From: Streptomyces kanamyceticus
GTDB taxonomy: Bacteria > Actinomycetota > Actinomycetes > Streptomycetales > Streptomycetaceae
Length of the DNA: 64,000 nucleotides
Assembly (NCBI RefSeq): GCF_008704495.1
Contig: NZ_CP023699.1
Coordinates: 9,858,001-9,922,000 of the forward strand
Reading direction: 5' to 3'
The notes beneath the pieces are model-generated. The model was given only the letters and a program-made list of their open reading frames with translations, ran no database searches and was not told the origin of the DNA. Positions 1 to 64,000 of the stretch are shown here, piece after piece (position 1 is the first letter of the stretch; every line of letters starts with the position of its first letter). The position numbers and the translations under genes are program-made.

Positions 1-489
1 CGCACCCGCCAACTCCCGCCCGCTGGGCGCCGACCAGCCGCCCGCCCGTACGTCGGCGACGCTCTGCGGGATGCCCCGCGCGCAGCCGACGAGCAGGCCG
101 AGCACGTGCTCGGCGACCGCGATCCGGTTGGCGCCGGGGGAGTGGGTCACGGCGATGCCGAGCCGGGCGGCGGCGGCCACGTCGACGTTGTCGTACCCGG
201 CACCGCAGCGGCCGACGACCCGCAAGCCGGGGGACGCCGCCAGCACGTCGGCCGTGAACGGGTCGGTCCCCGCGACGATGCCGACGGCGGCCGCGCGGGC
301 GACGGCGGAGCGCAAGGACCGCACGTCCGCCCCGTCCTGTTCGCCCGCCCCGTCCCGGTCGGCGGGCCTGGCGAAGAGGGTGCGGAATCCGGCGTCGCGC
401 AGCAACTGGTCGACCTCGCCGCCGGGTTGGAGGTACGCCGTGGTCACCAGCACACACGGGGCGTCGTCACGAGCATCGTCGGCACGCAC
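1..489 (-). CDS. D-2-hydroxyacid dehydrogenase, N-terminal part (runs off the window)
   Basis: The reverse strand from a GTG at 489 gives 163 codons with no stop before the window edge. It contains GCGAGYDNVDV and THSPGANRIAVAEHVLGLLV, typical of the substrate-binding and hinge region of the D-3-phosphoglycerate/D-2-hydroxyacid dehydrogenase family (NAD-dependent oxidation of 2-hydroxyacids or reduction of 2-oxoacids). The NAD-binding Rossmann domain and the catalytic Arg/Glu/His lie outside the window, so substrate cannot be judged. The start is supported by AAGGAGG six bases upstream. It is divergent from a GntR regulator with a 19-bp palindrome between them, so it is probably that regulator's target, perhaps for catabolism of a hydroxyacid. 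Confidence 0.85.
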   Translation of the reverse strand, partial: MRADDARDDAPCVLVTTAYLQPGGEVDQLLRDAGFRTLFARPADRDGAGEQDGADVRSLRSAVARAAAVGIVAGTDPFTADVLAASPGLRVVGRCGAGYDNVDVAAAARLGIAVTHSPGANRIAVAEHVLGLLVGCARGIPQSVADVRAGGWSAPSGRELAGA

Positions 490-507
490 AGGGATCCTCC
501 TTGATCC

Positions 508-526
508 ATCGCTATACTATAGCGAT
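508..526. promoter_or_regulatory. 19-bp perfect palindrome, candidate GntR operator
   Basis: ATCGCTATA-C-TATAGCGAT is a perfect inverted repeat with 9-bp arms around one base. It sits in an AT-rich island of otherwise about 70% GC DNA, 19 bp upstream of the dehydrogenase GTG and 79 bp before the GntR ATG. FCD-type GntR regulators bind short AT-rich palindromes of this kind. The assignment to the adjacent regulator is inferred from position. Confidence 0.75.
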
Positions 527-604
527 ATGCAAAATAATATAGGATCGAGTCGCGATCAAGAGGAGGGAAGGGCTGCGCTAAGGTCGGGCCTCGAAGGAGG
601 CACG

Positions 605-1288
605 ATGGCTACGACCCGCCCGTCCGCCCGGCAACCCCTGGCCGACAAGATGTACGAGGTGCTGCTCGGGCAGTTCATGGACGGACTCTGGTCACCCGGC
701 CAGTCCCTCAACATCGGGGCCCTCACCCGCGAGCTGAACGTCAGTCAGACGCCGCTCCGCGAAGCCCTCGCGCGCCTCGAACACACGGGCCTGGTACGGC
801 GCGAGGCGCTCAAGGGCTACCGCGTCGCACCGCTCTTCACCGAGCGCGAGCTGATCAAGCTGATGGACGCGCGGCTCGTCCTGGAACCGGCGATGGTCCA
901 CGAGGCCGCGCGCCGCACCACGCCGGAGTTCCTCGCCGAGCTCAAGGCGAGCATCGACGAGCTCAAGCACTGCGCGGACGCGCCGCGTTCGGCATCGGTG
1001 CGCGCCTACTGGGCCGCCGACGAGCGGTTCCACCTGCGCATCGCCGCGCAGTGCGACAACCCGTTCCTGGAGAGCGCCTACCGCTCGCTCGGCGGCCACG
1101 TGCAGCGCTTCCGGCTCTTCACGGAACTGGGCGCCTCGGAGGCCGAGTCACCGGCCAGGGAGCACACGGCCGTCTACGAGGCGATGGCGGCGGGCGACGC
1201 GGAAGGCGCGGCGAAGAAGATGCGTCGGCACATCGAGAACGCCAAGGCGCGGGCCCTCACCGACCGTCAAGCGGTGGACGAGGACTGA
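605..1288 (+). CDS. GntR family transcriptional regulator (FCD subfamily)
   Basis: This 227-residue protein has an N-terminal winged helix (about residues 10-75; NVSQTPLREALARLEHTGLVRRE is the usual GntR recognition region) and an all-helical FCD ligand domain (about 85-215) with DARLVLEP and a late HIENAKARAL helix. FCD regulators bind small organic acids, often through a metal held by Asp/His residues. The open frame extends upstream, but ATG 605 has a strong GAAGGAGG site and begins the normal domain. It is divergent from the D-2-hydroxyacid dehydrogenase across a perfect palindrome, so auto-control and control of the dehydrogenase are expected. The ligand is unknown. Confidence 0.93.
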   Translation: MATTRPSARQPLADKMYEVLLGQFMDGLWSPGQSLNIGALTRELNVSQTPLREALARLEHTGLVRREALKGYRVAPLFTERELIKLMDARLVLEPAMVHEAARRTTPEFLAELKASIDELKHCADAPRSASVRAYWAADERFHLRIAAQCDNPFLESAYRSLGGHVQRFRLFTELGASEAESPAREHTAVYEAMAAGDAEGAAKKMRRHIENAKARALTDRQAVDED

Positions 1289-1304
1289 CGCCGGGCGGCG
1301 GCCG

Positions 1305-2711
1305 TCAGCCTTCGCGGCGCACCCGGGCCGCCCTGCGCGCCTCGGCGAGCTTGCGGGCCTCACCCGACTTGCGGGACTTGCCACCGGTGCCACCCGTGCC
1401 GCGCGAGGCGTCCTTGCTGGTACCGATGCCGCGGAAGGGCGCGTTGTGGTTCTTGGCCTTCGGCGCGGCGGGCCCGCCGTCGAGCGGGACACCGGACGGC
1501 TTCCTCGCCCCGGTGATCCGGCTCAGCTGCGCCTCGCCCGAACGCACCTTGGTGACCGTCGCCTCAATGCCCGCCTCACCCATCAGACGGCTCACCTCGC
1601 GGCGCTGGCCCGAGAGCACCAGCGTCACGACGCGGCCCGACTCACCGGCACGGGCGGTGCGGCCCGCGCGGTGCAGATAGTCCTTGGGGTCGGTCGGCGG
1701 GTCGACGTTGACCACCAGATCGAGGTCGTCGACGTGCAGGCCGCGGGCCGCGACGTTGGTCGCGACCAGGACGGTGATCTTGCTGGCCTTGAACTGCGCG
1801 AGGGTCCGGGTGCGCTGCGGCTGGGACTTGCCGCTGTGCAGCGCGGCGGCGTCCACGCCGCTGGCCCGCAGATGCTTGGTGAGCTGGTCCACGGAGTGCT
1901 TGGTGTCCAGGAACAGCAGGACGCGGCCGTCGCGGGCGGCGATCTCCGTGATGACGGCGTACCGGTCGGGGCCGTGCACGACCAGCACGTGGTGGTCCAT
2001 CGTCGTGACCGCGCCCGCGGACGGGTCGACCTCGTGGACGACCGGGTCGTGGAGGTAGCGGCGGACCAGGCCGTCGACGTCCTGGTCCAGGGTCGCCGAG
2101 AACAGCATCCGCTGGCCGTCGGCGGGCACCTGGTCGAGCGCCTCGGTGACCTGCGGCAGGAAGCCCATGTCGCACATCTGGTCGGCCTCGTCCAGGACGG
2201 TGATCCGGACCCGGGCGAGGCGGCAGGCCTTGCGGTCGATGAGGTCGTGCAGCCGGCCGGGCGTGGCCACGACGACCTCGGCCCCTTCGCGCAGCTGGGC
2301 GGCCTGGCGACCGATCGACATGCCGCCGACGACCGTGGCGAGACGCAGCCGGAGCGCCTCCGCGTACGGGGCGAGCGCCTCGGTGACCTGCTGGGCCAGC
2401 TCCCGGGTGGGCACCAGGATCAGCGCGAGCGGCTGCTTCGGCTCCGCGCGGCGACCCGCCGTACGGGCGAGGAGCGCCAGGCCGAAGGCGAGCGTCTTGC
2501 CCGACCCGGTGCGCCCGCGGCCGAGGACGTCCCGGCCCGCGAGGGCGTTCGGCAGCGTCGCCGCCTGGATCGGGAAGGGCTCGCGCACCTCCTGCTCGCC
2601 GAGCGTGCGCAGCAGGGCGGCGGGCAGTTCGAGGTCGGCGAAGGAGGCGACCGGGGGCAGCGCCGGGGTGGCGTCGCCGTGCGTGGTGCTGGTGCGGTCC
2701 GCGTCGGTCAT
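1305..2711 (-). CDS. DEAD-box ATP-dependent RNA helicase
   Basis: This 468-residue protein has all core helicase motifs in order: Q-motif PFPIQAATLP, motif I GRTGSGKT, Ia PTRELAQQV, Ib TPGRLHDL, II VLDEADQM, III SAT, and VI HRAGRTARAG. The core is followed by a basic Lys/Arg/Gly-rich tail of about 90 residues, common in actinobacterial RhlE/DeaD-like helicases and probably an RNA-binding extension. It should act in the cytoplasm in RNA remodelling, ribosome assembly or mRNA turnover, often cold-induced. It ends 17 bp from the convergent GntR gene. No operon partner is visible. Confidence 0.95.
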   Translation of the reverse strand: MTDADRTSTTHGDATPALPPVASFADLELPAALLRTLGEQEVREPFPIQAATLPNALAGRDVLGRGRTGSGKTLAFGLALLARTAGRRAEPKQPLALILVPTRELAQQVTEALAPYAEALRLRLATVVGGMSIGRQAAQLREGAEVVVATPGRLHDLIDRKACRLARVRITVLDEADQMCDMGFLPQVTEALDQVPADGQRMLFSATLDQDVDGLVRRYLHDPVVHEVDPSAGAVTTMDHHVLVVHGPDRYAVITEIAARDGRVLLFLDTKHSVDQLTKHLRASGVDAAALHSGKSQPQRTRTLAQFKASKITVLVATNVAARGLHVDDLDLVVNVDPPTDPKDYLHRAGRTARAGESGRVVTLVLSGQRREVSRLMGEAGIEATVTKVRSGEAQLSRITGARKPSGVPLDGGPAAPKAKNHNAPFRGIGTSKDASRGTGGTGGKSRKSGEARKLAEARRAARVRREG

Positions 2712-2906
2712 GACGAGCCTTCCGTAGGCGTACGTACCGAGGAAGGCACGGCAGGAATGAGGGGCCGACGCGGGCGGGGATCCGGGCGGGCGGAGTCACC
2801 GGGCGTCGACGGTGCAAACGTCTGAGGCTAACACGGAGTGACAGGGCGGCGGCTCGGTGCAGTGGCGTGCGGGGTGCCCGCCTCGGCCTCCGGGACATCC
2901 CGGTGC

Positions 2907-2937
2907 GGGCCCGCACCGTGCGGTGCGATGCGGGCCC
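2907..2937 (-). terminator. Hairpin downstream of the TerB-like gene
   Basis: GGGCCCGCA (2907-2915) and TGCGGGCCC (2929-2937) form a perfect 9-bp stem with a 13-base loop, 18 bp past the stop of the minus-strand gene ending at 2955. There is no U-tract, as is usual in streptomycetes. Confidence 0.6.
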
Positions 2938-2954
2938 GGGGGCGTCGGCCTGAC

Positions 2955-3500
2955 TCAGAGACCGAACTCCTGCGGGGAGACGTTGAGCGCGGCGCACGCC
3001 TCACGCAGGACCTGCTCCTCGGCCGGGGCGATGTACCCGTCGGCGCCCGCGACGACGAAGCCGGTCTGGACGACCGCCTTGGCCTCCGTCGGCTTCTTCG
3101 CGGCCTTGGCGATCTCCTGCATGGCCTCCGTCTTGCCGTGCTGGAAGTTGGCCGCCAACTGGTCGACGTGCTTGTTGAACCGCTGCCGCAGCTGCTCGGG
3201 CGGGAAGTTCTGCAGGACGTCGTTCTGCACGATCAGGGATTCCACGTGCTGACGCTCGGCCGGGTCCACCGATCCGTCGGCGGCCGCGACCAGGGCACAC
3301 ATGGCCATGCTCGCGTCGCGGTAGGAACCGCTCTTGAGCTCCGTCTTGAGGGAGGTGAGCTGGGACTTGAGCATGCCCACGAGCTGGGCCTTCGATCCAC
3401 CGCCGGACCCCGAACCGCGCGTCCCGTGCCCGCCGGAGCTCCGTCCTCCCTGCGACTGCAGACCCTTGGCCTGGTCCTTGAGCTTGTCCCACATCGCCAT
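2955..3500 (-). CDS. TerB-like tellurite resistance protein
   Basis: This 181-residue protein has a Gly/Ser-rich linker (residues about 15-38) followed by an all-helical TerB-like domain. It contains ALVAAADGSVDPAERQHVE and FVVAGADGYIAPAEEQVL, the paired acidic motifs that bind divalent metal in TerB. TerB proteins are cytoplasmic or membrane-peripheral components of tellurite/stress systems, and Streptomyces carry several scattered copies. ATG 3500 is chosen because GAGGTGG lies 5-6 bases upstream. A second ATG two codons later is also possible. No other ter genes are nearby, so the role is uncertain. Confidence 0.85.
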   Translation of the reverse strand: MAMWDKLKDQAKGLQSQGGRSSGGHGTRGSGSGGGSKAQLVGMLKSQLTSLKTELKSGSYRDASMAMCALVAAADGSVDPAERQHVESLIVQNDVLQNFPPEQLRQRFNKHVDQLAANFQHGKTEAMQEIAKAAKKPTEAKAVVQTGFVVAGADGYIAPAEEQVLREACAALNVSPQEFGL

Positions 3501-3571
3501 CCGTGCCACCTCGGCTACCCGTGTCGTTCCTACGTGCGCGCGGCGATCCGCGCGTCTTCTTGGCAACGCCT

Positions 3572-4129
3572 TTACCCGACGCGAAGTTCCTGGGCGGAGT
3601 TCACCCGCGCGGCAATCGTCCGAGCGCAGGTCAGGGACTCGGTGTGCGTCGTGTCCACCTCCAAGTCGTAACTCACGCCGTCGTGCGCCACGCGCGCCTG
3701 GGACGCGGCCATTCCCTTGGCGCGGTCGCCCCGCGCGACCTCACGGGCCGCGGCGACCTCGCTGTCGCATCTGACGCCGACCCACAGCGCGTTCACCTCG
3801 CCGACGGCCCACTGCCACCGCTGCTGGCTCGCCGCACCGCCGAGGAAGACGTCGTCGACGATGACCCGCGCGCCGGACCTGGCCATCGCCACGACGCCCG
3901 CCATCCAGGCCGCCTCCAGCGCGCGGAAGTCCGCCCCGATGTTCACCCCGCCGTCCGCGTCGAACCCGATTCCGTCGTCCGACGTCTGCGTCTTCGCGGG
4001 CATCGCTTCGATGAGCGAGTCGATCCCGAACGCCAGCCACGGATCCGGGAGTACGTCCTGAAGGCAGCGCACGATCCCGGTCTTCCCCGAGCTGGAACCG
4101 CCGTTGAGAATGATCATCCGAACCGTCAC
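3572..4129 (-). CDS. cpt: Chloramphenicol phosphotransferase-like kinase
   Basis: This 185-residue protein begins [20 protein letters not shown] and closely follows, as I recall it, the S. venezuelae chloramphenicol 3-O-phosphotransferase. It has the P-loop GGSSSGKT (residues 10-17), GIDSL with the catalytic-base Asp37, VDDVFLGG, and WVGVRCD. The enzyme uses ATP to phosphorylate the primary hydroxyl of chloramphenicol, inactivating it. GTG 4129 matches the family N-terminus. It is not in a chloramphenicol cluster. cobF lies divergently 74 bp away. Homologues outside producers may phosphorylate another hydroxylated compound, so the substrate is inferred. Confidence 0.9.
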
Positions 4130-4203
4130 CGCGCCACAGTAGGGCGGGCGCCGGGCGATGCGCAGGGATTTTCCGGTGGGACGCGCCTGCGAGACTTCAG
4201 CTC

Positions 4204-4992
4204 ATGACCACAGAACAACGCCGGATCCTCGTCATAGGCATCGGCGCGGGCGACCCCGACCATCTGACCCTGGGCGCGGTGAAGGCGATCCGCCGGGCCG
4301 ACGTCTTCTTCGTCGTCGGCAAGGGACAGGACAAGTCGGCCCTGACGGACCTGCGCCACCGCATGCTGGAAGAACACGCGCAGGCCCCCTACCGGGTCGT
4401 GGAAGTGCGGGACCCGAGCCGGGACCGGCGCCCCATGGACCGCTCGGACTACGCGAGCGCCGTGCAGGACTGGCGAACCCGGCGCGGGGACATCTTCGAG
4501 CGGCTGATGCGCGAGGAGATGAGCGCGGGGGAGACCGGCGCGTTCCTCGTATGGGGCGACCCGTCCCTGTACGACAGCACGCTGGGGATCCTCAACGACA
4601 TCGAGGAACGGGGTTCGGTGTCCGCGACCGTCGAGGTCATTCCCGGCATCACCAGCGTGTCGACGCTCGCCGCCCGGCACCGGATCCCGGTGAACCAGGT
4701 GGGCCGTCCGCTGCACATCACCCCGGCCCGCCGCCTCGGGGACGTGGGCCAGAACGACGACGGCGACATCGTCGTCATGCTGGACGCGCACGAGTCGTTC
4801 ACCCAGGTGGAGGGGGACGACGTCTGGATCTACTGGGGTGCCTACCTCGGCACGCCCGACGAACTTCTCGTCGCGGGCCCGCTAGGGGAAGTGGCCGACC
4901 GCATCCGGCACTTGCGGGCCGAGGCGCGTGCCCGGCACGGCTGGATCATGGACACGTATCTGCTGCGCATCGCGAAGTCACCGGACGAATGA
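4204..4992 (+). CDS. cobF: Precorrin-6A synthase (deacetylating)
   Basis: This 262-residue protein belongs to the tetrapyrrole methylase family. It has VIGIGAGDPDHLTLGAVKAI at the N-terminus (SAM-binding GxGxGDP), FLVWGDPSLYDSTLGIL, and VIPGITSVSTLAARHRIPV. CobF methylates C-1 of precorrin-5 and releases the acetyl group in aerobic cobalamin biosynthesis. CobF stands apart from the other cob genes here, a common arrangement in streptomycetes. The ATG has only a weak upstream ribosome site. The neighbouring genes are unrelated. Confidence 0.93.
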   Translation: MTTEQRRILVIGIGAGDPDHLTLGAVKAIRRADVFFVVGKGQDKSALTDLRHRMLEEHAQAPYRVVEVRDPSRDRRPMDRSDYASAVQDWRTRRGDIFERLMREEMSAGETGAFLVWGDPSLYDSTLGILNDIEERGSVSATVEVIPGITSVSTLAARHRIPVNQVGRPLHITPARRLGDVGQNDDGDIVVMLDAHESFTQVEGDDVWIYWGAYLGTPDELLVAGPLGEVADRIRHLRAEARARHGWIMDTYLLRIAKSPDE

Positions 4993-5109
4993 GCCGGTCT
5001 TCGGAGGACCAACGGCACCTCTAGCCGGACCAACGTCATCTCTCGCCGTGGTGGCCTTCGCGGGGGACGACGGGGTCCATGGGAGCGGCACGAGGGGCTT
5101 CTGCACCGC

Positions 5110-5361
5110 TTGGACCACACCGTCGCCGTTCCCGACGGCCGCTCCTATCCGCAGGTCGCCGCCACCCTGGGGCCGACGCGTACGGCCGACTGGCTGTGCC
5201 GGAGCCAGGAGATCGACGAGGTCGCCGTCCGCGCGGACGCGCACGGCGGGCGCCTGGGCTGGCGGCAGGTCGGCCAACCCGCTCCCGGCGGGTCCGACGT
5301 GGCGGTCTTCCTCGGCCCCGGCCACCCCGCCGACCTCACCGCCTGCCCGGCGTCGAGCTGA
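5110..5361 (+). CDS. Unrecognised short ORF after cobF (possible gene remnant)
   Basis: The 396-bp gap 4993-5388 holds one frame with protein-like character, ending at 5361. From a TTG at 5110 it reads LDHTVAVPDGRSYPQVAATL and later DVAVFLGPGHPADL. The open frame extends further upstream (GPWERHEGLLHRL) with no ATG or GTG, so the start may be lost or a frameshift may separate it from its beginning. I do not recognise the family. It could be a decayed gene, a real small protein from TTG, or chance coding in GC-rich DNA. Confidence 0.3.
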   Translation: MDHTVAVPDGRSYPQVAATLGPTRTADWLCRSQEIDEVAVRADAHGGRLGWRQVGQPAPGGSDVAVFLGPGHPADLTACPASS

Positions 5362-5388
5362 ACCCCGGCCGGGCTGTTCCCGTCAGCC

Positions 5389-7299
5389 TCAGTCGTGGGC
5401 CGGGGCGGCGTCGCGCTTGCCGGACCAGGCGGCCCACAGCGTGGCGTAGGCGCCGCCCGCGTCCTTGAGCCGCTCGTGCGGACCGCTCTCGACGACCCGG
5501 CCGTGTTCGAGCACCACGACCCGGTCGGCGGTGGCGGCCTGCGTCAGGCGGTGGGCGACGATCAGCGCGGTGCGCCCGTCGAGCGCCGCCCGCGCGGACC
5601 GTTCCAGAAGACGTGCGCCCGCGCTGCCCGCCTCCGCCGTCGCCTCGTCGAGGACGGCGACGAGCGGATCGGCGAGCACCAGCCTGGCCAGGGCCAGTTG
5701 CTGTGCCTTGGCCGCGTCGAGGCTCTGCGCCCCCTCACCGACGACGGTGTTCAGACCGTCCGGCAGCGCTTCGGCCCAGGCCAGCGCGTCGACGGTGGCG
5801 AGCGCCGCCCGCAGCTCTTCGTCCGTCGCGCCGGGGCGCGCCAGGCGCAGGTCCTCGGCGAGCGTTCCGGCGAAGACGTGCAGCTCCTGCGAGACGAGCA
5901 CGGCCGCGGGCCTGCCGTCGGCGCGGTCCGCCGACCGGACATCGCCGTGCGTGGGCGGCTGCACCCCGGCGAGGATCCGCGCGAGGGTGCTCTTGCCCGC
6001 GCCGCTGGTGCCGACGAGCGCGACGTGTTCGCCCTCGCGCAGGGCGAGATCGACGTCGTGCAGGACGGGGGACCCGGTGGTGTAGGAGTGGCTGACGCCG
6101 CGCACGGAGACGAAGGCGTCGTCCGGGCCCGCGGCCGATCCGGGCACGGCCCCGCGCTCGGCCTCCGTCTCGTCGGGCAGATCCGTGACGCCCACGAGCC
6201 GGGCCAGGCCCGCGGTCGCCGACTGGGCGTCGTCGAGCAGCACGAGGGCCGCGTTGATCGGCCCGAAGAGGTTGTGGAAGTAGAGCGCGGCGGCCGTCGC
6301 GGTGCCCACCGAGACGGCGTCCTCGCGGACCAGGACGAGCCCGGCGAAGAGGACGCCGACCAGACCGATGTACTCGCCGATGTGCAGCCGCCCGTAGAAC
6401 CCGAGCACCAGGCGTACGCCGCGCAGCCGCAGGCCGACCGCCTCGCGGGAGCGGTCGGCGACGCGCTCGGTGTGCTCGTCCTCCAGGAGGTGGGCGCGCA
6501 CGGTGTCGGCCCCGCCGATCGTCTCCAGGAGTTGCTGCTGCTGCGCGCCGGTCGCGATGCGCTGACGCGAGTAGAGCGGGATGGCCCTGCGTACGTACCA
6601 GTGGGCTGTCCACGCCTGTACGGGTACGGCGAGCAGCGCCGCGAGCAGGAAGCGCCAGTCGAGGACGGCCAGGGCGACCAGGGTCAGCACGATCGTCAGC
6701 GAGGAGCGGGCCAGCTCGGGCAGCGCCGAACGGACCGCCTCCGACATGCGGGCCACGTCGTCGGTGACGCGCGCGGTGAGGTCTCCCGCGCCCGCGCGTT
6801 CGATGCGGTCGGCGGGCAGGTTCAGGGCACGTTCGACGAACCGCTCGCGCACCCGGGCGAGCACGGATTCGCCCAGCTTGGCGACCATGCTCATGCCCAG
6901 CGAGGTCGCCGCTCCCTGCACGAGCGCCACGACGGCGAGCAGCACGACGGGCAGCGTCAGCACGTTGGGCGACACGGTGCCCGTGCCCTTGGCGGCATCG
7001 GTCACCAGGTCCACGATCCGGCCGAGCAAGGGCTGGGTGAGCAGCCCGACGGCGGTCGCGGCGACCAGTACGAGCCCGGACCGCACGGCCAGACTCCGGT
7101 CGGGGCGCAGCAGTTCGAGCGCGGCGGCGCGGGTCCTGCGGCCGGTGGCGGTGGGCAGCAGATCCGTCGCGGGGGCGGTCGAGGGGTCCGGCGCTTCCGG
7201 CGGTACGGGACGGTCGGTGGCCTCGGAGACCTCGGTCGGCTCGACGGGTCCGGTCGGCTCGATGGGCTCGGTGTCCTGAACCCTGGATGTCGCGCTCAT
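5389..7299 (-). CDS. ABC exporter half-transporter, subunit A (intact Walker A, degenerate signature)
   Basis: This 636-residue protein has a Pro/Glu/Thr-rich N-terminus, a six-helix exporter membrane domain (about residues 75-350) and a nucleotide-binding domain (about 390-625). Walker A (GTSGAGKST), Q-loop (VSQELHVFAGTL), Walker B (LVAVLDEAT) and H-loop (IVAHRLTQ) are intact. The LSGGQ signature is replaced by QSLDAAKAQ. Its ATG overlaps the TGA of subunit B as ATGA, so the two are translationally coupled and should form a heterodimer. With an iron box upstream of the pair, siderophore or iron-related export is the best guess. Confidence 0.92.
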   Translation of the reverse strand: MSATSRVQDTEPIEPTGPVEPTEVSEATDRPVPPEAPDPSTAPATDLLPTATGRRTRAAALELLRPDRSLAVRSGLVLVAATAVGLLTQPLLGRIVDLVTDAAKGTGTVSPNVLTLPVVLLAVVALVQGAATSLGMSMVAKLGESVLARVRERFVERALNLPADRIERAGAGDLTARVTDDVARMSEAVRSALPELARSSLTIVLTLVALAVLDWRFLLAALLAVPVQAWTAHWYVRRAIPLYSRQRIATGAQQQQLLETIGGADTVRAHLLEDEHTERVADRSREAVGLRLRGVRLVLGFYGRLHIGEYIGLVGVLFAGLVLVREDAVSVGTATAAALYFHNLFGPINAALVLLDDAQSATAGLARLVGVTDLPDETEAERGAVPGSAAGPDDAFVSVRGVSHSYTTGSPVLHDVDLALREGEHVALVGTSGAGKSTLARILAGVQPPTHGDVRSADRADGRPAAVLVSQELHVFAGTLAEDLRLARPGATDEELRAALATVDALAWAEALPDGLNTVVGEGAQSLDAAKAQQLALARLVLADPLVAVLDEATAEAGSAGARLLERSARAALDGRTALIVAHRLTQAATADRVVVLEHGRVVESGPHERLKDAGGAYATLWAAWSGKRDAAPAHD

Positions 7300-9023
7300 G
7301 CGAGGACCGCCGTCCGGTAGAGGGAGCTGCGCCGCACCAGTTCCTCGTGGGGCGCTTCGTCGGCGAGCCTGCCGCCGTCGATGAGGGCGACCCGGTCGGC
7401 GACGGCGAGCAGCGCGGGGCTGCTGGTGACGAGGATGGTGGTCCGGCCGCGCCGGAGCTCGCGGATGCCGGTGGCGATGCGGGACTCGGTCGCGGCGTCG
7501 ATGGCCGTGGTCGGGTCGTGCACGACCAGGACGTCACGGTCGGCGGCAAGGGCGCGGGCGAGCGCCACGCGCTGGCGCTGTCCGCCCGACAGGGACCTGC
7601 CGCGCTCGCCGACCGGCGCGTCGAGACCGCCGGGCAACGACGCGGCGACCTCGTCGGCGCGCGCTGCCGCCGCTGCCGGGTGGGTGCTGGCGCCGATGGC
7701 CGTGATGTTGTCCCGGAGCGATCCGGCGAACAGTTCGGCACCGTGCTCGGCGACGAGGACGCGGGAGCGCAGGCTGCGCGGCGCGAGGTCGGTGAACGGC
7801 ACGCCGTCCAGTTCGAGGCGGCCCGCATCGGGGTCCACGCGGCGCGCGAGGCAGCGGACGAGGGTGTCCGCGTGGGCGGGCTCCGTGACGACGACGCCGA
7901 CGAACTCGCCGGGGGCGACGGTCAGATCGACGCCGTCGAGCCCCTCGTGGACGAGCCCCGACAGACGCAGGGAGCCGCGCGGGGCGCCGTCACCACCCGG
8001 GGCAGCGGAATCGGCGGGGTCCTTGGCCCCGGCAGCGGCGCCTGTCCCGGCGATGTCCCCCGGCGTGGCGAGCACCTCGGCGACGCGGCCCGCGGAGGCG
8101 CGGGAGCGGGCGACCTCCGCGGCCATCCACGAGATCACCTGCAGCGGGCCCGGAATGAACAGGGCGAGACCCACGGCCGCCACCAGCTCGCCGAGCCCGA
8201 TGCTGCCTGACAGCACGAGCCGCCCGCCCACCAGTGCGACCAGCGCGATGAACACGCCGGTCAACGCCTGCATCAGGCCGGTCTGCACCGCCTCGGCGCG
8301 CGCCGCGCGCACCGTGGCGTCGAGCGAGGCGCGGCTGGTGAGCCGGTAGCGGTCCGACGCGGCACGCTGGGCGCCGAGGCCCTGGAGCACGCGCACCCCC
8401 GCGACCAGGTCGGCGGCCACGCCCGATGCGTGGGCCGCGCGCTCCTGTTCGGCGTGGCTGCGGTGTTCGAGCGGACGGGCGAGCAGCTGACCGAGCCCCA
8501 TGAGCACGGGGGTGCCGAGCAGGATGAGCAGGCCGAGCGGGACGGAGGCGCGCAGCAGCAGGATCGCTCCGGCCGCCAGGCCGACGGCCGCCGAGAAGCC
8601 GAGCGGCAGCACGAAGGCGACCGAGCCCGCCCGCCGGGCGTCCTCGGTGGCCACGCTGACCAGGGCACCGGGCGGCCGCCCGGTGGAGGCACCGCCGCGC
8701 GGGTCGAGCACCCGGCGCATCAGGCGCATCCGCAGGCTGTGCCCCGCGTACTCCTTGGCGTACTCCCCGGCGCGGGAGCCGAGCTGGAAGCCGCCGGAGA
8801 GGAAGACGTAGACGACGGCGAGGACCAGCGCCCAGCGCGCGAAGGAGGCGACGTCGGGGTGGACGATCGCGCGGTCGACGATGACGCCGATGAGAACGGG
8901 GATGAGCGCCTCGCCGATCTGGTGCGAGGCGCCGAGCACGCAGCCCGCCGCGACGCGACGCCGCTCACCCGCCACCACGCCCCGCAGGACATCACGCCCG
9001 CTCCGGCGTGCGTCGTCGTGCAT
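7296..9023 (-). CDS. ABC exporter half-transporter, subunit B (degenerate Walker A, intact LSGGQ)
   Basis: This 575-residue half-transporter has a membrane domain (about residues 15-300) and a nucleotide-binding domain (about 350-570). The signature LSGGQRQRVALARAL is perfect, but Walker A is replaced by VTEPAHADT, the Q-loop Gln by Glu (VLVAEHGAEL), Walker B/catalytic Glu reads VVHDPTTAID, and the H-loop His is lost (VTSSPALL). These losses complement those of subunit A. ATG 9023 follows an AGAGAG site. A GTG at 9041 in the same frame is the alternative. It is first in the operon, and the iron box ends 36 bp upstream. Confidence 0.92.
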   Translation of the reverse strand: MHDDARRSGRDVLRGVVAGERRRVAAGCVLGASHQIGEALIPVLIGVIVDRAIVHPDVASFARWALVLAVVYVFLSGGFQLGSRAGEYAKEYAGHSLRMRLMRRVLDPRGGASTGRPPGALVSVATEDARRAGSVAFVLPLGFSAAVGLAAGAILLLRASVPLGLLILLGTPVLMGLGQLLARPLEHRSHAEQERAAHASGVAADLVAGVRVLQGLGAQRAASDRYRLTSRASLDATVRAARAEAVQTGLMQALTGVFIALVALVGGRLVLSGSIGLGELVAAVGLALFIPGPLQVISWMAAEVARSRASAGRVAEVLATPGDIAGTGAAAGAKDPADSAAPGGDGAPRGSLRLSGLVHEGLDGVDLTVAPGEFVGVVVTEPAHADTLVRCLARRVDPDAGRLELDGVPFTDLAPRSLRSRVLVAEHGAELFAGSLRDNITAIGASTHPAAAAARADEVAASLPGGLDAPVGERGRSLSGGQRQRVALARALAADRDVLVVHDPTTAIDAATESRIATGIRELRRGRTTILVTSSPALLAVADRVALIDGGRLADEAPHEELVRRSSLYRTAVLA

Positions 9024-9058
9024 TCTGCTCTCTCTTTCCACAGCCCCACCCCGAAAAG

Positions 9059-9077
9059 TCAGGTAAGGCTAACCTGA
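9059..9077. promoter_or_regulatory. Iron box (DmdR1/IdeR-type operator)
   Basis: TCAGGTAAGGCTAACCTGA matches about 16 of 19 positions of the actinobacterial iron-box consensus TWAGGTTAGSCTWACCTWA. It lies 36 bp upstream of subunit B's ATG (18 bp from the GTG). DtxR-family regulators bind such sites with Fe2+ and repress, so the ABC pair should be induced in iron starvation. The divergent AAA ATPase starts 87 bp away on the other side and could be affected too. Confidence 0.8.
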
Positions 9078-9163
9078 TGATCCTGAACAGGGGAGAGCTG
9101 GGGTGCGACGACCGGATCGGGCCCGGCAGGGGGCCAAGATCGGCATGTACATAAAGTATCCGC

Positions 9164-10447
9164 ATGCCCGAGGACTCCCCGCTCATACAGAGCTTGCGCA
9201 CGGCCGTCGACGCGGCCCCCGGCGACGTACCCCTACGCCTGCACCTGGCCGAGCTGTTGCTGGCCGAGGGGCGGCAGGACGCCGCGGTCACGGAGGCGGC
9301 GGTCGCGCTGCAGCACGCGCCGGGGGACGAACAGGTCCGGGCGCTGATGATGCGGGCGATGAGCGGGCCCGCCGCCCCCGCGGCCTCGGTGGAACACCAC
9401 CCGTCCGCGTCGGCCCCGGCACCCGCCCCTCGCACCGGCTTCGACTGGCGGGCCGCCGCCGACCAGGTCGGCGACGTGCTCCCGCCCCGCTTCGTCGAGT
9501 CCGTCGAGCCGCCCCTGACCGCCGACGGCAGCGGCGATCCCGGCGACGCGGAGGCCTGGGACGTCAGCGGCCCCGACGCCCCCGGCACGATCCGCCTCGC
9601 CGACGTCGGCGGCATGCGGGAGGTCAAGGAGCGCCTGGAGGCCGCGTTCCTCGCGCCCATGCGCAACCCCGAGCTGCGCAAGCTGTACGGCAAGAGCCTG
9701 CGCGGCGGACTCCTCCTGTACGGGCCGCCCGGCTGCGGCAAGACGTTCATCGCCCGTGCGATCGCCGGTGAACTCGGGGCGGGGTTCCTGTCCGTGTCGG
9801 TCAACGACGTGCTCGACATGTGGATCGGCAACTCCGAACGGAACATGCACGAGATCTTCCAGGCCGCCCGCCGCCAGGCCCCGTGCGTGATCTTCCTGGA
9901 CGAGCTCGACGCACTGGGCGCCAAGCGCAGCCGCACCCAGCACAGCGGCCTGCGCAACACCGTCAACCAGCTCCTCACCGAGCTGGACGGCATCGACTCC
10001 GCGGCCAACGAAGGCGTGTTCGTGCTCGCCGCCACCAACGTCCCCTGGGACGTGGACATCGCGCTGCGCAGGCCCGGACGCCTGGACCGCACACTGCTCG
10101 TGCTGCCGCCCGACGCCCAGGCCCGCGAGGCGATCCTCCGCTACCACCTGAAGGAACGCCCCGTCGAGAACGTCGACCTCGGCAAGCTCGTCAAGGTCAC
10201 CGACGGCCTCTCGGGCGCCGACCTCGCCCACGTGTGCGAGGCGGCGGCGGAGACCGCGCTGCTCGACTCGGCGCGTACCGGCACGGTCCGCATGATCGGC
10301 ATGAAGGACCTGCTGGGGGCCGCGAAGCAGACCGTGCCCTCCTCCGAGCCGTGGTTCGCCACCGCGCGCAACGTCGCCATGTACGCCAACGACGGCGGCA
10401 CGTACGACGACTTGATCACCTACCTGAAGAAGAAGCGGAAGCTGTGA
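9164..10447 (+). CDS. AAA-family ATPase with N-terminal TPR region
   Basis: This 427-residue protein has a TPR-like N-terminus (about residues 5-68; LRLHLAELLLAEGRQDAAV), a Pro/Ala linker, and a classic AAA domain (about 150-345): Walker A GPPGCGKT (187-194), Walker B CVIFLDELDALG, sensor/arginine-finger region LAATNVPWDVDIALRRPGRLDR. A basic KKKRKL ends the chain. It should be a hexameric ATP-driven remodelling factor. The next gene starts inside its stop codon (GTGA) and encodes a membrane TPR protein, implying a complex that brings the ATPase to the membrane. Substrate unknown. Confidence 0.92.
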   Translation: MPEDSPLIQSLRTAVDAAPGDVPLRLHLAELLLAEGRQDAAVTEAAVALQHAPGDEQVRALMMRAMSGPAAPAASVEHHPSASAPAPAPRTGFDWRAAADQVGDVLPPRFVESVEPPLTADGSGDPGDAEAWDVSGPDAPGTIRLADVGGMREVKERLEAAFLAPMRNPELRKLYGKSLRGGLLLYGPPGCGKTFIARAIAGELGAGFLSVSVNDVLDMWIGNSERNMHEIFQAARRQAPCVIFLDELDALGAKRSRTQHSGLRNTVNQLLTELDGIDSAANEGVFVLAATNVPWDVDIALRRPGRLDRTLLVLPPDAQAREAILRYHLKERPVENVDLGKLVKVTDGLSGADLAHVCEAAAETALLDSARTGTVRMIGMKDLLGAAKQTVPSSEPWFATARNVAMYANDGGTYDDLITYLKKKRKL

Positions 10448-11565
10448 GCACGCTGCACCCGACCGTCGAGCAGGCCCAGGCGCTGCTCGAACTCGAACGC
10501 TACGACCAGGCGGGAGCCCTCCTCGGCCGCCGTCTCGCGGAGGACCCCGGAGACATAAGGGCCTGGGTCAGCATCGGCTACTGCCACCTCAACACGGAGC
10601 GTGTGGAGCAGGCGAAGGAGGCGGCGGCCGAAGCGCTCAAGCTGGACCCCGAGGACTACGGCGCGCTCAGGCTGAGCGCCCAGGCGATGGTGCGCGACAA
10701 CGGCTGGCTGCACGTCCAGCCCGTCCTGCGCGAGCTGATACGGGTCGCCCCGCAGGACCCGTTCGCGTACGCGATGCTCGCCGACGCCGTGTGGCGCGCC
10801 GCCCTGGTCCAGTACGCCAAGGAGTCCGGCGCCAGGCAGCTCAGCACCCAGGACGTCGACCGGCTCTCCGGCGAGGCGGCCGAACTGGCCATGGAGGCAC
10901 TGCGCCTGGGCCCCGAGAACGTCTACGTCCACGAGATCGCCCACCGCATCGCGAGCATGGCGGGCAACGGCACGGTCGCCAATCAGCTCGACGAGGCCAT
11001 CCTCCGCATCGATCCCACGCACGCCGAGGCGCTCGCCCGCCAGACCAAGCGGGCCGCCGAGGCGCCGGGAGTGGGCGCGGGCCAGGCCGCCGACCTGTAC
11101 GCGGACGCGCTCGCCGCGGACCCGGGATCCCCGGTCATGCGCCAGCAACTCGACCACGCCACCTACCGCCTGCTGCGCGGCACGCGCTGGCTCGCGGTGA
11201 TCTGCGTGGTCGCGGCGGGCGCCATGGTCAACCTCTTCCCCTCCGCCGAAGAGCCCGCCCCGGAGTTGCCCATTCCGGTGGGCCAGCGCCTCTGGGTCCT
11301 CGTGGTCATGGCCGCGATCTGGGCCTTCGGCGCCGTGCGCCGCTACCGGCGACTGCGCGCGGGTGTCCAGCTCAACGCCCGCTCCCTGATCCGCCGCGGC
11401 CGCTGGGCCCGCGTCGTCGTGGCCCAGGCGGCCTGGGCCATGCTCTGCGCCCTGCTGATCGCGGAGATCCCCTGGACGGAACGCTCGGTGCCGCAGCTCA
11501 TCTTCTGGGCGGGACTCGCCCCGACGGCGGCCACGATCTGGTTCGACAGGAAGAAGACCGGCTAG
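10444..11565 (+). CDS. TPR-repeat membrane protein, partner of the AAA ATPase
   Basis: GTG 10444 overlaps the upstream TGA, giving 373 residues. TPR units fill residues about 5-245 (YDQAGALLGRRLAEDPGDIRAWVSIG, VEQAKEAAAEALKLDPEDYGALRL). Then come about four membrane segments: WLAVICVVAAGAMVNLF, LWVLVVMAAIWAFGAV, VVVAQAAWAMLCALLIAEI and LIFWAGLAPTAATIW. The TPR domain is likely cytoplasmic and could dock the ATPase's own N-terminal TPR. The tight overlap implies equimolar synthesis. The function of the pair is unknown to me. It might be a protein-quality-control or secretion-linked module. Confidence 0.88.
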   Translation: MSTLHPTVEQAQALLELERYDQAGALLGRRLAEDPGDIRAWVSIGYCHLNTERVEQAKEAAAEALKLDPEDYGALRLSAQAMVRDNGWLHVQPVLRELIRVAPQDPFAYAMLADAVWRAALVQYAKESGARQLSTQDVDRLSGEAAELAMEALRLGPENVYVHEIAHRIASMAGNGTVANQLDEAILRIDPTHAEALARQTKRAAEAPGVGAGQAADLYADALAADPGSPVMRQQLDHATYRLLRGTRWLAVICVVAAGAMVNLFPSAEEPAPELPIPVGQRLWVLVVMAAIWAFGAVRRYRRLRAGVQLNARSLIRRGRWARVVVAQAAWAMLCALLIAEIPWTERSVPQLIFWAGLAPTAATIWFDRKKTG

Positions 11566-11599
11566 GACCCGCTCGGCACGCTCGGCGGGCCCGGTACGA

Positions 11600-11665
11600 C
11601 GGACGGGCGGACGCACACCGGCGATGGCCGGTCGCGGTCTGCCCGTCTGCTTGTCCGCCCGTCCG
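11600..11665. terminator. Nested-hairpin terminator between convergent genes
   Basis: CGGACGGGCGGAC (11600-11612) is perfectly complementary to GTCCGCCCGTCCG (11653-11665). Inside lies a second hairpin, ACCGGC-GATG-GCCGGT (11617-11632). An alternative pairing of GACGGGC with GCCCGTC is also possible. It sits between the plus-strand TPR gene and the minus-strand small secreted gene, so it can serve both. Confidence 0.7.
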
Positions 11666-11683
11666 CTTGTCAGACGTGTGACG

Positions 11684-11911
11684 TCACCAGTTGTAGACGA
11701 TGTCCCCGTGGCTGTTGACCATCTTGAACGTGCCGTCCCCCTGGTCGATCACGCACCCGTAACCGCCGTCCCCCGTGTCTCCGCAGAAGGTGGAGGCACT
11801 GGCCGGGCTCGTCACGGCGAACGCGCCGCCCGCGAGGACACCGGCGGTCGCGAGGGCGACGGCGAGCCGCCTGACCCGCCCGCGGCGCGGCGTGGTGGTG
11901 TTGCGCGGCAT
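11684..11911 (-). CDS. Small secreted protein of unknown function
   Basis: This 75-residue protein has a long basic N-region (RRGRVRRL), a hydrophobic core (LAVALATAGVLAGGAFAV) and a likely cut after ASA. The mature peptide is only about 36 residues, with two cysteines (FCGDTGDGGYGC) that could form a disulfide, and ends GDIVYNW. A ribosome site AAGGAGCT precedes the ATG. I do not recognise the family. Lantibiotic-like maturation genes are absent, so it is not an obvious RiPP. Confidence 0.7.
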   Translation of the reverse strand: MPRNTTTPRRGRVRRLAVALATAGVLAGGAFAVTSPASASTFCGDTGDGGYGCVIDQGDGTFKMVNSHGDIVYNW

Positions 11912-12009
11912 GGATAGCTCCTTACTTCCTGAATTCCCATGAGTTGTCGGTCAGTTGGGGGTTCGTAGTGATCTGCCGGTCGGATTGGCCGGGTGTTATG
12001 GTCCGCCGC

Positions 12010-12653
12010 ATGGCTGAACTGATCGCTCCCACGCCGCGGCTGCACTCCTCATGGCTCGCGGCGCGCGACGAGTGGGAGCCCGATGCGCATCAGGACGGGG
12101 CCGGTCTGCGACTGGTCGGCGACGACGACCTCGAAAGCCCGGAGGGCTTCGCCGCGTGGCCGAGCGGCTGCGACGGCAGGCGGACCGGTCGCGGCCCGTC
12201 GGTGAGGGGAGCGTCCACGCGACCCACTGGTGGATCGCCGACGGCGAGACGTACCTCGGGGCGATCGACCTGCGGCACTCCCTGAACGCCTTCCTGCTGG
12301 AAGGCGGCGGACACATCGGCTACAGCGTCCGGCCCTCCGCCAGGCGACGCGGTCTCGCCTCGTGGGCACTGGGGGCGGTGCTGCTCAAGGCGCCGGAGTT
12401 CGGTCTGGACCGTGTCCTCCTCACCTGCGACGACGGCAACGTCGGCTCGGCGCGCACCATCGAACGCAACGGCGGCGTCCTCGAAGACGTGCGCAGCACC
12501 GAAACGGGGGTCAAGCGCCGCTACTGGATCACCATCGCCTCGCCGACGTCGGCCTCACCCACCCTCCGCGCCGCTCGCGAGACGGCGGCGCCACCAGAGG
12601 TCGGCACGGTACTGCCGCTGCCGGGCGAACGGATCGGGCAGCGTCCGCTCTAG
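12010..12653 (+). pseudogene. GNAT acetyltransferase, frameshifted
   Basis: Two adjacent frames together make one GNAT protein. Frame one (from ATG 12010) gives MAELIAPTPRLHSSWLAARD through DLESPEGFAAW. The next frame continues ERLRRQADRS, then HWWIADGETYLGAIDLRH, GGHIGYSVRPSARRRGLASWALG (the acetyl-CoA-binding loop R-R-x-G-L-A) and CDDGNVGSARTIERNGGV. The join is at about 12157-12162, and one missing base there restores the frame. It is either a sequencing error or a recent mutation. The tail beyond RRYWITI overlaps the convergent gene by 99 bp and may not be native. Substrate unknown. Confidence 0.8.
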
Positions 12654-13061
12654 GTACACCGCGTCCAACGGCCGTACCCGGCGCACGAGTTCGGCGCGCG
12701 GCCGGGGAGGCAGTTGCCGCAGGACCTGGTCCAGTACGTCCCGGGCGTGCCGTACGTCGTCGAACGAGCAGCCGCGGCACGAGCACTGCGCGACCCGCGG
12801 ATACAGGGGGCGCCGCCCCGTCGGCCGCAGGAACGCCCGGTACTCCCGCAACGCGCGGTCGGTGGCGCCCGGGTAGAGGTAGTAGTCGCCGGAGAGCCTC
12901 TCCACCCGGTCTATCGCGTCGCTGGTCCTGGCCGAGAGGCCGTGGACACGGGTCGGGGGTGCACTCCGCGGAGCGCGAGGGTCGGCGCGTGGGGTGGCGC
13001 GAGGGGCGGCACCAGGGATGAGCTGGGCGGCGCGCAGCGCGCCGGGCCGGTTACGGGGCAT
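12555..13061 (-). CDS. Conserved hypothetical protein
   Basis: This 168-residue frame looks genuinely coding from about residue 38: SDAIDRVERLSGDYYLYPGA, then YPRVAQCSCRGCSFDDVRHA (a Cys-x-Cys-x2-Cys cluster that might bind metal) and an Arg-rich C-terminus. The N-terminal 35 residues are low-complexity Pro/Arg/Ala. I do not recognise a named family. It is divergent from the kinase-fold gene at 13135 and overlaps the 3' end of the GNAT frame. Confidence 0.55.
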   Translation of the reverse strand: MPRNRPGALRAAQLIPGAAPRATPRADPRAPRSAPPTRVHGLSARTSDAIDRVERLSGDYYLYPGATDRALREYRAFLRPTGRRPLYPRVAQCSCRGCSFDDVRHARDVLDQVLRQLPPRPRAELVRRVRPLDAVYLERTLPDPFARQRQYRADLWWRRRLASGAEGG

Positions 13062-13134
13062 CGGCCTTTCGGTACGTGATCATGTGCGCCATCATGCGGC
13101 ACCAACGCCACATTGACCAGGGAGAGCCCGAAAC

Positions 13135-14248
13135 ATGCCGCCGATGCCGATGCCGATGTCCGAGCGGGATCCGCTGCGTGCCGCGCGCCTGGCGCGCTAC
13201 GAGGAGGTGAGCACCCGGCTCGCCCTGCTGAGCGACCACCGGCTCGGCGAGGCTGTTGCTGCCGCCGTCCCGCTCGGCGAGGGCATCGGCGGCAGGTCGG
13301 CGGAGCTGGACGTCGCCGGGACGCGGGTCTTCGTCAAGCGGGTCCCCCTGACGGACGTCGAGCTGCGACCCGCGAACGTGCGGTCGACGGCGAACGTCTT
13401 CGGGCTGCCGACGTTCTACCAGTACGGGGTGGGCTCGGCGGGATTCGGCGCCTGGCGGGAGCTCGCCGCGCACACCATGACCACCAACTGGGTGCTCGGC
13501 GACGCCTACGCGGGGTTCCCGCTGACGTACCACTGGCGGATTCTGCCCGACAGGCCTCCCGAAGGGTTCACCGACGAGTTCGGGGCCTGGCGGGGCCGTC
13601 GCCCACTGGGAGGGATCACCGGCCGTCCGTGATCGCCTGGAGGCCATCGGCGGCGCGTCGTTCAGCCTGGTGCTCTTCCTGGAACACGTGCCGCACACCC
13701 TCGCCGGATGGCTGGCCGCCCGCGACGCGGCCGGTGACGAACCGACGGAGGGCGGCGGCCCGCCTCCCGCCTGGATCGAGGAAGAACTCGCGCGCGGCGC
13801 CGCCTTCATGAGCTCCCGCGGACTCGTGCACTTCGACGCCCACTTCGCCAACGTCCTGACCGACGGCCGCCTGCTCTACTTCGCCGACTTCGGGCTCGCC
13901 CTGAGCTCCGGCTTCGACCTGTCGCGGGAGGAGAGCCGGTTCCTCACGGACCACCTCGCGTACGACCACTGCTACACCGCCGCCTTCCTCCTCAACCACC
14001 ACCTGCTCGACGCTGTACGGGGCGCGGCGGACCGCGACGCCTTCCTGCGCGACTGGATCGCGGACCGGCGCCCGGACGGCATACCGCCCGAGACCGCGGC
14101 CATCATCGAACGGCACGCCCGCACCGCTCTCGTCCTGAACTCTTTCCACCGCGGCCTGCTCACCGAGAGCAAGCGGACACCGTTCCCGGCACGCGAGATC
14201 GAACGCGCCCGCCGACCCACCGCCCCCTCGCACCGGAGGACCCCGTGA
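13135..14248 (+). pseudogene. Protein-kinase/aminoglycoside-phosphotransferase-fold protein, frameshifted
   Basis: The first frame (ATG 13135, GGAGAG upstream) carries the N-lobe (RVFVKRVPLTDVE, with the probable ATP-binding Lys) and stops at 13632. A second frame entered at about 13585-13600 continues AVAHWEGSPAVRDRLEAIGG, LVLFLEHVPHTLAGWL, the catalytic loop HFDAHFANVL (HxDxxxxN) and FADFGLAL (DFG-like). Both are plainly parts of one protein of about 370 residues. Removing one G from the GGGG run near 13581 restores it. The natural substrate is unknown. Its last codon overlaps the FGGY kinase start as GTGA. Confidence 0.82.
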
Positions 14249-15777
14249 CCACGACACCGGCCGTCGCTCCCGGCCTGCTGCTCGGCATCGACATCGGCAC
14301 GTCCTCCGCCAAGGGCGTCCTCACCAGGACCGACGGCACGCTCGTCGCCGAGGCGCGGCGTGAGCACGCGACGGCCACGCCGCGGCCCGGCTGGTTCGAG
14401 CACGACGCGGACGCGGTGTGGTGGGACGACTTCCGTTCCCTGGCAAGGGAGTTGACGGCACAGGTGCCAGCGGGGGAGTCCCTCGCCGCGGTCGGGGTCA
14501 GCGGCATCGGGCCCTGTGTGCTGCCCGCGGACGCGCGGGGCAGGCCGGTGCGCGCGGCCATTCTGTACGGCGTGGACACGCGGGCGGTCGACGAGATCAC
14601 CGAGCAGAACGAGCGCTACGGCCCCGAGGAGATCATCCGCCGCTGCGGCTCACCCCTGACCAGCCAGGCGATCGGCCCCAAACTGGCATGGCTGCGTCGC
14701 CACGAGCCCGAGGTGTACGGGTCCACCAGCCGCTGGTACATGGCCAGTTCGTACCTCGTGCACCGGCTCACCGGGCGGTACGTCCTCGACCACCACTCGG
14801 CGAGCCAGTGCACGCCGCTGTACGACCTGGCGGCCCGCGCCTGGATCGAAGAGCGCTGCGACGAGATCGCGCCGGGCCTCCAGTGGCCCGAGCTGGTCTG
14901 GCCCAGCGAGGTCGTGGGCGGCGTGACCCGCGACGCCGAGGTCCTCACCGGCATCCCCGCGGGCACTCCCGTCGTCGCGGGCACCGTCGACGCCTGGGCG
15001 GAGGCGGCGGGCGTCGGCGTCGCCGCCCCGGGTGACGTCATGCTGATGTACGGCACGACGATGTTCGTGATCGGCATCCTGGCGAAGCCGCTGACCAGCC
15101 CGCGTCTGTGGGGTACGGCGGGTGCGTTCGAGGGCACCTACTGCCTCGCGGCGGGCATGGCGACGTCCGGCGCGGTCACCGGGTGGCTGCGGGACCTGAC
15201 CGGTTCGTCGTACGAGCAACTCACGTCAGAGGCGGGTGAGTTGCCGCCCGGTGCCGAAGGGCTCGTGATGCTGCCGTACTTCGCGGGGGAGCGCACCCCG
15301 CTCTTCGACCCCGACGCCCGCGGGCTCGTGCACGGTCTGACGCTGCGGCACGGGCGGGGTCACCTGTACCGGGCGGCGCTGGAGGCCACCGCGTACGGCG
15401 TGCGGCACAATCTCGCCGCCATGAGGGAGACGGGTGCCGCCGCCGAACGCCTCGTGGCGGTCGGGGGCGGCGCTCGCGCGCTGTGGACGCGGATCGTCTC
15501 CGACGTCACCGGACGCGCGCAGCACCTGCCGCGGCACACCATCGGTGCCGCGTACGGCGACGCGTTCCTCGCGGCCGTCGGCGCGGGGCTCGCCGGGCCC
15601 CGCGACATCGCGCACTGGAATCCGACGGTCGAAGTGGTCGCCCCTGATCCCGCCGCTTCGGCGGTCTACGACGAGCTCTACGGGCTCTATCTGGACCTGT
15701 ATCCGGCGACCCGCGAGGCCGCGCACGTCCTCGCGTCCCGGCAGCGCGCGGACGACGCGCGCTCCCGGGACGCCTGA
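14245..15777 (+). CDS. FGGY-family carbohydrate kinase (xylulokinase-like)
   Basis: This 510-residue protein has both FGGY ATPase lobes: GIDIGTSSAKGVLTRTDG (phosphate-1 loop), a middle TVDAWAEAAGVGV/MYGTTMFV segment (phosphate-2), and LVAVGGGARALWTRIVSDVTGR with GAAYGDAFLA (adenosine motif). It should phosphorylate a sugar or polyol with ATP in the cytoplasm. It is most like xylulokinase, but substrate cannot be fixed from sequence. GTG 14245 follows GGAGGA and overlaps the preceding TGA. No matching isomerase or transporter is adjacent. Confidence 0.92.
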   Translation: MTTTPAVAPGLLLGIDIGTSSAKGVLTRTDGTLVAEARREHATATPRPGWFEHDADAVWWDDFRSLARELTAQVPAGESLAAVGVSGIGPCVLPADARGRPVRAAILYGVDTRAVDEITEQNERYGPEEIIRRCGSPLTSQAIGPKLAWLRRHEPEVYGSTSRWYMASSYLVHRLTGRYVLDHHSASQCTPLYDLAARAWIEERCDEIAPGLQWPELVWPSEVVGGVTRDAEVLTGIPAGTPVVAGTVDAWAEAAGVGVAAPGDVMLMYGTTMFVIGILAKPLTSPRLWGTAGAFEGTYCLAAGMATSGAVTGWLRDLTGSSYEQLTSEAGELPPGAEGLVMLPYFAGERTPLFDPDARGLVHGLTLRHGRGHLYRAALEATAYGVRHNLAAMRETGAAAERLVAVGGGARALWTRIVSDVTGRAQHLPRHTIGAAYGDAFLAAVGAGLAGPRDIAHWNPTVEVVAPDPAASAVYDELYGLYLDLYPATREAAHVLASRQRADDARSRDA

Positions 15778-15781
15778 GGGG

Positions 15782-16708
15782 CTAACTCTTGGGCGGCGCC
15801 GCGTTGTTGGTGTTCACATGGACGTAGTCCACGACGAGCTGTTGCGGGAACGTCGTGCTGCCGTCCGGGTCGCCGGGCCAGTAGCCGCCGACCGCGAGGT
15901 TGAGGATCAGGAAGAACGGCTTGTCGAAGACCCAGCGGTTGCCGTTGAGGTCGGCCGGGGTGCGGGTCTGGTAGACGTTGCCGTCGACGGACCAGGTGAC
16001 CTTGTTAGGCGACCAGTCCACCGCGAAGGTGTGGAACTTGTCCGCGAACGCCTCGCCGCCCGGCAGGGTGTAGCCCGCGCCGATGCCGCCGGAGCCGGAG
16101 TAGCCGGGGCCGTGCAGCGTGCCGTGCACGGTGCCCGGTTCGAAGCCGACGTTCTCCATCACGTCGATCTCACCGCTGTTCGGCCAGCCCACGTCGCCGA
16201 TGTCGGCGCCGAGCATCCAGAACGCGGGCCACATGCCCTGGCCCCTCGGCACCTTCATGCGCGCCTCGACGTGGCCGTACGTCTGCGTGAACTTGCCCGC
16301 GGTGTTCAGTCGGGCCGAGGTGTACTCGCACTTGCCGTACCAGCACTGGTAGTTGCCGGGGTTCTCCTTGCGGGCGGTGATGACCAGGTTGCCCTGGCCG
16401 TCGAGTGCGGCGTTGTTGTTGCCCGCGGTGTAGTACTGCCGCTCGTGGTTGTTGACGTTGTCGCCGGTCTCGACCTGCCACTTCGCGCCGTCGACCGCCG
16501 CCCCCGCGGGGCCGTTGAAGTCGTCGGTGAACGTGGCGGCCTTGGGCGCGGCGGCGGGGGAGCGGGGCGCGGAATCGGCGGAGGCTCCGGTGGGGAGCGC
16601 GGCGATGCCGACGACGCCGCAGGTCAGGGCGAGCGCGCCGATTCTGGTGCGGCGGCGACTTGAGGGGGCGGGGGAGGAGGAAGGAGAGGGAGAAGGACGC
16701 ACTGTCAT
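15782..16708 (-). CDS. Secreted GH16 endo-beta-1,3-glucanase (laminarinase-type)
   Basis: This 308-residue precursor has a Ser/Pro-rich basic leader, a hydrophobic segment (IGALALTCGVVGIAALPTGA) and a Sec signal cut near ASA. The GH16 jelly-roll follows: VNNHERQYYTAGNNNAAL, YTSARLNTAGKF, FWMLGAD, and the catalytic GEIDVMENVG, the E-x-D-x-x-E bulge of laminarinases (nucleophile and acid/base Glu). It should cleave beta-1,3- or mixed-linkage glucans of fungal or plant walls. There is no extra binding module. It converges on the FGGY kinase with only 4 bp between. A promoter-like pair lies at 16826-16854. Confidence 0.93.
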   Translation of the reverse strand: MTVRPSPSPSSSPAPSSRRRTRIGALALTCGVVGIAALPTGASADSAPRSPAAAPKAATFTDDFNGPAGAAVDGAKWQVETGDNVNNHERQYYTAGNNNAALDGQGNLVITARKENPGNYQCWYGKCEYTSARLNTAGKFTQTYGHVEARMKVPRGQGMWPAFWMLGADIGDVGWPNSGEIDVMENVGFEPGTVHGTLHGPGYSGSGGIGAGYTLPGGEAFADKFHTFAVDWSPNKVTWSVDGNVYQTRTPADLNGNRWVFDKPFFLILNLAVGGYWPGDPDGSTTFPQQLVVDYVHVNTNNAAPPKS

Positions 16709-16825
16709 CACATCGCTTCGCGTGGGGGGCGGTGACGGTAATGCTTTTAAGGCATGCGCATGACAAGCCAGTGTCGAGAACTGAACGCGGCGAGCGGTCC
16801 GTCGCGGCGCTTTGTTCAGTACTTG

Positions 16826-16854
16826 ATTTAAGGCAGCCCTCGATGTCACGTCAA
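16826..16854 (-). promoter_or_regulatory. Candidate vegetative promoter of the GH16 gene
   Basis: On the minus strand TTGACG (16854-16849), 17 bases, then TTAAAT (16831-16826). This is a good fit to a HrdB-type -35/-10 pair, about 118 bp upstream of the GH16 ATG. The intervening leader also carries CTGAAC/GTTCAG (16781-16786 and 16814-16819) as an inverted pair. Confidence 0.55.
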
Positions 16855-16917
16855 GGAGTTGGTGCGGACCAACCTGCCGATCCGCGACGCGGCGCTGTCC
16901 GCCCGCACCCGCGTCGG

Positions 16918-17403
16918 TCAGTTCAGCCGCGTCTCCGTGAGGAGCACCACGCCGTCCGACGCGGGAACGAAACCCAGCACCGGGCTCCCGCTGTCGCCCT
17001 CGGCGGTCATCGTCACCGGCTTGCCGAGGCGGCGACCGACCGTGGCCAGGAAGGCGCACAGGAGGTCCACCCCGCACTGGCCCTGCAGCTCGCGGAGGTC
17101 GATGTCGAAGGCGATCTCGTCGGCGGACGTCGGGCGGAAGATCATCAGGACCTCGGGGGCGGGCCAGACCCGCAGGACGACCGTATCGGCGTCGGCGGGA
17201 CGCGCCAGGACCTCCGCCGCGGGCGGCAGTCGTCCCGCGATGCCGCCCTCCAGGTACTCCCACGGCCAGCCGCTCGAACGGACCAGATCGAATACCGCCT
17301 GCCAGTCCGTCACCGAGGTTCCCGCCACGGACACATCCGGCAGGGCCCCCACCGCCTCGGGGTCGAAGAGGTCCCTGACGTCGTCCCACACGAGATCCGG
17401 CAT
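16918..17403 (-). CDS. Conserved hypothetical protein
   Basis: This 161-residue acidic cytoplasmic protein begins MPDLVWDDVRDLFDPEAVGA and contains GTSVTDWQAVFDLVRSSGWPWEYLEGG, VLMIFRPTSADEIAFDIDLRELQGQ and a C-terminal LGFVPASDGVVLLTE. The pattern resembles a widespread Streptomyces family with no assigned function, possibly toxin-immunity related. ATG 17403 is chosen as the family-like N-terminus. The frame is open further upstream. No toxin gene is adjacent. Confidence 0.7.
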   Translation of the reverse strand: MPDLVWDDVRDLFDPEAVGALPDVSVAGTSVTDWQAVFDLVRSSGWPWEYLEGGIAGRLPPAAEVLARPADADTVVLRVWPAPEVLMIFRPTSADEIAFDIDLRELQGQCGVDLLCAFLATVGRRLGKPVTMTAEGDSGSPVLGFVPASDGVVLLTETRLN

Positions 17404-17527
17404 GGCGCCATGCTGCCTGCCGAATCCTTTTGGCGCAGCCCGATCCCGCCGACGAACGGTCCACGCGGCCCCGGTTGGCCTGTCTTGATCGCCTCGCCGC
17501 GCCACGTTCCGTCCCGGCTCGCCCGCG

Positions 17528-17959
17528 TCAACTCGCGCGCATCAAGCGGTACATGCCGATCGAGTCGTGCGTGGCGGTGTCTGCGAAGCCGAACTTCTCG
17601 TAGAGGTGGCGTGCGGGACCGTCCGCGATGAGCGAGACGTACGCGGTGTCGGGCGCCCTGCGTTCCAGCTCCTCGGTGAGCGCGGCCATGATGCGGCCGC
17701 CGAGCCCCCGTCCCTGGTGCGCGGGGTGCACGCAGATGTCGACGATCTGGAAGGCGGTGCCGCCGTCGCCGATGATCCGGCCCATGCCGATGGGCTCGCC
17801 CTCGTGGTGGAGCACCACGCCGTACCACGTGTTCGGCAGCGCGAGCGCGACGGCTTCGGGGGCCTTGTCGGAGAGGCCCGCGTCGGTGCGCAGTCGGCGG
17901 AAGGTCTCGACGGGCGGTACCCCGGGAGGGATTTCGTAAGAGTCTCTCTCGGTGCGCAT
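17528..17959 (-). CDS. GNAT-family N-acetyltransferase
   Basis: This 143-residue single-domain GNAT has the acetyl-CoA loop VHPAHQGRGLGGRIMAALTEEL (Q-x-x-G-x-G/L) preceded by the beta-strand FQIVDICV, and ends with RHLYEKFGFADTA and GMYRLM. It transfers an acetyl group from acetyl-CoA to an amine, substrate unknown. It is a stand-alone gene, divergent from the secreted propeller protein at 18070. Confidence 0.9.
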   Translation of the reverse strand: MRTERDSYEIPPGVPPVETFRRLRTDAGLSDKAPEAVALALPNTWYGVVLHHEGEPIGMGRIIGDGGTAFQIVDICVHPAHQGRGLGGRIMAALTEELERRAPDTAYVSLIADGPARHLYEKFGFADTATHDSIGMYRLMRAS

Positions 17960-18069
17960 GGCTTACATGCTAGTGGGTCGGGGGGATTGTCGAGTTGTCA
18001 TGGTGCGGTCGGCCCGTGGGGCCGATACTTCGCCGGGCAGGCCGATCACCCGACGACGGAGGGCAATCG

Positions 18070-19053
18070 ATGAAGTTGAAGGCAAGCACGGGGCTTCGCA
18101 CCGGCTCACGCGGGCCGCGACACGGCATCGCGGCGGGACTCGCCCTGGCCGCCGCTGTCGCCGCGGCGACAGCGGGAGTCCTCGCACCCGCCCCCGCACA
18201 CGCGGCACCGGCCTGCGCGGCCACCGCATCGGCGCCGCCGGTACGGGTGGCGCACATCCCCGACTGGGTCGAGTCGATCGCCGTCGACGCGCGGGGCCGG
18301 ATGTTCGCCACCGCGTACTTCACGGGCCGCGTCTACCGCATCGACGCGCCGGGCCGCACCCCCGTGCCGCTCACCGGGAACGTGGGCGCCAACGGCGGGA
18401 TCGTCGTGCGGGACGACGGGAAGCTCCTCGTCGGCACCGGCAACGACCTCCTGCACTCGGTCACCGGCGACGCCTTCCCGTCGTCGGAACTTCTCCTCGT
18501 CGACCCGGAATCCGGCGCGGTCACCACCTACGCGTCCGGACTCGGCGGCATCGACGGCATCGCCCTCGCGGCAGACGGCACCGTGTACACCACGACCCTG
18601 GGCGGCCGGAACATCGGCCGCGTGACACCGGACGGGAAGGTCGACCCCGCCTGGTCCAAGGTGCCCCAGCCCAACGGGATCGCCGTCTCACCGGACGGGA
18701 AGCAGGTCTACGTCGTACAGACCACCGTCGCCCCCGGCCTGTACAAGATTCCCGTCGACGACCCGGCGCACCCGCGACGCTGGATCTCGGCCTCCCCGGC
18801 CGACGTCCTCGCCCTCCCCGACGGCCTGACCCTGGACAGCGCGGGACGCCCGCTCATCGCCACGCACGGCGCGGGCCAGATCTGGCGGGTGGAGGACGGG
18901 GCCCTGTGCGCCGTCGAGTCGGGACTGCACCTGTCCACGCAGATCACCTACGGACGCGGCGACCGCGGATTCTCGGCGGGCAAGCTCTATCGGTCGGGCG
19001 TCGACGGGAAGATCTACGAAGTCCCGGCGGGCGCCGACCCGTACGCCGGGTAA
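18070..19053 (+). CDS. Secreted SMP-30/gluconolactonase-like beta-propeller
   Basis: This 327-residue precursor has a Sec signal (AAGLALAAAVAAATAGVLAPAPAHA, cut near AHA-AP). The mature part has repeated propeller blades of the SMP-30/NHL type: WVESIAVDARGRMFATAYFTGRVYRI, GIDGIALAADGTVYTTTLGG, QPNGIAVSPDGKQVYVVQT and LPDGLTLDSAGRPLIATH. Family members are calcium-dependent lactonases or scaffolds, here extracellular. ATG 18070 has an excellent GGAGGG site. No partner gene is obvious. Confidence 0.87.
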   Translation: MKLKASTGLRTGSRGPRHGIAAGLALAAAVAAATAGVLAPAPAHAAPACAATASAPPVRVAHIPDWVESIAVDARGRMFATAYFTGRVYRIDAPGRTPVPLTGNVGANGGIVVRDDGKLLVGTGNDLLHSVTGDAFPSSELLLVDPESGAVTTYASGLGGIDGIALAADGTVYTTTLGGRNIGRVTPDGKVDPAWSKVPQPNGIAVSPDGKQVYVVQTTVAPGLYKIPVDDPAHPRRWISASPADVLALPDGLTLDSAGRPLIATHGAGQIWRVEDGALCAVESGLHLSTQITYGRGDRGFSAGKLYRSGVDGKIYEVPAGADPYAG

Positions 19054-19102
19054 CGGGACGCTTGCCAGGTGAGCCGTGTCTCACCTGCCCGGCGCGGCTT
19101 GT

Positions 19103-19122
19103 CTATGCAACAAGTTGCATAG
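19103..19122. promoter_or_regulatory. PadR operator (20-bp palindrome)
   Basis: CTATGCAACAAGTTGCATAG has perfect 9-bp arms around AA and ends 12 bp before the PadR start codon, overlapping the expected promoter/leader. PadR regulators typically bind ATGCAA-type inverted repeats in their own promoters and repress until a ligand, often a phenolic, is present. Confidence 0.82.
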
Positions 19123-19134
19123 AAGGATTCGGGC

Positions 19135-19770
19135 ATGGCGCTCGAGCACGCGATTCTTGTCTCCCTGCTGGAGAAGCCGGGCTCCGGCTATGAGCTGGCC
19201 CGGCGGTTCGACCGGTCCATCGGGTACTTCTGGGCCGCCACGCACCAGCAGATCTACCGCGTGCTCAAGCGCATGGAGGGCGACGGCTGGATCGACGTCC
19301 GTGAGGTGGCGCAGCGGGAGCGGCCGGACAAGAAGGAGTACTCCGTCGCGGCTCTCGGCAGGACCGCGCTCTCCCAGTGGCTGCACGAGCCGATCGAGCC
19401 CGAGAGCGTCCGCCACGAGCTCGCCGTGAAGATCCGCGGCGCGGCGTTCGACGACCCGGCCGCGCTCGTCCGCGAGGTGGAGCGCTACAGACAGACGCAC
19501 GCCGACCGGCTCGCGCGCTATCTGGCGGGGGAGCGGCGCGACTTCACGGGTCCCGATGCCCAGGCCCCCGACACGTCCGACGCCCCGGCTCCGGACGCGT
19601 CCGACGCCCCGGCTCCGGACGCGCCCGACGCCGCGGTCCCCGACGCGCCCGATGCCGGGCGGGAGCTCCAGCACGTCGTGCTGCGCGGCGGCATCGCGTA
19701 CGAACGCATGACCGTCGCCTGGCTCGACGACGTGCTGGCCACGCTCCACGGGCTCGCTCCGGGCCACTGA
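19135..19770 (+). CDS. PadR-family transcriptional regulator with Asp-Ala-Pro repeat insert
   Basis: This 211-residue protein has an N-terminal PadR winged helix (residues 1-85; LEHAILVSLLEKPGSGYELARRF, HQQIYRVLKRMEGDGWI). The C-terminal PadR helical domain is interrupted at about residues 141-176 by a run rich in D-A-P/S encoded by 24-bp direct repeats. The helical end resumes at ELQHVVLRGGIAYERM. It should autorepress and control the acyl-CoA dehydrogenase 93 bp downstream in the same orientation. The insert probably lengthens the loop between dimerisation helices. Confidence 0.9.
   Translation: MALEHAILVSLLEKPGSGYELARRFDRSIGYFWAATHQQIYRVLKRMEGDGWIDVREVAQRERPDKKEYSVAALGRTALSQWLHEPIEPESVRHELAVKIRGAAFDDPAALVREVERYRQTHADRLARYLAGERRDFTGPDAQAPDTSDAPAPDASDAPAPDAPDAAVPDAPDAGRELQHVVLRGGIAYERMTVAWLDDVLATLHGLAPGH
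19579..19626 (+). repeat. Two 24-bp tandem repeats inside the PadR gene
   Basis: The units 19579-19602 and 19603-19626 differ only near the end (GCGTCC versus GCGCCC) and are flanked by degenerate copies. They encode the DAPAPDA(S/P) insert. They are in frame, so copy-number change would alter length without a frameshift. Confidence 0.8.
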
Positions 19771-19863
19771 ACCCTCCGGACGGGCGGCCTGCGCGCACCG
19801 CCCCCCTCCGAACCTCGTACGACCACCCTCCCTCAACCTCCCGAGCCGGAAAGGCGACCGACC

Positions 19864-21588
19864 ATGGCCGACCAGCTGCTGTTCAATCCCCACACCTACG
19901 ACCCGACGCACTTCGACCCCGAGACGCGCAGGCTGCTGCGCGCGACCGTCGACTGGTTCGAGGCGCGCGGCAAGCGCAGGCTGATCGAGGACTACCGTTC
20001 GCGCGCCTGGCTGGCGGACTTCCTGGAGTTCTCCGCCAAGGAGGGGCTGTTCGCGACCTTCCTGACCCCGGCCGCCGCGGCCGAGGAGGGGCAGGGGGAC
20101 AAGCGTTGGGACACCGCCAGGATCGCCGCCCTCAACGAGATCTTCGGCTTCTACGGCCTCGACTACTGGTACGCGTGGCAGGTCACGATCCTGGGCCTCG
20201 GTCCGGTCTGGCAGAGCGACAACGCCGCCGCCCGCGCCCGCGCCGCCGAACTCCTCTCCCAGGGCGAGGTGTTCGCCTTCGGCCTCTCCGAGAAGTCCCA
20301 CGGCGCGGACATCTACTCGACCGACATGCTGCTCGAACCGGACGGCGACGGCGGCTTCCTGGCCACCGGCTCCAAGTACTACATCGGCAACGGCAACAAG
20401 GCCGGGCTCGTCTCCGTCTTCGGCCGCCGCACCGACATCGAGGGCCCCGACGGCTACGTCTTCTTCGCCGCCGACAGCCGCCACGAGGCGTACCACCTGG
20501 TGAAGAACGTCGTCGACTCCTCCAAGTACGTCAGCGAGTTCCGCCTGGCGAACTACCCGGTCGGCCCCGACGACGTCCTGCACACCGGGCGTGCCGCCTT
20601 CGACGCCGCCCTCAACACCGTCAACGTGGGCAAGTTCAACCTCTGCACCGCCTCGATCGGCATCTGCGAGCACGCGATGTACGAGGCCGTCACCCACGCC
20701 ACGGGACGCATCCTCTACGGCCGCCCCGTCACCGCCTTCCCGCACGTGCGCCGGGAGCTGACCGACGCCTACGTCCGCCTCGTCGGGATGAAGCTGTTCA
20801 GCGACCGCGCCGTGGACTACTTCCGCTCGGCAGGGCCCGACGACCGCCGCTACCTCCTCTTCAACCCCATGACGAAGATGAAGGTGACCACCGAGGGCGA
20901 GAAGGTCATCGACCTCATGTGGGACGTCATCGCCGCCAAGGGCTTCGAGAAGGACAACTACTTCGCGCAGGCGGCCGTCGAGATCCGCGGCCTGCCCAAG
21001 CTGGAGGGCACGGTCCACGTCAACCTCGCCCTGATCCTCAAGTTCATGGGCAACCACCTCCTGGCCCCCGCCGCGTACGAGCCGGTCCCCACCCGCCTGG
21101 ACGCGGCCGACGACGACTTCCTCTTCCGGCAGGGACCGGCCAGGGGCCTCGGCGCCATCCGCTTCCACGACTGGCGCGCCGCGTACGACGCGTACGCCGA
21201 GGTCCCCAACGTCGCCCGCTTCCGCGAACAGGCCGACGCGCTCTGCGAGTTCGTCACCACCGCGGCCCCCGACGAGGCGCAGAGCCGCGACCTCGACCTG
21301 CTGCTCGCCGTCGGCCAGCTGTTCGCGCTCGTCGTGCACGGCCAGCTGATCCTCGAGCAGGCGCGCCTGACGGGCCTGGAGCAGGACGTCCTCGACGAGC
21401 TCTTCGCCGTCCTCGTACGCGACTTCTCCGCGCACGCGGTCGAGCTCCACGGCAAGGACTCCGCGACGGAGGCGCAGCAGGGCTGGGCGCTGGGAGCCGT
21501 CCGGCGCCCGGTCGTCGACGAGGCCCGCTCGGCGCGGGTCTGGGAGCGGGTCGAGGCGCTGGCGGGGACGTACGAGATGGCGCCGTAG
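19864..21588 (+). CDS. Acyl-CoA dehydrogenase family protein
   Basis: This 574-residue protein has the FAD acyl-CoA dehydrogenase fold. A helical N-terminus is followed by a middle beta region with FAFGLSEKSHGADIYSTDM (flavin-binding F-x-x-S-E-x-x-x-G-x-D) and GSKYYIGNGNKAGLVSVFGR, and a helical C-terminus with ASIGICEHAMYEAVTHATGR. It is longer than classical members (about 390), with an extended C-terminus, so it belongs to a long subfamily and may not use ordinary fatty acyl-CoAs. It sits under PadR control 93 bp downstream of that gene. The substrate is not apparent. Confidence 0.9.
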   Translation: MADQLLFNPHTYDPTHFDPETRRLLRATVDWFEARGKRRLIEDYRSRAWLADFLEFSAKEGLFATFLTPAAAAEEGQGDKRWDTARIAALNEIFGFYGLDYWYAWQVTILGLGPVWQSDNAAARARAAELLSQGEVFAFGLSEKSHGADIYSTDMLLEPDGDGGFLATGSKYYIGNGNKAGLVSVFGRRTDIEGPDGYVFFAADSRHEAYHLVKNVVDSSKYVSEFRLANYPVGPDDVLHTGRAAFDAALNTVNVGKFNLCTASIGICEHAMYEAVTHATGRILYGRPVTAFPHVRRELTDAYVRLVGMKLFSDRAVDYFRSAGPDDRRYLLFNPMTKMKVTTEGEKVIDLMWDVIAAKGFEKDNYFAQAAVEIRGLPKLEGTVHVNLALILKFMGNHLLAPAAYEPVPTRLDAADDDFLFRQGPARGLGAIRFHDWRAAYDAYAEVPNVARFREQADALCEFVTTAAPDEAQSRDLDLLLAVGQLFALVVHGQLILEQARLTGLEQDVLDELFAVLVRDFSAHAVELHGKDSATEAQQGWALGAVRRPVVDEARSARVWERVEALAGTYEMAP

Positions 21589-21625
21589 CCACACCGCCGC
21601 TCGTGGTGCGGGGGCGCTCCCTGGA

Positions 21626-22543
21626 TCAGGGCGTGGCGACGAGCGGCCGGACGGCTTCCAGCACGTGGCGGCGGAGCCACTGGGAGGCGGGGTCGTCGTC
21701 GAGCCTTCGGTGCCAGCGCAGTTGGACATCGACCGAGGGCAGTTCCAGGGGCACCTCGTGCCACCGCAGCGGCACCTGTCGTTCGACGAGGTGCTCCGCC
21801 ACCATCCGTGGCCCGAGGCAGATGACGTCCCCCTCCAGCGCCATCAGCGCGGCCACGGCGAAGGAGGGGACGACGGCGACGACCCGGCGGGAGCGGCCCA
21901 GGCGCCCCAGCGCCTCGTCGAGCGGCCCGTGCGCGAGACCCCGGCGGGACGCGGAGATGTGCGGGTGGGCGCACAGGTCGTCCACGGTCAGGTGTGCGGC
22001 CTTGCCCAGATCGGAGTGGGCCGACGTCACCGCGACGAAGCGGTCGGAGAACAGCGTCCGGGTGTGCAGGTCGGGCGGGGGCGGGTCGGCGATGCCGATG
22101 TCGAGGTCGAGCGAGCCGTCGCGCAACGGGTCGGGTTCTTTGGAGTCCTGGGGGACGAACCGCAGCCGGACATCGGGTGCCTCGGCGGCGATCCGGTGGG
22201 TGAGGCGCGGCGCGAGAACGGGACTGAGCCCGTCGTTCACGCGGATGGCGAAGGTGCGCCGCCAGGACCGCGGGTCGCTTCCGTCGGGATCCACCCGGAG
22301 TTCGGCCGCGGCATCGAGGAGCGCCTTGACCTTGGCCGCCGACCGCTGGGCGAACGGTGTGGGCACGAGCCCCCGGCCCGCGCGCACCAGGATCTGGTCG
22401 TTCATCGCCCGTCGCAGACGGCCGAGCGCCCTGCTCGTCGCCGGTGTGGAGAGGTGGAGGCGGGCCGCCGCCGCGGAGACGCTGCCGGTGTCCATCAACG
22501 CGTCGAAGACACGCAGCAGATTGAGGTCCAACTGGTCGGGCAC
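21626..22543 (-). CDS. LysR-family transcriptional regulator
   Basis: This 305-residue protein has an N-terminal winged helix (LNLLRVFDALMDTGSVSAAAARLHLSTPATSRALGRLRRAM) and a periplasmic-binding-like effector domain (about residues 95-300). GTG 22543 is preferred because GGAGGG lies seven bases upstream and the protein then starts VPDQLDLNLLRVFDAL, the usual NodD/NocR-like beginning. It is divergent from the quinone oxidoreductase/FAD monooxygenase operon. The 164-bp gap contains GATG-N7-CATC (22589-22603), a possible but weak LysR site. Confidence 0.92.
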   Translation of the reverse strand: MPDQLDLNLLRVFDALMDTGSVSAAAARLHLSTPATSRALGRLRRAMNDQILVRAGRGLVPTPFAQRSAAKVKALLDAAAELRVDPDGSDPRSWRRTFAIRVNDGLSPVLAPRLTHRIAAEAPDVRLRFVPQDSKEPDPLRDGSLDLDIGIADPPPPDLHTRTLFSDRFVAVTSAHSDLGKAAHLTVDDLCAHPHISASRRGLAHGPLDEALGRLGRSRRVVAVVPSFAVAALMALEGDVICLGPRMVAEHLVERQVPLRWHEVPLELPSVDVQLRWHRRLDDDPASQWLRRHVLEAVRPLVATP

Positions 22544-22707
22544 GTACGGTCCCTCCAAGTGCGTCTGACGCAAACACTCTGTGCAAAAGATGCATTAGAC
22601 ATCATGCCAGGAGCGTTCGAGACTGACGTGGTGGCCAACGGCGGGAGGACGGCGACAGCCGATCGCGTTGGCACACACCACCACAACTCGTACGGGAGTG
22701 AACACTC

Positions 22708-23673
22708 ATGGCCAGAATCGTTCGGCCGACCGCGTACGGCACACCCGATGTGCTCGGTGTCTTCGAACTGCGGATTCCGCGACCGGCTTTCGGCGAAGTC
22801 GTCGTCGGCGTCCGTGCCGCAGGGGTCAACCCCATCGACTGGAAGCTCTACAGCGGCACGTTCCACACCGTGGACGACGCGCACAAGGACACGGCAGGTG
22901 TCGCCGCCGACGCCCTGCCCGCACTCGGTCTGGAATGCGCGGGCGTGGTCACGGCGATCGGCGCGGGCGTCACCGGCGTGGAGCTCGGCGACGAAGTGAT
23001 CGTCCATCCCGTCACGGCCGCCTACGCCGACTACGTCACCGCCCCCGTGACCTCGCTGACCCCCAAGCCCGCCACGCTGTCCTGGGAGGAGGCCGCCGGG
23101 CTCATGCTCTCGGGCACCACGGCGGCGCACACCCTGCACGCCGTGAGCCTCGGCCGTGGCGACACCGTGCTCGTGCACGGCGGCTCCGGAGGGGCGGGCC
23201 TGATGGCCGTGCAGCTGGCGACCGCGCGGGGCGCGACGGTGCTCGCCACCGCCGCCGAACGCAATCACGACCTGCTGCGTGAACTGGGCGCCGTCCCGGT
23301 CGTCTACGGTCCCGGCCTGCTGGAGCGCGTACGCGCCGCCGCGCCGGACGGCGTCACCGCCGCCGTGGACTGCGCGGGCACCGACGAAGCGCTCGACGTC
23401 TCCCTGGAACTGGTCGCGGACCGTGCCCGCATCGCCTCCGTCGTCGGCTCCGACCGGCGCGTCACCGCAGGTGTCAAGGTGCTCGGATACGGACCCGGCC
23501 AGGATGCGGGAACCGAGGTCCGGATGGCCGCACGCGCAGGTCTGGCGGCCGGGGCGGGCGCGGGTGAGCTGCGGGTCCTCATCGAGAGCTGCTATCCGTT
23601 GTACGAGGCGGCCCAGGCGCACAAGTCAGGAATCGCCGGGCACGCCCCCGGGAAACTGGTGCTGGTGCCGTGA
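22708..23673 (+). CDS. NADP-dependent quinone oxidoreductase-type MDR enzyme (zinc-free)
   Basis: This 321-residue medium-chain reductase has AAGVNPIDWKLYSG and LECAGVVTAIGAGVTG at the N-terminus and a Rossmann domain with VLVHGGSGGAGLMAVQLA for NADPH. The structural and catalytic zinc cysteines are missing, as in zeta-crystallin/QOR types. It reduces quinones or enones in the cytoplasm. Its TGA overlaps the start of the FAD monooxygenase, so the pair is one transcription unit, divergent from LysR. Together they suggest aromatic/quinone detoxification or tailoring. Confidence 0.92.
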   Translation: MARIVRPTAYGTPDVLGVFELRIPRPAFGEVVVGVRAAGVNPIDWKLYSGTFHTVDDAHKDTAGVAADALPALGLECAGVVTAIGAGVTGVELGDEVIVHPVTAAYADYVTAPVTSLTPKPATLSWEEAAGLMLSGTTAAHTLHAVSLGRGDTVLVHGGSGGAGLMAVQLATARGATVLATAAERNHDLLRELGAVPVVYGPGLLERVRAAAPDGVTAAVDCAGTDEALDVSLELVADRARIASVVGSDRRVTAGVKVLGYGPGQDAGTEVRMAARAGLAAGAGAGELRVLIESCYPLYEAAQAHKSGIAGHAPGKLVLVP

Positions 23674-25184
23674 TGGTCGGCGGACATGGGTGCGTCGATG
23701 TCGCCGTGGTCGGGTGCGGCCCCGTCGGCATGACGCTCGCGGCGCTGCTCGGGAAGGCCGGGCACTCGGTCGTGGTGTTCGAGCGCTACCCCGGTCTGTA
23801 CGGGCTGCCCCGGGCCGCCAGCCTCGACGGCGAGGTCATGCGCGCGTTACAAGGGCTCGGCCTCGCCGACGAGTTGGCGCCCGCGCTGCGACGGCAAGAG
23901 GCGTACGAGTGGCGCAATGGAGCGGGTGAGCTGCTCATCCGGCAGGTGTTCCGGGCCGTTGGCACCAGCGGCTGGGCCGACCTCTACATGTTCCACCAGC
24001 CGGACCTGGAGAAGGCGCTCCACGGGCTGTGCGCGGCGCTGCCGAACGTCGACATCCGGTTCGGCACGAAGGTCACGGGACTGACCCAGGACCGCGATCG
24101 GGTCACACTCGACACGGCGGACGGCACCGGCCTCGCGGCGCGTCACGTGGTCGGGTGCGACGGAGGCAACAGCTTCGTGCGGGCGGCCCTCGACATCGAG
24201 CAGGACGATCTCGGCTTCGCCGAACCCTGGCTGGTCTGCGACTTCGAACTCCGGCGCCCCGCAGCCGAATTGGGGTTGCCGCCGATGCTGCAGATCGGCG
24301 ATCCCGAGGGGCCGACCACCGTCATCACCACCACCGCCGGGCGACAACGGTTCGCCTTCATGCTCGACGAGGGCGACGACGCGGAGCGGGAGCGTACGGC
24401 GGAGCGCGTGTGGTCCCGCGTGGCGCGCCATCTGTCCCGCGACGACGCCGACATCGTCCGTGCCGCCACCTACACGTTCCAGTCGCTGGTCGCGAGGCGG
24501 TGGCGGGACGGCCGTGTGCTGCTCGCGGGCGATGCCGCACACCAGATGCCGCCGTTCCTGGGGCAGGGCATGTGCGCGGGCATACGGGACGTACTCAACA
24601 TCGCCTTCAAGCTGGATCTCGTACGCAGAGGTGTCCAGGGCGCCGATGTGCTCGACACGTATCAGAGCGAGCGGGAGCCGCATGTGCGGGGTGTGACGGA
24701 GCTGAGTGTGGAGCTCGGCCGCGAGCACACGGTGCGGGACCCGGTGCTCGCCCGGGAGCGCGACACCGTGCTGAAGGCCCGTCAGGCCGCGCTCAAGGAG
24801 CCGGAACGGATCCGTCTGCCCGACCTCGGCCCCGGCCTGTTCGCCTCCGGCGGGGGCGGGCTCTCGGTCCAGGGGCGAGTGAGCGACGGCCGAAGGACAG
24901 GACTGCTCGACGAGATCGTCGGCGGGGGTTTCCGCCTCCTGGTCACGGCGGAGGCCCTGCCACTGCTGGACGTCCCCGCGCTCGCAGACCTGGGTGTCAC
25001 GGTCGTCGGCTTCGGCGCCACCGCAGCGGGACGCGTCGTCGCCGACCTGGACGGCACGCACCGCCGCTGGCTGGCCGACCTCGGCGCCACCGCCGCCGCC
25101 GTGCGCCCCGACCACTACGTCTACGCGGCCGGGCCGGACGCGACCGAGGTGGCGGACCGGCTGATGGGGTGTCTGTCGAACTGA
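23673..25184 (+). CDS. FAD-dependent aromatic monooxygenase (MhpA/PheA-like), TTA-containing
   Basis: This protein of about 503 residues has DVAVVGCGPVGMTLAALLGKAGHSVVVFER (FAD Rossmann), the DG motif HVVGCDGGNSFVR and GDAAHQMPPFLGQGMCAGIRDVLN (GD motif), with a thioredoxin-like C-terminal remnant. It belongs to the class A flavoprotein hydroxylases acting on phenolic rings with NAD(P)H and O2. ATG 23673 uses the A of the upstream TGA. GTG 23670 is the alternative. Codon 59 (23847-23849) is TTA, decoded by the bldA tRNA, so translation may be developmentally delayed. Confidence 0.92.
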   Translation: MVGGHGCVDVAVVGCGPVGMTLAALLGKAGHSVVVFERYPGLYGLPRAASLDGEVMRALQGLGLADELAPALRRQEAYEWRNGAGELLIRQVFRAVGTSGWADLYMFHQPDLEKALHGLCAALPNVDIRFGTKVTGLTQDRDRVTLDTADGTGLAARHVVGCDGGNSFVRAALDIEQDDLGFAEPWLVCDFELRRPAAELGLPPMLQIGDPEGPTTVITTTAGRQRFAFMLDEGDDAERERTAERVWSRVARHLSRDDADIVRAATYTFQSLVARRWRDGRVLLAGDAAHQMPPFLGQGMCAGIRDVLNIAFKLDLVRRGVQGADVLDTYQSEREPHVRGVTELSVELGREHTVRDPVLARERDTVLKARQAALKEPERIRLPDLGPGLFASGGGGLSVQGRVSDGRRTGLLDEIVGGGFRLLVTAEALPLLDVPALADLGVTVVGFGATAAGRVVADLDGTHRRWLADLGATAAAVRPDHYVYAAGPDATEVADRLMGCLSN

Positions 25185-25201
25185 GACAGACACGTCACGG
25201 G

Positions 25202-25741
25202 TCAGGGTCGTTCAACGCCCCTGGCGAGGTCCGGGGTCGCCTCGCCCCGCGCGGCGATCAGCGGTCCAAGGAGTCGCGTGCCGGGACCCACCCGCCCGCC
25301 GGGTCCCGGCAGTTGCGTGGTGTCGGCCACCGTGAGCGGTCCCCGGCACGCCTCGCAGGCCACGACCGGCGCGGTGACGTGCCCGCAGGCGTCGTGGCGG
25401 ATCAGCGCGGGTGGCCCCGCCGGTTCCGCGTACCACTTGTCGCCCCAGGCCATCAGCGCCAGCAGGACGGGGTAGAGCTCCCGGCCTTTCTCCGTGGCCA
25501 CGTACTCCTCGCGCGGCGGGCTGTCCTGGTAGCGCTCACGCGTCAGCACACCCTCCTCGACCAAGCGGGCGAGGCGCGAGGCGAGGATCTTGCGGGACAG
25601 GCCGAGGTCCTCCGCCAGCTCGTCGAAGCGCCGGATGCCGACGAGGACGTCGCGCATGATCAGGGCCGTCCAGGCGTCGCCGAACAGGTCGGTCGCGCGG
25701 GCGATCGAGCACGCGACGCCGGAGAGAGGGGTGCGGGTCAC
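25202..25741 (-). CDS. HxlR-family winged-helix regulator
   Basis: This 179-residue protein has the HxlR DNA-binding domain at residues 10-105 (CSIARATDLFGDAWTALIMRDVLVGIRRFDEL, LSRKILASRLARLVEEGVL), followed by a Cys/His cluster (HDACGHVTAPVVACEAC) that could bind zinc. GTG 25741 starts the conserved domain. It is divergent from the methyltransferase at 25834 across twin palindromes. HxlR proteins commonly respond to reactive electrophiles or quinones. Confidence 0.9.
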   Translation of the reverse strand: MTRTPLSGVACSIARATDLFGDAWTALIMRDVLVGIRRFDELAEDLGLSRKILASRLARLVEEGVLTRERYQDSPPREEYVATEKGRELYPVLLALMAWGDKWYAEPAGPPALIRHDACGHVTAPVVACEACRGPLTVADTTQLPGPGGRVGPGTRLLGPLIAARGEATPDLARGVERP

Positions 25742-25762
25742 TGCTCCAGGGTATCGCCGACG

Positions 25763-25779
25763 GGTTCCCTGAGGGAACC
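25763..25779. promoter_or_regulatory. HxlR operator, site 1
   Basis: GGTTCCCT-G-AGGGAACC is a perfect 17-bp palindrome, 21 bp upstream of the HxlR start codon. It pairs with a near-identical site centred 28 bp away. Confidence 0.8.
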
Positions 25780-25789
25780 TGTCAATGTT

Positions 25790-25808
25790 AGGTTCCTTGA
25801 GGGAACCT
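25790..25808. promoter_or_regulatory. HxlR operator, site 2
   Basis: AGGTTCC-TTGAG-GGAACCT is a 7-bp-arm palindrome sharing its sequence with site 1, and ends 25 bp before the methyltransferase ATG. Two sites in the shared promoter suggest coordinate control of both genes. Confidence 0.8.
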
Positions 25809-25833
25809 GACGTGACCTGACTCGGAGCCCGCC

Positions 25834-26601
25834 ATGACCACCACCCCGCACATCGCAGTCGACTCCGCCGGACCCACGATCGTCGACGGCCGCCACATCC
25901 GGGCCCTGACCTTCCATTCCGTACGTCTTGAGTACCTGGGCCACGTGCTCGCGGAGCTGCGCCACGCACCGGCCGACAGCCGCGCGCTCGTCATCGGCAG
26001 CGGACGCGGCCTGCCCGCACGGGGGCTCGCCCAGCTCGGCTTCGAGGTCGTCGCCGCCGATCCTTCCCCCGCCGCGACGGCCCTCGCCAGGGACACGGAC
26101 GACGGGCTCGGCCTGACGTACGTGACGACGCCCGCTGAGCAACTCGCCCTGCCGGACGCCTCCTTCGACCTCGTCTACTGCGCCGACACCCTCGAAATCA
26201 CCGACCGCCTCGACGCGGTCCTCGCGGAGGCGGCGCGGGTGCTGCGCCCCGGTGGCGCCTTCGTCTACGACACGGTGAACCGCACTCCCGTGTCCCGCCT
26301 CATCTACCTCGGCGCCTTCCAAAGGTTCCCCGGCACCCGGATCATGCCCCGCGACCGCTACGCCGCACACCGGCTGCGCCGCCCCGCGGAGCTCGCCGAG
26401 GCCCTGGACCGGGCCGGTCTCGCCGCGCGAGACGTCTCGGCGTTCAAACCGCGTGACGTACGAAGCCTGGTGCGAGCGACGCGCGGGCGCAGGCGCGGCA
26501 CGGTGACCGACGAGCAACTGCCCGCCCTGGTCGACATGGTGCTCGAACCGGAGGGCAGCCCGGTGGTGACGTATCTGGGGTACGCGGTCCGCCGGATCTG
26601 A
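25834..26601 (+). CDS. Class I SAM-dependent methyltransferase (UbiG/Coq3-like)
   Basis: This 255-residue protein has the SAM-binding series ALVIGSGRGLPARGLAQLGFEVVAADPSP (motif I), FDLVYCADTLEIT (motif II) and AARVLRPGGAFVYDTVNR (motif III). The last, with the following LIYLGAFQRFPGT region, is typical of UbiG-type O-methyltransferases. Motif I has GSGRG where GCGxG is usual. A GGAG site precedes the ATG. It is divergent from HxlR and probably methylates a phenolic or quinol, which would suit the neighbouring LysR-controlled monooxygenase and reductase. Confidence 0.88.
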   Translation: MTTTPHIAVDSAGPTIVDGRHIRALTFHSVRLEYLGHVLAELRHAPADSRALVIGSGRGLPARGLAQLGFEVVAADPSPAATALARDTDDGLGLTYVTTPAEQLALPDASFDLVYCADTLEITDRLDAVLAEAARVLRPGGAFVYDTVNRTPVSRLIYLGAFQRFPGTRIMPRDRYAAHRLRRPAELAEALDRAGLAARDVSAFKPRDVRSLVRATRGRRRGTVTDEQLPALVDMVLEPEGSPVVTYLGYAVRRI

Positions 26602-26634
26602 TGGGAAGGAGCCGTCGGGCACGGCATAGCTCCC

Positions 26635-26769
26635 TCCGGGCAGTTCAGGGAGTGTCGCGGCGCGGGCCTGCTCGCGCCCCGGCAGCCCGGCCGCTACGTC
26701 CGGCACACCCTGAATCTGCCCGACGTGACGTCACTGGGCACCGACCTGCTGGCGGCGGTGCTGCGCTGA
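26635..26769 (+). pseudogene. C-terminal remnant of an ArsR-like regulator
   Basis: In one frame ending at TGA 26767-26769 the DNA encodes AGLLAPRQPGRYVRHTLNL then LPDVTSLGTDLLAAVLR. This resembles the wing and last helix of ArsR-family regulators. No start or N-terminal helix-turn-helix is present upstream; the methyltransferase stop lies at 26601. It overlaps the tail of the minus-strand glycosidase gene. I read it as a gene remnant, with moderate doubt because it is so short. Confidence 0.45.
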
Positions 26770-28569
26770 CGACGCCCCGCCCGTGTGAGCGCCGCTCGGA
26801 TAGGCGTCACCGATCCACGCCTCGTCGATCCGTAGCCGCTTGTAGCGGTCCGTGTCCGTCGGCGCCGCATGGGTGTTGAGCACCTCCAGGCGGACATGGC
26901 GCGCCGTGGTCGCCGGGACGTCGATCATCGCGACCCCGCGCCTGCTCGGCAGGGTGCCGGTCTTCACCGGGCTGCCCCAGTGCGTGCCGTCCGCGCTGAC
27001 GTAGACGCGGTAGTCCCGGATGCGCGCCGACTGTTCGGTGTCCGAGCGGGCGTAACTCACCGAGTCCTCACGCTGGTTGACGGCGAGGTACCGCACGCGC
27101 CGCGCCGCGCCGAGGTCGAAGCGCAGGGACACCGGGGTCGCCCGGTCGCTGTCCCAGTAGGTGCGGTGGTCGCCGTCCGCCGCCAGCGCCGCGTCGTGGC
27201 CGCTCGCCGACGCGCTCGCGCTCATCGTGTACGAGGTGGCGGGGATGATGCCCTGGCGGCCCGCGGTGGTGACCTTGAAGACCGTGTCGTACGGATCCCA
27301 GTCGCGCAGGCCCGTCAAGGTCAGCGTGCCGTCGGACTGGCGGTACGAAATGGCCTTCCCCGTGCGGAGGTTGGTGACCGAGGCGACCCGGTAGCCGTTG
27401 TCGTGGACCTTCAGCGTGGACGTCGACGGTGGGGTCAGGACGTGCAGGTAGTGGCGGTCGGGGTCGCTCTTGGCGATGGTCGTCACGCCGTGCGCGCCGT
27501 CGTTCCAGAAGCCGGGCTGCAGGCCCCCGTACAGATAGCCGCCTCCCTCGACGCCGTGCAGGGACTCGCCGACGCGGTCCAGGTAGCCGGAGGCGAAGTC
27601 GTTGAACTCCTCCTGTTTGGAAGGGAATCGCCCGTCTACCATCGGTGTCTCGGCCATGAGCGCCTTCACCGACGAACCGGCGTTGGTGACGAGCCGCCCG
27701 AGCGTGAGCTGCCGGTCCACGTCCGGGTCTGCGCCCGTGTACCACCAGGAGCCGGTGGAGGGCAGCTTGAAGTCCGCCTCGACGAGGCGCGGCGCGGCGG
27801 TGTAGACGGCCTGCGGATAGTCGTAGGCGGGGGACATGCCGGTCTTCTGCTCGTTGCTGACCATGTCCATGATCGGCGTGTCCTCGTTGTTGTTGCTGAG
27901 CGTGTAGTGGGGGCGCTTCTCGTAGATCTTCCGGTAGAGGCCGTGCTGCTCCCAGTACGCGTTGTCGTTGTCGATCCAGAAGCCACCTAGGTCCGGATAG
28001 CGGTCCATGACCTCGAAGAACTGGTCGTACGAGAACTCCCCGAAGCCGTCGCGGGTGCGCAGGTCGACGTCGCGGCCCTTGTGGGCGGAGTAGGCCGCCG
28101 AGTCCAGCCACTCGTGGCCGCCCTCGTCGTGCCACTTCGGGTCGTCGGTCATGTACAGGATCGTCTTGAGCCCCTTGGCCTTCGCGGCCGCGACGAGTTC
28201 GCCCAGGAAGTCCCGTTCGGTCGCGCAACTGCCCGGGATCTTGGACGGCCAGGGTCGCGCGTAGCCGAGCCTGCTGTGGAACGTGGCGAGCACCAGGTAC
28301 TGGGCATGCAGCTTCTGGGCCTCGCGCACCCAGTAGTCGGCGCTCCACCCGCCCGCGGTGACGTCCCGCTCCCAGGCGTCGCAACTGGTGTGGGACGGCG
28401 CGGTGCGCTGTCCCCAGTGCAGGAAGAGGCCCGAGGTGGAGGAGCGCAGGAAGTCCTGGCGGGGGTGGACCACATCGGCCCCGGCAGGCGTCGGCAGGGC
28501 GAGCGCGCCGAGCAGCAGGGCGAACACGGTCGTCAGGATCGCCGGTAAACGGCGTCGCGGCGCGCGCAT
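26731..28569 (-). CDS. Secreted alpha-L-fucosidase-like (GH29) protein with F5/8 type C domain, TTA-containing
   Basis: This 612-residue precursor has a signal peptide (LTTVFALLLGALALPTPAGA), a GH29-like (beta/alpha)8 domain (about residues 38-350; GLFLHWG, LVLATFHSRLG, YPDLGGFWIDNDNAYW with a candidate nucleophile Asp), a beta-sandwich, then a discoidin/F5/8 C galactose-binding-like domain (about 470-600; ARRVRYLAVNQRED, ARHVRLEVLNTH). It should release terminal sugars outside the cell. Codon 8 (28548-28546) is TTA. It is last in the three-gene operon, and its ATG overlaps the preceding TGA (TGATG). Confidence 0.85.
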   Translation of the reverse strand: MRAPRRRLPAILTTVFALLLGALALPTPAGADVVHPRQDFLRSSTSGLFLHWGQRTAPSHTSCDAWERDVTAGGWSADYWVREAQKLHAQYLVLATFHSRLGYARPWPSKIPGSCATERDFLGELVAAAKAKGLKTILYMTDDPKWHDEGGHEWLDSAAYSAHKGRDVDLRTRDGFGEFSYDQFFEVMDRYPDLGGFWIDNDNAYWEQHGLYRKIYEKRPHYTLSNNNEDTPIMDMVSNEQKTGMSPAYDYPQAVYTAAPRLVEADFKLPSTGSWWYTGADPDVDRQLTLGRLVTNAGSSVKALMAETPMVDGRFPSKQEEFNDFASGYLDRVGESLHGVEGGGYLYGGLQPGFWNDGAHGVTTIAKSDPDRHYLHVLTPPSTSTLKVHDNGYRVASVTNLRTGKAISYRQSDGTLTLTGLRDWDPYDTVFKVTTAGRQGIIPATSYTMSASASASGHDAALAADGDHRTYWDSDRATPVSLRFDLGAARRVRYLAVNQREDSVSYARSDTEQSARIRDYRVYVSADGTHWGSPVKTGTLPSRRGVAMIDVPATTARHVRLEVLNTHAAPTDTDRYKRLRIDEAWIGDAYPSGAHTGGASSAQHRRQQVGAQ

Positions 28570-29369
28570 CAGGCGAGTTGGTAGGCGCGCAGGTCGGTCA
28601 GCAGCATGTGACAGTCCTTCAGGGAACCCGAAGTGTCGCCCAGCGAACGGTAGATGCCCCACTTGGGACGCACCCGGTCATCGAGGAACGTGTCGATGCC
28701 CGTCCGCGACTTGTCGACCAACGTCGTGCCGCCGCTCTTGAGGATCCAGCGGATCGAGCCCGACGAACCGTTGCCGATCTTCATCTGGAAGTCGACGTCC
28801 GTCCAGGCGTCGTGCAGCGGCGCGAGAGCGGTACGCCCGATCAGCGTGCCCGAGGTGAACAGCTGCAGTTCGATGGTCTCCACGCCGTCGACCCGCCGCA
28901 GCGACTGCACGACGATCGGCGAACTGCCCTGCCCCGGCTGCTTCATCTGCATGATGTGGGTGAAGGAGGTGGTCGCCTTCAGCGAGCTCGGCAGGAACAT
29001 CTTGTACGTGAGCCGCCAGGTCTGGCCCGGCAGCCAGCGCAGGTACGAGTCGCCCTTGCGGCAGCCCGTGACCTCCTGGCGCTGCCGGTCGGTCGAGGTG
29101 TCGCGATCCACCATGTGCATGTTGAAGCGCCAGTTCTTGCCCTCGGTACGGATGTGCGGCTGGCCCGCCGTGTGCGAGTCGGCCCGGTCGTCCTCGACCG
29201 TCTCCCAGGCGCGCATCCCGTCGCCGCTCGCCGTCGGCGACCAGCGCAACTGCCAACTCGCCGTAGGCGCCGCCGCTCCCGCCGACGTGGCCAGCGCGCT
29301 CGCCGGTAGCGCCGCCGCGGCGGCGCCGCCGAGCGCGGCTCCAAGCACGGTCCTCCTGGACGTGTTCAT
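28569..29369 (-). CDS. Tat-exported polysaccharide-lyase-like jelly-roll protein
   Basis: This 266-residue precursor has a Tat signal (NTSRRTVLGAALGGAAAAAL, cut near ATSA). The mature part is predicted beta-rich: DRQRQEVTGCRKGDSYLRWL, TWRLTYKMFLPSSL, FTHIMQMKQPG, TALAPLHDAWTDVDFQMKIG and VRPKWGIYRSLG. This recalls heparin-lyase-I/glucuronan-lyase-type concanavalin A-like folds. A lyase would leave unsaturated uronyl ends, exactly the substrate type of the upstream GH105 gene. Family assignment is by pattern and is tentative. It overlaps both neighbours by 1-4 bases. Confidence 0.75.
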   Translation of the reverse strand: MNTSRRTVLGAALGGAAAAALPASALATSAGAAAPTASWQLRWSPTASGDGMRAWETVEDDRADSHTAGQPHIRTEGKNWRFNMHMVDRDTSTDRQRQEVTGCRKGDSYLRWLPGQTWRLTYKMFLPSSLKATTSFTHIMQMKQPGQGSSPIVVQSLRRVDGVETIELQLFTSGTLIGRTALAPLHDAWTDVDFQMKIGNGSSGSIRWILKSGGTTLVDKSRTGIDTFLDDRVRPKWGIYRSLGDTSGSLKDCHMLLTDLRAYQLA

Positions 29370-30610
29370 CTGTCCCTGCCTTCCGCTGAGTTGCTTGCCC
29401 TGAGTTGCTCGTTCATGATCAGAAAGGCGCCGAGACCGTGGAAGTCGTTGGTCGCCCGGCCGCGACCGATGTAGTACGCGTAGTCCCCGACGTTGGTGCC
29501 GACGGAGATCTCGGCGAGTTCCGTGCGCCCGTCGCCGTCGAGCGAGACGCGGGCGAGCACACCCGCGTATCCGCGCCTGGCCACGTCCGCGTAATGGGCG
29601 TCGATGTAGCCCTGTTGGGCGCCGCGTGACAGCGCGTAGGTGAACATGCTGGAGCACGACGTCTCGGTCCAGTTGCCGGGACGGGCCCCCTTGTCGATCA
29701 CCTGGAACCAGCGGCCGGTCGCCGGATCCTGGTACCGCTCGAGACCGGCGGCGAGCCGCGTCAGGACGGTCCGGAGCCGCGCACGCCGGGGGTGGTCGGC
29801 CGGGATCGCGTCGAGCACGTTCACCAGTGCCATCGAGTACCAGCCGACGGCCCGGCACCAGGACTCGGGGGCGCGCCCGGTGTCCTTGTCGGCCCAACTC
29901 GCCTCGCGGGACTCGTCGTAGGCGTGCCGCAGGAGCCCGCCGGAAACTTGCAGATGGGTGCCGTACACGGCCAGTTGCTCGGCCGCCTCGTCCTGGGTGT
30001 ACGACGTGTCGCCGAACTCCGCGCCGTACTCGACGAGGAACGGATTGACCATGTAGACGCCGTCGGCCCACAGCTGATGGGCGCGACTGGCCGCTGTGGC
30101 GTGCCAGAAGCCGCCGTCGCCCGTGCGCGGATAGGTCTTGAGGCGGTCGCGGATCTTGTGGGCCGCGATCCGGTAGCGGTCCTGTCCGGTCTCGCGGTGC
30201 AGGATCGTCAGGAGTCGGCCCGCCTGCATGCTGTCCAGGCTGTTGAAGCTCTGGCCGATGGAGCCGTCGGCGCCGACGAAACGGTCCACGTACTCCTTGA
30301 TGAACGTCAAGTACCGCTCGTCGTGCGTGCGTTGATAGGTGAGGTACTGGCCGTAGAGGTAGAGCCCGACCGGGTACGACCAGCCGCCGATGGTGGTGGG
30401 CGTGTAGCGGGCGAGGGTGGAATCGACCATGGAGGCGGACCAGTCGGTGGTGGACCGGTCGGGGGTACTCCCGTTCAGAGATGCGGACACGGTCGTCCCG
30501 GCTCCTGCCTCGGTGCCACCCCCGTAGAGGAGGGCACCGACCAGTGCGCCGGTCATGAGCAGTGCGGATTTCCTTCTCGTGACGTTCATCGTGCCGCTCA
30601 TGAGGTGCAT
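29366..30610 (-). CDS. GH105/GH88 unsaturated glycosyluronyl hydrolase, exported
   Basis: This protein of about 414 residues has an (alpha/alpha)6-barrel: WSYPVGLYLYGQYLTYQRT, IGQSFNSLDSMQAGRLL, HQLWADGVYMVNPFLVEYG (with the likely catalytic Asp) and APESWCRAVGWYSMALVNVLDAIP. The family removes 4,5-unsaturated uronic acid left by polysaccharide lyases. The N-terminus has an RR-containing export signal (VTRRKSALLMTGALVG). Three in-frame ATGs exist (30610, 30601, 30589). 30610 has AAGGCAGG nine bases upstream, while 30589 gives a neater signal peptide. First gene of the operon. Confidence 0.9.
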   Translation of the reverse strand: MHLMSGTMNVTRRKSALLMTGALVGALLYGGGTEAGAGTTVSASLNGSTPDRSTTDWSASMVDSTLARYTPTTIGGWSYPVGLYLYGQYLTYQRTHDERYLTFIKEYVDRFVGADGSIGQSFNSLDSMQAGRLLTILHRETGQDRYRIAAHKIRDRLKTYPRTGDGGFWHATAASRAHQLWADGVYMVNPFLVEYGAEFGDTSYTQDEAAEQLAVYGTHLQVSGGLLRHAYDESREASWADKDTGRAPESWCRAVGWYSMALVNVLDAIPADHPRRARLRTVLTRLAAGLERYQDPATGRWFQVIDKGARPGNWTETSCSSMFTYALSRGAQQGYIDAHYADVARRGYAGVLARVSLDGDGRTELAEISVGTNVGDYAYYIGRGRATNDFHGLGAFLIMNEQLRASNSAEGRDR

Positions 30611-30664
30611 GAGCTGATACCTGCCTTCGTGGGGGCGAGAGGGAGGGATACTGCGGAGCTCGCG

Positions 30665-30698
30665 CGTTGTTCAGATCTGTGTCTGATATTCAGCAACG
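30665..30698. promoter_or_regulatory. Candidate operator upstream of the polysaccharide operon
   Basis: The AT-richer gap 30611-30854 holds CGTTG (30665-30669) and CAACG (30694-30698) flanking CAGATCTG and CTGA-TAT-TCAG inverted elements, about 55-90 bp upstream of the GH105 start. The layout suits a LacI- or IclR-type site, but no such regulator is adjacent. Nothing else is recognisable in the gap. Confidence 0.4.
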
Positions 30699-30854
30699 TG
30701 CATTAGGGTTGCGCCATGACGGGACACGGTCAACGCCCTCGACGGAAAACGTCGGAGCACTATCCCGCCAATCTGGGAGCGCCGGTTCCGTCGGGTAGCG
30801 GTCCCGCACGATTCGAGAAGCCCGAGCCCGGCCGCCGCGCTTAGCATCAACGGC

Positions 30855-31265
30855 ATGGACATCACCATTCACACGACCGTCCTCCCGCACGACGACCCGG
30901 ACGCGTCCCTCGCCTTCTACCGGGACGTCCTCGGCTTCGAGGTCCGCAGCGACGTCGGACAGGGCAGGATGCGCTGGATAACGGTCGGTCCCGTCGGTCA
31001 GGTCGGCACGTCCATCCTCCTGGCGCCACCGGCCGCCGACCCCGGGATCACCGAGGACGAACGCCGCACCATCGCCGAGATGATGGCCAAGGGCACCTAC
31101 GGCTGGATCCTCCTCGCCACCCATGACCTCGACGGCGTGTTCGAGAAGGTCAGCGCGGGCGACGCCGAGATCGTCCAGGAACCGACCGATCAGCCGTACG
31201 GCATCCGGGACTGCGCCTTCCGCGACCCCGCGGGCAACATGGTCCGCATCCAGGAAGTCGGCTGA
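30855..31265 (+). CDS. VOC-family (glyoxalase-like) protein
   Basis: This 136-residue protein has two beta-alpha-beta-beta-beta halves: HTTVLPHDDPDASLAFYRDVLGFEVRSDVG and GVFEKVSAGDAEIVQEPTDQPYGIRDCAFRDPAGNMVRIQE. The late D-P-x-G-N and a Glu in the last strand are typical metal-binding positions. VOC proteins act as small metalloenzymes or binding/resistance proteins. It is followed after 36 bp by an AraC-type regulator and a second VOC gene, all co-oriented. Confidence 0.9.
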   Translation: MDITIHTTVLPHDDPDASLAFYRDVLGFEVRSDVGQGRMRWITVGPVGQVGTSILLAPPAADPGITEDERRTIAEMMAKGTYGWILLATHDLDGVFEKVSAGDAEIVQEPTDQPYGIRDCAFRDPAGNMVRIQEVG

Positions 31266-31301
31266 GCGGTCCGACCCACGACAGGTGGAAGGAGCTCTTT
31301 C

Positions 31302-31739
31302 ATGTGCCAACCCTCGTGGGGCCGCGCTCGCGTCGAGGCGCAGCGCCTGAGCGACCTCGCGCGGCTGCGTCGCGTGCGTGACCGGATCGACCGGGAGTAC
31401 GGGCGGCCGCTGGACATCGAGGTGCTCGCCCGCGCCGCGAACCTGCCCGCCGCACCCCTCGGCCGCCAGTTCCTGCTGGCCTACGGCCTGGCCCCGTACG
31501 CGTACCTGATGACACGTCGTATCGAACACGCGACGGCCCTGCTGCGCCGCGGGGACCTGAGCGTCGCCGAGGTCTGCTCGGCCGTCGGCGGCCCGTCCCT
31601 CGACACGTTCAGGACCTGCTTCACGGAACGGGTCGGTGTGTCGCCGGACGTCTACCGGCAGCGCGCGATCGGCGCCGCGGCCGACGTCCCATCGGTCAGG
31701 AATGGAGAAGCACCCCTCACAGGCCCGCGCCTAGCGTGA
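31302..31739 (+). CDS. AraC-family helix-turn-helix regulator (DNA-binding domain only)
   Basis: This 145-residue protein is little more than the two AraC helix-turn-helices: RIDREYGRPLDIEVLARAANLPAAPLGRQF and LLRRGDLSVAEVCSAVGGPSLDTFRTCFTERVGVSPDVYRQR. There is no separate ligand domain. AAGGAG seven bases upstream supports the ATG. Its TGA overlaps the next VOC start (TGATG). It likely controls the flanking VOC genes. Confidence 0.9.
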   Translation: MCQPSWGRARVEAQRLSDLARLRRVRDRIDREYGRPLDIEVLARAANLPAAPLGRQFLLAYGLAPYAYLMTRRIEHATALLRRGDLSVAEVCSAVGGPSLDTFRTCFTERVGVSPDVYRQRAIGAAADVPSVRNGEAPLTGPRLA

Positions 31740-32380
31740 TGGGCATGGCGAACATCGAATGCATCACCCTTGACGTGGCCGACCCGACGGCGGCCAACCG
31801 CTTCTACGCCGAGGCCTTCGGCCTGGATTCACCGATACGTACGAGGGCCGCGCAGGACTCCACGACCGGCTTCCGCGGGTTCATGCTGGCGCTCACGGTG
31901 TCCCGGCCCGCCACGGTCGACGGCCTCATCGCCAGCGCCCTGGCGGCCGGTGCCACGACGCTGAAGCCCGCCGCCAAGTCGCTGTGGGGCTACAGCGGTG
32001 TCGTCCAGGCCCCGGACGGGGAGATCTGGAAGATCGCGACCTCGGCGAAGAAGGACACGGGCCCTGCCACCCGGCAGATCGACGAGATCGTGCTCCTGGT
32101 GGGCGTGGCGGACGTCGTCGCGAGCAAGCGGTTCTACGTCGGGCGCGGTCTCACCGTCGCGAAGAGCTTCGGACGTACGTACGCCGAGTTCGACGGCGGA
32201 TCCGGACGCGTCAAGTTCGCGCTGTACCGGCGCCGCGCCTTGGCCAAGGAGGTCGGCGTCGCGCCCGAGGGAACCGGATCGCACCGCTTCGTGATCGGCG
32301 GCGACGGCGGGCCCTTCACCGACCCGGACGGATTCGAGTGGCAGACGGCCGCGTCGCTGCCGCTGACGTCCTCGTCCTGA
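31739..32380 (+). CDS. VOC-family (glyoxalase-like) protein, two-domain
   Basis: This 213-residue protein has two VOC modules: IECITLDVADPTAANRFYAEAFGL and a second beginning IDEIVLLVGVADVVASKRFYVGRGL, ending GPFTDPDGFEWQTA. It starts at ATG 31739 inside the AraC stop. An ATG two codons later is equally plausible. The tail LTSSS is encoded by one copy of a 17-bp direct repeat that continues past the stop. Ligand unknown. Confidence 0.9.
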   Translation: MGMANIECITLDVADPTAANRFYAEAFGLDSPIRTRAAQDSTTGFRGFMLALTVSRPATVDGLIASALAAGATTLKPAAKSLWGYSGVVQAPDGEIWKIATSAKKDTGPATRQIDEIVLLVGVADVVASKRFYVGRGLTVAKSFGRTYAEFDGGSGRVKFALYRRRALAKEVGVAPEGTGSHRFVIGGDGGPFTDPDGFEWQTAASLPLTSSS

Positions 32381-32405
32381 GGCGTCGTACGTCCTCGTCC
32401 TGAGG
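32366..32405 (+). repeat. 17-bp direct repeat across the VOC stop codon
   Basis: ACGTCCTCGTCCTGAGG occurs at 32366-32382 and again at 32389-32405. The first copy contains the stop codon, so this looks like a short tandem duplication of the gene's end. Confidence 0.8.
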
Positions 32406-32417
32406 TGTGGCCGCGGA

Positions 32418-32440
32418 GGTCGGCCGCCTCGCGGCCGACC
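32418..32440. terminator. Bidirectional hairpin terminator
   Basis: GGTCGGCCGC-CTC-GCGGCCGACC is a perfect 10-bp stem with a 3-base loop between the convergent VOC (plus) and SDR (minus) genes. Confidence 0.8.
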
Positions 32441-32471
32441 GGGGACAACGCCGCGCGGACCGTGCGACGGT

Positions 32472-33245
32472 TCAGAACAAGCGGGGCTGGCCGCTGGAAG
32501 CCCGGAGGCCGCCGTCCACCGGAATGTGGGCGCCATTGACGAAACTCGCGTCCGCGCTGGCCAAGAAGGCGATGACGGCGGCGACTTCGGCCGGTTCCGC
32601 GGGGCGCTCCATGGGGATCCGCTGCTGGAACGCCGCGAGGATCTCCTCGTTCTCCACGACGGGGGCGGCCACGGGGGTGCGGGTCAGGCTCGGGTGCACG
32701 GCGTTGACCCGGACGCCCTCGCGGGCGTGGTCGAGCGCCATCGCGTTGGTCAGGTTGACCAGGGCCCCCTTGGCGCTGTTGTACGCGGCCATGCCCCAGT
32801 CCGCGCCGAGTCCGGACACCGAGCCGACGTTGACGATGCAGCCGCCGACCCGACGCAGGTGGGGGAGCGCGGCACGCGAGGCGAAGAAGACGCCGTCGAT
32901 GTCGGCGGCGAAGACCTGGCGCCAGGACGCCGTGTCGAGCTGCTCGACGGTTCCGGGAACCGCGATGGCGGCGTTGTTGACCAGGACGTCCAGGCGGCCG
33001 AACTCCTCGGCCACATCGGCGATCAGCGTGCCGATCGCGGTCTCGTCCGCGACGTCCGCGACGCGCGGGACGACGGTCGAACCGGCGGGTGCCTGCCCGG
33101 CGGCGTGCTTCAGTTTGGCCTCGGACCGACCGACGGAGATCACCGTCGCGCCTTCCCGCCCGAACCGGTCCACGGTCGCGGCACCGATACCGGACCCGCC
33201 GCCGGTGACCACGACGACGCGATCGGCGAATCTGCTCTCGCTCAT
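32472..33245 (-). CDS. Short-chain dehydrogenase/reductase (SDR)
   Basis: This 257-residue classical SDR has the cofactor motif VTGGGSGIGAATVDRFG, NNAAIAVPG, and the catalytic triad Ser in GSVSG (142-144), Tyr155 and Lys159 (YNSAK). The Arg at the end of beta-2 (SVGRSEAK) suggests NADP preference. The C-terminus IPVDGGLRASSG is standard. It oxidises or reduces an alcohol/carbonyl substrate not identifiable here. It is divergent from the SMI1-like gene. Confidence 0.93.
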   Translation of the reverse strand: MSESRFADRVVVVTGGGSGIGAATVDRFGREGATVISVGRSEAKLKHAAGQAPAGSTVVPRVADVADETAIGTLIADVAEEFGRLDVLVNNAAIAVPGTVEQLDTASWRQVFAADIDGVFFASRAALPHLRRVGGCIVNVGSVSGLGADWGMAAYNSAKGALVNLTNAMALDHAREGVRVNAVHPSLTRTPVAAPVVENEEILAAFQQRIPMERPAEPAEVAAVIAFLASADASFVNGAHIPVDGGLRASSGQPRLF

Positions 33246-33346
33246 GTCAACTCCCCATGCTTGTAAGGATGTTCGTCAGGCTGGCTAGGACGACCCTAAG
33301 GCGCCTCGCGGTGACGCGTGATCGATTGTCAGTGGCGGGTGTCACG

Positions 33347-35278
33347 ATGGCGGACATGAAGATCTTCGAGTGGGGGCCGCTGCTGAAGCGGTGGAGCGAG
33401 GAGTGGCTGGAAGCGCAGGCCGCGGAGGATCCCGAGGAGTTCGAGGAACTCGACGAGGACATGGTCCGCGACCGATGGCTGGGTTTCGCCCCGGTCGACC
33501 CCGGGCGCCTCACGGCCCTGGAAGAGCGGCTCCAGGAGTGGGGGACGGCGGGTCCGCTGCCGCCGTCCCTGCGCTCCTTCCTCCAGGTGTCGGACGGCTG
33601 GCGTCATGCGGGTGGGTTCGTCTACCTGCTGGCGGGGGCCGACGGCATCAGCCGCTACGGGGACCCGCACGACCTCGCTGGGCTCTACGGGAGGAACCTG
33701 GACGCGGACCCCACCGAGGCGGAGGTGCGCCAGGCCGGAATGTGGGGCCGGGCGCTGCAGCTTTCGCTCGACTCGGACATGACGGATGTGCTGCTCGACC
33801 CGGGTGACGTGGGCGCCGACGGGGAGTGGGCGGTGTACGTGTACCACGGGTGGAGCGGCGAACGGCCCACCCGGTACGAGTCGTTCCGCGCGTTCATGGA
33901 AGCGATGTACCAGGAGATCTACCGCCTGGGCGGAGGCCACGAAGGATTCGAGAACGGGGTGACGCGTGCCCTCGACGCCAAGGTGGAGGAGGCCCGAATC
34001 GCCTGTCTGAGGGGCGAGTTGGACGAAGCGCTCGCCGTCTTCCGCGAGGCGGGGGACCTCGGCAGGCCGCGGGCGGAGTTGCTGTCCGCGCAGCTCAGGG
34101 CGCTGCTCGAAGGTAGCGGCTGGGTGCCGGTGGACCCGCGCATGGACGATCCGATGTACGCGGGCGAGGTGCTGCCTCTCAAGGTGCGCGACCATCTGCG
34201 CCACTACGGCAGGGACGACTCCTTCGTGCTCGGCCCCGCGAGCGACGACTGGGCGGCGGACAGGGAGCGTGCCAAGGTCGTCCTTGAGCGGATCAGGGCG
34301 CGCACCTACGAGTACGCGGCACCGGGCCCCTTCGGCCACGCGGTCAAGGAAGCCAGAGAGCTGGCCCGCTGGGGCGACACGGACGGCGCCTGGCGGGTGC
34401 TCGTGGCGGCGGTCCCGCGCTGGGAGCCGTACGGGGCGGACCACGTGGCCCCGTTCGGCCTGCTCGGGGACCCGCTGCTCGGCCCCGTCATCACGCCGGA
34501 ACGGGGCAGGCGGCTGCTGACGACACCCCGGGCCGGTCAGGCGAAGACGGCATCAGCGCCCGCACTCGCACCCGCACACGATGCGGTGGTGGCGGCGCCG
34601 GACGGCCTCGGCTGGCTGACCCAGCGGAACCCCAGGGCTGAACTGCGCAGGGACGCGTACCGGTTCGTCCTGGTGGAAGGCATCAGCCCCGAAGAACTGG
34701 CGGAGCGGTTCGGCACCGGGCCACTGGGGCCACCGGCGGGCGAGACCGAGCTGGGGGGCTTCCCGTTCGGCTGGCAGCGGGAGGAGCGCGGCCCCACGGC
34801 CCGTGTCGGCGCCCTGAACGGCTGGAGCTTCGGCTTCGACTCGAACCGCTGGCCGGGCTTCGACGCGGCCCGCCTGACGCACCCGGGCACCGAGCTGTCG
34901 CGCGGCACCCGGGCCCTCACGGTCTGGTGGGCCCCCGGTCTGTTCCACTTCGCCTGCGCCGAGGACGGCGAGCAGCGTTACGCCTTCACGGTCCACGAGA
35001 CCGAACGCCACCGGACAGGCGCCATCCCCGCCGCACTCGCTCCCGACCACCTGTTCCCCGACCCCGTCGGGCCCGCCGTGGACCGCTCGGACGAGACCGG
35101 CGCGCTGGACGAGATAGCGAAGGCATTCGGCGTCTCTTTGCCCCGGTTCGCCCTGGACCACGGCAGGCTCCCGACGCTTCCGACGCGGCCGTGGATCAGC
35201 TCGCAGGTCACTGCCCCGGACTACCGGCCTACCGAGCGCCGGACCGGATCAGGTCCGCCGCCTTCTCGGCGATCATGA
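33347..35278 (+). CDS. Large SMI1/KNR4-domain protein
   Basis: This protein of about 643 residues has an N-terminal SMI1/KNR4-like (SUKH) domain (about residues 45-190; [54 protein letters not shown]). A helical middle follows, then a C-terminal region of about 200 residues ([39 protein letters not shown]) I do not recognise. SUKH domains are common in bacterial immunity proteins against nuclease toxins, but no toxin is adjacent. ATG 33347 or 33356 may be the start. Its end overlaps the convergent GMC gene by 50 bp. Confidence 0.8.
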
Positions 35279-36758
35279 CGGTCGCGGCGTTCGTGTTGAC
35301 CGAGACGATCGACGGCATCACCGACGCGTCGGCCACCCGCAGGCCCTGGACGCCGTGCACGGTCAGATCGGGCGCCACCACCGCGTCCGTGCCGGTGCCC
35401 ATGGCGCAGGTGCCCACGGCGTGGAAGTACGGGCCGACGGCCGCGGCGAGGTAGTCGCGCAGTCCGGGCTCGTCGGTGACACCGGCCCCGGGCAGCACCT
35501 CGCGTGCGCGCCACGGGGCGAAGGGTGGCGCCGCCGCGATCTCCCGGGCCGTCGCGATGCCCTGGAGCAAGCGGCGTACGTCGCTCTCCTCGCCCAGGTA
35601 GTTGGGGTCGATCAGCGGCGGGGCATCGGGGCGCGGACCGCTCAGCCGTACCGAGCCACGGCTGTCGGGGACGGTGGCCACCGCGAGGGTGAAGCCGTTG
35701 TCCGGCGGAGGCATCGACGGCGGGTGGTACGGGACGTGGATGCACAGCAGTTGCAGGTCGGGGCTCTGCGCGGAGGCGTCGCCGCGCCACAGCAGGGACG
35801 TCTCGGCGAGGCTGGTCCGCGCCGGGGGAAGGGGGCGGTCGGCCGTGAAGACGACCGGGCAGAGCGGGTGGTCGTGCAGATTGCGCCCGACCCCTGGCAG
35901 GTCGTGCCGCACCGGTATGCCCAACTCCCGCAGCTCGTCGGCGGGCCCGATGCCGGAGAGCAGGAGCAGCCGGGGGGAGTCGACGGCCCCGCAGCTGACG
36001 ATGACCTCGGCCGCCGCACGGGCGGTACGCCCGGCGCCGTGCTGCCCGAACTCCACGCCGGTGCACCGGCTTCCGCCGTCGAAGAGCAGTCGCAGCGCGC
36101 GCGATCCGGTGGCGACGGACAGATTGGGCCTGCTGTTCCTGACCGGGTGCAGATAGGCGTCCGCGGTGGTCTGCCGCCTGCCGTCGACGATGTTCAAGTC
36201 GTGCCAGCCCGCGCCCTCCTGGTCGCGGCCGTTGAAGTCATCGGTTCGCGCGTGCCCGACCGCGCTCGCCGCGTCGAGGAACGCCTGGGACAGCGGGTGG
36301 CCGCCTTCCTGCGCGGGCGCCGGACGCAGCGGCCCCTCGTTCCCGCGGAACTTCGGGTCCCTGCCCTCGACGCTCTCCATCCGCTGGAAGTACGGCAGGA
36401 CCCTCTCGAACCCCCACCCCGAACACCCCAGGGCCTCCCAACGGTCGAAGTCGGCACGGTGTCCGCGCAGATGGATGAGCCCGTTGATGGTGCCCGACCC
36501 GCCGAGCGTCCGCCCCCTCGGGAAGGGCCTGGCCGCTCCGTCGGCACCGGTCTGCGGGACCGTGGTGTAGCCGTAGTCGACCTCGGTGCCCTGCAGCGCG
36601 GGCCAGGCCATGGGTATCCCGATCTCCGCCCGACTGTCCTCCCCGCCCGCCTCGATCAGCAGGACCGAGCTCTGCCCGTCCTCGGACAGCCTGGCCGCCA
36701 GCACACAACCGGCCGACCCCGCGCCCACCACGATGTAGTCGTACTCGTCGGACACCAT
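35229..36758 (-). CDS. GMC-family FAD oxidoreductase (choline-dehydrogenase-like)
   Basis: This 509-residue protein has the ADP-binding motif [17 protein letters not shown], the GMC signatures [19 protein letters not shown] and [22 protein letters not shown], and the catalytic-His region [15 protein letters not shown] plus [17 protein letters not shown]. It oxidises a primary or secondary alcohol. Substrates in this group range from choline to PEG and terpenoid alcohols, so betaine synthesis is only one option. AAGG five bases before ATG 36758 supports the start. It converges on the SMI1 gene. Confidence 0.93.
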
Positions 36759-37065
36759 CTCCACCTTCTCCCTCGACCGCCCACGCACAACGCGCGGAGC
36801 GCTGCGAGGCCAGCAACATCGGGCATCCATACGGCAGTTGACGTGCCGGACCGGACCTCCGATTGTGACGGAGGGGTGCTACCGGGACCCCGGGAACCCC
36901 AGAAGTCACCCCGTTTCACCGCTACGCCGGGTGAGGTTTTACCGAACGGTCAGCCAGTCGTGCGCAGCCGTGTCGTACCGTCGTCTCATTCCTTGATCAC
37001 GACTGCGGACGTCCTCGACGGCTCATGGAGCCCTCCGACCGGACGGCCCGCGAGGAGGCAGTGCC
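36759..37065. other. 307-bp divergent intergenic region
   Basis: This is a non-coding gap between the GMC oxidoreductase and the cupin gene. It contains a GGGACCCC-type GC palindrome near 36890 and a GAGGAGG ribosome site for the cupin gene at its end. I see no confident promoter pair or operator. Confidence 0.5.
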
Positions 37066-37392
37066 ATGAACCCCGTCGACGTACCGAGCAGGGCCGCGGA
37101 ACTCCCCGACGCCTGGAGCCCACTCGTGCTCGCCCGGATCGGCCCCACCGAGGTGAAGGTCCTGCGCATGGACGGCCGCACCGTGCCCGTGGAATCGCAC
37201 GAGACCGCGGAGACACTGCTGGTCGTGGACGGAACACTGCGACTGACGGCCGACGGCGCCGAGATCGAGGTGCGCGCCGGGGAGATGTACGTGGTGGAGG
37301 CGGGGGTGGAACACGCCGTGCGCCCCGGCAGCAGGGGGACGCTCGTCATCGTGGAACACGGTTCGGTCGAGCGCGGTTCCCTCGCGGCCTAG
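37066..37392 (+). CDS. Small cupin-domain protein
   Basis: This 108-residue single-domain cupin contains VPVESHETAETLLVVDGTLRLTAD, a degenerate motif 1 with one His and the Glu, then EIEVRAGEMYVVEAGVEHAVRP with the motif 2 His. It is compatible with metal binding, but part of the usual G(X)5HXH is missing, so it may be a binding or sensory cupin rather than an enzyme. GAGGAGG lies upstream. It is divergent from the GMC oxidoreductase, possibly functionally linked. Confidence 0.85.
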   Translation: MNPVDVPSRAAELPDAWSPLVLARIGPTEVKVLRMDGRTVPVESHETAETLLVVDGTLRLTADGAEIEVRAGEMYVVEAGVEHAVRPGSRGTLVIVEHGSVERGSLAA

Positions 37393-37408
37393 GGGCGCAC
37401 GTGACAGG

Positions 37409-38070
37409 TCAGCCGTTGTGCTGGATGCCCCGCAGGGTCGAGGTGTCGGGGGCGGGGAAGCGGGTGCCGGTGAGGCTGTCGGGGATGGGTGTGCCCGGGG
37501 TGACGTTGAAGGGGATGATCCCGGCCCACGCCTCGACGCCGTCGTCCTTGGGCTCGTCCCGGGCGAAGCCGCCGCGGGTCTTGAGTGAGAACTCCTCGAT
37601 GGGCAGGGCGAGTACGGCGGTGTAGGCGGCCTCGTCCGTACTGGGGCGGCGCGCCGGGTGCGCGCCGGACAGCCGGTCGGGGACGATGCCCTCCACGATC
37701 TGGCCGAGCAGGTCGGCCCGCTCCTGGTGGTCCTCGATCCCGGTGGCCCGGCCGAAGACCATGACGGACCGGTAGGCGCCGGAATGGTGCGAGGCGGCCC
37801 GCCCGAGGATCAGGCCGTCGAACAGCGTCACCGTCACGCACACCTCGATCCCCGAGGCGGCCGCGGTCATGAACCGGCCGTACGCGGAGCCGTGCAGCAG
37901 CAGCCGGTCCCCGTCGCGTACGTGCAGGGTCGGGATGACCACCGGGCCGTCCTCGGTGGTGAGACCGACATGGGCCACGAGTGCCTGGTCGAGGACGGCA
38001 TAGGCGGCTTCGCGGTCGTAGGAGAGCCGCTCCGGGTAGCGCTTGCCTGTGGTGCGCGTGGTGGGGACAT
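37409..38070 (-). pseudogene. Pyridoxamine-5'-phosphate-oxidase-family flavoprotein, frameshifted near its start
   Basis: The open frame 37978-37409 carries AHVGLTTEDGPVVIPTLHV, RLLLHGSAYGRFMTAA and GAYRSVMVFGRATGIED, a PPOX/nitroimidazole-resistance-like split barrel binding FMN or F420. Codons continuing upstream in that frame (TTRTTGKRYPERLSYDREAAYAVLDQ) clearly belong to it but have no start. The only well-placed ATG (38070, GGTGAGG upstream) is out of frame. One extra C in the CCCC run right after that ATG joins them. GTG 37978 would give a truncated form. Confidence 0.75.
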
Positions 38071-38229
38071 GGCCTCACCGTAGGGCGGCGATCTGGTTCG
38101 GGCCCGTCGCGTCGGCCGAGCGGCTGACGCGCCGGGCGGCGCCGGGCGGGTCCCGCTCGCCTGGCCGATATGCCTCGTATGCGGCGGTTACTGTGACGGC
38201 GCACCGGGAGCGCGAGGCGGGAGAGGCCC

Positions 38230-39366
38230 ATGGCAGGCGACCTGGCAGACGAAATGACGGACGGCATGACAGGCGGCACGACAGACGGAGGCCTGAACGC
38301 GGCGGACGCTCCCTCGGTCAGCAAGGCCGACGTGGCCGCGGCGTTGCGGCGCGGCGCCGAGCTGGAGAAGGAGATTGCGGCCGCTCCGTCCCGGTTTAGG
38401 GTGCTGACCGGTGACCGGCCGACGGGGCGGCTGCATCTGGGGCACTACTTCGGCACCCTGCGCGGCCGCGTGGAACTGCAGGACCGCGGCGTCGACACCC
38501 TCGTCCTGATCGCCGACTACCAGGTGCTCACCGACCGGGACGTCGCCGAACACCTCACGGAGCGCGTGGAGGACCTGGTCCTCGACTACCTGGCGGCCGG
38601 GCTCGACCCCGAGCGGACGACGATCTTCGCGCACAGTGCCGTTCCGGCCCTGAACCAGCTGCTGCTGCCGTTCCTGTCCCTGGTCTCCGTCTCCGAACTG
38701 CGCCGTAACCCCACGGTGAAGGACGAGATCGCGCACTCGCGCCAGTCCTCCGTGTCCGGGCTGATGTTCACCTATCCGGTGCACCAGGCCGCCGACATCC
38801 TGTTCTGCAAGGCCGATCTCGTGCCGGTCGGGCAGGACCAACTGCCCCACCTGGAGGTCACGCGCACTGTCGCACGCCGCTTCAACGACCGCTACGGACA
38901 GGTCTTTCCCCAGCCGGACGCGCTGCTGTCGTCGGCACCGCTGCTGCTGGGCACCGACGGTACGAAGATGAGCAAGTCGCGGGGCAACGCCCTCACCCTG
39001 GCGGCCACCGCCGACGAGACCGCCGCCCTGATCAAGGGCGCCAAGACCGACGCCGACCGCCGCATCACCTACGAGCCGGACCGCCGCCCCGAAGTATCGA
39101 GCCTGGTCCTGCTGGCCGCCCTGTGCCAGGGCCGCGACCCGGTCCAGGTCGCCGCGGAGATCGGCGACGGCGGAGGGGCCGCGCTCAAGCGCACCGTGAC
39201 CGAAGCGGTCAACGACCACCTCGCGCCGTTGCGGGCCCGCCGGACCGAACTCGCCAAGGACCGGGCGCGCATCCGCAAGGTGCTCCGGGCCGGGAACGAG
39301 AAGGCCGGAGCGATCGCGGAGGAGACCCTGGACGAGGTCAGGTCCGCGATGGGGACCTCGTACTGA
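38230..39366 (+). CDS. trpS: Tryptophanyl-tRNA synthetase (possible antibiotic-resistant second copy)
   Basis: This 378-residue class I synthetase has an unusual 55-residue N-terminal extension before FRVLTGDRPTGRLHLGHYFG, the HIGH equivalent HLGH (69-72), VPVGQDQLPHLEVTR, and KMSKSRGNAL. It charges tRNA-Trp. Aligned by eye with bacillary TrpRS, the conserved pocket Gln9 is Arg63 and His43 is Gln98, positions I recall as linked to indolmycin sensitivity. Streptomycetes often carry a second, resistant TrpRS. I found no Trp-rich leader peptide upstream. The neighbouring genes are unrelated. Confidence 0.93.
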   Translation: MAGDLADEMTDGMTGGTTDGGLNAADAPSVSKADVAAALRRGAELEKEIAAAPSRFRVLTGDRPTGRLHLGHYFGTLRGRVELQDRGVDTLVLIADYQVLTDRDVAEHLTERVEDLVLDYLAAGLDPERTTIFAHSAVPALNQLLLPFLSLVSVSELRRNPTVKDEIAHSRQSSVSGLMFTYPVHQAADILFCKADLVPVGQDQLPHLEVTRTVARRFNDRYGQVFPQPDALLSSAPLLLGTDGTKMSKSRGNALTLAATADETAALIKGAKTDADRRITYEPDRRPEVSSLVLLAALCQGRDPVQVAAEIGDGGGAALKRTVTEAVNDHLAPLRARRTELAKDRARIRKVLRAGNEKAGAIAEETLDEVRSAMGTSY

Positions 39367-39486
39367 ACCCCCCCTGCCGAGGCGCCGCTTCGGCAGGTCC
39401 CGCTTGCGCCATGCGGAGGTACGGACCGGGACCCGTGTGCGCGGCGTACCGCAATCAATGACGGACCGTCAGTACGGTCCGCGGTC

Positions 39487-39651
39487 ATGGACACCATCAT
39501 CTTCGCGGGCCTGCTCGCCACGCTCGTGGCGATCTGGCAGGACCGGTCAAGAGGCGTGGTTCTGGGCGCCTGGGCGGTCGTGATCGCGCTGGTCGCCGTG
39601 CTGCTGAACCACCACATCACCAGCGGGCTCGGGCTGGGGCTGACTTACTGA
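39487..39651 (+). CDS. Small membrane protein, DUF5993-like, paired with DsbB
   Basis: This 54-residue protein reads MDTIIFAGLLATLVAIW, a short QDRSRG loop, then VVLGAWAVVIALVAVLLN and a Gly-rich end: two membrane helices. It stops one base before the dsbB ATG, so the two are co-translated. The size and position match the DUF5993 small proteins I recall upstream of actinobacterial dsbB-like genes. It may assemble with or assist the oxidoreductase. No biochemical function is known to me. Confidence 0.75.
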   Translation: MDTIIFAGLLATLVAIWQDRSRGVVLGAWAVVIALVAVLLNHHITSGLGLGLTY

Positions 39652-39652
39652 C

Positions 39653-40288
39653 ATGGCCCACACCACGACTCCCGCCGCCTCGGACCAACGGCCGCCCGCG
39701 GTGCTCGGGCAGGTCCAGTTCTGGTTCGCCTGCTTCTTCGCCGTCGGCTGGACCGGCATCGTCTGCGCGGGTCTCGGCGTGCAGTTCGTCAGCTGGGACT
39801 ATCCCTGCCCGCTCTGCATGATCCAGCGGATGTTCATGCTCCTCGGCGCACTGGGCGCCTGCTGCGTCGTGCGTCGCGGCATGACCGGCACCATCACGGG
39901 CCGGGACTACATGCTGGGCTGGGGCCTGGCTCTGGTGGCGATGATCGGCGGCTCGTTCACCGCTTGGCGCCAGACCATGCTGCACATCCTGCCGGGGGAC
40001 AAGGGCTACGGGGCGCCGGTCCTCGGCCTGCACATGTACGTCTGGGCGTGGATCCTGTTCCAGGCGTCCGTGGTCGCGGTCGGCATCGTCATGGCGCTCG
40101 CGCACGTCACCGCTGACCGTACGATCGCCCCCGCACCGCAGCGCGCGATCGCCCGTGTCGTCCTGGCGTTCGTCGGCCTGATCATCGCCGTCAACCTGGT
40201 CGCCGTCTTCCTGGAAGAGGGCTTTCACTGGTTCCTGCCGGACGACCCGACGCGCTACCAGTTCTTCTACGACATCGGGGTGCTCTGA
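39653..40288 (+). CDS. dsbB: Disulfide bond formation protein B
   Basis: This 211-residue protein has five hydrophobic segments and the DsbB signature PCPLCMIQRMFM (redox pair Cys52/Cys55) after the first helix. DsbB proteins pass electrons from a thiol oxidase to quinone in the membrane. The second periplasmic cysteine pair of E. coli DsbB is not evident in the loop before LHMYVWAW, so it resembles the short BdbC-like forms. It is co-oriented with the 54-residue membrane protein. No DsbA is adjacent. Confidence 0.9.
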   Translation: MAHTTTPAASDQRPPAVLGQVQFWFACFFAVGWTGIVCAGLGVQFVSWDYPCPLCMIQRMFMLLGALGACCVVRRGMTGTITGRDYMLGWGLALVAMIGGSFTAWRQTMLHILPGDKGYGAPVLGLHMYVWAWILFQASVVAVGIVMALAHVTADRTIAPAPQRAIARVVLAFVGLIIAVNLVAVFLEEGFHWFLPDDPTRYQFFYDIGVL

Positions 40289-40310
40289 CCGGAGTCGGCC
40301 CCTTCCCGCG

Positions 40311-40347
40311 GGCGGCGGCCCGGGCACTCAGGTGTCCGGCCGCCGCC
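40311..40347. terminator. Strong bidirectional terminator
   Basis: GGCGGCGGCC (40311-40320) pairs with GGCCGCCGCC (40338-40347), and the inner GGGCAC/GTGTCC continue the stem past one bulged C to a TCAG loop, about 16 bp in all. It separates dsbB (plus) from the convergent methyltransferase. Confidence 0.85.
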
Positions 40348-40378
40348 ACGGCGTGTGTCATCCACCGGCCTGGCAGTG

Positions 40379-41221
40379 TCAGCCGCGAAGGCCGTGGAAG
40401 ATCCCCCACCTGAAGTGGCCCTTGCGGCAGGCGGCCGCCGTCTGGGGCAGGCTCGTCCGCAGCCGGTCGACGTACTCGGCGCTGACGGCGTCGGTCAGTC
40501 CTGGCGCCGCCTTCAGGACCTCCTCGGTGAGGCGCTCGTAGTGGGTCAGCATGTGGTCGCTGAGGTCGTCGAACGCCACGTCGGCGTAGGCCAGGGCCTT
40601 GAGCTGCTCGACGTAGAAACCCGGCGTGGCGAAGTCGGCGAGGCGCAGGCGCTCCGCGGCCGGGCGCACCTCGTCGTCCGGGGCGTCCTCGGCGGCCATG
40701 AGGTCGGTGAACACCAGGTGGCCGCCGGGCTTGAGGACCCGCCGTGCCTCCCGCAGCACCCCGGCCCGGTCGCCGCTGTGGCACAGGGCTTCCTGGGACC
40801 AGACGACGTCGAACTTCCCGTCGGGGGCGGGGATGTCCTGGAAGGAGCCGGACACGACCTCGATCCGGTCGTCGAGGCCGCGCTCCGCGTTGAGTTCACG
40901 GTGCCGCTGGTTCTGGACCTCGCTGATGTTGAGGGCCACCACATGGCAGCCGTACGCGGCGGCCAGTCTGCGGGCCGCGCCGCCGTAGCCCGACCCCATG
41001 TCGAGGACGGTGCTGTCGGCGCCGAGCGCGTCGCCCACCTTCGAGGCCATGCGCTCGACGGTCCGCCCGGCCGCCGAACCGATCGCTTCGTGCGGATCGG
41101 TGTACACCCCGACGTGGATGTCCTCACCGCCCCACGTCTGCGAGTAGAAGCCGTCGATGTCACCGGTGTCGTAGTAGGCGCGCGCCACATCCGTGGCACG
41201 CGCCGCGTTCTCCTCAGTCAT
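40379..41221 (-). CDS. SAM methyltransferase, sarcosine/dimethylglycine N-methyltransferase-like
   Basis: This 280-residue protein begins with the hallmark ARAYYDTGDIDGFYSQTWGG then EDIHVGVY, as in sarcosine/dimethylglycine methyltransferases of glycine-betaine synthesis. It has SAM motifs VLDMGSGYGGAARRLA, DVVWSQEALCHS and ARRVLKPGGHLVFTDLMAAED. If the assignment holds it would contribute to betaine synthesis as an osmoprotectant route, but the partner glycine methyltransferase is not in the window, and a natural-product methyltransferase is the alternative. ATG 41221 has GAGGAA upstream. Confidence 0.82.
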   Translation of the reverse strand: MTEENAARATDVARAYYDTGDIDGFYSQTWGGEDIHVGVYTDPHEAIGSAAGRTVERMASKVGDALGADSTVLDMGSGYGGAARRLAAAYGCHVVALNISEVQNQRHRELNAERGLDDRIEVVSGSFQDIPAPDGKFDVVWSQEALCHSGDRAGVLREARRVLKPGGHLVFTDLMAAEDAPDDEVRPAAERLRLADFATPGFYVEQLKALAYADVAFDDLSDHMLTHYERLTEEVLKAAPGLTDAVSAEYVDRLRTSLPQTAAACRKGHFRWGIFHGLRG

Positions 41222-41426
41222 GGGGCATTCCTCGGCACACCCGGCCCGCCGCAAACCCGCCTTTCGGACACAGACGGACCCGCGTATTCGGCGCACCGGC
41301 AGCAGGGCCGCGGACAGCGAAAAGGCAGAGAGGTGTACCTCCCTGCCACTTTCAATCTATAGCCCAACGGGGGGCTTGCGGCAAGGCCCCGTCGGTGCGT
41401 CAAGATGGTCGGCCGAGGCCAGGACC

Positions 41427-41466
41427 TGCGGAAATGCGGGAATGCGGGAACGCGGAAATGCGAAAT
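41427..41466 (+). repeat. 8-bp tandem repeat, about five copies
   Basis: Successive units TGCGGAAA, TGCGGGAA, TGCGGGAA, CGCGGAAA, TGCGAAAT run directly into the leader of the glycosyltransferase gene, ending 13 bp before its ATG. The rest of the 258-bp gap 41222-41479 shows no other clear signal. Confidence 0.85.
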
Positions 41467-41479
41467 GGGGATTCACGAG

Positions 41480-42706
41480 ATGCGTGTGGTGTTGTCGACC
41501 TGGGGATCGCGCGGGGACGTCGAGCCCCTTGCGGCAGTGGCGGTGCGGCTGCGGGAGCTCGGCGCGCAGGCGCGGGTGTGCGCGCCGCCGGACGAGGAGT
41601 TCACGACGCTGCTCGCCCGTGTCGGCGTGGAGCACGTGCCGCTCGGCCCGTCGGTGCGCTCGGTGGTGACCGGCGAGCGGCCGCCGACAGCGCAGGACGC
41701 CTTCCGGCTCGCGCCCGAGCTGGTCGCCGCGCGGTTCGAGACGCTCACCGCGGCGGCCGAGGGGTGCGACGCGATCCTCGCGACGGGCCTGATGCCCGCC
41801 GGTGCGCGTGACGTGGCCGAGAAGCTGGGCATCCGGTACGTCATGGCGTGCTTCCATCCGTTCGGGCTGCCGTCGCCGTACTTCCGTCCCGGTGCGCGGC
41901 CGGGCACGCCGTCGCCGAGCGACGAGACCGACCTCAAGGTGCTGTGGGAGCAGGACGGCCGACGCGTGGACGCGCTGTACGGAGAGGCGCTCAACCGGCA
42001 CCGGGCGGCGATCGGCCTGCCACCGGTGGACAGCGTCCGCGACCACGTCCTCACCGACCGGGTGTGGCTGGCCGCGGACCCGGTCCTCGGCCCGTGGCAG
42101 GACCTGACGAACCTCGACCTCGTGCAGACCGGGGCATGGATCCTGCCGGACGGACGCCCGCTCCCCGCAGCGGTGGAGGCGTTCCTGGCCGCGGGCGAAC
42201 CGCCGGTGTACGCGGGCTTCGGCAGCATGGCGCTGCGTACCTCGCCGGACCTCGCGCGGGTGACCGTCGAGGCGATCCGCGCGCAGGGCCGCCGCGCGAT
42301 CCTCTCCCGGGGCTGGGCCGACCTCGCCCCCGCCGACGACGGGGACGACTGCCTGGTGATCGGCGAGGTCAACCATCAGGCCCTGTTCGCCCAGATGGCC
42401 GCCGTGGTGCACCACGGCGGCGCGGGCACCACGACGACGGCCGCCCTGGCGGGCGCGCCCCAGGTACTCGTCCCGCAGATCGCGGACCAGCCGCAGTGGG
42501 CCGCCAGAGTGGCCGAACTGGGCATCGGCGCGGCCCACGACGGACCGACCCCGACCGTCGACTCCCTGTCGGCGGCGCTCAGGACGGCCCTCGCACCGGA
42601 GACGCGCGCGCGAGCCAAGACGGTGTCCGGCACGATCCGCACCGACGGCGCGACGGTGGCCGCGCGGATGCTGCTCGACGGAGGCGGCGGGCACGCTCCG
42701 TCGTAG
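41480..42706 (+). CDS. GT1-family (UGT-like) glycosyltransferase
   Basis: This 408-residue GT-B enzyme begins MRVVLSTWGSRGDVEPLAAV, the N-terminal acceptor domain of antibiotic/macrolide glycosyltransferases. The C-terminal donor domain includes PPVYAGFGSMAL, AVVHHGGAGTTTTAALAGAPQVLVPQIADQPQWAARVAELGIG (the HGG nucleotide-sugar signature, with DQ). It glycosylates a small molecule, as in natural-product tailoring or self/foreign drug inactivation. ATG 41480 is the family start. An in-frame ATG at 41465 lies in the repeat. No biosynthetic genes adjoin, so detoxification is plausible. Confidence 0.93.
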   Translation: MRVVLSTWGSRGDVEPLAAVAVRLRELGAQARVCAPPDEEFTTLLARVGVEHVPLGPSVRSVVTGERPPTAQDAFRLAPELVAARFETLTAAAEGCDAILATGLMPAGARDVAEKLGIRYVMACFHPFGLPSPYFRPGARPGTPSPSDETDLKVLWEQDGRRVDALYGEALNRHRAAIGLPPVDSVRDHVLTDRVWLAADPVLGPWQDLTNLDLVQTGAWILPDGRPLPAAVEAFLAAGEPPVYAGFGSMALRTSPDLARVTVEAIRAQGRRAILSRGWADLAPADDGDDCLVIGEVNHQALFAQMAAVVHHGGAGTTTTAALAGAPQVLVPQIADQPQWAARVAELGIGAAHDGPTPTVDSLSAALRTALAPETRARAKTVSGTIRTDGATVAARMLLDGGGGHAPS

Positions 42707-42713
42707 CCGGAAG

Positions 42714-43193
42714 TCAGCGCCCGGTGGCGCCGTCGATGAGTTCGCGGAGGATGTCGGCGTGGCCCGCGTGGCGGCCGGTTTCCTCGATCATGTGGGTAAG
42801 TGCCCAGCGCACACTGGGAGATGAGCCCGGACGCCCCGGCCGGGGGAGTGGCGCGCCGAGGTCGGTGCATGCGTCGAGGGCCTTGTTCGCGCGGTCGACG
42901 GTGGCCCGGTAGCGGGCGACCACGTCGGCGACGCTGTCCTGCGGGTCGGGCCGGAAGGTGGCCTGCCAGTCGCCGACCTTCTCACCGAGGAACGTCGCGC
43001 TCTCCACGGCCGCCAGGTGGTTGAGTACGCCGAGCAGGCTCGTGCCCGAGGGCACCATCGACGCCCGGGCCTGGGGTTCCGCGGCGCCCTCCACCTTCGA
43101 GGCGATCGAGACGCGCAGGTAGTCGAGGAAGCCGCGCAGGACATCGGCTTCGTCGTTCGCGGTCCGGGGCGGCGGGGTGTCCTTGCGGGTCAT
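42714..43193 (-). CDS. DinB-family (DUF664-like) protein
   Basis: This 159-residue four-helix-bundle protein has VLRGFLDYLRVSIASKVEG, SLLGVLNHLAAVESATFLGEKVGDW (first metal His), and WALTHMIEETGRHAGHADILREL (H-x3-E-x3-H-x2-H). Family members bind a metal and often serve as thiol-dependent (mycothiol) transferases. Its ATG overlaps the TGA of the upstream methyltransferase (TGATG), so it is the second gene of a two-gene operon. Confidence 0.9.
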   Translation of the reverse strand: MTRKDTPPPRTANDEADVLRGFLDYLRVSIASKVEGAAEPQARASMVPSGTSLLGVLNHLAAVESATFLGEKVGDWQATFRPDPQDSVADVVARYRATVDRANKALDACTDLGAPLPRPGRPGSSPSVRWALTHMIEETGRHAGHADILRELIDGATGR

Positions 43194-43819
43194 CACGCCG
43201 TCCTGCGTACGAGCAGGACGTGGTCGATGACCTCGGCCGTGCTTCCGTCGGGGCCGATCGCCGTCCGGCTCGGCGTGTCCGCGCGGTCGATCTCCCACTG
43301 CTCGGGGGAGAGGTCCAGCAGCGCCGCGACCTCTTGAGGGGTCGGGTACCGCACGCCGGGGTCCTGGTTCCATGACCACGGTGCCGTCGATCCGTGGTCG
43401 ACGATCAGGAGTCGTCCGCCCACCCGCAGCAGACCTGCGGCGGCGTTGAGGACGGGCGTCCTGTCCTGGTCGTAGGGGGTGTGGAAGTAGTGGGCGGTGA
43501 CCAGGTCGCAGCGTAGGTCGGGCAGCGAGGCGCGTACGTCGTGCTGCGTGGCGGTGATCCGGTCGCCCAGGCCGCGTGCGCGGGCCTTCTGGGCGAGCGC
43601 CGCGGTCGCCACGGCCGAGACGTCGAGAGCGGTGACGCGCCAGCCCTGGTCGGCGAGCCACAGGGCGTCGCCGCCGCCCCCGCATCCGAGGTCCAGCGCG
43701 TCCCCCGGCGGGAGCGCGGTGACCGTCTCGACGAGGCGGGCGTTCGGTCGCGGCTCCTCGGGCGTGGGCCGTTCCGTGTACACCGCGTCCCAGTACCGTG
43801 CGGCTTCGGCGCTCTTCAT
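43193..43819 (-). CDS. Class I SAM-dependent methyltransferase
   Basis: This 208-residue protein has SAM motif I ALDLGCGGGGDALWLADQGWRVTALDVS, motif II DLVTAHYFHTPY and motif III LLRVGGRLLIVDHG, the compact TehB/thiol-methyltransferase-like layout. ATG 43819 has GGGGAAGG six bases upstream. The upstream frame was rejected because it has no ribosome site and reads low-complexity. Coupled to the DinB gene. The pair may handle a toxic metabolite, inferred only. Confidence 0.88.
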   Translation of the reverse strand: MKSAEAARYWDAVYTERPTPEEPRPNARLVETVTALPPGDALDLGCGGGGDALWLADQGWRVTALDVSAVATAALAQKARARGLGDRITATQHDVRASLPDLRCDLVTAHYFHTPYDQDRTPVLNAAAGLLRVGGRLLIVDHGSTAPWSWNQDPGVRYPTPQEVAALLDLSPEQWEIDRADTPSRTAIGPDGSTAEVIDHVLLVRRTA

Positions 43820-43951
43820 CGTGTGCCTTCCCCTCGATCGCTCCGTGGGTTCCCCCGGATTCCGTGGGGCCAGTCTCAATCGGTGTGCCGTAAAGAGCAT
43901 TGTTCGTTGCTGTTTCGGCAAGTGCGGTCCACGGTCGCGGAGTTCGGTGCC

Positions 43952-44557
43952 TCAGGGTGACGTGGCCTGCCAGCCGTTCTCCAGCAGGTCGAAGGCGCGC
44001 GTGAGGGCCTGGCGCGGGTCGTCGTGGCCGTGGACGGCACGGGGGGCCTCCAGGGCGAAGTGGGCCAGGGCGGCGCAGGCGGGGTCGTCCGCGGGCAGGC
44101 CGCTCTCCTCGGCGATGACCTGCGCCAGGGCGGCGGAGTGACGCAGCCACATGCTCTGGAGGTAGTCGCGCAGGGCCGGGGTGTCGTTCACCAGACCGGC
44201 GAAGGCGGCGAAGCGAGGGTCGCTGTCCGCGGCCGCCAGACGGTGGCTCAGCGCGTGGTCGCGCAGCGCCGCGGGGATGGACCGCCCGGCGGTCCTTTCG
44301 CGTACGGCGGCGAGCAGGCGGGCCTCGTGCTCGGCGTCCTCGTCGAAGACCAGGGCCTCCTTGACCGGGAAGTGCTTGAACAGCGTGGTGGTGGAGACGT
44401 CCGCGGCGTCCGCGATCTCGCGGATGCCGACGTCGTCGTACCCGCGCTCCAGGAACAGGCGCAGTGCCGCGTCGGCGATGGCCTGCCGGGTGGCGGCCTT
44501 CTTGCGCTCGCGGCGGCCCGCGGGTGCCGAGGCGGCGGCGGTCTCGGTTTTGGTCAT
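43952..44557 (-). CDS. TetR-family transcriptional regulator
   Basis: This 201-residue protein has an N-terminal helix-turn-helix ATRQAIADAALRLFLERGYDDVGIREIADAADVSTTTLFKHFPVKEAL and an all-helical ligand domain with conserved DTPALRDYLQSMW. It is divergent from the TetX-like monooxygenase, with two short palindromes between. It should repress the monooxygenase until a small-molecule ligand (possibly the enzyme's substrate) binds. Confidence 0.93.
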   Translation of the reverse strand: MTKTETAAASAPAGRRERKKAATRQAIADAALRLFLERGYDDVGIREIADAADVSTTTLFKHFPVKEALVFDEDAEHEARLLAAVRERTAGRSIPAALRDHALSHRLAAADSDPRFAAFAGLVNDTPALRDYLQSMWLRHSAALAQVIAEESGLPADDPACAALAHFALEAPRAVHGHDDPRQALTRAFDLLENGWQATSP

Positions 44558-44579
44558 GCCGGACAGTCTACCTTTGAGT

Positions 44580-44590
44580 TGAACAGTTCA
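44580..44590. promoter_or_regulatory. Candidate TetR operator 1
   Basis: TGAAC-A-GTTCA is a perfect 11-bp palindrome 23 bp upstream of the TetR ATG, placed to block the TetR promoter. Confidence 0.6.
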
Positions 44591-44629
44591 TTAAGGGGCT
44601 CGACTCAATTAGGTGAGCGACTCATAAAG

Positions 44630-44642
44630 TGCAACGGTTGCA
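44630..44642. promoter_or_regulatory. Candidate TetR operator 2
   Basis: TGCAAC-G-GTTGCA is a perfect 13-bp palindrome 87 bp before the monooxygenase ATG. TGAG/ACTCA elements also recur between the two sites (44574-44624). Confidence 0.6.
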
Positions 44643-44728
44643 GTTAGTGAATCGGTGTGCTCTTCTGAGATGGCGGCCCGCCACGCCCCACCCCACCCCA
44701 CTCCAGTTCCTCGAAGGAGCGATCAGTC

Positions 44729-45994
44729 ATGTCCTCTCCCACGCCCCGCATCGCGGTCATCGGCGCCGGACTTGGCGGCCTGACCTGCGCCCGCGTCCTC
44801 CAGCGGCACGGTATCGCCGTCACTGTCCACGACCTGGACGCCTCCGGGGCCGCACGCGACCAGGGCGGCACCCTCGACATGCACCCGGACTCCGGTCAAC
44901 ACGCCCTGAATCAGGCAGGATTGATGGACGAGTTCCTTGCCCTGTCGCGTCCCGAGGGGCAGCAGATGCGGGTGATGGACGGCGGCTCAGGACGGATCCT
45001 GTTCGACGCCGTCCCGCCCGAGGCCGAGACCGTCGAGGGCAATCCCGAGATAGATCGCGGCCAACTGCGCGCCCTGCTGCTGGAGTCCCTCGAGCCCGGC
45101 ACCGTGCGCTGGGACCACAAGCTCACCCGCGTCGAACCCCTCGGCGACGGCACCCACCGCCTGCACTTCGCCGACGGCACCACCGTCGACGCCGACCTCG
45201 TCGTCGGCGCCGACGGTGCCTGGTCCAGGGTCCGCCGGCAACTGTCCGGCGCGACGCCCGGCTACACCGGTGTCACTTTCGTGGAGACCGGCTTCGACGA
45301 CGCCGACACCCGCCACCCCCGCCTGGCCGAACTCACCGGCGCGGGCACGATGATGGCCCTCCACGACCAGCGGGGCATCGTGGCCCAGCGCAACAGCGGC
45401 GGACACATCCGCGTCTACGTCGCCATGCGTACGGACGAGGACTGGTACCGCCGGGCCGGGCTCGACCTCACCGACACCGACACCGCCGCCGTACGCGAGG
45501 CCCTCCTGAAGAAATTCACCGGCTGGAGCGAGGAGTTGCTCGGGTTCATCACGGACACGGACACGGGCTACGTCAACCGCCCGCTGTACGCCTTGCCCGT
45601 CCCGCACACCTGGACCCACACACCTGGCCTCACCCTCCTCGGAGACGCCGCACACCTGATGTCCCCGTTCTCCGGGATGGGCGCCAACCTCGCCATGCGC
45701 GACGGCGCGGACCTCGCGCAGGCCCTCGTCGACGCTTCGGTCATCGACCAGGCCGTCATCGCCTACGAGGACCTCCTCCTGCCGCGCTCCATCGAAGCGG
45801 CCGAGGGCGCTGCCGGTGCCATTGCCGACACCTTCGGCCCCGACGGCGCCGCCAGGGTGCTCGCCCACATGACGGGCGCCGACGACGACGCCACCGACGG
45901 CGACGGGTCGGTCAGCCGCGAAGATCCGCGTCCAGCACGCGGATCAGCTCACCGACCCGTCCGCCACCACCCGGTGCCGTCGGAAAACGTGTGA
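44729..45994 (+). CDS. FAD-dependent monooxygenase, TetX-like
   Basis: This protein of about 421 residues has IAVIGAGLGGLTCARVLQRHGIAVTVHDLD (FAD), the family pattern QGGTLDMHPDSGQHAL, DLVVGADGAWSRVR (DG motif) and LLGDAAHLMSPFSGMGANLAMRDGADLA (GD motif), all shared with TetX-type hydroxylases that inactivate tetracyclines. Substrate here is unproven. Strong GAAGGAG site. The last 25-30 codons, after MTGADDDAT, are low-complexity and overlap the convergent Imm5-like gene by 83 bp, so the native end may be earlier or altered. Confidence 0.9.
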   Translation: MSSPTPRIAVIGAGLGGLTCARVLQRHGIAVTVHDLDASGAARDQGGTLDMHPDSGQHALNQAGLMDEFLALSRPEGQQMRVMDGGSGRILFDAVPPEAETVEGNPEIDRGQLRALLLESLEPGTVRWDHKLTRVEPLGDGTHRLHFADGTTVDADLVVGADGAWSRVRRQLSGATPGYTGVTFVETGFDDADTRHPRLAELTGAGTMMALHDQRGIVAQRNSGGHIRVYVAMRTDEDWYRRAGLDLTDTDTAAVREALLKKFTGWSEELLGFITDTDTGYVNRPLYALPVPHTWTHTPGLTLLGDAAHLMSPFSGMGANLAMRDGADLAQALVDASVIDQAVIAYEDLLLPRSIEAAEGAAGAIADTFGPDGAARVLAHMTGADDDATDGDGSVSREDPRPARGSAHRPVRHHPVPSENV

Positions 45995-46445
45995 GTACGT
46001 CGACGACGGCCGGTGTCACACGACGTACCGCCCGCTGAAGGTGTTCGGCGCCCACGGCCGGATCATCACCGGCGACGAGCTCGGCCGCTCGCGCGGCGTG
46101 CGCGCCCGCGCCGAGGATGTGCTTGACCTGGGTGGCCTTGGCCAACGGGTGCAGATAGGCGGCGCCCGCCGCGGCCATCGCGGCCCGCGCCGCCTCGCGG
46201 GCGGCCGCGGTGTCCGTGTCCTTGGCCGCCTTGAGCGCCGCCCACGCGGCGTCGCGCAGTGCCTTCCCGCGCTCGCCGCCCCGGGCGAACACCCACGCCG
46301 TACCGATCGCGTCCCGGGGGCGTGGGTCGTCCGGCCGATCGGCCTCGAACACGTCGAGGACCGTCTCCGCGCAGGCCGCGGCGTACGCGGTGACCTCACG
46401 AAGATCCTGCTTGCTCAGAGCGATGCCGCTCGTTTCCGCTGACAT
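45912..46445 (-). CDS. Imm5-like putative immunity protein
   Basis: This 177-residue all-helical, Ala-rich protein reads LSKQDLREVTAYAAACAETVLDVFE, RGGERGKALRDAAWAALKAA, AAYLHPLAKATQVKHILGAGAHAARAAELVAGDDP and GGRVGELIRVLDADLRG, the pattern of proteins annotated as putative immunity proteins in Streptomyces. The name is by resemblance, and no cognate toxin is adjacent. ATG 46445 is chosen over GTG 46463. It lies 37 bp after the sugar dehydrogenase gene. Confidence 0.75.
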   Translation of the reverse strand: MSAETSGIALSKQDLREVTAYAAACAETVLDVFEADRPDDPRPRDAIGTAWVFARGGERGKALRDAAWAALKAAKDTDTAAAREAARAAMAAAGAAYLHPLAKATQVKHILGAGAHAARAAELVAGDDPAVGAEHLQRAVRRVTPAVVDVLTRFPTAPGGGGRVGELIRVLDADLRG

Positions 46446-46481
46446 GCGCCCATCTTCGGTCACCCTTCGGTCATCGCGCCG

Positions 46482-47618
46482 CTACGCCCGATCGATGCGG
46501 TAGACGCTGCCGCCGATGTCGAGGGCGTAGAGCTCGCGATTGCCGCCCTGGACGAACGAGATGACCTCGCCGCCGTTGACTCCGAGGTCGTGCGTGCCGG
46601 TCACCTTCCCGTCCTTGATCTCCAGCGAGCGGATGGTGCCGTCGCAGTAGTCGCTGTACACGTACTGGCCCCTGAGGGCCGGGATCGCCTTGCCCCGGTA
46701 GACGAATCCGCCGGTCACCGAGCAGCCGAGGCCGGTGCGGTCGTACTCGTGGACCGGTGGCACGTGGTTCGCGGGTTCGGTGCCCTCGCGGAAGGGGTGG
46801 TTGCCCTCCATCTGGGACCAGCCGTAGTTCTCGCCGCCCTCGCTCTTGGCGGGAGCCCAGTCGATCTCCTCCCAGGCACTCTGGCCGACGTCACCGATCA
46901 GCAGGTCGCCCGTGCCCGCGTCGAAGGAGAACCGCCACGGGTTGCGCAGCCCGTAGGCCCAGATCTCGTCCTTCGCCTTCGGGTCGTCCACGAACGGATT
47001 GTCCTGGGGGATCGCGTACGGCTTGCCGCCGTGCGGGTCGATCCGAAGCAGCTTGCCGAGCAGCGTGTCGAGGTTCTGTCCGTTGCCGTGCGGGTCGCCG
47101 CCCGAGCCGCCGTCGCCGAGGGCGATGTAGAGGTAGCCGTCGGGGCCGAACTTGATGTCGCCGCCGTTGTGGTTCGAGTACGGCTGGGTCTGGGTGATGA
47201 CGGTGCGCCGGGTCTCCGGCCGGATCTTGCCGTGCCGTACGGCGAACTCGTCGACGGTGCTGGTGCCTTCGAGGTTCGTGAACGAGATGTAGAAGTGCGC
47301 GAACTTCTTGTCGAACGCGATGCCCAGCAGGCCGCGTTCGCCGTCGGTGGTGGTCTCGGCGGAGATGTCGAGCACGGGCGCGCTGAGTGCACCCCGGTCC
47401 AAGACCCTTACGGTTCCCGCGCGTTCGGCGATCCAGACCGTTCCGCCCGGGCCTGCCGCGCCCGCGGTCGGGTTCTTGGCCGTGGTCACCTTCGTCAGTG
47501 CGACCTTGGCGGCCTGACGCGGGGCCGCGGACTCGTCCGCGGACGCCGTGGTGAGGGCGAGGGACGCGATGAGGCAGAGGGTGCCGATGATCGCCGAGCT
47601 TCTGGTGCGAACTTTCAC
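46482..47618 (-). CDS. Secreted PQQ-dependent glucose/sorbosone dehydrogenase-like protein
   Basis: This 378-residue precursor has a signal peptide (IIGTLCLIASLALTTASA) and a six-bladed propeller of the GSDH family: VWIAERAGTVRVL, GERGLLGIAFDKKFAHFYISF, YSNHNGGDIKFGPDGYLYIALGDGG, DEIWAYGLRNPWRFSFD and GLGCSVTGGFVYRG. The His in NHNGG and the Arg/Asn set are the usual PQQ/calcium site. It would oxidise aldoses outside the cell. GTG 47618 has AGGAGG at ideal spacing. Confidence 0.92.
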   Translation of the reverse strand: MKVRTRSSAIIGTLCLIASLALTTASADESAAPRQAAKVALTKVTTAKNPTAGAAGPGGTVWIAERAGTVRVLDRGALSAPVLDISAETTTDGERGLLGIAFDKKFAHFYISFTNLEGTSTVDEFAVRHGKIRPETRRTVITQTQPYSNHNGGDIKFGPDGYLYIALGDGGSGGDPHGNGQNLDTLLGKLLRIDPHGGKPYAIPQDNPFVDDPKAKDEIWAYGLRNPWRFSFDAGTGDLLIGDVGQSAWEEIDWAPAKSEGGENYGWSQMEGNHPFREGTEPANHVPPVHEYDRTGLGCSVTGGFVYRGKAIPALRGQYVYSDYCDGTIRSLEIKDGKVTGTHDLGVNGGEVISFVQGGNRELYALDIGGSVYRIDRA

Positions 47619-47944
47619 CGTGAGCCTCCTGGAGGCGGCGAATGGCTACTGGCCACGGCTGAGGATACTGGGACAGCGGTGGTTGGTGTAGACCAAGGCG
47701 GCATCCATCTGCCGCCGTGTGGGTCCTTTCCCCTCGCCGACGGGTCTTTCCGAGCCCTCTCAGGGGGCAGGGCAACGCGCAGAAGACCGGCCGACGACCA
47801 GCAGTCAAACGCGTCATGCACGGTCCGTGCACTCCCTGCCGCCCCTACAACCACGCTCGGGCATCCGCGTGTCGAACTCCACGCCGGACTCTCCGGCGAT
47901 TAGTCATCACGCCAGTAACTGACCGCACCAGCAACGGAGTTCAC
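47619..47944. other. 326-bp divergent intergenic region
   Basis: The gap between two divergent secreted-protein genes is GC-rich. It contains the two ribosome sites (AGGAGG for the minus gene near 47630, GGAG before 47945) but no promoter pair or operator I can support. Overlapping short frames here lack coding character. Confidence 0.5.
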
Positions 47945-48787
47945 GTGCACCTGCGTACCCGCGCCGCGAGACTGACCGCGGCCGCCGCCCTCGCCCTGAC
48001 GACCTTCGCGCTCGGCGTCCCGGCCGCCCATGGCTCCACCGCCGAGCAAGGATCAACTGCCGCCCGCACGACGGCCGATGAGCCGACGGCGGCCTACCGG
48101 GTGGCGCTCTCCAGCAGCGCCGCCACCACCGACTTCGCCCACCGCACCACCGACCTCAGCGGCACCGTGACCCGCGCCGACGGCACCCCCGTCGCGGACG
48201 CGCCGGTCAAGCTCACCAAGATCGTCCTGTACAAGACGTGGAACCCGTGGGGCGACCCCATCGACCCGACCGAGCGCGAGTCCCTCGACCTGGGTGCCGT
48301 CCGCGCGGACGCCCAGGGGCGGTTCGCGCTCTCCGACGTGCGGGCGGACCGCTGGCTGGACCAGGGCAGCGTGTACGTCTTCCCCCGGCATCAGGTGGAG
48401 TTCCAGGCCTCGTACGACCCGGGACCGCCCGACGACAACGAGATCTACTTCGCCTACGACACGCTCACCGTCCAGCCGGTCGCCAGTGCCCTCACCTACA
48501 AGGTGAACCGCACCAAGGTGCGCGCCGGTGACACACTCGTCGTCACGGGCAAGGTCACCTGGCCCGCCGGGCACGGCCCGGTCGCCGGTACCCAGGTGCT
48601 GCTGCGGACCTACTACGAGTCCGCCTACGACGCGCGGGCCACCACCGACGCCCGGGGCAACTTCGAGGTGCGCGCCAAGATCCGGGACTACGACAACGAG
48701 TTCGTGCTCTTCTCCGCGCCCAAGGACTACTACATCGCGGGTGCGAGCAAGGAGCTGCCGGTCAAGAACGTCACCCCGCGGCCGTGA
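47945..48787 (+). CDS. Secreted protein with two Ig-like/carboxypeptidase-regulatory-like domains
   Basis: This 280-residue precursor has a signal peptide (AARLTAAAALALTTFALGVPAAHG) and two beta-sandwich repeats of the CNA-B/carboxypeptidase regulatory type: LSGTVTRADGTPVADAPVKL with ADAQGRFALSDV, and VTGKVTWPAGHGPVAGTQVLL with TTDARGNFEVRAK. There is no catalytic motif or LPxTG anchor, so it may be a soluble adhesive or structural protein. GTG 47945 follows GGAG. A terminator follows immediately. Confidence 0.85.
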   Translation: MHLRTRAARLTAAAALALTTFALGVPAAHGSTAEQGSTAARTTADEPTAAYRVALSSSAATTDFAHRTTDLSGTVTRADGTPVADAPVKLTKIVLYKTWNPWGDPIDPTERESLDLGAVRADAQGRFALSDVRADRWLDQGSVYVFPRHQVEFQASYDPGPPDDNEIYFAYDTLTVQPVASALTYKVNRTKVRAGDTLVVTGKVTWPAGHGPVAGTQVLLRTYYESAYDARATTDARGNFEVRAKIRDYDNEFVLFSAPKDYYIAGASKELPVKNVTPRP

Positions 48788-48813
48788 GCGTCACCTGAGG
48801 TAGCAGACAGAGA

Positions 48814-48844
48814 GCCCGCCGCCGGTACGCCGACGGTGGCGGGC
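48814..48844. terminator. Hairpin terminator between convergent genes
   Basis: GCCCGCCGCCG (48814-48824) pairs with CGGTGGCGGGC (48834-48844), with one G-U pair and a 9-base loop, between the secreted protein gene and MarR. Confidence 0.7.
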
Positions 48845-48848
48845 GCCC

Positions 48849-49403
48849 TCAAGTGGCGTCGGGCATGAGCGGCGGGCCGCCGTCCTCGACGGCGAGCGCC
48901 ACGGTCCGCAGGAGGGCGGACAGGTGTGCCAACTCGCGCTCGCCCAGGGGCGCGAGCAGTGTGGCCTCGGCCGCCCGCTGGTCGTCGATCACCGCCGACC
49001 ACGCCTCGGCTCCCTCGGGGGTCAGGCCGACGAGGAGACTGCGGCGGTCCTCCGGTGGATGCTCGCGCGTGATCAGGCCCGACGACTGGAGCCGGTCGAG
49101 GCGGTTGGTGAGGGTCGCCGGATGGATGCCGAGTCCCCGTGCGAGACGCGTGGGTGTCATGCGATAGGGCTCGCCCGCCGATCGCAGGCGCCACAGGATC
49201 TCGTACTCCCACAGCTTCAGCCCGTGCCGCGCCAGGGCGGCCTCCTTCTGCCCGTGCAGGTGCCGGACCAGCATCTGCATGCGGGTGACCGCGCCCTCCA
49301 ACTCCGGTACGAGACCGGGCACTTCCCGCTCCCAGCGGGTGATGTGCCGATCGACCGAGTCCCGTGTCTGTGTCGATGTCGTCGTCGACTTGCCTGTTGT
49401 CAC
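48849..49403 (-). CDS. MarR-family transcriptional regulator
   Basis: This 184-residue protein has the winged helix at about residues 65-135: KLWEYEILWRLRSAGEPYRMTPTRLARGLGIHPATLTNRLDRLQSSGLI and the wing REHPPEDRRSLLVGLTPEG. Flanking helices form the dimer. GTG 49403 follows GGTGGAG. It is divergent from an esterase with an inverted repeat between them. MarR proteins typically repress such neighbours and are released by phenolic ligands. Confidence 0.93.
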   Translation of the reverse strand: MTTGKSTTTSTQTRDSVDRHITRWEREVPGLVPELEGAVTRMQMLVRHLHGQKEAALARHGLKLWEYEILWRLRSAGEPYRMTPTRLARGLGIHPATLTNRLDRLQSSGLITREHPPEDRRSLLVGLTPEGAEAWSAVIDDQRAAEATLLAPLGERELAHLSALLRTVALAVEDGGPPLMPDAT

Positions 49404-49423
49404 GGCTCCACCCTATCGCCCAT

Positions 49424-49445
49424 AAATTACGGACTCAGATAATTT
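49424..49445. promoter_or_regulatory. Candidate MarR operator
   Basis: AAATTA (49424-49429) and TAATTT (49440-49445) form a perfect inverted repeat with a 10-bp spacer in a short AT-rich patch. It is 21 bp from the MarR start and 24 bp from the esterase ATG. TCAGATAATTTGA overlaps as a second half-site pair. Confidence 0.65.
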
Positions 49446-49469
49446 GAAATCGTAGTAACGTCCCGGGTC

Positions 49470-50507
49470 ATGCCGACCTTCACGCTCTCCGGCCGCATCG
49501 ACGAGCACGTCATCGACAGCGCGCTGCTCCGTGACAATCCCCTCCGCGACCCCGCCCGACGGCCGCTGTGGGTCTACACCCCGCCCGGCTACGAGGAGGC
49601 GCCCGGGCGCCGCTACCCCGTCGTCTACCTGCTGCTCGGATACGCGGGAACGCTGCCGGTCTGGGGCAACCGCACGGCCTTCCGGCAGCCCGTTCCCGAG
49701 CTCGCCGACGCGCTCTTCGCCCGCGGTGACGCGCCCGGCACGCTGCTGGTGTTCGTGGACGCCTGGACCACGTACGGCGGCAGCCAGTTCATCGACTCGC
49801 CGGGCACCGGCCGCTACCACTCGTATCTGTGCGAGGAGCTCGTGCCGTACGTCGACGCCCACTACCGCACCCTGCCCGAACGTGAACACCGGGCCATCGC
49901 GGGCAAGTCGAGCGGCGGTCTCGGCGCCGCGGTCAGCGCGATGCTCCGCCCCGACCTGTTCGGCGCGTTCGCCACGCACTCCGGGGACTCGCTGTCCCAG
50001 GCGCAGTACCAGCCGCACTTCCTCACCGCGGCCCGCCAGTTGAGGCCCTACGGCGGCGACATCTTCCGCTGGTGGGACGACTTCCGCTCGCGGGTCGCCT
50101 TCACCAAGGAGGAGGACCTGAACCTCCTGGAGATCCTCGGGGTCTCCGCCTGCTTCTCCCCGGGGCCCGACGGCACGCCCACCCTGCCCTTCGACCCGCG
50201 CACCGGCGCACTGCGCGAAGAGGAGTGGCAGCGCTGGCTGGCCTGGGACCCGGTACGCATGGCCGCCGACCACGCCGAGGCGCTGCGCTCCCAGCGCGGC
50301 ATCTGGATCGACGCCGGAACCCGCGACGAGTGGTTCCTCGACCTGGGCGCACTGGCCTTCCGCGACGCGATCGCCGAGGCCGGAGTGCGGGACACCGACG
50401 TGCACTTCGAACTCTTCGAGGGCGGCCACCACGCCGTCGAGTACCGCATGCCGCCCGCTCTCGTGTGGCTGGCTCACCGCATCGCGGAGCCGCGGGAGTG
50501 CGACTAG
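49470..50507 (+). CDS. Alpha/beta-hydrolase esterase (esterase D/enterochelin-esterase-like)
   Basis: This 345-residue protein has PLWVYTPPGYEE and YPVVYLLLGYAG (oxyanion strand), the nucleophile elbow AIAGKSSGGLGA (G-x-S-x-G), a candidate acid in DAGTRDEWFLD and the base His in EGGHHAVEYR. There is no signal peptide, so it is cytoplasmic. It hydrolyses an ester of unknown identity, and MarR control suggests detoxification of aromatic esters. The ATG lies 66 bp from the MarR start. Confidence 0.9.
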   Translation: MPTFTLSGRIDEHVIDSALLRDNPLRDPARRPLWVYTPPGYEEAPGRRYPVVYLLLGYAGTLPVWGNRTAFRQPVPELADALFARGDAPGTLLVFVDAWTTYGGSQFIDSPGTGRYHSYLCEELVPYVDAHYRTLPEREHRAIAGKSSGGLGAAVSAMLRPDLFGAFATHSGDSLSQAQYQPHFLTAARQLRPYGGDIFRWWDDFRSRVAFTKEEDLNLLEILGVSACFSPGPDGTPTLPFDPRTGALREEEWQRWLAWDPVRMAADHAEALRSQRGIWIDAGTRDEWFLDLGALAFRDAIAEAGVRDTDVHFELFEGGHHAVEYRMPPALVWLAHRIAEPRECD

Positions 50508-50730
50508 AAGTGGCGGTCTGCGGGTGCCGGGGGGTGGTTCGACACGCCGGGCCGAAAGTCATCTCAGAGGCCGCGCCGGGTGGGGGTGCGGTTCACGCCG
50601 AACGCGCGGTCGTGCCGGTGTCGGACGTTTACCGGCGGCGTGCCCGGAGAACCGGGTGGTGTCGCCGGGAAGGACGCACGGTGCAGTCCGCACCGCCTGA
50701 CCGGACCGGCTAGCGCACGGAGGTCACACC

Positions 50731-51102
50731 ATGACCGAGAACATCTGGAGGTACCCCTCCTCGGCAGGTCACACTCCCAACGCCGACCTGACGGGGTACA
50801 AGGTCGAGGCGACGGACGGGCAGATCGGCAAGGTCGACAAGCACTCGAACGACGTCGACTCGCAGTACATCGTCGTCGACACCGGCGTGTGGATCTTCGG
50901 CAAGGAGGTTCTGCTGCCGGCGGGGACCATCACGGGCATCGACCCGGAAGCGAAGACGATCCAGGTGGCGCGGACCAAGGACCAGATCAAGGACGCGCCT
51001 GAGTTCGACAAGCACAAGCACCTGACCGACCCGGCGTACCACGACCAGATCGGTACGTACTACGGCGCCCACTTCCCGGGCGGCCCGGGCCGCATGGTCT
51101 GA
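50731..51102 (+). CDS. PRC-barrel domain protein
   Basis: This 123-residue protein has a PRC-barrel-like beta domain (DLTGYKVEATDGQIGKVDKHS, SQYIVVDTGVWIFGKEVLLPAGTITGID) followed by a short tail LTDPAYHDQIGTYYGAHF. The same pattern occurs in abundant actinobacterial stress proteins of unknown biochemical role. ACGGAGG upstream supports the ATG. It is a single gene, ended by the strong hairpin at 51121-51151. Confidence 0.88.
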   Translation: MTENIWRYPSSAGHTPNADLTGYKVEATDGQIGKVDKHSNDVDSQYIVVDTGVWIFGKEVLLPAGTITGIDPEAKTIQVARTKDQIKDAPEFDKHKHLTDPAYHDQIGTYYGAHFPGGPGRMV

Positions 51103-51120
51103 TCCCGCGACGAGCGGGGC

Positions 51121-51151
51121 GGGGCCGGACCCTGGACAGGGGTCCGGCCCC
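51121..51151. terminator. Bidirectional terminator, perfect 12-bp stem
   Basis: GGGGCCGGACCC (51121-51132), loop TGGACAG, GGGTCCGGCCCC (51140-51151). It lies between the PRC-barrel gene and the convergent GH5 gene. Confidence 0.9.
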
Positions 51152-51160
51152 GCCGTGTCG

Positions 51161-52249
51161 TCAGCCCCTGACGCGCTCCCGCACCCACGCGCCAGCGGGC
51201 TTGAGCACGCCGGTGCCCGCCCACTCGTCGCCATCGCAGGTGCCCGGCTTGAAGACCGCCCCCGAGCGGGAGTCGTCCGAGTAGTTCCAGTTGGTCCAGG
51301 AGATGTTCTTCTGCTTCATGAGGTCGATGTACTTCTGGGACATCGCGAAGTCGTTGCCGCCGTCACCCGATGCCTCCTGGGTACCGAACTCGGTGACGAA
51401 CATGGGGATTTCGTCGGCGGCCCTGGACAGCGTCCGCAGATACTCGTCGTCGTGGTCGGCGGCATAGAAGTGGAACGTGTACATCACGTTCTCCGCGTCG
51501 ACCGGGTTGTCGATGACCTCCCTCTCGTCCGCGCCTTCGGAGACGCCGAGCGAGGACCAGGCGCGGGTTCCGACGAGCGCGATGCCGTCGGGGTCGTACC
51601 GCCGGATGACGGGGATGATCTCCTCCGCGTACGACTTGATCTCGGACCATTCGACGCCGCTGGGTTCGTTGGCTATCTCGTAGAACACATTGGGCTGATC
51701 CGCGTACTTCTTCGCCATGTCGGTGAAGAACTTCTTGGCCAGCGCGGTGTTCGCGTTGGGGTCGCCGGGGTCGAGCATGTGCCAGTCGATGATGGCGTAC
51801 ATGCCGCGCTCGATGGCCTGGTCGATCACGCGCTGGGCGATTTCGGTGAACTTCGCCGGGTCGGTCTCGTAGCCGTCCTCCTGGACGTACGTGGAGACGC
51901 GCAGCACATCGGCACCCCAGTCCTTGGCCAGGGCGTCGAGCGAGCCGTCCGTGAGGCACTGCTCGTACCACTGCGTGCCGTGCGAGCTCATGCCCCTGAG
52001 CTGGACGGCCTTGCCCTGCGCGGAACACAGATCGGTGCCGCACAGCTTGAGCTGCCCGTTCAGAGCCACCGGCGATCCGGCCGGGGCCCGGACGGTGCCG
52101 GTGTCCTGTGCGGTGCCCTGCTCGGCGCTCGCGTCCGCGCTGAACTGCGGGGCGACGGTGAGGAGCGAGCCCACGGCGAGTGCCGCGGCGATGGTGATCC
52201 AGCGGCGGTGGAGCCGGGGGTGGCGTCGGCCGGGAGTGGGATGTGCCAT
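51161..52249 (-). CDS. Secreted GH5 endoglucanase (cellulase)
   Basis: This 362-residue precursor has a signal peptide (WITIAAALAVGSLLTVAPQFSADASA) and a GH5 barrel: GKAVQLRGMSSHGTQWYEQ, DVLRVSTYVQEDGY, YAIIDWHMLDPGDPN, VFYEIANEPSG (acid/base Glu about 195) and PMFVTEFGTQEASG (nucleophile Glu about 287). It should cut internal beta-1,4-glucan bonds of cellulose. No carbohydrate-binding module follows, so it is a catalytic-domain-only form. GGAGG precedes ATG 52249. Its promoter region carries a palindrome at 52397-52409. Confidence 0.94.
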   Translation of the reverse strand: MAHPTPGRRHPRLHRRWITIAAALAVGSLLTVAPQFSADASAEQGTAQDTGTVRAPAGSPVALNGQLKLCGTDLCSAQGKAVQLRGMSSHGTQWYEQCLTDGSLDALAKDWGADVLRVSTYVQEDGYETDPAKFTEIAQRVIDQAIERGMYAIIDWHMLDPGDPNANTALAKKFFTDMAKKYADQPNVFYEIANEPSGVEWSEIKSYAEEIIPVIRRYDPDGIALVGTRAWSSLGVSEGADEREVIDNPVDAENVMYTFHFYAADHDDEYLRTLSRAADEIPMFVTEFGTQEASGDGGNDFAMSQKYIDLMKQKNISWTNWNYSDDSRSGAVFKPGTCDGDEWAGTGVLKPAGAWVRERVRG

Positions 52250-52360
52250 GGGAGGTGCCTCCTGTGTTCGCGTCACTCTGTGGGGAAGTGCTTCAGCGCG
52301 TGTTCAGGGGGTGCTGTGGGGTGCTGTGGGGGCCCGATCGAAAGGTGGGGTTGGCGGGAA

Positions 52361-52389
52361 AAGCTAAGGTCCTTTCCCGGCGCCGTCAA
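52361..52389 (-). promoter_or_regulatory. Candidate promoter of the GH5 gene
   Basis: On the minus strand TTGACG (52389-52384), a 17-base spacer, then TAGCTT (52366-52361). This is a good -35 with a fair -10, about 112 bp upstream of the ATG. Confidence 0.55.
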
Positions 52390-52396
52390 GACTGAC

Positions 52397-52409
52397 AGGA
52401 AAGTTTCCT
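52397..52409. promoter_or_regulatory. 13-bp palindrome beside the GH5 promoter
   Basis: AGGAAA-G-TTTCCT is a perfect inverted repeat ending 8 bp upstream of the candidate -35, well placed for an activator or repressor. It does not match the CebR (cellobiose) consensus as I know it. Confidence 0.55.
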
Positions 52410-52524
52410 AATTGCTCACCGTGCGCCCCGCGTCGCCGCACGGACACCCGCTCACAGCCCTGGGCGAGGATCGGATCATGGTTCAATTCCGTGCGTGTAC
52501 ATATCCGTTGGTGGTGAGTAGCGC

Positions 52525-54552
52525 ATGGTGGAGTCGCTGAGTCCCTCGGACCCCCGGCAGGTCGGCCCCTATCGGATCGAAGGACGCCTTGGCCAGGGCG
52601 GCATGGGGTCGGTCTTCCTCGGTACGTCACCGGCCGGCCGGTCGGTCGCGGTGAAGCTGATCCGGCGCGAGTTCGCGGCGGCGCCGCAGTTCCGTGAGCG
52701 TTTCGCGCGCGAGGTCGAGGCCGCGCGCCGCGTCGGTGGTTTCCACACCGCGCAGGTCGTCGACGCGGACCCCGAGGCCGCGTCCCCCTGGCTGGTCACC
52801 GAGTTCATCGCGGGCCCGACGCTGCGGCAACTCGTCACCGAGCAGGGGCCGCTGCCCGCCGATGCCGTCCTGCGCCTTGGCGCGGGCCTCGCGGAGGGCC
52901 TCGTCGCGATCCACAAGTGCGCCCTGGTACACCGCGACCTGAAGCCCGGCAATGTCATCCTCGCCCCGGACGGGCCGCGCATCATCGACTTCGGCATCGC
53001 CCACGCGCCGGACACCGGGACGATGACGCACACCGGCACGCTCATCGGCACGTACGCCTACATGTCGCCGGAACAGATACGCACCCCGGCCGACGTCACG
53101 CCCGCCTGCGACGTCTTCTCCCTCGGCTCGGTGCTCACCTTCGCCGCCACCGGCCGAAGCCCCTTCGACGCGTCGAACGTCCCGGCGATCATTCACCGGG
53201 TCACCGGCGAACCACCCGTACTCACGGGGCTCGACGGGCACCCGGGACTGCACCAGCTGGTGAGCACCTGCCTGGCCAAGGACCCCGCCGCGCGGCCCTC
53301 CGCCGCGGATCTCCTGCACCGGCTCTCCACCACGGCCGCACCGCCGGTCGCCCCTCTACCACCCGTCCCGTCGGCCCCGCCCGTGGCAGCCCCGACGGAT
53401 CCCGCCGCGAAGCCGGTCGGGCGACGAGCCCTGATGATCGGCGGGATCGCCGCTGCCGCCACGGCGGCCGTCGCCGTGCCCGCCTACCTCCTCTGGCCGG
53501 AAGACGCCCCCGCGTCCGACCGGAAGCCCACGTCGAAGGGCGGCAGCACACCTCGCCCTTCCGCCTCCCGCACCGCGACCAGACCGGTCGCCCAACTGAC
53601 CGGCCACACCCAGGACATCAGCTGCCTCGCCTTCGCCCCGGACGGCAGCACCCTGGCCACCGGAGCCCAGGACAAGACGCTGCGGCTGTGGGACGCGGGC
53701 GCCGGTCGCTCGATCGCCACGCTCGAAGGCCACACCGAGAACGTCATGGCGGTCGTGTACAGCCGTGACGGGCGCACCCTGTTCACCGGCGGCTTCGACA
53801 AGACGCTGCGCAGCTGGGACGTGCGCAGCGGCGCGCCGAAGCGCGTGATCACCACGTACGAAGGCGAGTACGACAGCGTCAACTGCCTGGCCATCAGCCC
53901 CGACGGCAAGACCCTCGCCGTCGGCGTGGGCAGCCGCGTCGAACTGGTGAGCCCCGCGACAGGCCGTGCGAGGGCCACGCTCACCGGTCACACGGGGAGC
54001 ATGGGCTGGGTCGCGTTCAGCCCGGACGGCGCGACGGTCGCCAGCGTGGCCGCCGACCTCAAGGAGGGCACGATCCGGCTGTGGAACGCCCGCACCGGCC
54101 GCCTGACCAAGACACTGACCGCAGACCGGAAGAAGAACTACTCCCAGGTCACGTTCAGCGAGGACGGCGCCACCCTCATCGCCAACGGAGCGGGTGTCCG
54201 GCTCTGGGACGTGGACGCGGGCCGCAGCACCAGGACACTCACCGACCAGCACGAGTACGTCCTGGCGGCGGCCTACCGGCCGGGAAAGCCGGGGCACGGC
54301 GTGATCGCCGGTGCGGGTGGCTACGTCGAGATGGAGGGCGTCGACACGGTGGGCCGCTCCGTCACCCTCTGGTCCATGTCCACCGGCGAGGTCACCGCGA
54401 CGCTGATCGGCGGTCCGTCGAAGTCCGCGCTCCGGGCCTCGATTCCCGCGGTGGCGTTCAGCCCGGACGGCAAGACCCTGGCGGGTGTGCTCAACCCGGC
54501 GGCGGACGCGGACGGCGTCGAACCTTCGGTGCAGCTGTGGAAACTCCCGTAG
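52525..54552 (+). CDS. Membrane Ser/Thr protein kinase with C-terminal WD40 propeller
   Basis: This 675-residue protein has a cytoplasmic Hanks-type kinase (about residues 14-275): GRLGQGGMGSVFLG, VAVKLI (ATP Lys), VHRDLKPGNVIL (catalytic Asp), IIDFGIAHA, MSPEQIR and DVFSLGSVL. Then come a Pro-rich linker, one membrane helix (ALMIGGIAAAATAAVAVPAYLLW, about 310-332) and an external seven-blade WD40 domain (LTGHTQDISCLAFAPDGSTLATGAQDKTLRLWDAG and later repeats). The propeller probably senses a wall or extracellular partner. Tandem with a paralogue 74 bp downstream. Confidence 0.94.
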   Translation: MVESLSPSDPRQVGPYRIEGRLGQGGMGSVFLGTSPAGRSVAVKLIRREFAAAPQFRERFAREVEAARRVGGFHTAQVVDADPEAASPWLVTEFIAGPTLRQLVTEQGPLPADAVLRLGAGLAEGLVAIHKCALVHRDLKPGNVILAPDGPRIIDFGIAHAPDTGTMTHTGTLIGTYAYMSPEQIRTPADVTPACDVFSLGSVLTFAATGRSPFDASNVPAIIHRVTGEPPVLTGLDGHPGLHQLVSTCLAKDPAARPSAADLLHRLSTTAAPPVAPLPPVPSAPPVAAPTDPAAKPVGRRALMIGGIAAAATAAVAVPAYLLWPEDAPASDRKPTSKGGSTPRPSASRTATRPVAQLTGHTQDISCLAFAPDGSTLATGAQDKTLRLWDAGAGRSIATLEGHTENVMAVVYSRDGRTLFTGGFDKTLRSWDVRSGAPKRVITTYEGEYDSVNCLAISPDGKTLAVGVGSRVELVSPATGRARATLTGHTGSMGWVAFSPDGATVASVAADLKEGTIRLWNARTGRLTKTLTADRKKNYSQVTFSEDGATLIANGAGVRLWDVDAGRSTRTLTDQHEYVLAAAYRPGKPGHGVIAGAGGYVEMEGVDTVGRSVTLWSMSTGEVTATLIGGPSKSALRASIPAVAFSPDGKTLAGVLNPAADADGVEPSVQLWKLP

Positions 54553-54626
54553 GACAGCCTGACTCACTTCAACTCCGCCAGCTCGCGCCTCAGTTGGCTT
54601 CTCGACTCTTCGACCGGACGGTACTC

Positions 54627-56725
54627 ATGGACGCGTTGGATCCCGACGACCCGCAGTGGGTCGGCCCTTACCGCCTGGAAGGGCGGCTCGGCGAGGGAGG
54701 CATGGGGTCGGTCTTCCTCGGCACGTCGCCCGGTGGCCGACAGGTCGCGGTGAAGCTGATCCGGCGGGAGCTCGCGGCGGCGCCGCAGTTCCGTGAGCGT
54801 TTCGCGCGCGAGGTCGAGGCCGCGCGCCGCGTCGGCGGTTTCCACACCGCGCAGGTCGTCGACGCGGACCCCGAGGCCGCGTCCCCCTGGCTGGTCACGG
54901 CGTTCATCCCGGGCCCGACCCTGCACGACGTGGTCACGTCGGACGGCGCGCTCGCCCCGGACGCCGTCCTGCGGCTCGGCGCGGGTCTCGCGGAGGGTCT
55001 CGCCGCGATCCACGCATGCGGCCTGGTGCACCGCGACCTCAAGCCCGGCAACGTCATCCTGGCCCCCGACGGGCCGCGCATCATCGACTTCGGCATCGCG
55101 CGGGCGGTGGACGCCAGTTCCCTCACGGCGACGGGCACCGTCATCGGCACCTACTCGTACATGTCACCGGAACAGATCCGCGCCGACCGGGCGGGAGCCC
55201 CGAGCGACGTGTTCTCCCTCGGCTCCGTCCTGGCGTTCGCCGCCACGGGGCGCGGCCCGTTCGACGCACCGACCCTGATCGAAGTCGTCCAGCGGATTCT
55301 GGATCAGCCGCCGGTGCTCGATGGCGTCGAGGGCGGCGACGGTGAGGGGGCGGGGCGGCTCCGTACCTTGCTGAGCGAATGCCTGGCCAAGGATCCGGGC
55401 GCGCGGCCGCCCGTCGGCGACCTCCCCGCCCGCTTCGCGGGACGCCCCTCAAGTCCCTCAAGCCTCCCAAGTCCCTCAAGTCCCTCAAGCGAGGCCCCCG
55501 TCGACCCGCGCGTGCCCGTGCGGGATCACACGGTCCTGCTCGCGGCCCAGCAGCCCCGCCTCGCCACGGTGACAGCCCCGACCGGCCCTCGTACGCCCCG
55601 CATGACGGCGCCCCGACCGAGCCCACGGGCGGGAACGCGGGTGGAGTGTCCCGGCGGACGCTCCTCTTCGCCGGTCTGGGCGTCGCGGCGGCGGCCACCG
55701 CGGGGGCCGTAGTCCTTACACGGCGAGACGACTCCAGCGGCGGAAAGAAGACGGACAAGGCAGACGGGGCGGACGGGGCAGACGGGGCGGACAAGAAGGA
55801 CCCGGGCAAGAACCCAGGCGACACCTCTGACACCTCCGCCTCCAAGGGGTCCGTCGCCCTGAAGGGCCTCAACTCCGTACGCGCCCTCGCCTTCTCCGCG
55901 GACGGCAACACGCTGTGCGGCACCGGCAGCAACGGCATCTGCCGCTGGGACGTGACCTCCACGAAGGGCACGCCCGTACACATCGGCATGCCGGGATACC
56001 TGCAGCCCACCGTGATCAGCCGCGACCTCCAGTACGTGGTGCGGGCGGAGGAGAACAAGATCCGGGTCTGGAACACCGAGAACGGCAAGCTCATACGCAC
56101 CTTCACCGGCCCCGGCAAGGCCGGTGGCCAGGACGGCTGGGCCACCGATGTCACCATCAGCCCGGACGGCGGGACCGTGGTGGCGGCCACCACCAAGGGC
56201 CTGTACGTCTGGGAGGTGAGCTCGGGGAAGAGGCTCGCCGTCCGCAAGGACTCGGAGGGCGGCCCGGTGGCGTTCAGGAGCGACGGCAAGATGCTGGTGG
56301 CCGGGCGCCCCTTGCGGCTGCGGAACCCGACCGGCGTGCCGACGGCCACCGTCAAGGACAGCGAGAACGCCGCGGTCGGCGCGTTCAGCCCCGACGGCGA
56401 ACTGCTGGCCTACGCGGACCAGTCGGGACCGATCCACGTGTGGAACACCGGATCGAACCAGGAGACCGTCACGCTCGACAACCCGGACAGCATGATCCAC
56501 GCGCTCGCGTTCCACCCCGCGGGCGATCTCCTGGCGAGCGGTGGCCAGGACGGCACGGTGCGGGTGTGGAGCAGGGTGACGGGAAAGAAGGTCAGCTCGT
56601 TCAAGGGCCCCACCTCCGTGGAGGCGCTGGCGTTCAGCCCGGACGGCAAGTGGCTGGCGGCGGGCCTCATGAGCGCGGTGCACTACTCGGACAAGGATGC
56701 GGTCCTGCTGTGGACGCTCACGTGA
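54627..56725 (+). pseudogene. Membrane Ser/Thr kinase-WD40 paralogue, frameshifted in the linker
   Basis: ATG 54627 opens a complete kinase (GRLGEGGMGSVFLG, VAVKLI, VHRDLKPGNVIL, IIDFGIARA, MSPEQIRADRAG), but that frame drifts into nonsense after about 55600. A second frame carries SYAPHDGAPTEPTGG, a membrane helix (RRTLLFAGLGVAAAATAGAVVL), an Asp/Gly-rich DGADGADGAD linker and WD40 blades to TGA 56725. One missing base at about 55570-55620 separates them. As read, the product is a soluble kinase truncated before the membrane, unless the assembly is wrong. Paralogue of the preceding gene. Confidence 0.85.
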
Positions 56726-56749
56726 GGGCGCTCATGTGAGGGCGCTCAT
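56722..56749 (+). repeat. 14-bp tandem duplication at the kinase-WD40 stop
   Basis: GTGAGGGCGCTCAT occurs twice in tandem (56722-56735, 56736-56749). The first copy contains the TGA stop. The rest of the gap to 56790 shows no hairpin. Confidence 0.8.
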
Positions 56750-56790
56750 GTGACGGGCCGGTGCCCCGCAGGACGCACACCCCCCTATCC

Positions 56791-57519
56791 CTAGGCCGTC
56801 AGCTTCCCGCGCTTGAGGTGCAACACCTCGTCCGACGCCGCCGCGACCTCCTTGGAGTGGGTCACGACGATCACGCACTTGCCGTCGTCGTGCGCGAGTC
56901 GGCGGAACACCTCGATGATTCCGTCGGCCGTCTCGTGGTCGAGGCTGCCGGTGGGCTCGTCCGCGAAGAGGATGTCCACCTCGCAGGCGAGGGCGCGGGC
57001 GATGGCCACGCGTTGTTGCTGGCCGCCGGAGAGCTGCAGGGTGCGGCGGTGGTGTTCGGTGGGCTCGACGCCGAGCAGCGTGAGCAGTTCGACGGCGCGC
57101 TGCTTGCGGCGGCCCGCCTTGACGCCGGTGATCTCCATGGCGGAGGTGATGTTCTGCACCGCGGTCATGTACGTCAGCAGGTTCAGGGACTGGAAGACGG
57201 TCGCCACGTGCTGGTTGCGGTACCGGCCGAGGCCCAGGTGCGCGACGTCCCTGCCCTGGAAGCTCACCGTGCCGGAGCTCGGCGCGTCAAGGCCGCTGGC
57301 CAGGGAGAGGAGCGTGGTCTTGCCGGATCCGGAGGGGCCGACGACGGCGTACATCCGCCCGGCCTCGAAGCGGTAGTTGACGCCCTTGAGTACGGTGCGG
57401 CGGCGGCTGCCGCTCTGGTAGGTGCGGGTCACGTCGGTGAGTTCGAGCATGGCGTCGCTGGAGTGGGCGGAGTGGTCGGAATGAGCAGAGTGGTTGGAGT
57501 GCGTGGCGTGGGTGGTCAC
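56791..57519 (-). CDS. MacB/LolD-type ABC transporter ATP-binding protein with His-rich N-terminus
   Basis: This 242-residue ATPase has Walker A GPSGSGKTTLLSLASGL, Q-loop VFQSLNLLTYMTA, signature LQLSGGQQQRVAIARALA, Walker B ILFADEPTGSLD and H-loop VVTHS, as in MacB/LolD transporters. The first 23 residues are His/Ser-rich (HSNHSAHSDHSAHSSD), unusual for the family and possibly metal-binding. GTG 57519 starts one base after the permease stop. It powers the FtsX-like permease and is divergent from the two-component system that probably controls it. Confidence 0.93.
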   Translation of the reverse strand: MTTHATHSNHSAHSDHSAHSSDAMLELTDVTRTYQSGSRRRTVLKGVNYRFEAGRMYAVVGPSGSGKTTLLSLASGLDAPSSGTVSFQGRDVAHLGLGRYRNQHVATVFQSLNLLTYMTAVQNITSAMEITGVKAGRRKQRAVELLTLLGVEPTEHHRRTLQLSGGQQQRVAIARALACEVDILFADEPTGSLDHETADGIIEVFRRLAHDDGKCVIVVTHSKEVAAASDEVLHLKRGKLTA

Positions 57520-57520
57520 G

Positions 57521-58960
57521 TCAGTCGCCCTTCGTGAGGATGTCGCGCGGGTTCAGGCGCAGGACGCGGGAGCCGGGGACCAGGGTGGCCAGGGCCGCGA
57601 TGCCCAGCCCCGTGGCGCCGACCTTGCCGATGTCGGCGGGGCCGATGCGGATGTCCATGGAGCTGATCGGCCGGGCCTCGGGCTCCTTGTCCCCGGCGGC
57701 GCCGTTCCCCATGGAGTTGGCGTAGTCCGGCTCCTGGGACTTGTTCGCGGCGTCCTCCTCGGCCGAGGACACCTCACCGGCCAGCAGCTTGTCGCCGATG
57801 CTCTGCGAAAGGACCTGGCTGCAGGCACCCGCGAGGCCGATGGCGACGACCGCGCAGGCGACGACCTCGACGAGGTGCTGGCCGAGCAGCCGCGGCTTCC
57901 TCTCTCCCAGGGAGAGGAGGATGCCGAGTTCCTTGCGGCGCTCGCGCAGCGAAGAGGCGACGATCAGCGCGAGGATCACGGTGCCCGCGAGGGCGACGAG
58001 CCAGACGGTGACGGATGCGAAGTCCGCGGTCTTGCTGATGGGGCCGACGAGCGTCTTGTACTGCTTGTCGTTCACGGTGATCGGGAAGATCCGCAGATCG
58101 GCGCCCGCCGCCTCGGCGTCCTTCTTGAGCCGGTCGAGGTCCTCGGGGTCCTTGAGGGTGAAGGTGGCGTTCTTGAGGACGGTGTCCTTGTCGCCCTTGC
58201 CCTCCAGCTTCGAGCCGCCGCCGGGGGTGACGTACAGGCGGTTGGCCGGGTCCATCATCGCGGGGACGTACTGGCCGCTGTCGGGCGTGCTGTTCTTGTA
58301 GATGCCGACGACCTTGAAGGAGTACTCCCGCTTGTCGCGCTCCTGACCGGCGCCCGGCAGCACACCGACCATGAGCTTCATGCGGTCGCCGACCTCGAGG
58401 TGGTTGTCCTTGGCGACGCGCTCCTCGACGACGATCTCGTCGCTCTTGCTGTCGGGAGTGATGCCGTGTCCCGCGACCAGCTCCGAGTCGCCGTTGCGGA
58501 ATTCCTTGACCTCGCCGAGATCGAGGATTCCGGAGGCGCTGAACAGGTCCGTGCCGAGTGAGTCCTGGCCCTGCGGAGGGGGAACGGGCTGGTGCAGCTT
58601 GGTGGATTTCGTGGGAAAGGCGCCGCCGTCCGTCGAGTAATTGCACTTCGCCACCGCGGTCGACTCGCAGATCTTGTCGACGAGGCTCGCGTGCAGATCA
58701 CCCGCCTTGCCGATGCTGCCGCCCTGCGGCCCGTCCGGCTTCTCCATTTTCCCCGAGTTGATCAGGCCGTTCACGTCCAGCTGCATCGTGGCCACCGCGC
58801 CCACCCGCTGCTTGGCGGCGTCCGCGGCACGTGCGGCGGCGGCCTCGATGAGGAAGCCGGAGAGCACCAGGGTGCAGATCACGAAGAAGAGGCCGACGAG
58901 CATCAGCGTCTTCCCGAGGTGGCCCGTCAGCCGCCACCAGGCCCGTTTGAAGAGGTTCAT
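57521..58960 (-). CDS. FtsX/MacB-like ABC transporter permease
   Basis: This 479-residue protein has one N-terminal helix (TLMLVGLFFVICTLVLSGFLI), a large external domain (about residues 45-330, with a cysteine pair in ICESTAVAKCNY), and three C-terminal helices (WLVALAGTVILALIVAS, VVACAVVAIGLAGACSQVL, GLGIAALATLVPGSRVL) with RRKELGILLSLGERK between, as in MacB and FtsX. Such permeases export or flip antimicrobial peptides or lipids, or signal through the external domain. ATG 58960 has no clear ribosome site. Confidence 0.92.
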   Translation of the reverse strand: MNLFKRAWWRLTGHLGKTLMLVGLFFVICTLVLSGFLIEAAAARAADAAKQRVGAVATMQLDVNGLINSGKMEKPDGPQGGSIGKAGDLHASLVDKICESTAVAKCNYSTDGGAFPTKSTKLHQPVPPPQGQDSLGTDLFSASGILDLGEVKEFRNGDSELVAGHGITPDSKSDEIVVEERVAKDNHLEVGDRMKLMVGVLPGAGQERDKREYSFKVVGIYKNSTPDSGQYVPAMMDPANRLYVTPGGGSKLEGKGDKDTVLKNATFTLKDPEDLDRLKKDAEAAGADLRIFPITVNDKQYKTLVGPISKTADFASVTVWLVALAGTVILALIVASSLRERRKELGILLSLGERKPRLLGQHLVEVVACAVVAIGLAGACSQVLSQSIGDKLLAGEVSSAEEDAANKSQEPDYANSMGNGAAGDKEPEARPISSMDIRIGPADIGKVGATGLGIAALATLVPGSRVLRLNPRDILTKGD

Positions 58961-58990
58961 GCCATGGGACGCTAGGCAGTTCCCGCTTTC

Positions 58991-59037
58991 AACCGTGTTT
59001 GGTTCCCGCGGTGCGGCCGCCGTCCTCATACACGGTT
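58991..59037. promoter_or_regulatory. 8-bp inverted repeat in the divergent promoter (outer)
   Basis: AACCGTGT (58991-58998) and ACACGGTT (59030-59037) are perfect inverted copies 31 bp apart, on the permease side of the gap. They may be paired half-sites for a dimeric regulator. Confidence 0.45.
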
Positions 59038-59075
59038 CACAGACGAGATCTGGTAAATGTGGGCGTGGCAAGGGC

Positions 59076-59105
59076 GAATTACCGGGACCGAGTATCCGGT
59101 AATTC
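59076..59105. promoter_or_regulatory. 10-bp-arm inverted repeat, candidate response-regulator operator
   Basis: GAATTACCGG (59076-59085), 10-bp spacer, CCGGTAATTC (59096-59105) is perfect. It lies between the divergent ABC permease and the response regulator, 110 bp before the latter's start. The length and spacing (20 bp centre to centre, two helical turns) suit a dimeric regulator. Confidence 0.7.
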
Positions 59106-59214
59106 ATGGAATTCTCAGCCGCGCGGAAGCTCCTTTCACGGCGTCCCGGGGCGAGCGGGACCGATCGGGGCTCACCGACCGGGACGGACCGATCGGGCGA
59201 GGGCGGGCGGACGC

Positions 59215-59877
59215 GTGCGGGTGCTGGTGGTCGAGGACGAGCAGTACATGGCGCGCGTCATCGAGATGGGGCTGCGCCGCGAGGCCATGGCGGTGGACGT
59301 GGTCCACGACGGCGAGGCCGCGCTGGAGAGGGTGTCCGTATACGACTACGACACGGTGGTCCTCGACCGGGACCTGCCGGGCGTGCACGGCGACGAGGTC
59401 TGCCGCCGCATCGTCGCCCAGGGCCTGGACTGCCGCATCCTCATGCTGACGGCCGCGGGCCGCCTCGGCGACAAGGTGGCGGGCCTCGGCCTCGGCGCCG
59501 ACGACTACCTGGCCAAGCCCTTCGACTTCCCCGAGCTGGTCGCCCGGCTGCGCGCCCTGTACCGGCGCAGCCCCCAGGCCCACGCGCCCGTGCTCACCTT
59601 CGCCGACCTCACCTTCGACACGCACCGGCGCCGGGTCGCCCGCGCGGGCCAGGAGATCCGTCTCACCCCGAAGGAACTGGCGGTCCTGGAGCTGCTGCTG
59701 CGCGCCGACGGCGGGGTGCTCAGCGCCGAGTACCTCCTGGACAAGGCGTGGGACGCGCACACCGACCCGCTGACCAACGCCGTCCGCCTCGTCGTGCACA
59801 CGCTGCGCAAGAAGCTGGGCGAGCCGCAGCTCGTGCACACCGCGATCAGCGCGGGCTACTACCTGGGCAGCGAGTGA
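59215..59877 (+). CDS. OmpR-family response regulator
   Basis: This 220-residue protein has a receiver (MRVLVVEDEQYMARVIE, phospho-acceptor Asp51 in VVLDRDLPG, Thr in MLTAAG, Lys in YLAKPF) and a C-terminal winged helix (TFDTHRRRVARAGQEIRLTPKELAVLELLL, DPLTNAVRLVVHTLRKKLGE). GTG 59215 starts the receiver. The frame is open upstream but without family sequence. Its TGA overlaps the kinase start (GTGA). It probably drives the divergent ABC transporter. Confidence 0.94.
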   Translation: MRVLVVEDEQYMARVIEMGLRREAMAVDVVHDGEAALERVSVYDYDTVVLDRDLPGVHGDEVCRRIVAQGLDCRILMLTAAGRLGDKVAGLGLGADDYLAKPFDFPELVARLRALYRRSPQAHAPVLTFADLTFDTHRRRVARAGQEIRLTPKELAVLELLLRADGGVLSAEYLLDKAWDAHTDPLTNAVRLVVHTLRKKLGEPQLVHTAISAGYYLGSE

Positions 59878-61085
59878 GGCTGCCCAGGCGCGGGCGCCCC
59901 CGGGCCCTCAGCATCCATCTGCGGCTCTTCCTCGGCTTCGGCGGCGCCCTGGTCGCCTGCTCGGCGCTGATGGTCGCCGTGATCTACGTCGGGATCCGCT
60001 TCGTCCCCACGTACGACCTGACGACTCCCATCGAGGTGCCGAGCCCCCTGCCGAGCAGCTCCTCCGGCGAGCCGCAGTGGATCGAACCCCACACGGTGAG
60101 CCCGAGCGGCACCCCCGAACCCGGGCAGAAGATCCCCGCGTCAGGCGTGGTCCGGGACAAGGAGGACGTCTGGGCCTCGGTGCTCGCGATCTCCATCGGC
60201 GGGCTCCTTGTGGTGACCGCGGTGGGGCTGGCCGCGGGCTGGGTGCTCTCGCGCAGGCTGCTCGCACCGCTGCACACGATCAACCGGGCGGCCGCTCAGG
60301 CGGGCGAGGGCGACCTGGCGTACCGCATCAACGCGCAGGGTCCGCGTGACGAGCTCAAGCAGCTCGCGGACACCTTCGACACCACCCTGGAACGCCTGGA
60401 GGAGTCCTTCGCCGCGCACCAGCGGTTCGCCGCGAACGCCTCGCACGAGCTGCTCACCCCCCTGGCCACCACGCGGGCCGCGCTGCAGCTCGCGGCCGCC
60501 GACGACTCGGGGGAGTCGCTGCGCGAACTGCTTCCGATGCTCACGGAGACCAATGAGCGCAACATTCGGGTCGTGAAGGAACTCCTGGCTCTCGCCGCCG
60601 CCGACCAAGTCCCGTGCGACGCCGAGCCGGTCGACTTCGCGGCTCTCGTACGGGAGGTCGTCGCCGACGCCACCGCGCCCGCCGAAGGAGCCGCGCTCGC
60701 CGTCCACGCCGATGTCGCCCCCTGCGAAGTCCTGGGCAGCGCGACGCTGTTGAGGCAGCTGGTGACGAACCTCGTCGAGAACGCCGTCACCCACAACACC
60801 GGAGCCCCGGACGGCTTCGTGGACGTGACCGTGCGCGACGAGGGCGCGGAAGGTGTGGTCCTCGAGGTCGGCAACTCCGGTCCGCGGATCGCCCCGGAGA
60901 TCACCGACCGCCTCTTCGAACCGTTCTACCGGGCGAGGCCCCGGGTGGGCAGCGAACGCGGCCACGGCCTGGGACTCGCCCTGGTCCGCTCGGTGGCCCG
61001 CGCCCACGGCGGCACGGCATCGGCGACGGCACGCACGGGCGGAGGGCTCGTGGTGCGGGTCGTGCTGCCGGGGCCGAGCGCCTGA
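59874..61085 (+). CDS. Sensor histidine kinase
   Basis: This 403-residue protein has a basic N-terminus, helix 1 (LFLGFGGALVACSALMVAVIYVG), an external loop of only about 60 residues rich in Pro/Ser, helix 2 (VLAISIGGLLVVTAVGLAAGWVL), HAMP, H-box FAANASHELLTPLATTRAAL (His191), N-box LVTNLVENAVTHN and G-box GHGLGLALVRSVARAHGG. A short external loop beside an ABC transporter suggests the transporter itself or a membrane-bound ligand is sensed, as in cell-envelope stress systems. Starts inside the regulator's stop codon. Confidence 0.94.
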   Translation: MRLPRRGRPRALSIHLRLFLGFGGALVACSALMVAVIYVGIRFVPTYDLTTPIEVPSPLPSSSSGEPQWIEPHTVSPSGTPEPGQKIPASGVVRDKEDVWASVLAISIGGLLVVTAVGLAAGWVLSRRLLAPLHTINRAAAQAGEGDLAYRINAQGPRDELKQLADTFDTTLERLEESFAAHQRFAANASHELLTPLATTRAALQLAAADDSGESLRELLPMLTETNERNIRVVKELLALAAADQVPCDAEPVDFAALVREVVADATAPAEGAALAVHADVAPCEVLGSATLLRQLVTNLVENAVTHNTGAPDGFVDVTVRDEGAEGVVLEVGNSGPRIAPEITDRLFEPFYRARPRVGSERGHGLGLALVRSVARAHGGTASATARTGGGLVVRVVLPGPSA

Positions 61086-61349
61086 CCGGCCCGGCATACG
61101 TGTCTGAAAAACCGCCGTGGGTGTGAGCCCACCCATAGGAGCCACGTCACATGCTAAGCGCGGTAGTAGCGCCGACGGAGAATCGCGACGGGGCCCTGTG
61201 GTGGTCGTGAAGGGGCTGGTCAGGGCGGTCTGCGTACCGGGGTAGTACGTCACACCTTTGCGTCCTGACACCGTGCGCCGTTATGCCTGGCTGACACACG
61301 CAAGCAGAGCCCCCCACGCGCCATCCGCGCATTGGAGAGTCACCGCCGC

Positions 61350-61865
61350 ATGTCCCCCACGCACATCAAGGCCGGCGCCGCCCGCACCGGCCGCACCGCT
61401 CGTCTCCGCAAGCTCTCCGTGGCAGGCATCGCCACCGCCGGTGCCGCCGCCGCGGCCCTCACGCTGGTTCCCTCGCCCGCGCACGCCGCCGAGGCGGCCG
61501 CGCCGAGCGCCGCCGTGACCAAGGCCGCCGCCGAGAAGAACTACCCGGACAGCCTCGACGGCTGGATCCGCGAGTCGCTCGACATCATGAAGGCCAAGGG
61601 CATCCCCGGTACGTACGAGGGGCTGCACCGCAACATCATGCGCGAGTCGTCCGGAAACCCGAACGCGCAGAACGGCTGGGACGTCAACGCGCAGAACGGC
61701 ACCCCGTCCAAGGGCCTGCTGCAGGTCATCCAGCCGACCTTCGACACCTACCACGTCGAGGGCACCGCGAACGAGCTGACGGACCCGGTCGCCAACATCA
61801 CCGCGGCCGCCAACTATGCCGCCGACAGGTACGGCTCCATCGACAACGTCGACTCCGCCTACTGA
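61350..61865 (+). CDS. Secreted lytic transglycosylase (SLT domain)
   Basis: This 171-residue precursor has a signal peptide (LRKLSVAGIATAGAAAAALTLVPSPAHA) and a compact lysozyme-like domain: YEGLHRNIMRESSGNPNAQNGWDVNAQNGTPSKGLLQVIQPTFDTYHV. The catalytic Glu is in MRESSGNP, and the GLLQVIQPTF motif is typical of SLT domains. It cleaves peptidoglycan between MurNAc and GlcNAc. ATG 61350 follows GGAGAG. The 264-bp leader 61086-61349 contains no recognised c-di-AMP riboswitch core, only a weak GTGGG/CCCAC hairpin near 61116. LCP follows 13 bp downstream. Confidence 0.92.
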   Translation: MSPTHIKAGAARTGRTARLRKLSVAGIATAGAAAAALTLVPSPAHAAEAAAPSAAVTKAAAEKNYPDSLDGWIRESLDIMKAKGIPGTYEGLHRNIMRESSGNPNAQNGWDVNAQNGTPSKGLLQVIQPTFDTYHVEGTANELTDPVANITAAANYAADRYGSIDNVDSAY

Positions 61866-61878
61866 GCGGGGGCAGCGC

Positions 61879-62946
61879 ATGTCGTACGGGAGCGGAACCC
61901 GGAGCAAGCCGCGGAAGAGGGCCCTGCGGTACGTCGCGTGGGGCGCGCTCGGCGTCGCCCTCGTCGGCGGAGGAGGCCTCGCCTACGCCTGGCAGCACCT
62001 CGACGGCAACATCCGGGGCACGGACGTCAACGCCGCGCTCGGACACGACCGGCCCGGCGAGCGGCGCGACGGGTCCATGAACATCCTCCTGCTCGGGTCG
62101 GACTCCCGGGGCGGAACCCGCGGTCAGTACGGCCGCGGCGTCAGCGGCGCCCGCGCCGACACGGCGATGGTCCTGCACGTCGACAAGACCCACAAGAAGG
62201 CTTCGGTCGTCAGTATCCCGCGCGACACGATGGTCGAGCGCCCCCGGTGCGCGAAGCCGCACGGCGGCACCGCGCCGGGCGCGCGGCAGACCATGTTCAA
62301 CTCGTCGTACCAGGTGGGCGGCCCTGCCTGCACCGTGAAGACGGTCGAGAAGATGTCGGACGTCCGCATGGACCACTACCTCGAAGTCGACTTCAAGGGA
62401 TTCGAGAAGCTCATCGACGAGCTCGGCGGCGTGGACATCACCACCCGCGAGGCCATCGACGACCCCAACAGCGGCCTCGACCTGACCGCGGGCAAGCACA
62501 TGCTGAAGGGCAAGGAGGCGCTGGAGCTCGTCCGGACCCGGCACGGCGTCGGCGACGGCAGCGACCTCGGCCGCATCCAGCTCCAGCAGGCGTTCATCAA
62601 GGCCCTGATCCACCGCGCCGACACCGTCGATCCGCTCGGCAGCCCGGCCAAGTCGTACGCACTCGCGGACACCGCCACCAAGGCCATCAGCGCCGACTCC
62701 GAGCTGGCGTCGGCGGACAAACTCCTCGGCCTGGCGAAGGAGTTGAGGGGCATAAGCCCCGACCGCACCGACACCGTCACGATGCCGGTCACCTACGACG
62801 CGCGGAACTCGGGACGCGTCCTGCCCCTGGACAAGGCATCGCACCGGGTCTGGACCGCGCTGCGCGAGGACAGGGCCATCCCGAAGTCGGCGACCGAGGC
62901 GTCGGTGGGCGACGCGACGAAGTCGCCGGTTTCGGCGGGTTCCTGA
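61879..62946 (+). CDS. LytR-CpsA-Psr (LCP) family cell-wall ligase
   Basis: This 355-residue protein has a basic cytoplasmic N-terminus, one membrane helix (YVAWGALGVALVGGGGLAYAW) and an external LCP domain (about 70-230): MNILLLGSDSRGG, ARADTAMVLHVD, ASVVSIPRDTMVE (the Arg/Asp pair that binds polyprenyl pyrophosphate), FKGFEKLIDELGGVDITT and ALELVRTRH. LCP enzymes attach teichoic-acid-like or capsular polymers to peptidoglycan. It lies 13 bp after the transglycosylase gene, so a wall-remodelling unit is likely. Confidence 0.94.
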   Translation: MSYGSGTRSKPRKRALRYVAWGALGVALVGGGGLAYAWQHLDGNIRGTDVNAALGHDRPGERRDGSMNILLLGSDSRGGTRGQYGRGVSGARADTAMVLHVDKTHKKASVVSIPRDTMVERPRCAKPHGGTAPGARQTMFNSSYQVGGPACTVKTVEKMSDVRMDHYLEVDFKGFEKLIDELGGVDITTREAIDDPNSGLDLTAGKHMLKGKEALELVRTRHGVGDGSDLGRIQLQQAFIKALIHRADTVDPLGSPAKSYALADTATKAISADSELASADKLLGLAKELRGISPDRTDTVTMPVTYDARNSGRVLPLDKASHRVWTALREDRAIPKSATEASVGDATKSPVSAGS

Positions 62947-63143
62947 CGCCGCGGCAGAGCGGTGCGACCACAAGCAGTCGACAGCGCGTACGTCAACAGG
63001 GCACACGGGGCACACAAAGCGCGAACAAGGCGTGTACGCGGAGCGCCTGACTGAGGAAGATGGGCAGTGAAGGCGTCGGCATGCCGTCCCGATCCCGGTG
63101 GTGGTGTGCCGACGCAGGCATGGGGACATGGGGAGAGCACAAC

Positions 63144-63515
63144 ATGACAGACGTCTCCGATGCGTCCGTGGACCGGCTGGCCGCACCCACGATCGACGAA
63201 GCGGTCGACAGCGCGGTGGTCCTGGACGACGGAATTCCGCAGCTGGTGATCCGTGTTGAGCCGTACGCGGGGATGAGCGGCGGAGATCAGGTCTATCTGC
63301 GCTGGGACACCGGAGTCCTGCGGACCTCGCGGGTCGAAACACACGTCGTCGACGCCACCGAAGTGGGGCACAGCACCCTCTTCACCATCCCGACCCCGAG
63401 GCCCGGCGCCGCCAGGGTCAGCTACGTCATCAGCCGCGCCACCGGGGAGTGGCGGGCCTCGGACCGGCTGGACATCACGGTGCGCGGCCGGGGGTCGTGG
63501 CACGGCCCCCGATGA
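63144..63515 (+). CDS. Hypothetical protein, predicted beta-sandwich
   Basis: This 123-residue acidic protein has no signal peptide. The C-terminal 95 residues are strand-rich (IPQLVIRVEPYAGMSGGDQVYLRWDTG, STLFTIPTPRPGAARVSYVISR, DRLDITVRG) like a bacterial Ig-type domain. GGGAGAG six bases upstream supports ATG 63144. I do not recognise the family. It is a single gene followed by a terminator. Confidence 0.7.
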   Translation: MTDVSDASVDRLAAPTIDEAVDSAVVLDDGIPQLVIRVEPYAGMSGGDQVYLRWDTGVLRTSRVETHVVDATEVGHSTLFTIPTPRPGAARVSYVISRATGEWRASDRLDITVRGRGSWHGPR

Positions 63516-63533
63516 GGGAGCCACGTCGGCACT

Positions 63534-63563
63534 GAGCAGGGCGAGTTGGCATGCGCCCTGCTC
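63534..63563. terminator. Hairpin terminator between convergent genes
   Basis: GAGCAGGGCG (63534-63543), 10-base loop, CGCCCTGCTC (63554-63563), a perfect stem between the hypothetical gene and the convergent peptide-binding protein gene. Confidence 0.85.
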
Positions 63564-63572
63564 GGCGCACCC

Positions 63573-64000
63573 TCACCCGCGTACGTACGCGTTGATCGGT
63601 GAAAGCCCGGACAGGTCGACCTGCAGCCCGCGCAGCGCCGGTGAGTACAGGTAGGTGCGCTCCGGTACGTACACCGGTACGGCCGCCGCCTGCTCCATCA
63701 CCAGGCGGTTCACCTCCGCCCACAGCTTGCCTGCCGCTTCGAGGTTCGGCGCGGCGCCCGCCGCGTCGATCGCCTCGCTCACCTGCTTGCTCTTGAGCCT
63801 GCTGTAGTTGCTCGACGTCTCGAAGGGCTGGCGTCCGTCGAATTGGTCAGGAAGGTAGTTGGCGGCGGTGGGCAGCCCGCCGCCGACGGACATGCGGAAC
63901 ATGTCGTACTTGCCGGCGGCCGCGTCGGCCCAGAAGGAGGAGATCGAGACCTTCTTGACGGTCACCCTGAACCCGGCCTTCTCCAGGCCCGCGCGGACGG
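63573..64000 (-). CDS. ABC transporter substrate-binding protein (SBP_bac_5), C-terminal part
   Basis: The minus-strand frame runs in from the window edge with no start. It ends in a typical peptide/nickel-binding protein C-terminus: VTVKKVSISSFWADAAAGKYDMFRMS, SRLKSKQVSEAIDAA, AAGKLWAEVNRLVMEQAAAVPVYVPERTYLYSPALRGL. The family is extracellular lipoproteins delivering oligopeptides or related ligands to a permease. The signal, ligand site and operon lie outside. At least 142 residues are present. Confidence 0.88.
   Translation of the reverse strand, partial: VRAGLEKAGFRVTVKKVSISSFWADAAAGKYDMFRMSVGGGLPTAANYLPDQFDGRQPFETSSNYSRLKSKQVSEAIDAAGAAPNLEAAGKLWAEVNRLVMEQAAAVPVYVPERTYLYSPALRGLQVDLSGLSPINAYVRG

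Follow-up and report, generated by a model that had tools for sequence, protein, structure and literature searches.

For the enzymes encoded at this locus, the closest described systems include YteR of Bacillus subtilis, a GH105 unsaturated rhamnogalacturonyl hydrolase whose partner lyase belongs to PL11. PL13 heparin lyase relies on a His/Tyr catalytic pair, and within GH29, the family of alpha-L-fucosidases such as AlfB, the acid/base residue varies. Relatives in theme are a Streptomyces PL31 protein annotated as a glucuronan lyase (extract of PMC8371330) and the Cip1-like proteins (extract of PMC3764139). In the Streptomyces kanamyceticus window, by which we mean the whole 64,000-nucleotide stretch analysed (9.858-9.922 Mb of a 10.13-Mb single-contig genome), a GH105 gene is followed by genes for a lyase-like and a GH29-like protein. 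We consider it rather probable that this trio of genes is translationally coupled, encodes a secreted module for polyuronide degradation and belongs to a larger cluster, an estimate that leaves the substrate aside. The trio is real, conserved and functionally coherent, and its natural unit is wider than first noted; its mechanism and substrate we infer.

Organization of the locus

The genes and features of the trio and its neighbours are as follows.

32472-33245: SDR gene, upstream of the trio
31302-31739, plus: AraC-type HTH gene, upstream of the trio with the glyoxalase gene between
30855-31265: glyoxalase gene, upstream of the trio
29366-30610, minus: GH105 gene, 414 aa, N-terminal export signal
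29366-29369, minus: 4-bp ATGA shared by the GH105 stop and the lyase start, read from the sequence
28569-29369, minus: lyase-like gene, 266 aa, predicted Tat-type secreted, jelly-roll, polysaccharide-lyase-like
28644-29090, minus: candidate active-site region with all three motifs
29073-29090, minus: candidate active-site motif DRQRQE
28938-28964, minus: candidate active-site motif FTHIMQMKQ
28644-28670, minus: candidate active-site motif RPKWGIYRS
28569, minus: 1-bp overlap (TGATG) of lyase stop and GH29-like start, read from the sequence
26731-28569, minus: GH29-like/F5-8C gene, 612 aa, alpha-L-fucosidase-type, signal peptide
27541-28461, minus: GH29-like catalytic stretch, from the alignment to 9eu4
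26869-27222, minus: F5/8 type C (CBM32-like) domain, C-terminal
25834-26601, plus: methyltransferase gene, between the HxlR-type gene and the trio
25202-25969, minus: HxlR-type regulator gene, about 0.8 kb past the trio end

The first-pass annotation had described three genes overlapping by 1-4 bp, and translation of each gene bore this out. For the GH29-like gene, the most likely start is the ATG at position 28569 rather than the longer ORF start at 28662, because this ATG overlaps the lyase stop and is followed by a signal peptide. A promoter/terminator scan not built for Streptomyces promoters gave no promoter-like site and two terminator-like sites; both of these are on the plus strand, and the operon strand has none. 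The scanned window neighbours included no transporter, in agreement with the earlier statement that none is attached. The same statement about regulators holds for the genes directly adjoining the trio, but HxlR-type and AraC-type genes lie within about 1 kb of its ends, each separated from its end by one gene. The stretch 21626-25184 holds a LysR regulator, a divergent zinc-type alcohol dehydrogenase and an FAD-binding enzyme gene, seemingly without relation to the trio.

Predicted activities of the three proteins

The GH105 protein matches PF07470 (Glyco_hydro_88/105) at E 2.1e-86, with 290.5 bits against a curated cut-off of 26.6, and is the sole PF07470 match in its own genome at E 1e-3. 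It resembles YteR both in sequence (structure 1nc5, E 7.1e-74) and at two positions that we take to be the catalytic aspartates of YteR: Asp126 (codon 30233-30235) aligns with YteR 88 and Asp183 (30062-30064) with YteR 143. The alignment took in chain 2gh4, which has N at 143. We predict that the protein is a YteR-like unsaturated-uronyl hydrolase. Unlike B. subtilis YteR, it carries an export signal, and its neighbouring lyase is a jelly roll, whereas the partner of YteR is of the PL11 type.

The middle protein had been called a Tat-exported jelly-roll lyase-like protein. Its fold and invariant residues uphold the lyase-like part, but the profile scores fall short on both counts. A Pfam profile search matched PF14099 (Polysacc_lyase) at E 6e-06 with 26.7 bits, under the curated gathering cut-off of 29.9, and the TAT_signal profile scored 16.1 bits, under its cut-off of 22.7. 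PF14099 is precomputed on 115 of the 120 listed homologues in one listing and on fewer than half of the 120 in another. PL20 came out on top in the VIA-align fold ranking, and the protein has the jelly-roll fold of PL20 glucuronan lyase; PL7, PL14, PL18 and PL36 were also among its fold matches. Ten residues, D94, R95, R97, E99, H138, Q141, K143, K236, Y240 and R241, are identical in 68/68 aligned lyase sequences. Identity is about 15% to PL13 heparin lyase I (266 aa here against about 370) and 12% to a further known system that was compared, and PDB searches with the sequence and with lyase profiles gave no sequence match. The protein represents a candidate lyase family for which no sequence relative of solved structure was found. 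It might instead have a binding function or be a hydrolase with a concanavalin-like fold, with the GH105 acting on oligosaccharides released by other lyases. We find this doubtful, as the R/E, H/Q/K and K-x-x-x-Y-R positions are invariant over the 68 sequences and PL20 and PL13 lead the fold ranking. A plasmid search with the lyase gave no match; one listed homologue is named as plasmid-borne.

The third protein matches PF01120 (2.5e-12) and PF00754 (1.6e-14), and has both an Alpha_L_fucos domain over the cut-off and a fucosidase fold. In the alignment to 9eu4, Asp200 falls at the WfD nucleophile position of GH29, and it is present in 38/38 aligned GH29-like sequences. The protein shares 16-19% identity with GH29 alpha-L-fucosidases (AlfB; 9eu4) and, unlike these, carries a C-terminal CBM32-like domain. 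In the predicted model, pLDDT is below 50 at residues 228-279 and 295-311. Among its relatives (P0251-P0259, P0289, P0291, P0292, P0316), many have an extra CBM6/CBM35 domain and others are fused to GH28.

In the mechanism that we propose, the lyase would act by beta-elimination on a chain of 4-linked uronic acid and leave 4,5-unsaturated uronyl ends, as its fold and invariant residues suggest. The GH105 would then take off these ends, a role that its family membership and conserved aspartates point to, and the CBM32-bearing GH29-like protein may free an alpha-linked L-fucose-type side sugar, judging from its GH29 fold and aligned nucleophile. In our working model, the released sugars, possibly L-fucose, would be oxidised extracellularly by a GSDH-family dehydrogenase.

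Linkage of the trio among congeners

The nearest named homologues come from Streptomyces, and we searched 392 congeneric genomes for the three genes. The lyase matched in 88 of them at E 1e-3; five whose only matches were short and weak, N-terminal or otherwise (E > 1e-4), were left out, and the remaining 83 still take in some with fragments only. Roughly a fifth of the 392 congeners carry the lyase. At 1e-40, the GH29-like protein is found in 54 genomes and the GH105 in 52. One GH29-like fragment (G150:C730) was excluded from the co-occurrence count, in which 47 genomes have both GH105 and GH29-like genes, 5 GH105 alone, 7 GH29-like alone and 333 neither (n = 392; Fisher p 2.5e-47, uncorrected for relatedness, species not being independent). 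For GH105 and lyase the counts are 44 with both, 8 with GH105 alone, 39 with lyase alone and 301 with neither (n = 392; Fisher p 5.5e-27, likewise uncorrected for the relatedness of species). The genes are also close to each other. Among the 52 GH105 loci, the lyase lies within 3 kb in 40 and within 60 bp in 35, the GH29-like gene lies within 6 kb in 41, both are near by these two distances in 34, and neither is in 5. Seen from the GH29-like gene, the lyase lies within 5 kb in 37/45 loci with at least 66% identity and in 38/62 of all loci. Co-occurrence and linkage of the trio genes are thereby confirmed to exceed chance.

The lyase is not obligatory for the GH105/GH29-like pair, because 6/392 genomes have the pair within 2 kb and no lyase was found in them, and 39/83 lyase genomes have no GH105 match. 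Three of the six lyase-less genomes (L126, L127 and L128) have GH105 and GH29-like genes adjacent and a GSDH in all three; in L128 a GH28 stands between the two genes.

A larger cluster in relatives

A lyase scan gave 127 relatives in named genomes and was reduced to the best 80 loci, 66 of them longer than 20 kb. Among these best 80 of 127, and with a 25% coverage filter, GH105 occurs in 45, GH28 in 35, GH29-like in 36, GH27 in 33, a GH18 domain in 26, GSDH in 43, PqqB in 12, PqqC in 23, PqqE in 24 and GH75 in 35, and the site is flanked by an aldo/keto reductase (AKR) in 63 and an acyl-CoA-synthetase-like gene (ACS) in 60. GH105 is also present in 23/24 pqqE loci, and the pqqE ORF of L031 overlaps that of GH105 by 4 bp. 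The order in L099 is GH105, lyase, a GH28/GH29-like/F5-8C fusion, GH27 with a GH18-like tail and a CBM6/35-fn3-GSDH. PqqB (L098, L113), PqqC (L068, L113) and PqqE (L031, L113) exceed their NCBIfam equivalog cut-offs. We weighted most heavily the conservation in two divergent genomes, whose lyase is about 40% identical: PqqB/C/E, GSDH, GH105 and GH29-like genes surround the lyase in a different order, one of the two adds GH28 and the other GH27, and no AKR or ACS match was found in the fetched stretches. In L112 and L113, a divergent cluster form, the genes beyond GH105 encode an FAD-dependent oxidoreductase and an MFS sugar transporter.

In view of this larger cluster, we rejected the idea that the three genes by themselves form the natural unit. 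The first-pass annotation had proposed a lyase, a GH105 and a side-sugar-trimming enzyme acting in turn; fold, conserved residues and conserved linkage speak for that order, but as a pathway it is incomplete and omits pqqB/C/E, the GSDH-family dehydrogenase and the GH18 domain of relatives. The enzymes themselves belong to or resemble known families, and what is new is that they stand together with pqq genes and a dehydrogenase of the GSDH family. The GSDH family, common to the relatives' cluster and the corresponding site in the S. kanamyceticus genome, is that of soluble PQQ sugar dehydrogenases and AA12; unlike these, the cluster GSDH is encoded with polysaccharide-degrading genes and pqqB/C/E. 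The L099 GSDH stays below the NCBI PQQ-dehydrogenase subfamily cut-off (145.7 against 434.55 bits), so that PQQ is its cofactor by inference only.

GH75 was downgraded as strong evidence, since it occurs in 245/392 genomes (69/83 lyase genomes against 176/309 others; odds ratio 3.7, uncorrected for relatedness). For the closer GH75 subtype, the lyase is present in 37 of 83 genomes among the matches listed. The nearness of GH75 to the lyase is partly background. In L060:11612-14533, a lone lyase is separated from the acyl-CoA-synthetase-like gene by an ABC transporter of the branched-chain-amino-acid type, and this ORF cluster recurs in L072, L076 and L089.

The cluster is split in S. kanamyceticus

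The S. kanamyceticus genome has a second site at 1.47-1.49 Mb (L125; G000:C1:1472000-1491000) with AKR, pqqB/C/E, a GH18-like domain, a GSDH without CBM, and ACS. The GSDH is nearest 3das (4.8e-85), and the GH18-like domain, with no Pfam match, aligns with Exochitinase 1 (9buf) at 7.3e-48. GH105, lyase and GH29-like proteins gave no match at this site; all three lie in the window, 8.4 Mb from the cluster remainder. The window also encodes a GSDH-family sugar dehydrogenase (46482-47618, minus), 16 kb from the trio and about 32% identical to the cluster GSDH over 186 residues.

The two parts differ in their tree placement. This comparison places the sequences rather than testing the split formally, and its two locus groups were picked after the best matches were known. 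The GSDH of the 1.47-1.49 Mb site groups with six S. flavofungini-type loci (99/96), and the GH105 of these six loci form a clade (96/86) that excludes the window GH105, whose own position lacks support. Identity of the window GH105 is 71-75% to the S. flavofungini type and 80-82% to the S. olivochromogenes type; for the GSDH the values are 81-86% and 74-76%. The window lyase separates the types poorly (71-76% against 75-80%), and the S. flavofungini type lacks a counterpart of the GH29-like gene. A simple translocation of native genes is made less likely by these differing placements. The trio probably arrived separately from the cluster remainder, because GH105 and GSDH differ in tree placement and identity pattern.

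The same distance and tree placement would also fit ordinary sugar enzymes acting on a plant gum or a bacterial exopolysaccharide, gained in the chromosome arm and functionally unconnected to pqq, with relatives merely sharing an integration site; AKR and ACS indeed also flank 11 loci with the lyase alone between them, among the genes sought. We hold this to be unlikely, given the pqqE/GH105 overlap in L031, the presence of GH105 in nearly all pqqE loci, and a similar gene set, reordered and with no AKR/ACS match, in the fetched stretches of the two divergent genomes.

Possible substrates

Rhamnogalacturonan had been named earlier among the possible targets. Read in that way, the trio would be a rhamnogalacturonan-I/pectin module with a new jelly-roll rhamnogalacturonan lyase, in which GH105 would split unsaturated GalA off Rha, with GH29/GH27 cutting back the side chains. 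The proximity of GH105 to YteR agrees with this, as do the relatives' GH28, for which the BT4146 rhamnogalacturonidase model comes nearest, albeit with scores below its cut-off, and the fusion of GH28 to the GH29-like protein in L099. However, no GH28, PL1 or PL11 match was found in the S. kanamyceticus genome, with positive controls for each, which weakens pectin for this strain; PL3 also gave no match, but neither did its control. The chitinase-like GH18 domain of the relatives' loci also stands against a pectin module, and we know of no rhamnogalacturonan lyase with the fold of the middle protein. We judge such a module improbable, and a rhamnogalacturonan-type pectin an unlikely substrate.

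A fucosylated glucuronan such as Mucoromycota glycuronan or EPS is a possible substrate that we advance tentatively, because PL20 is the top fold and is joined by a fucosidase-type partner, GH27, a chitinase-like domain and a GSDH-family dehydrogenase. Otherwise another EPS or a plant gum, which takes up the rest of our expectation, would be the substrate. Extracts of PMC6433966 and PMC10481521 give Mucorales glycuronan as Fuc, Man, Gal and GlcA at 5:1:1:6, the EPS as essentially beta-1,4-linked GlcA with 9-25% fucose, and the wall as containing chitin and chitosan. More broadly, the cluster could be a combined eliminative-hydrolytic-oxidative system against Mucoromycota walls and slime, with its detached polyuronide module in the window, a reading that we regard as rather unlikely. 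A new jelly-roll lyase family would open the fucosylated glucuronan, GH105 and GH29 would strip it, GH18 (perhaps GH75) would attack chitin and chitosan, and freed L-fucose would be oxidised outside the cell by a secreted PQQ dehydrogenase whose cofactor the same cluster makes. L-fucose is the preferred substrate of T. reesei AA12, with weak activity, in the extract of PMC6881810. We lowered our estimates for both the glucuronan and the Mucoromycota-wall reading because mucoran is alpha-GlcA-(1-3)-Man (extract of PMC6433966) and the GSDH falls under the PQQ-dehydrogenase cut-off. No mannose-acting enzyme was identified, which also counts against the fucosylated glucuronan as the target.

Among the matches listed from the open PMC literature, no paper describing this cluster was recognised by title or start of abstract, and none named a bacterial degradation locus for zygomycete polyuronides. 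The trio is a testable enzyme set for such polyuronides, and the tie of pqq genes and a GSDH-family sugar dehydrogenase to polysaccharide degradation is unusual in Streptomyces. A Streptomyces that lyses Mucor ramannianus walls was the subject of a 1968 paper, and the extract of a review (PMC6433966) credits this lysis to beta-glucanase.
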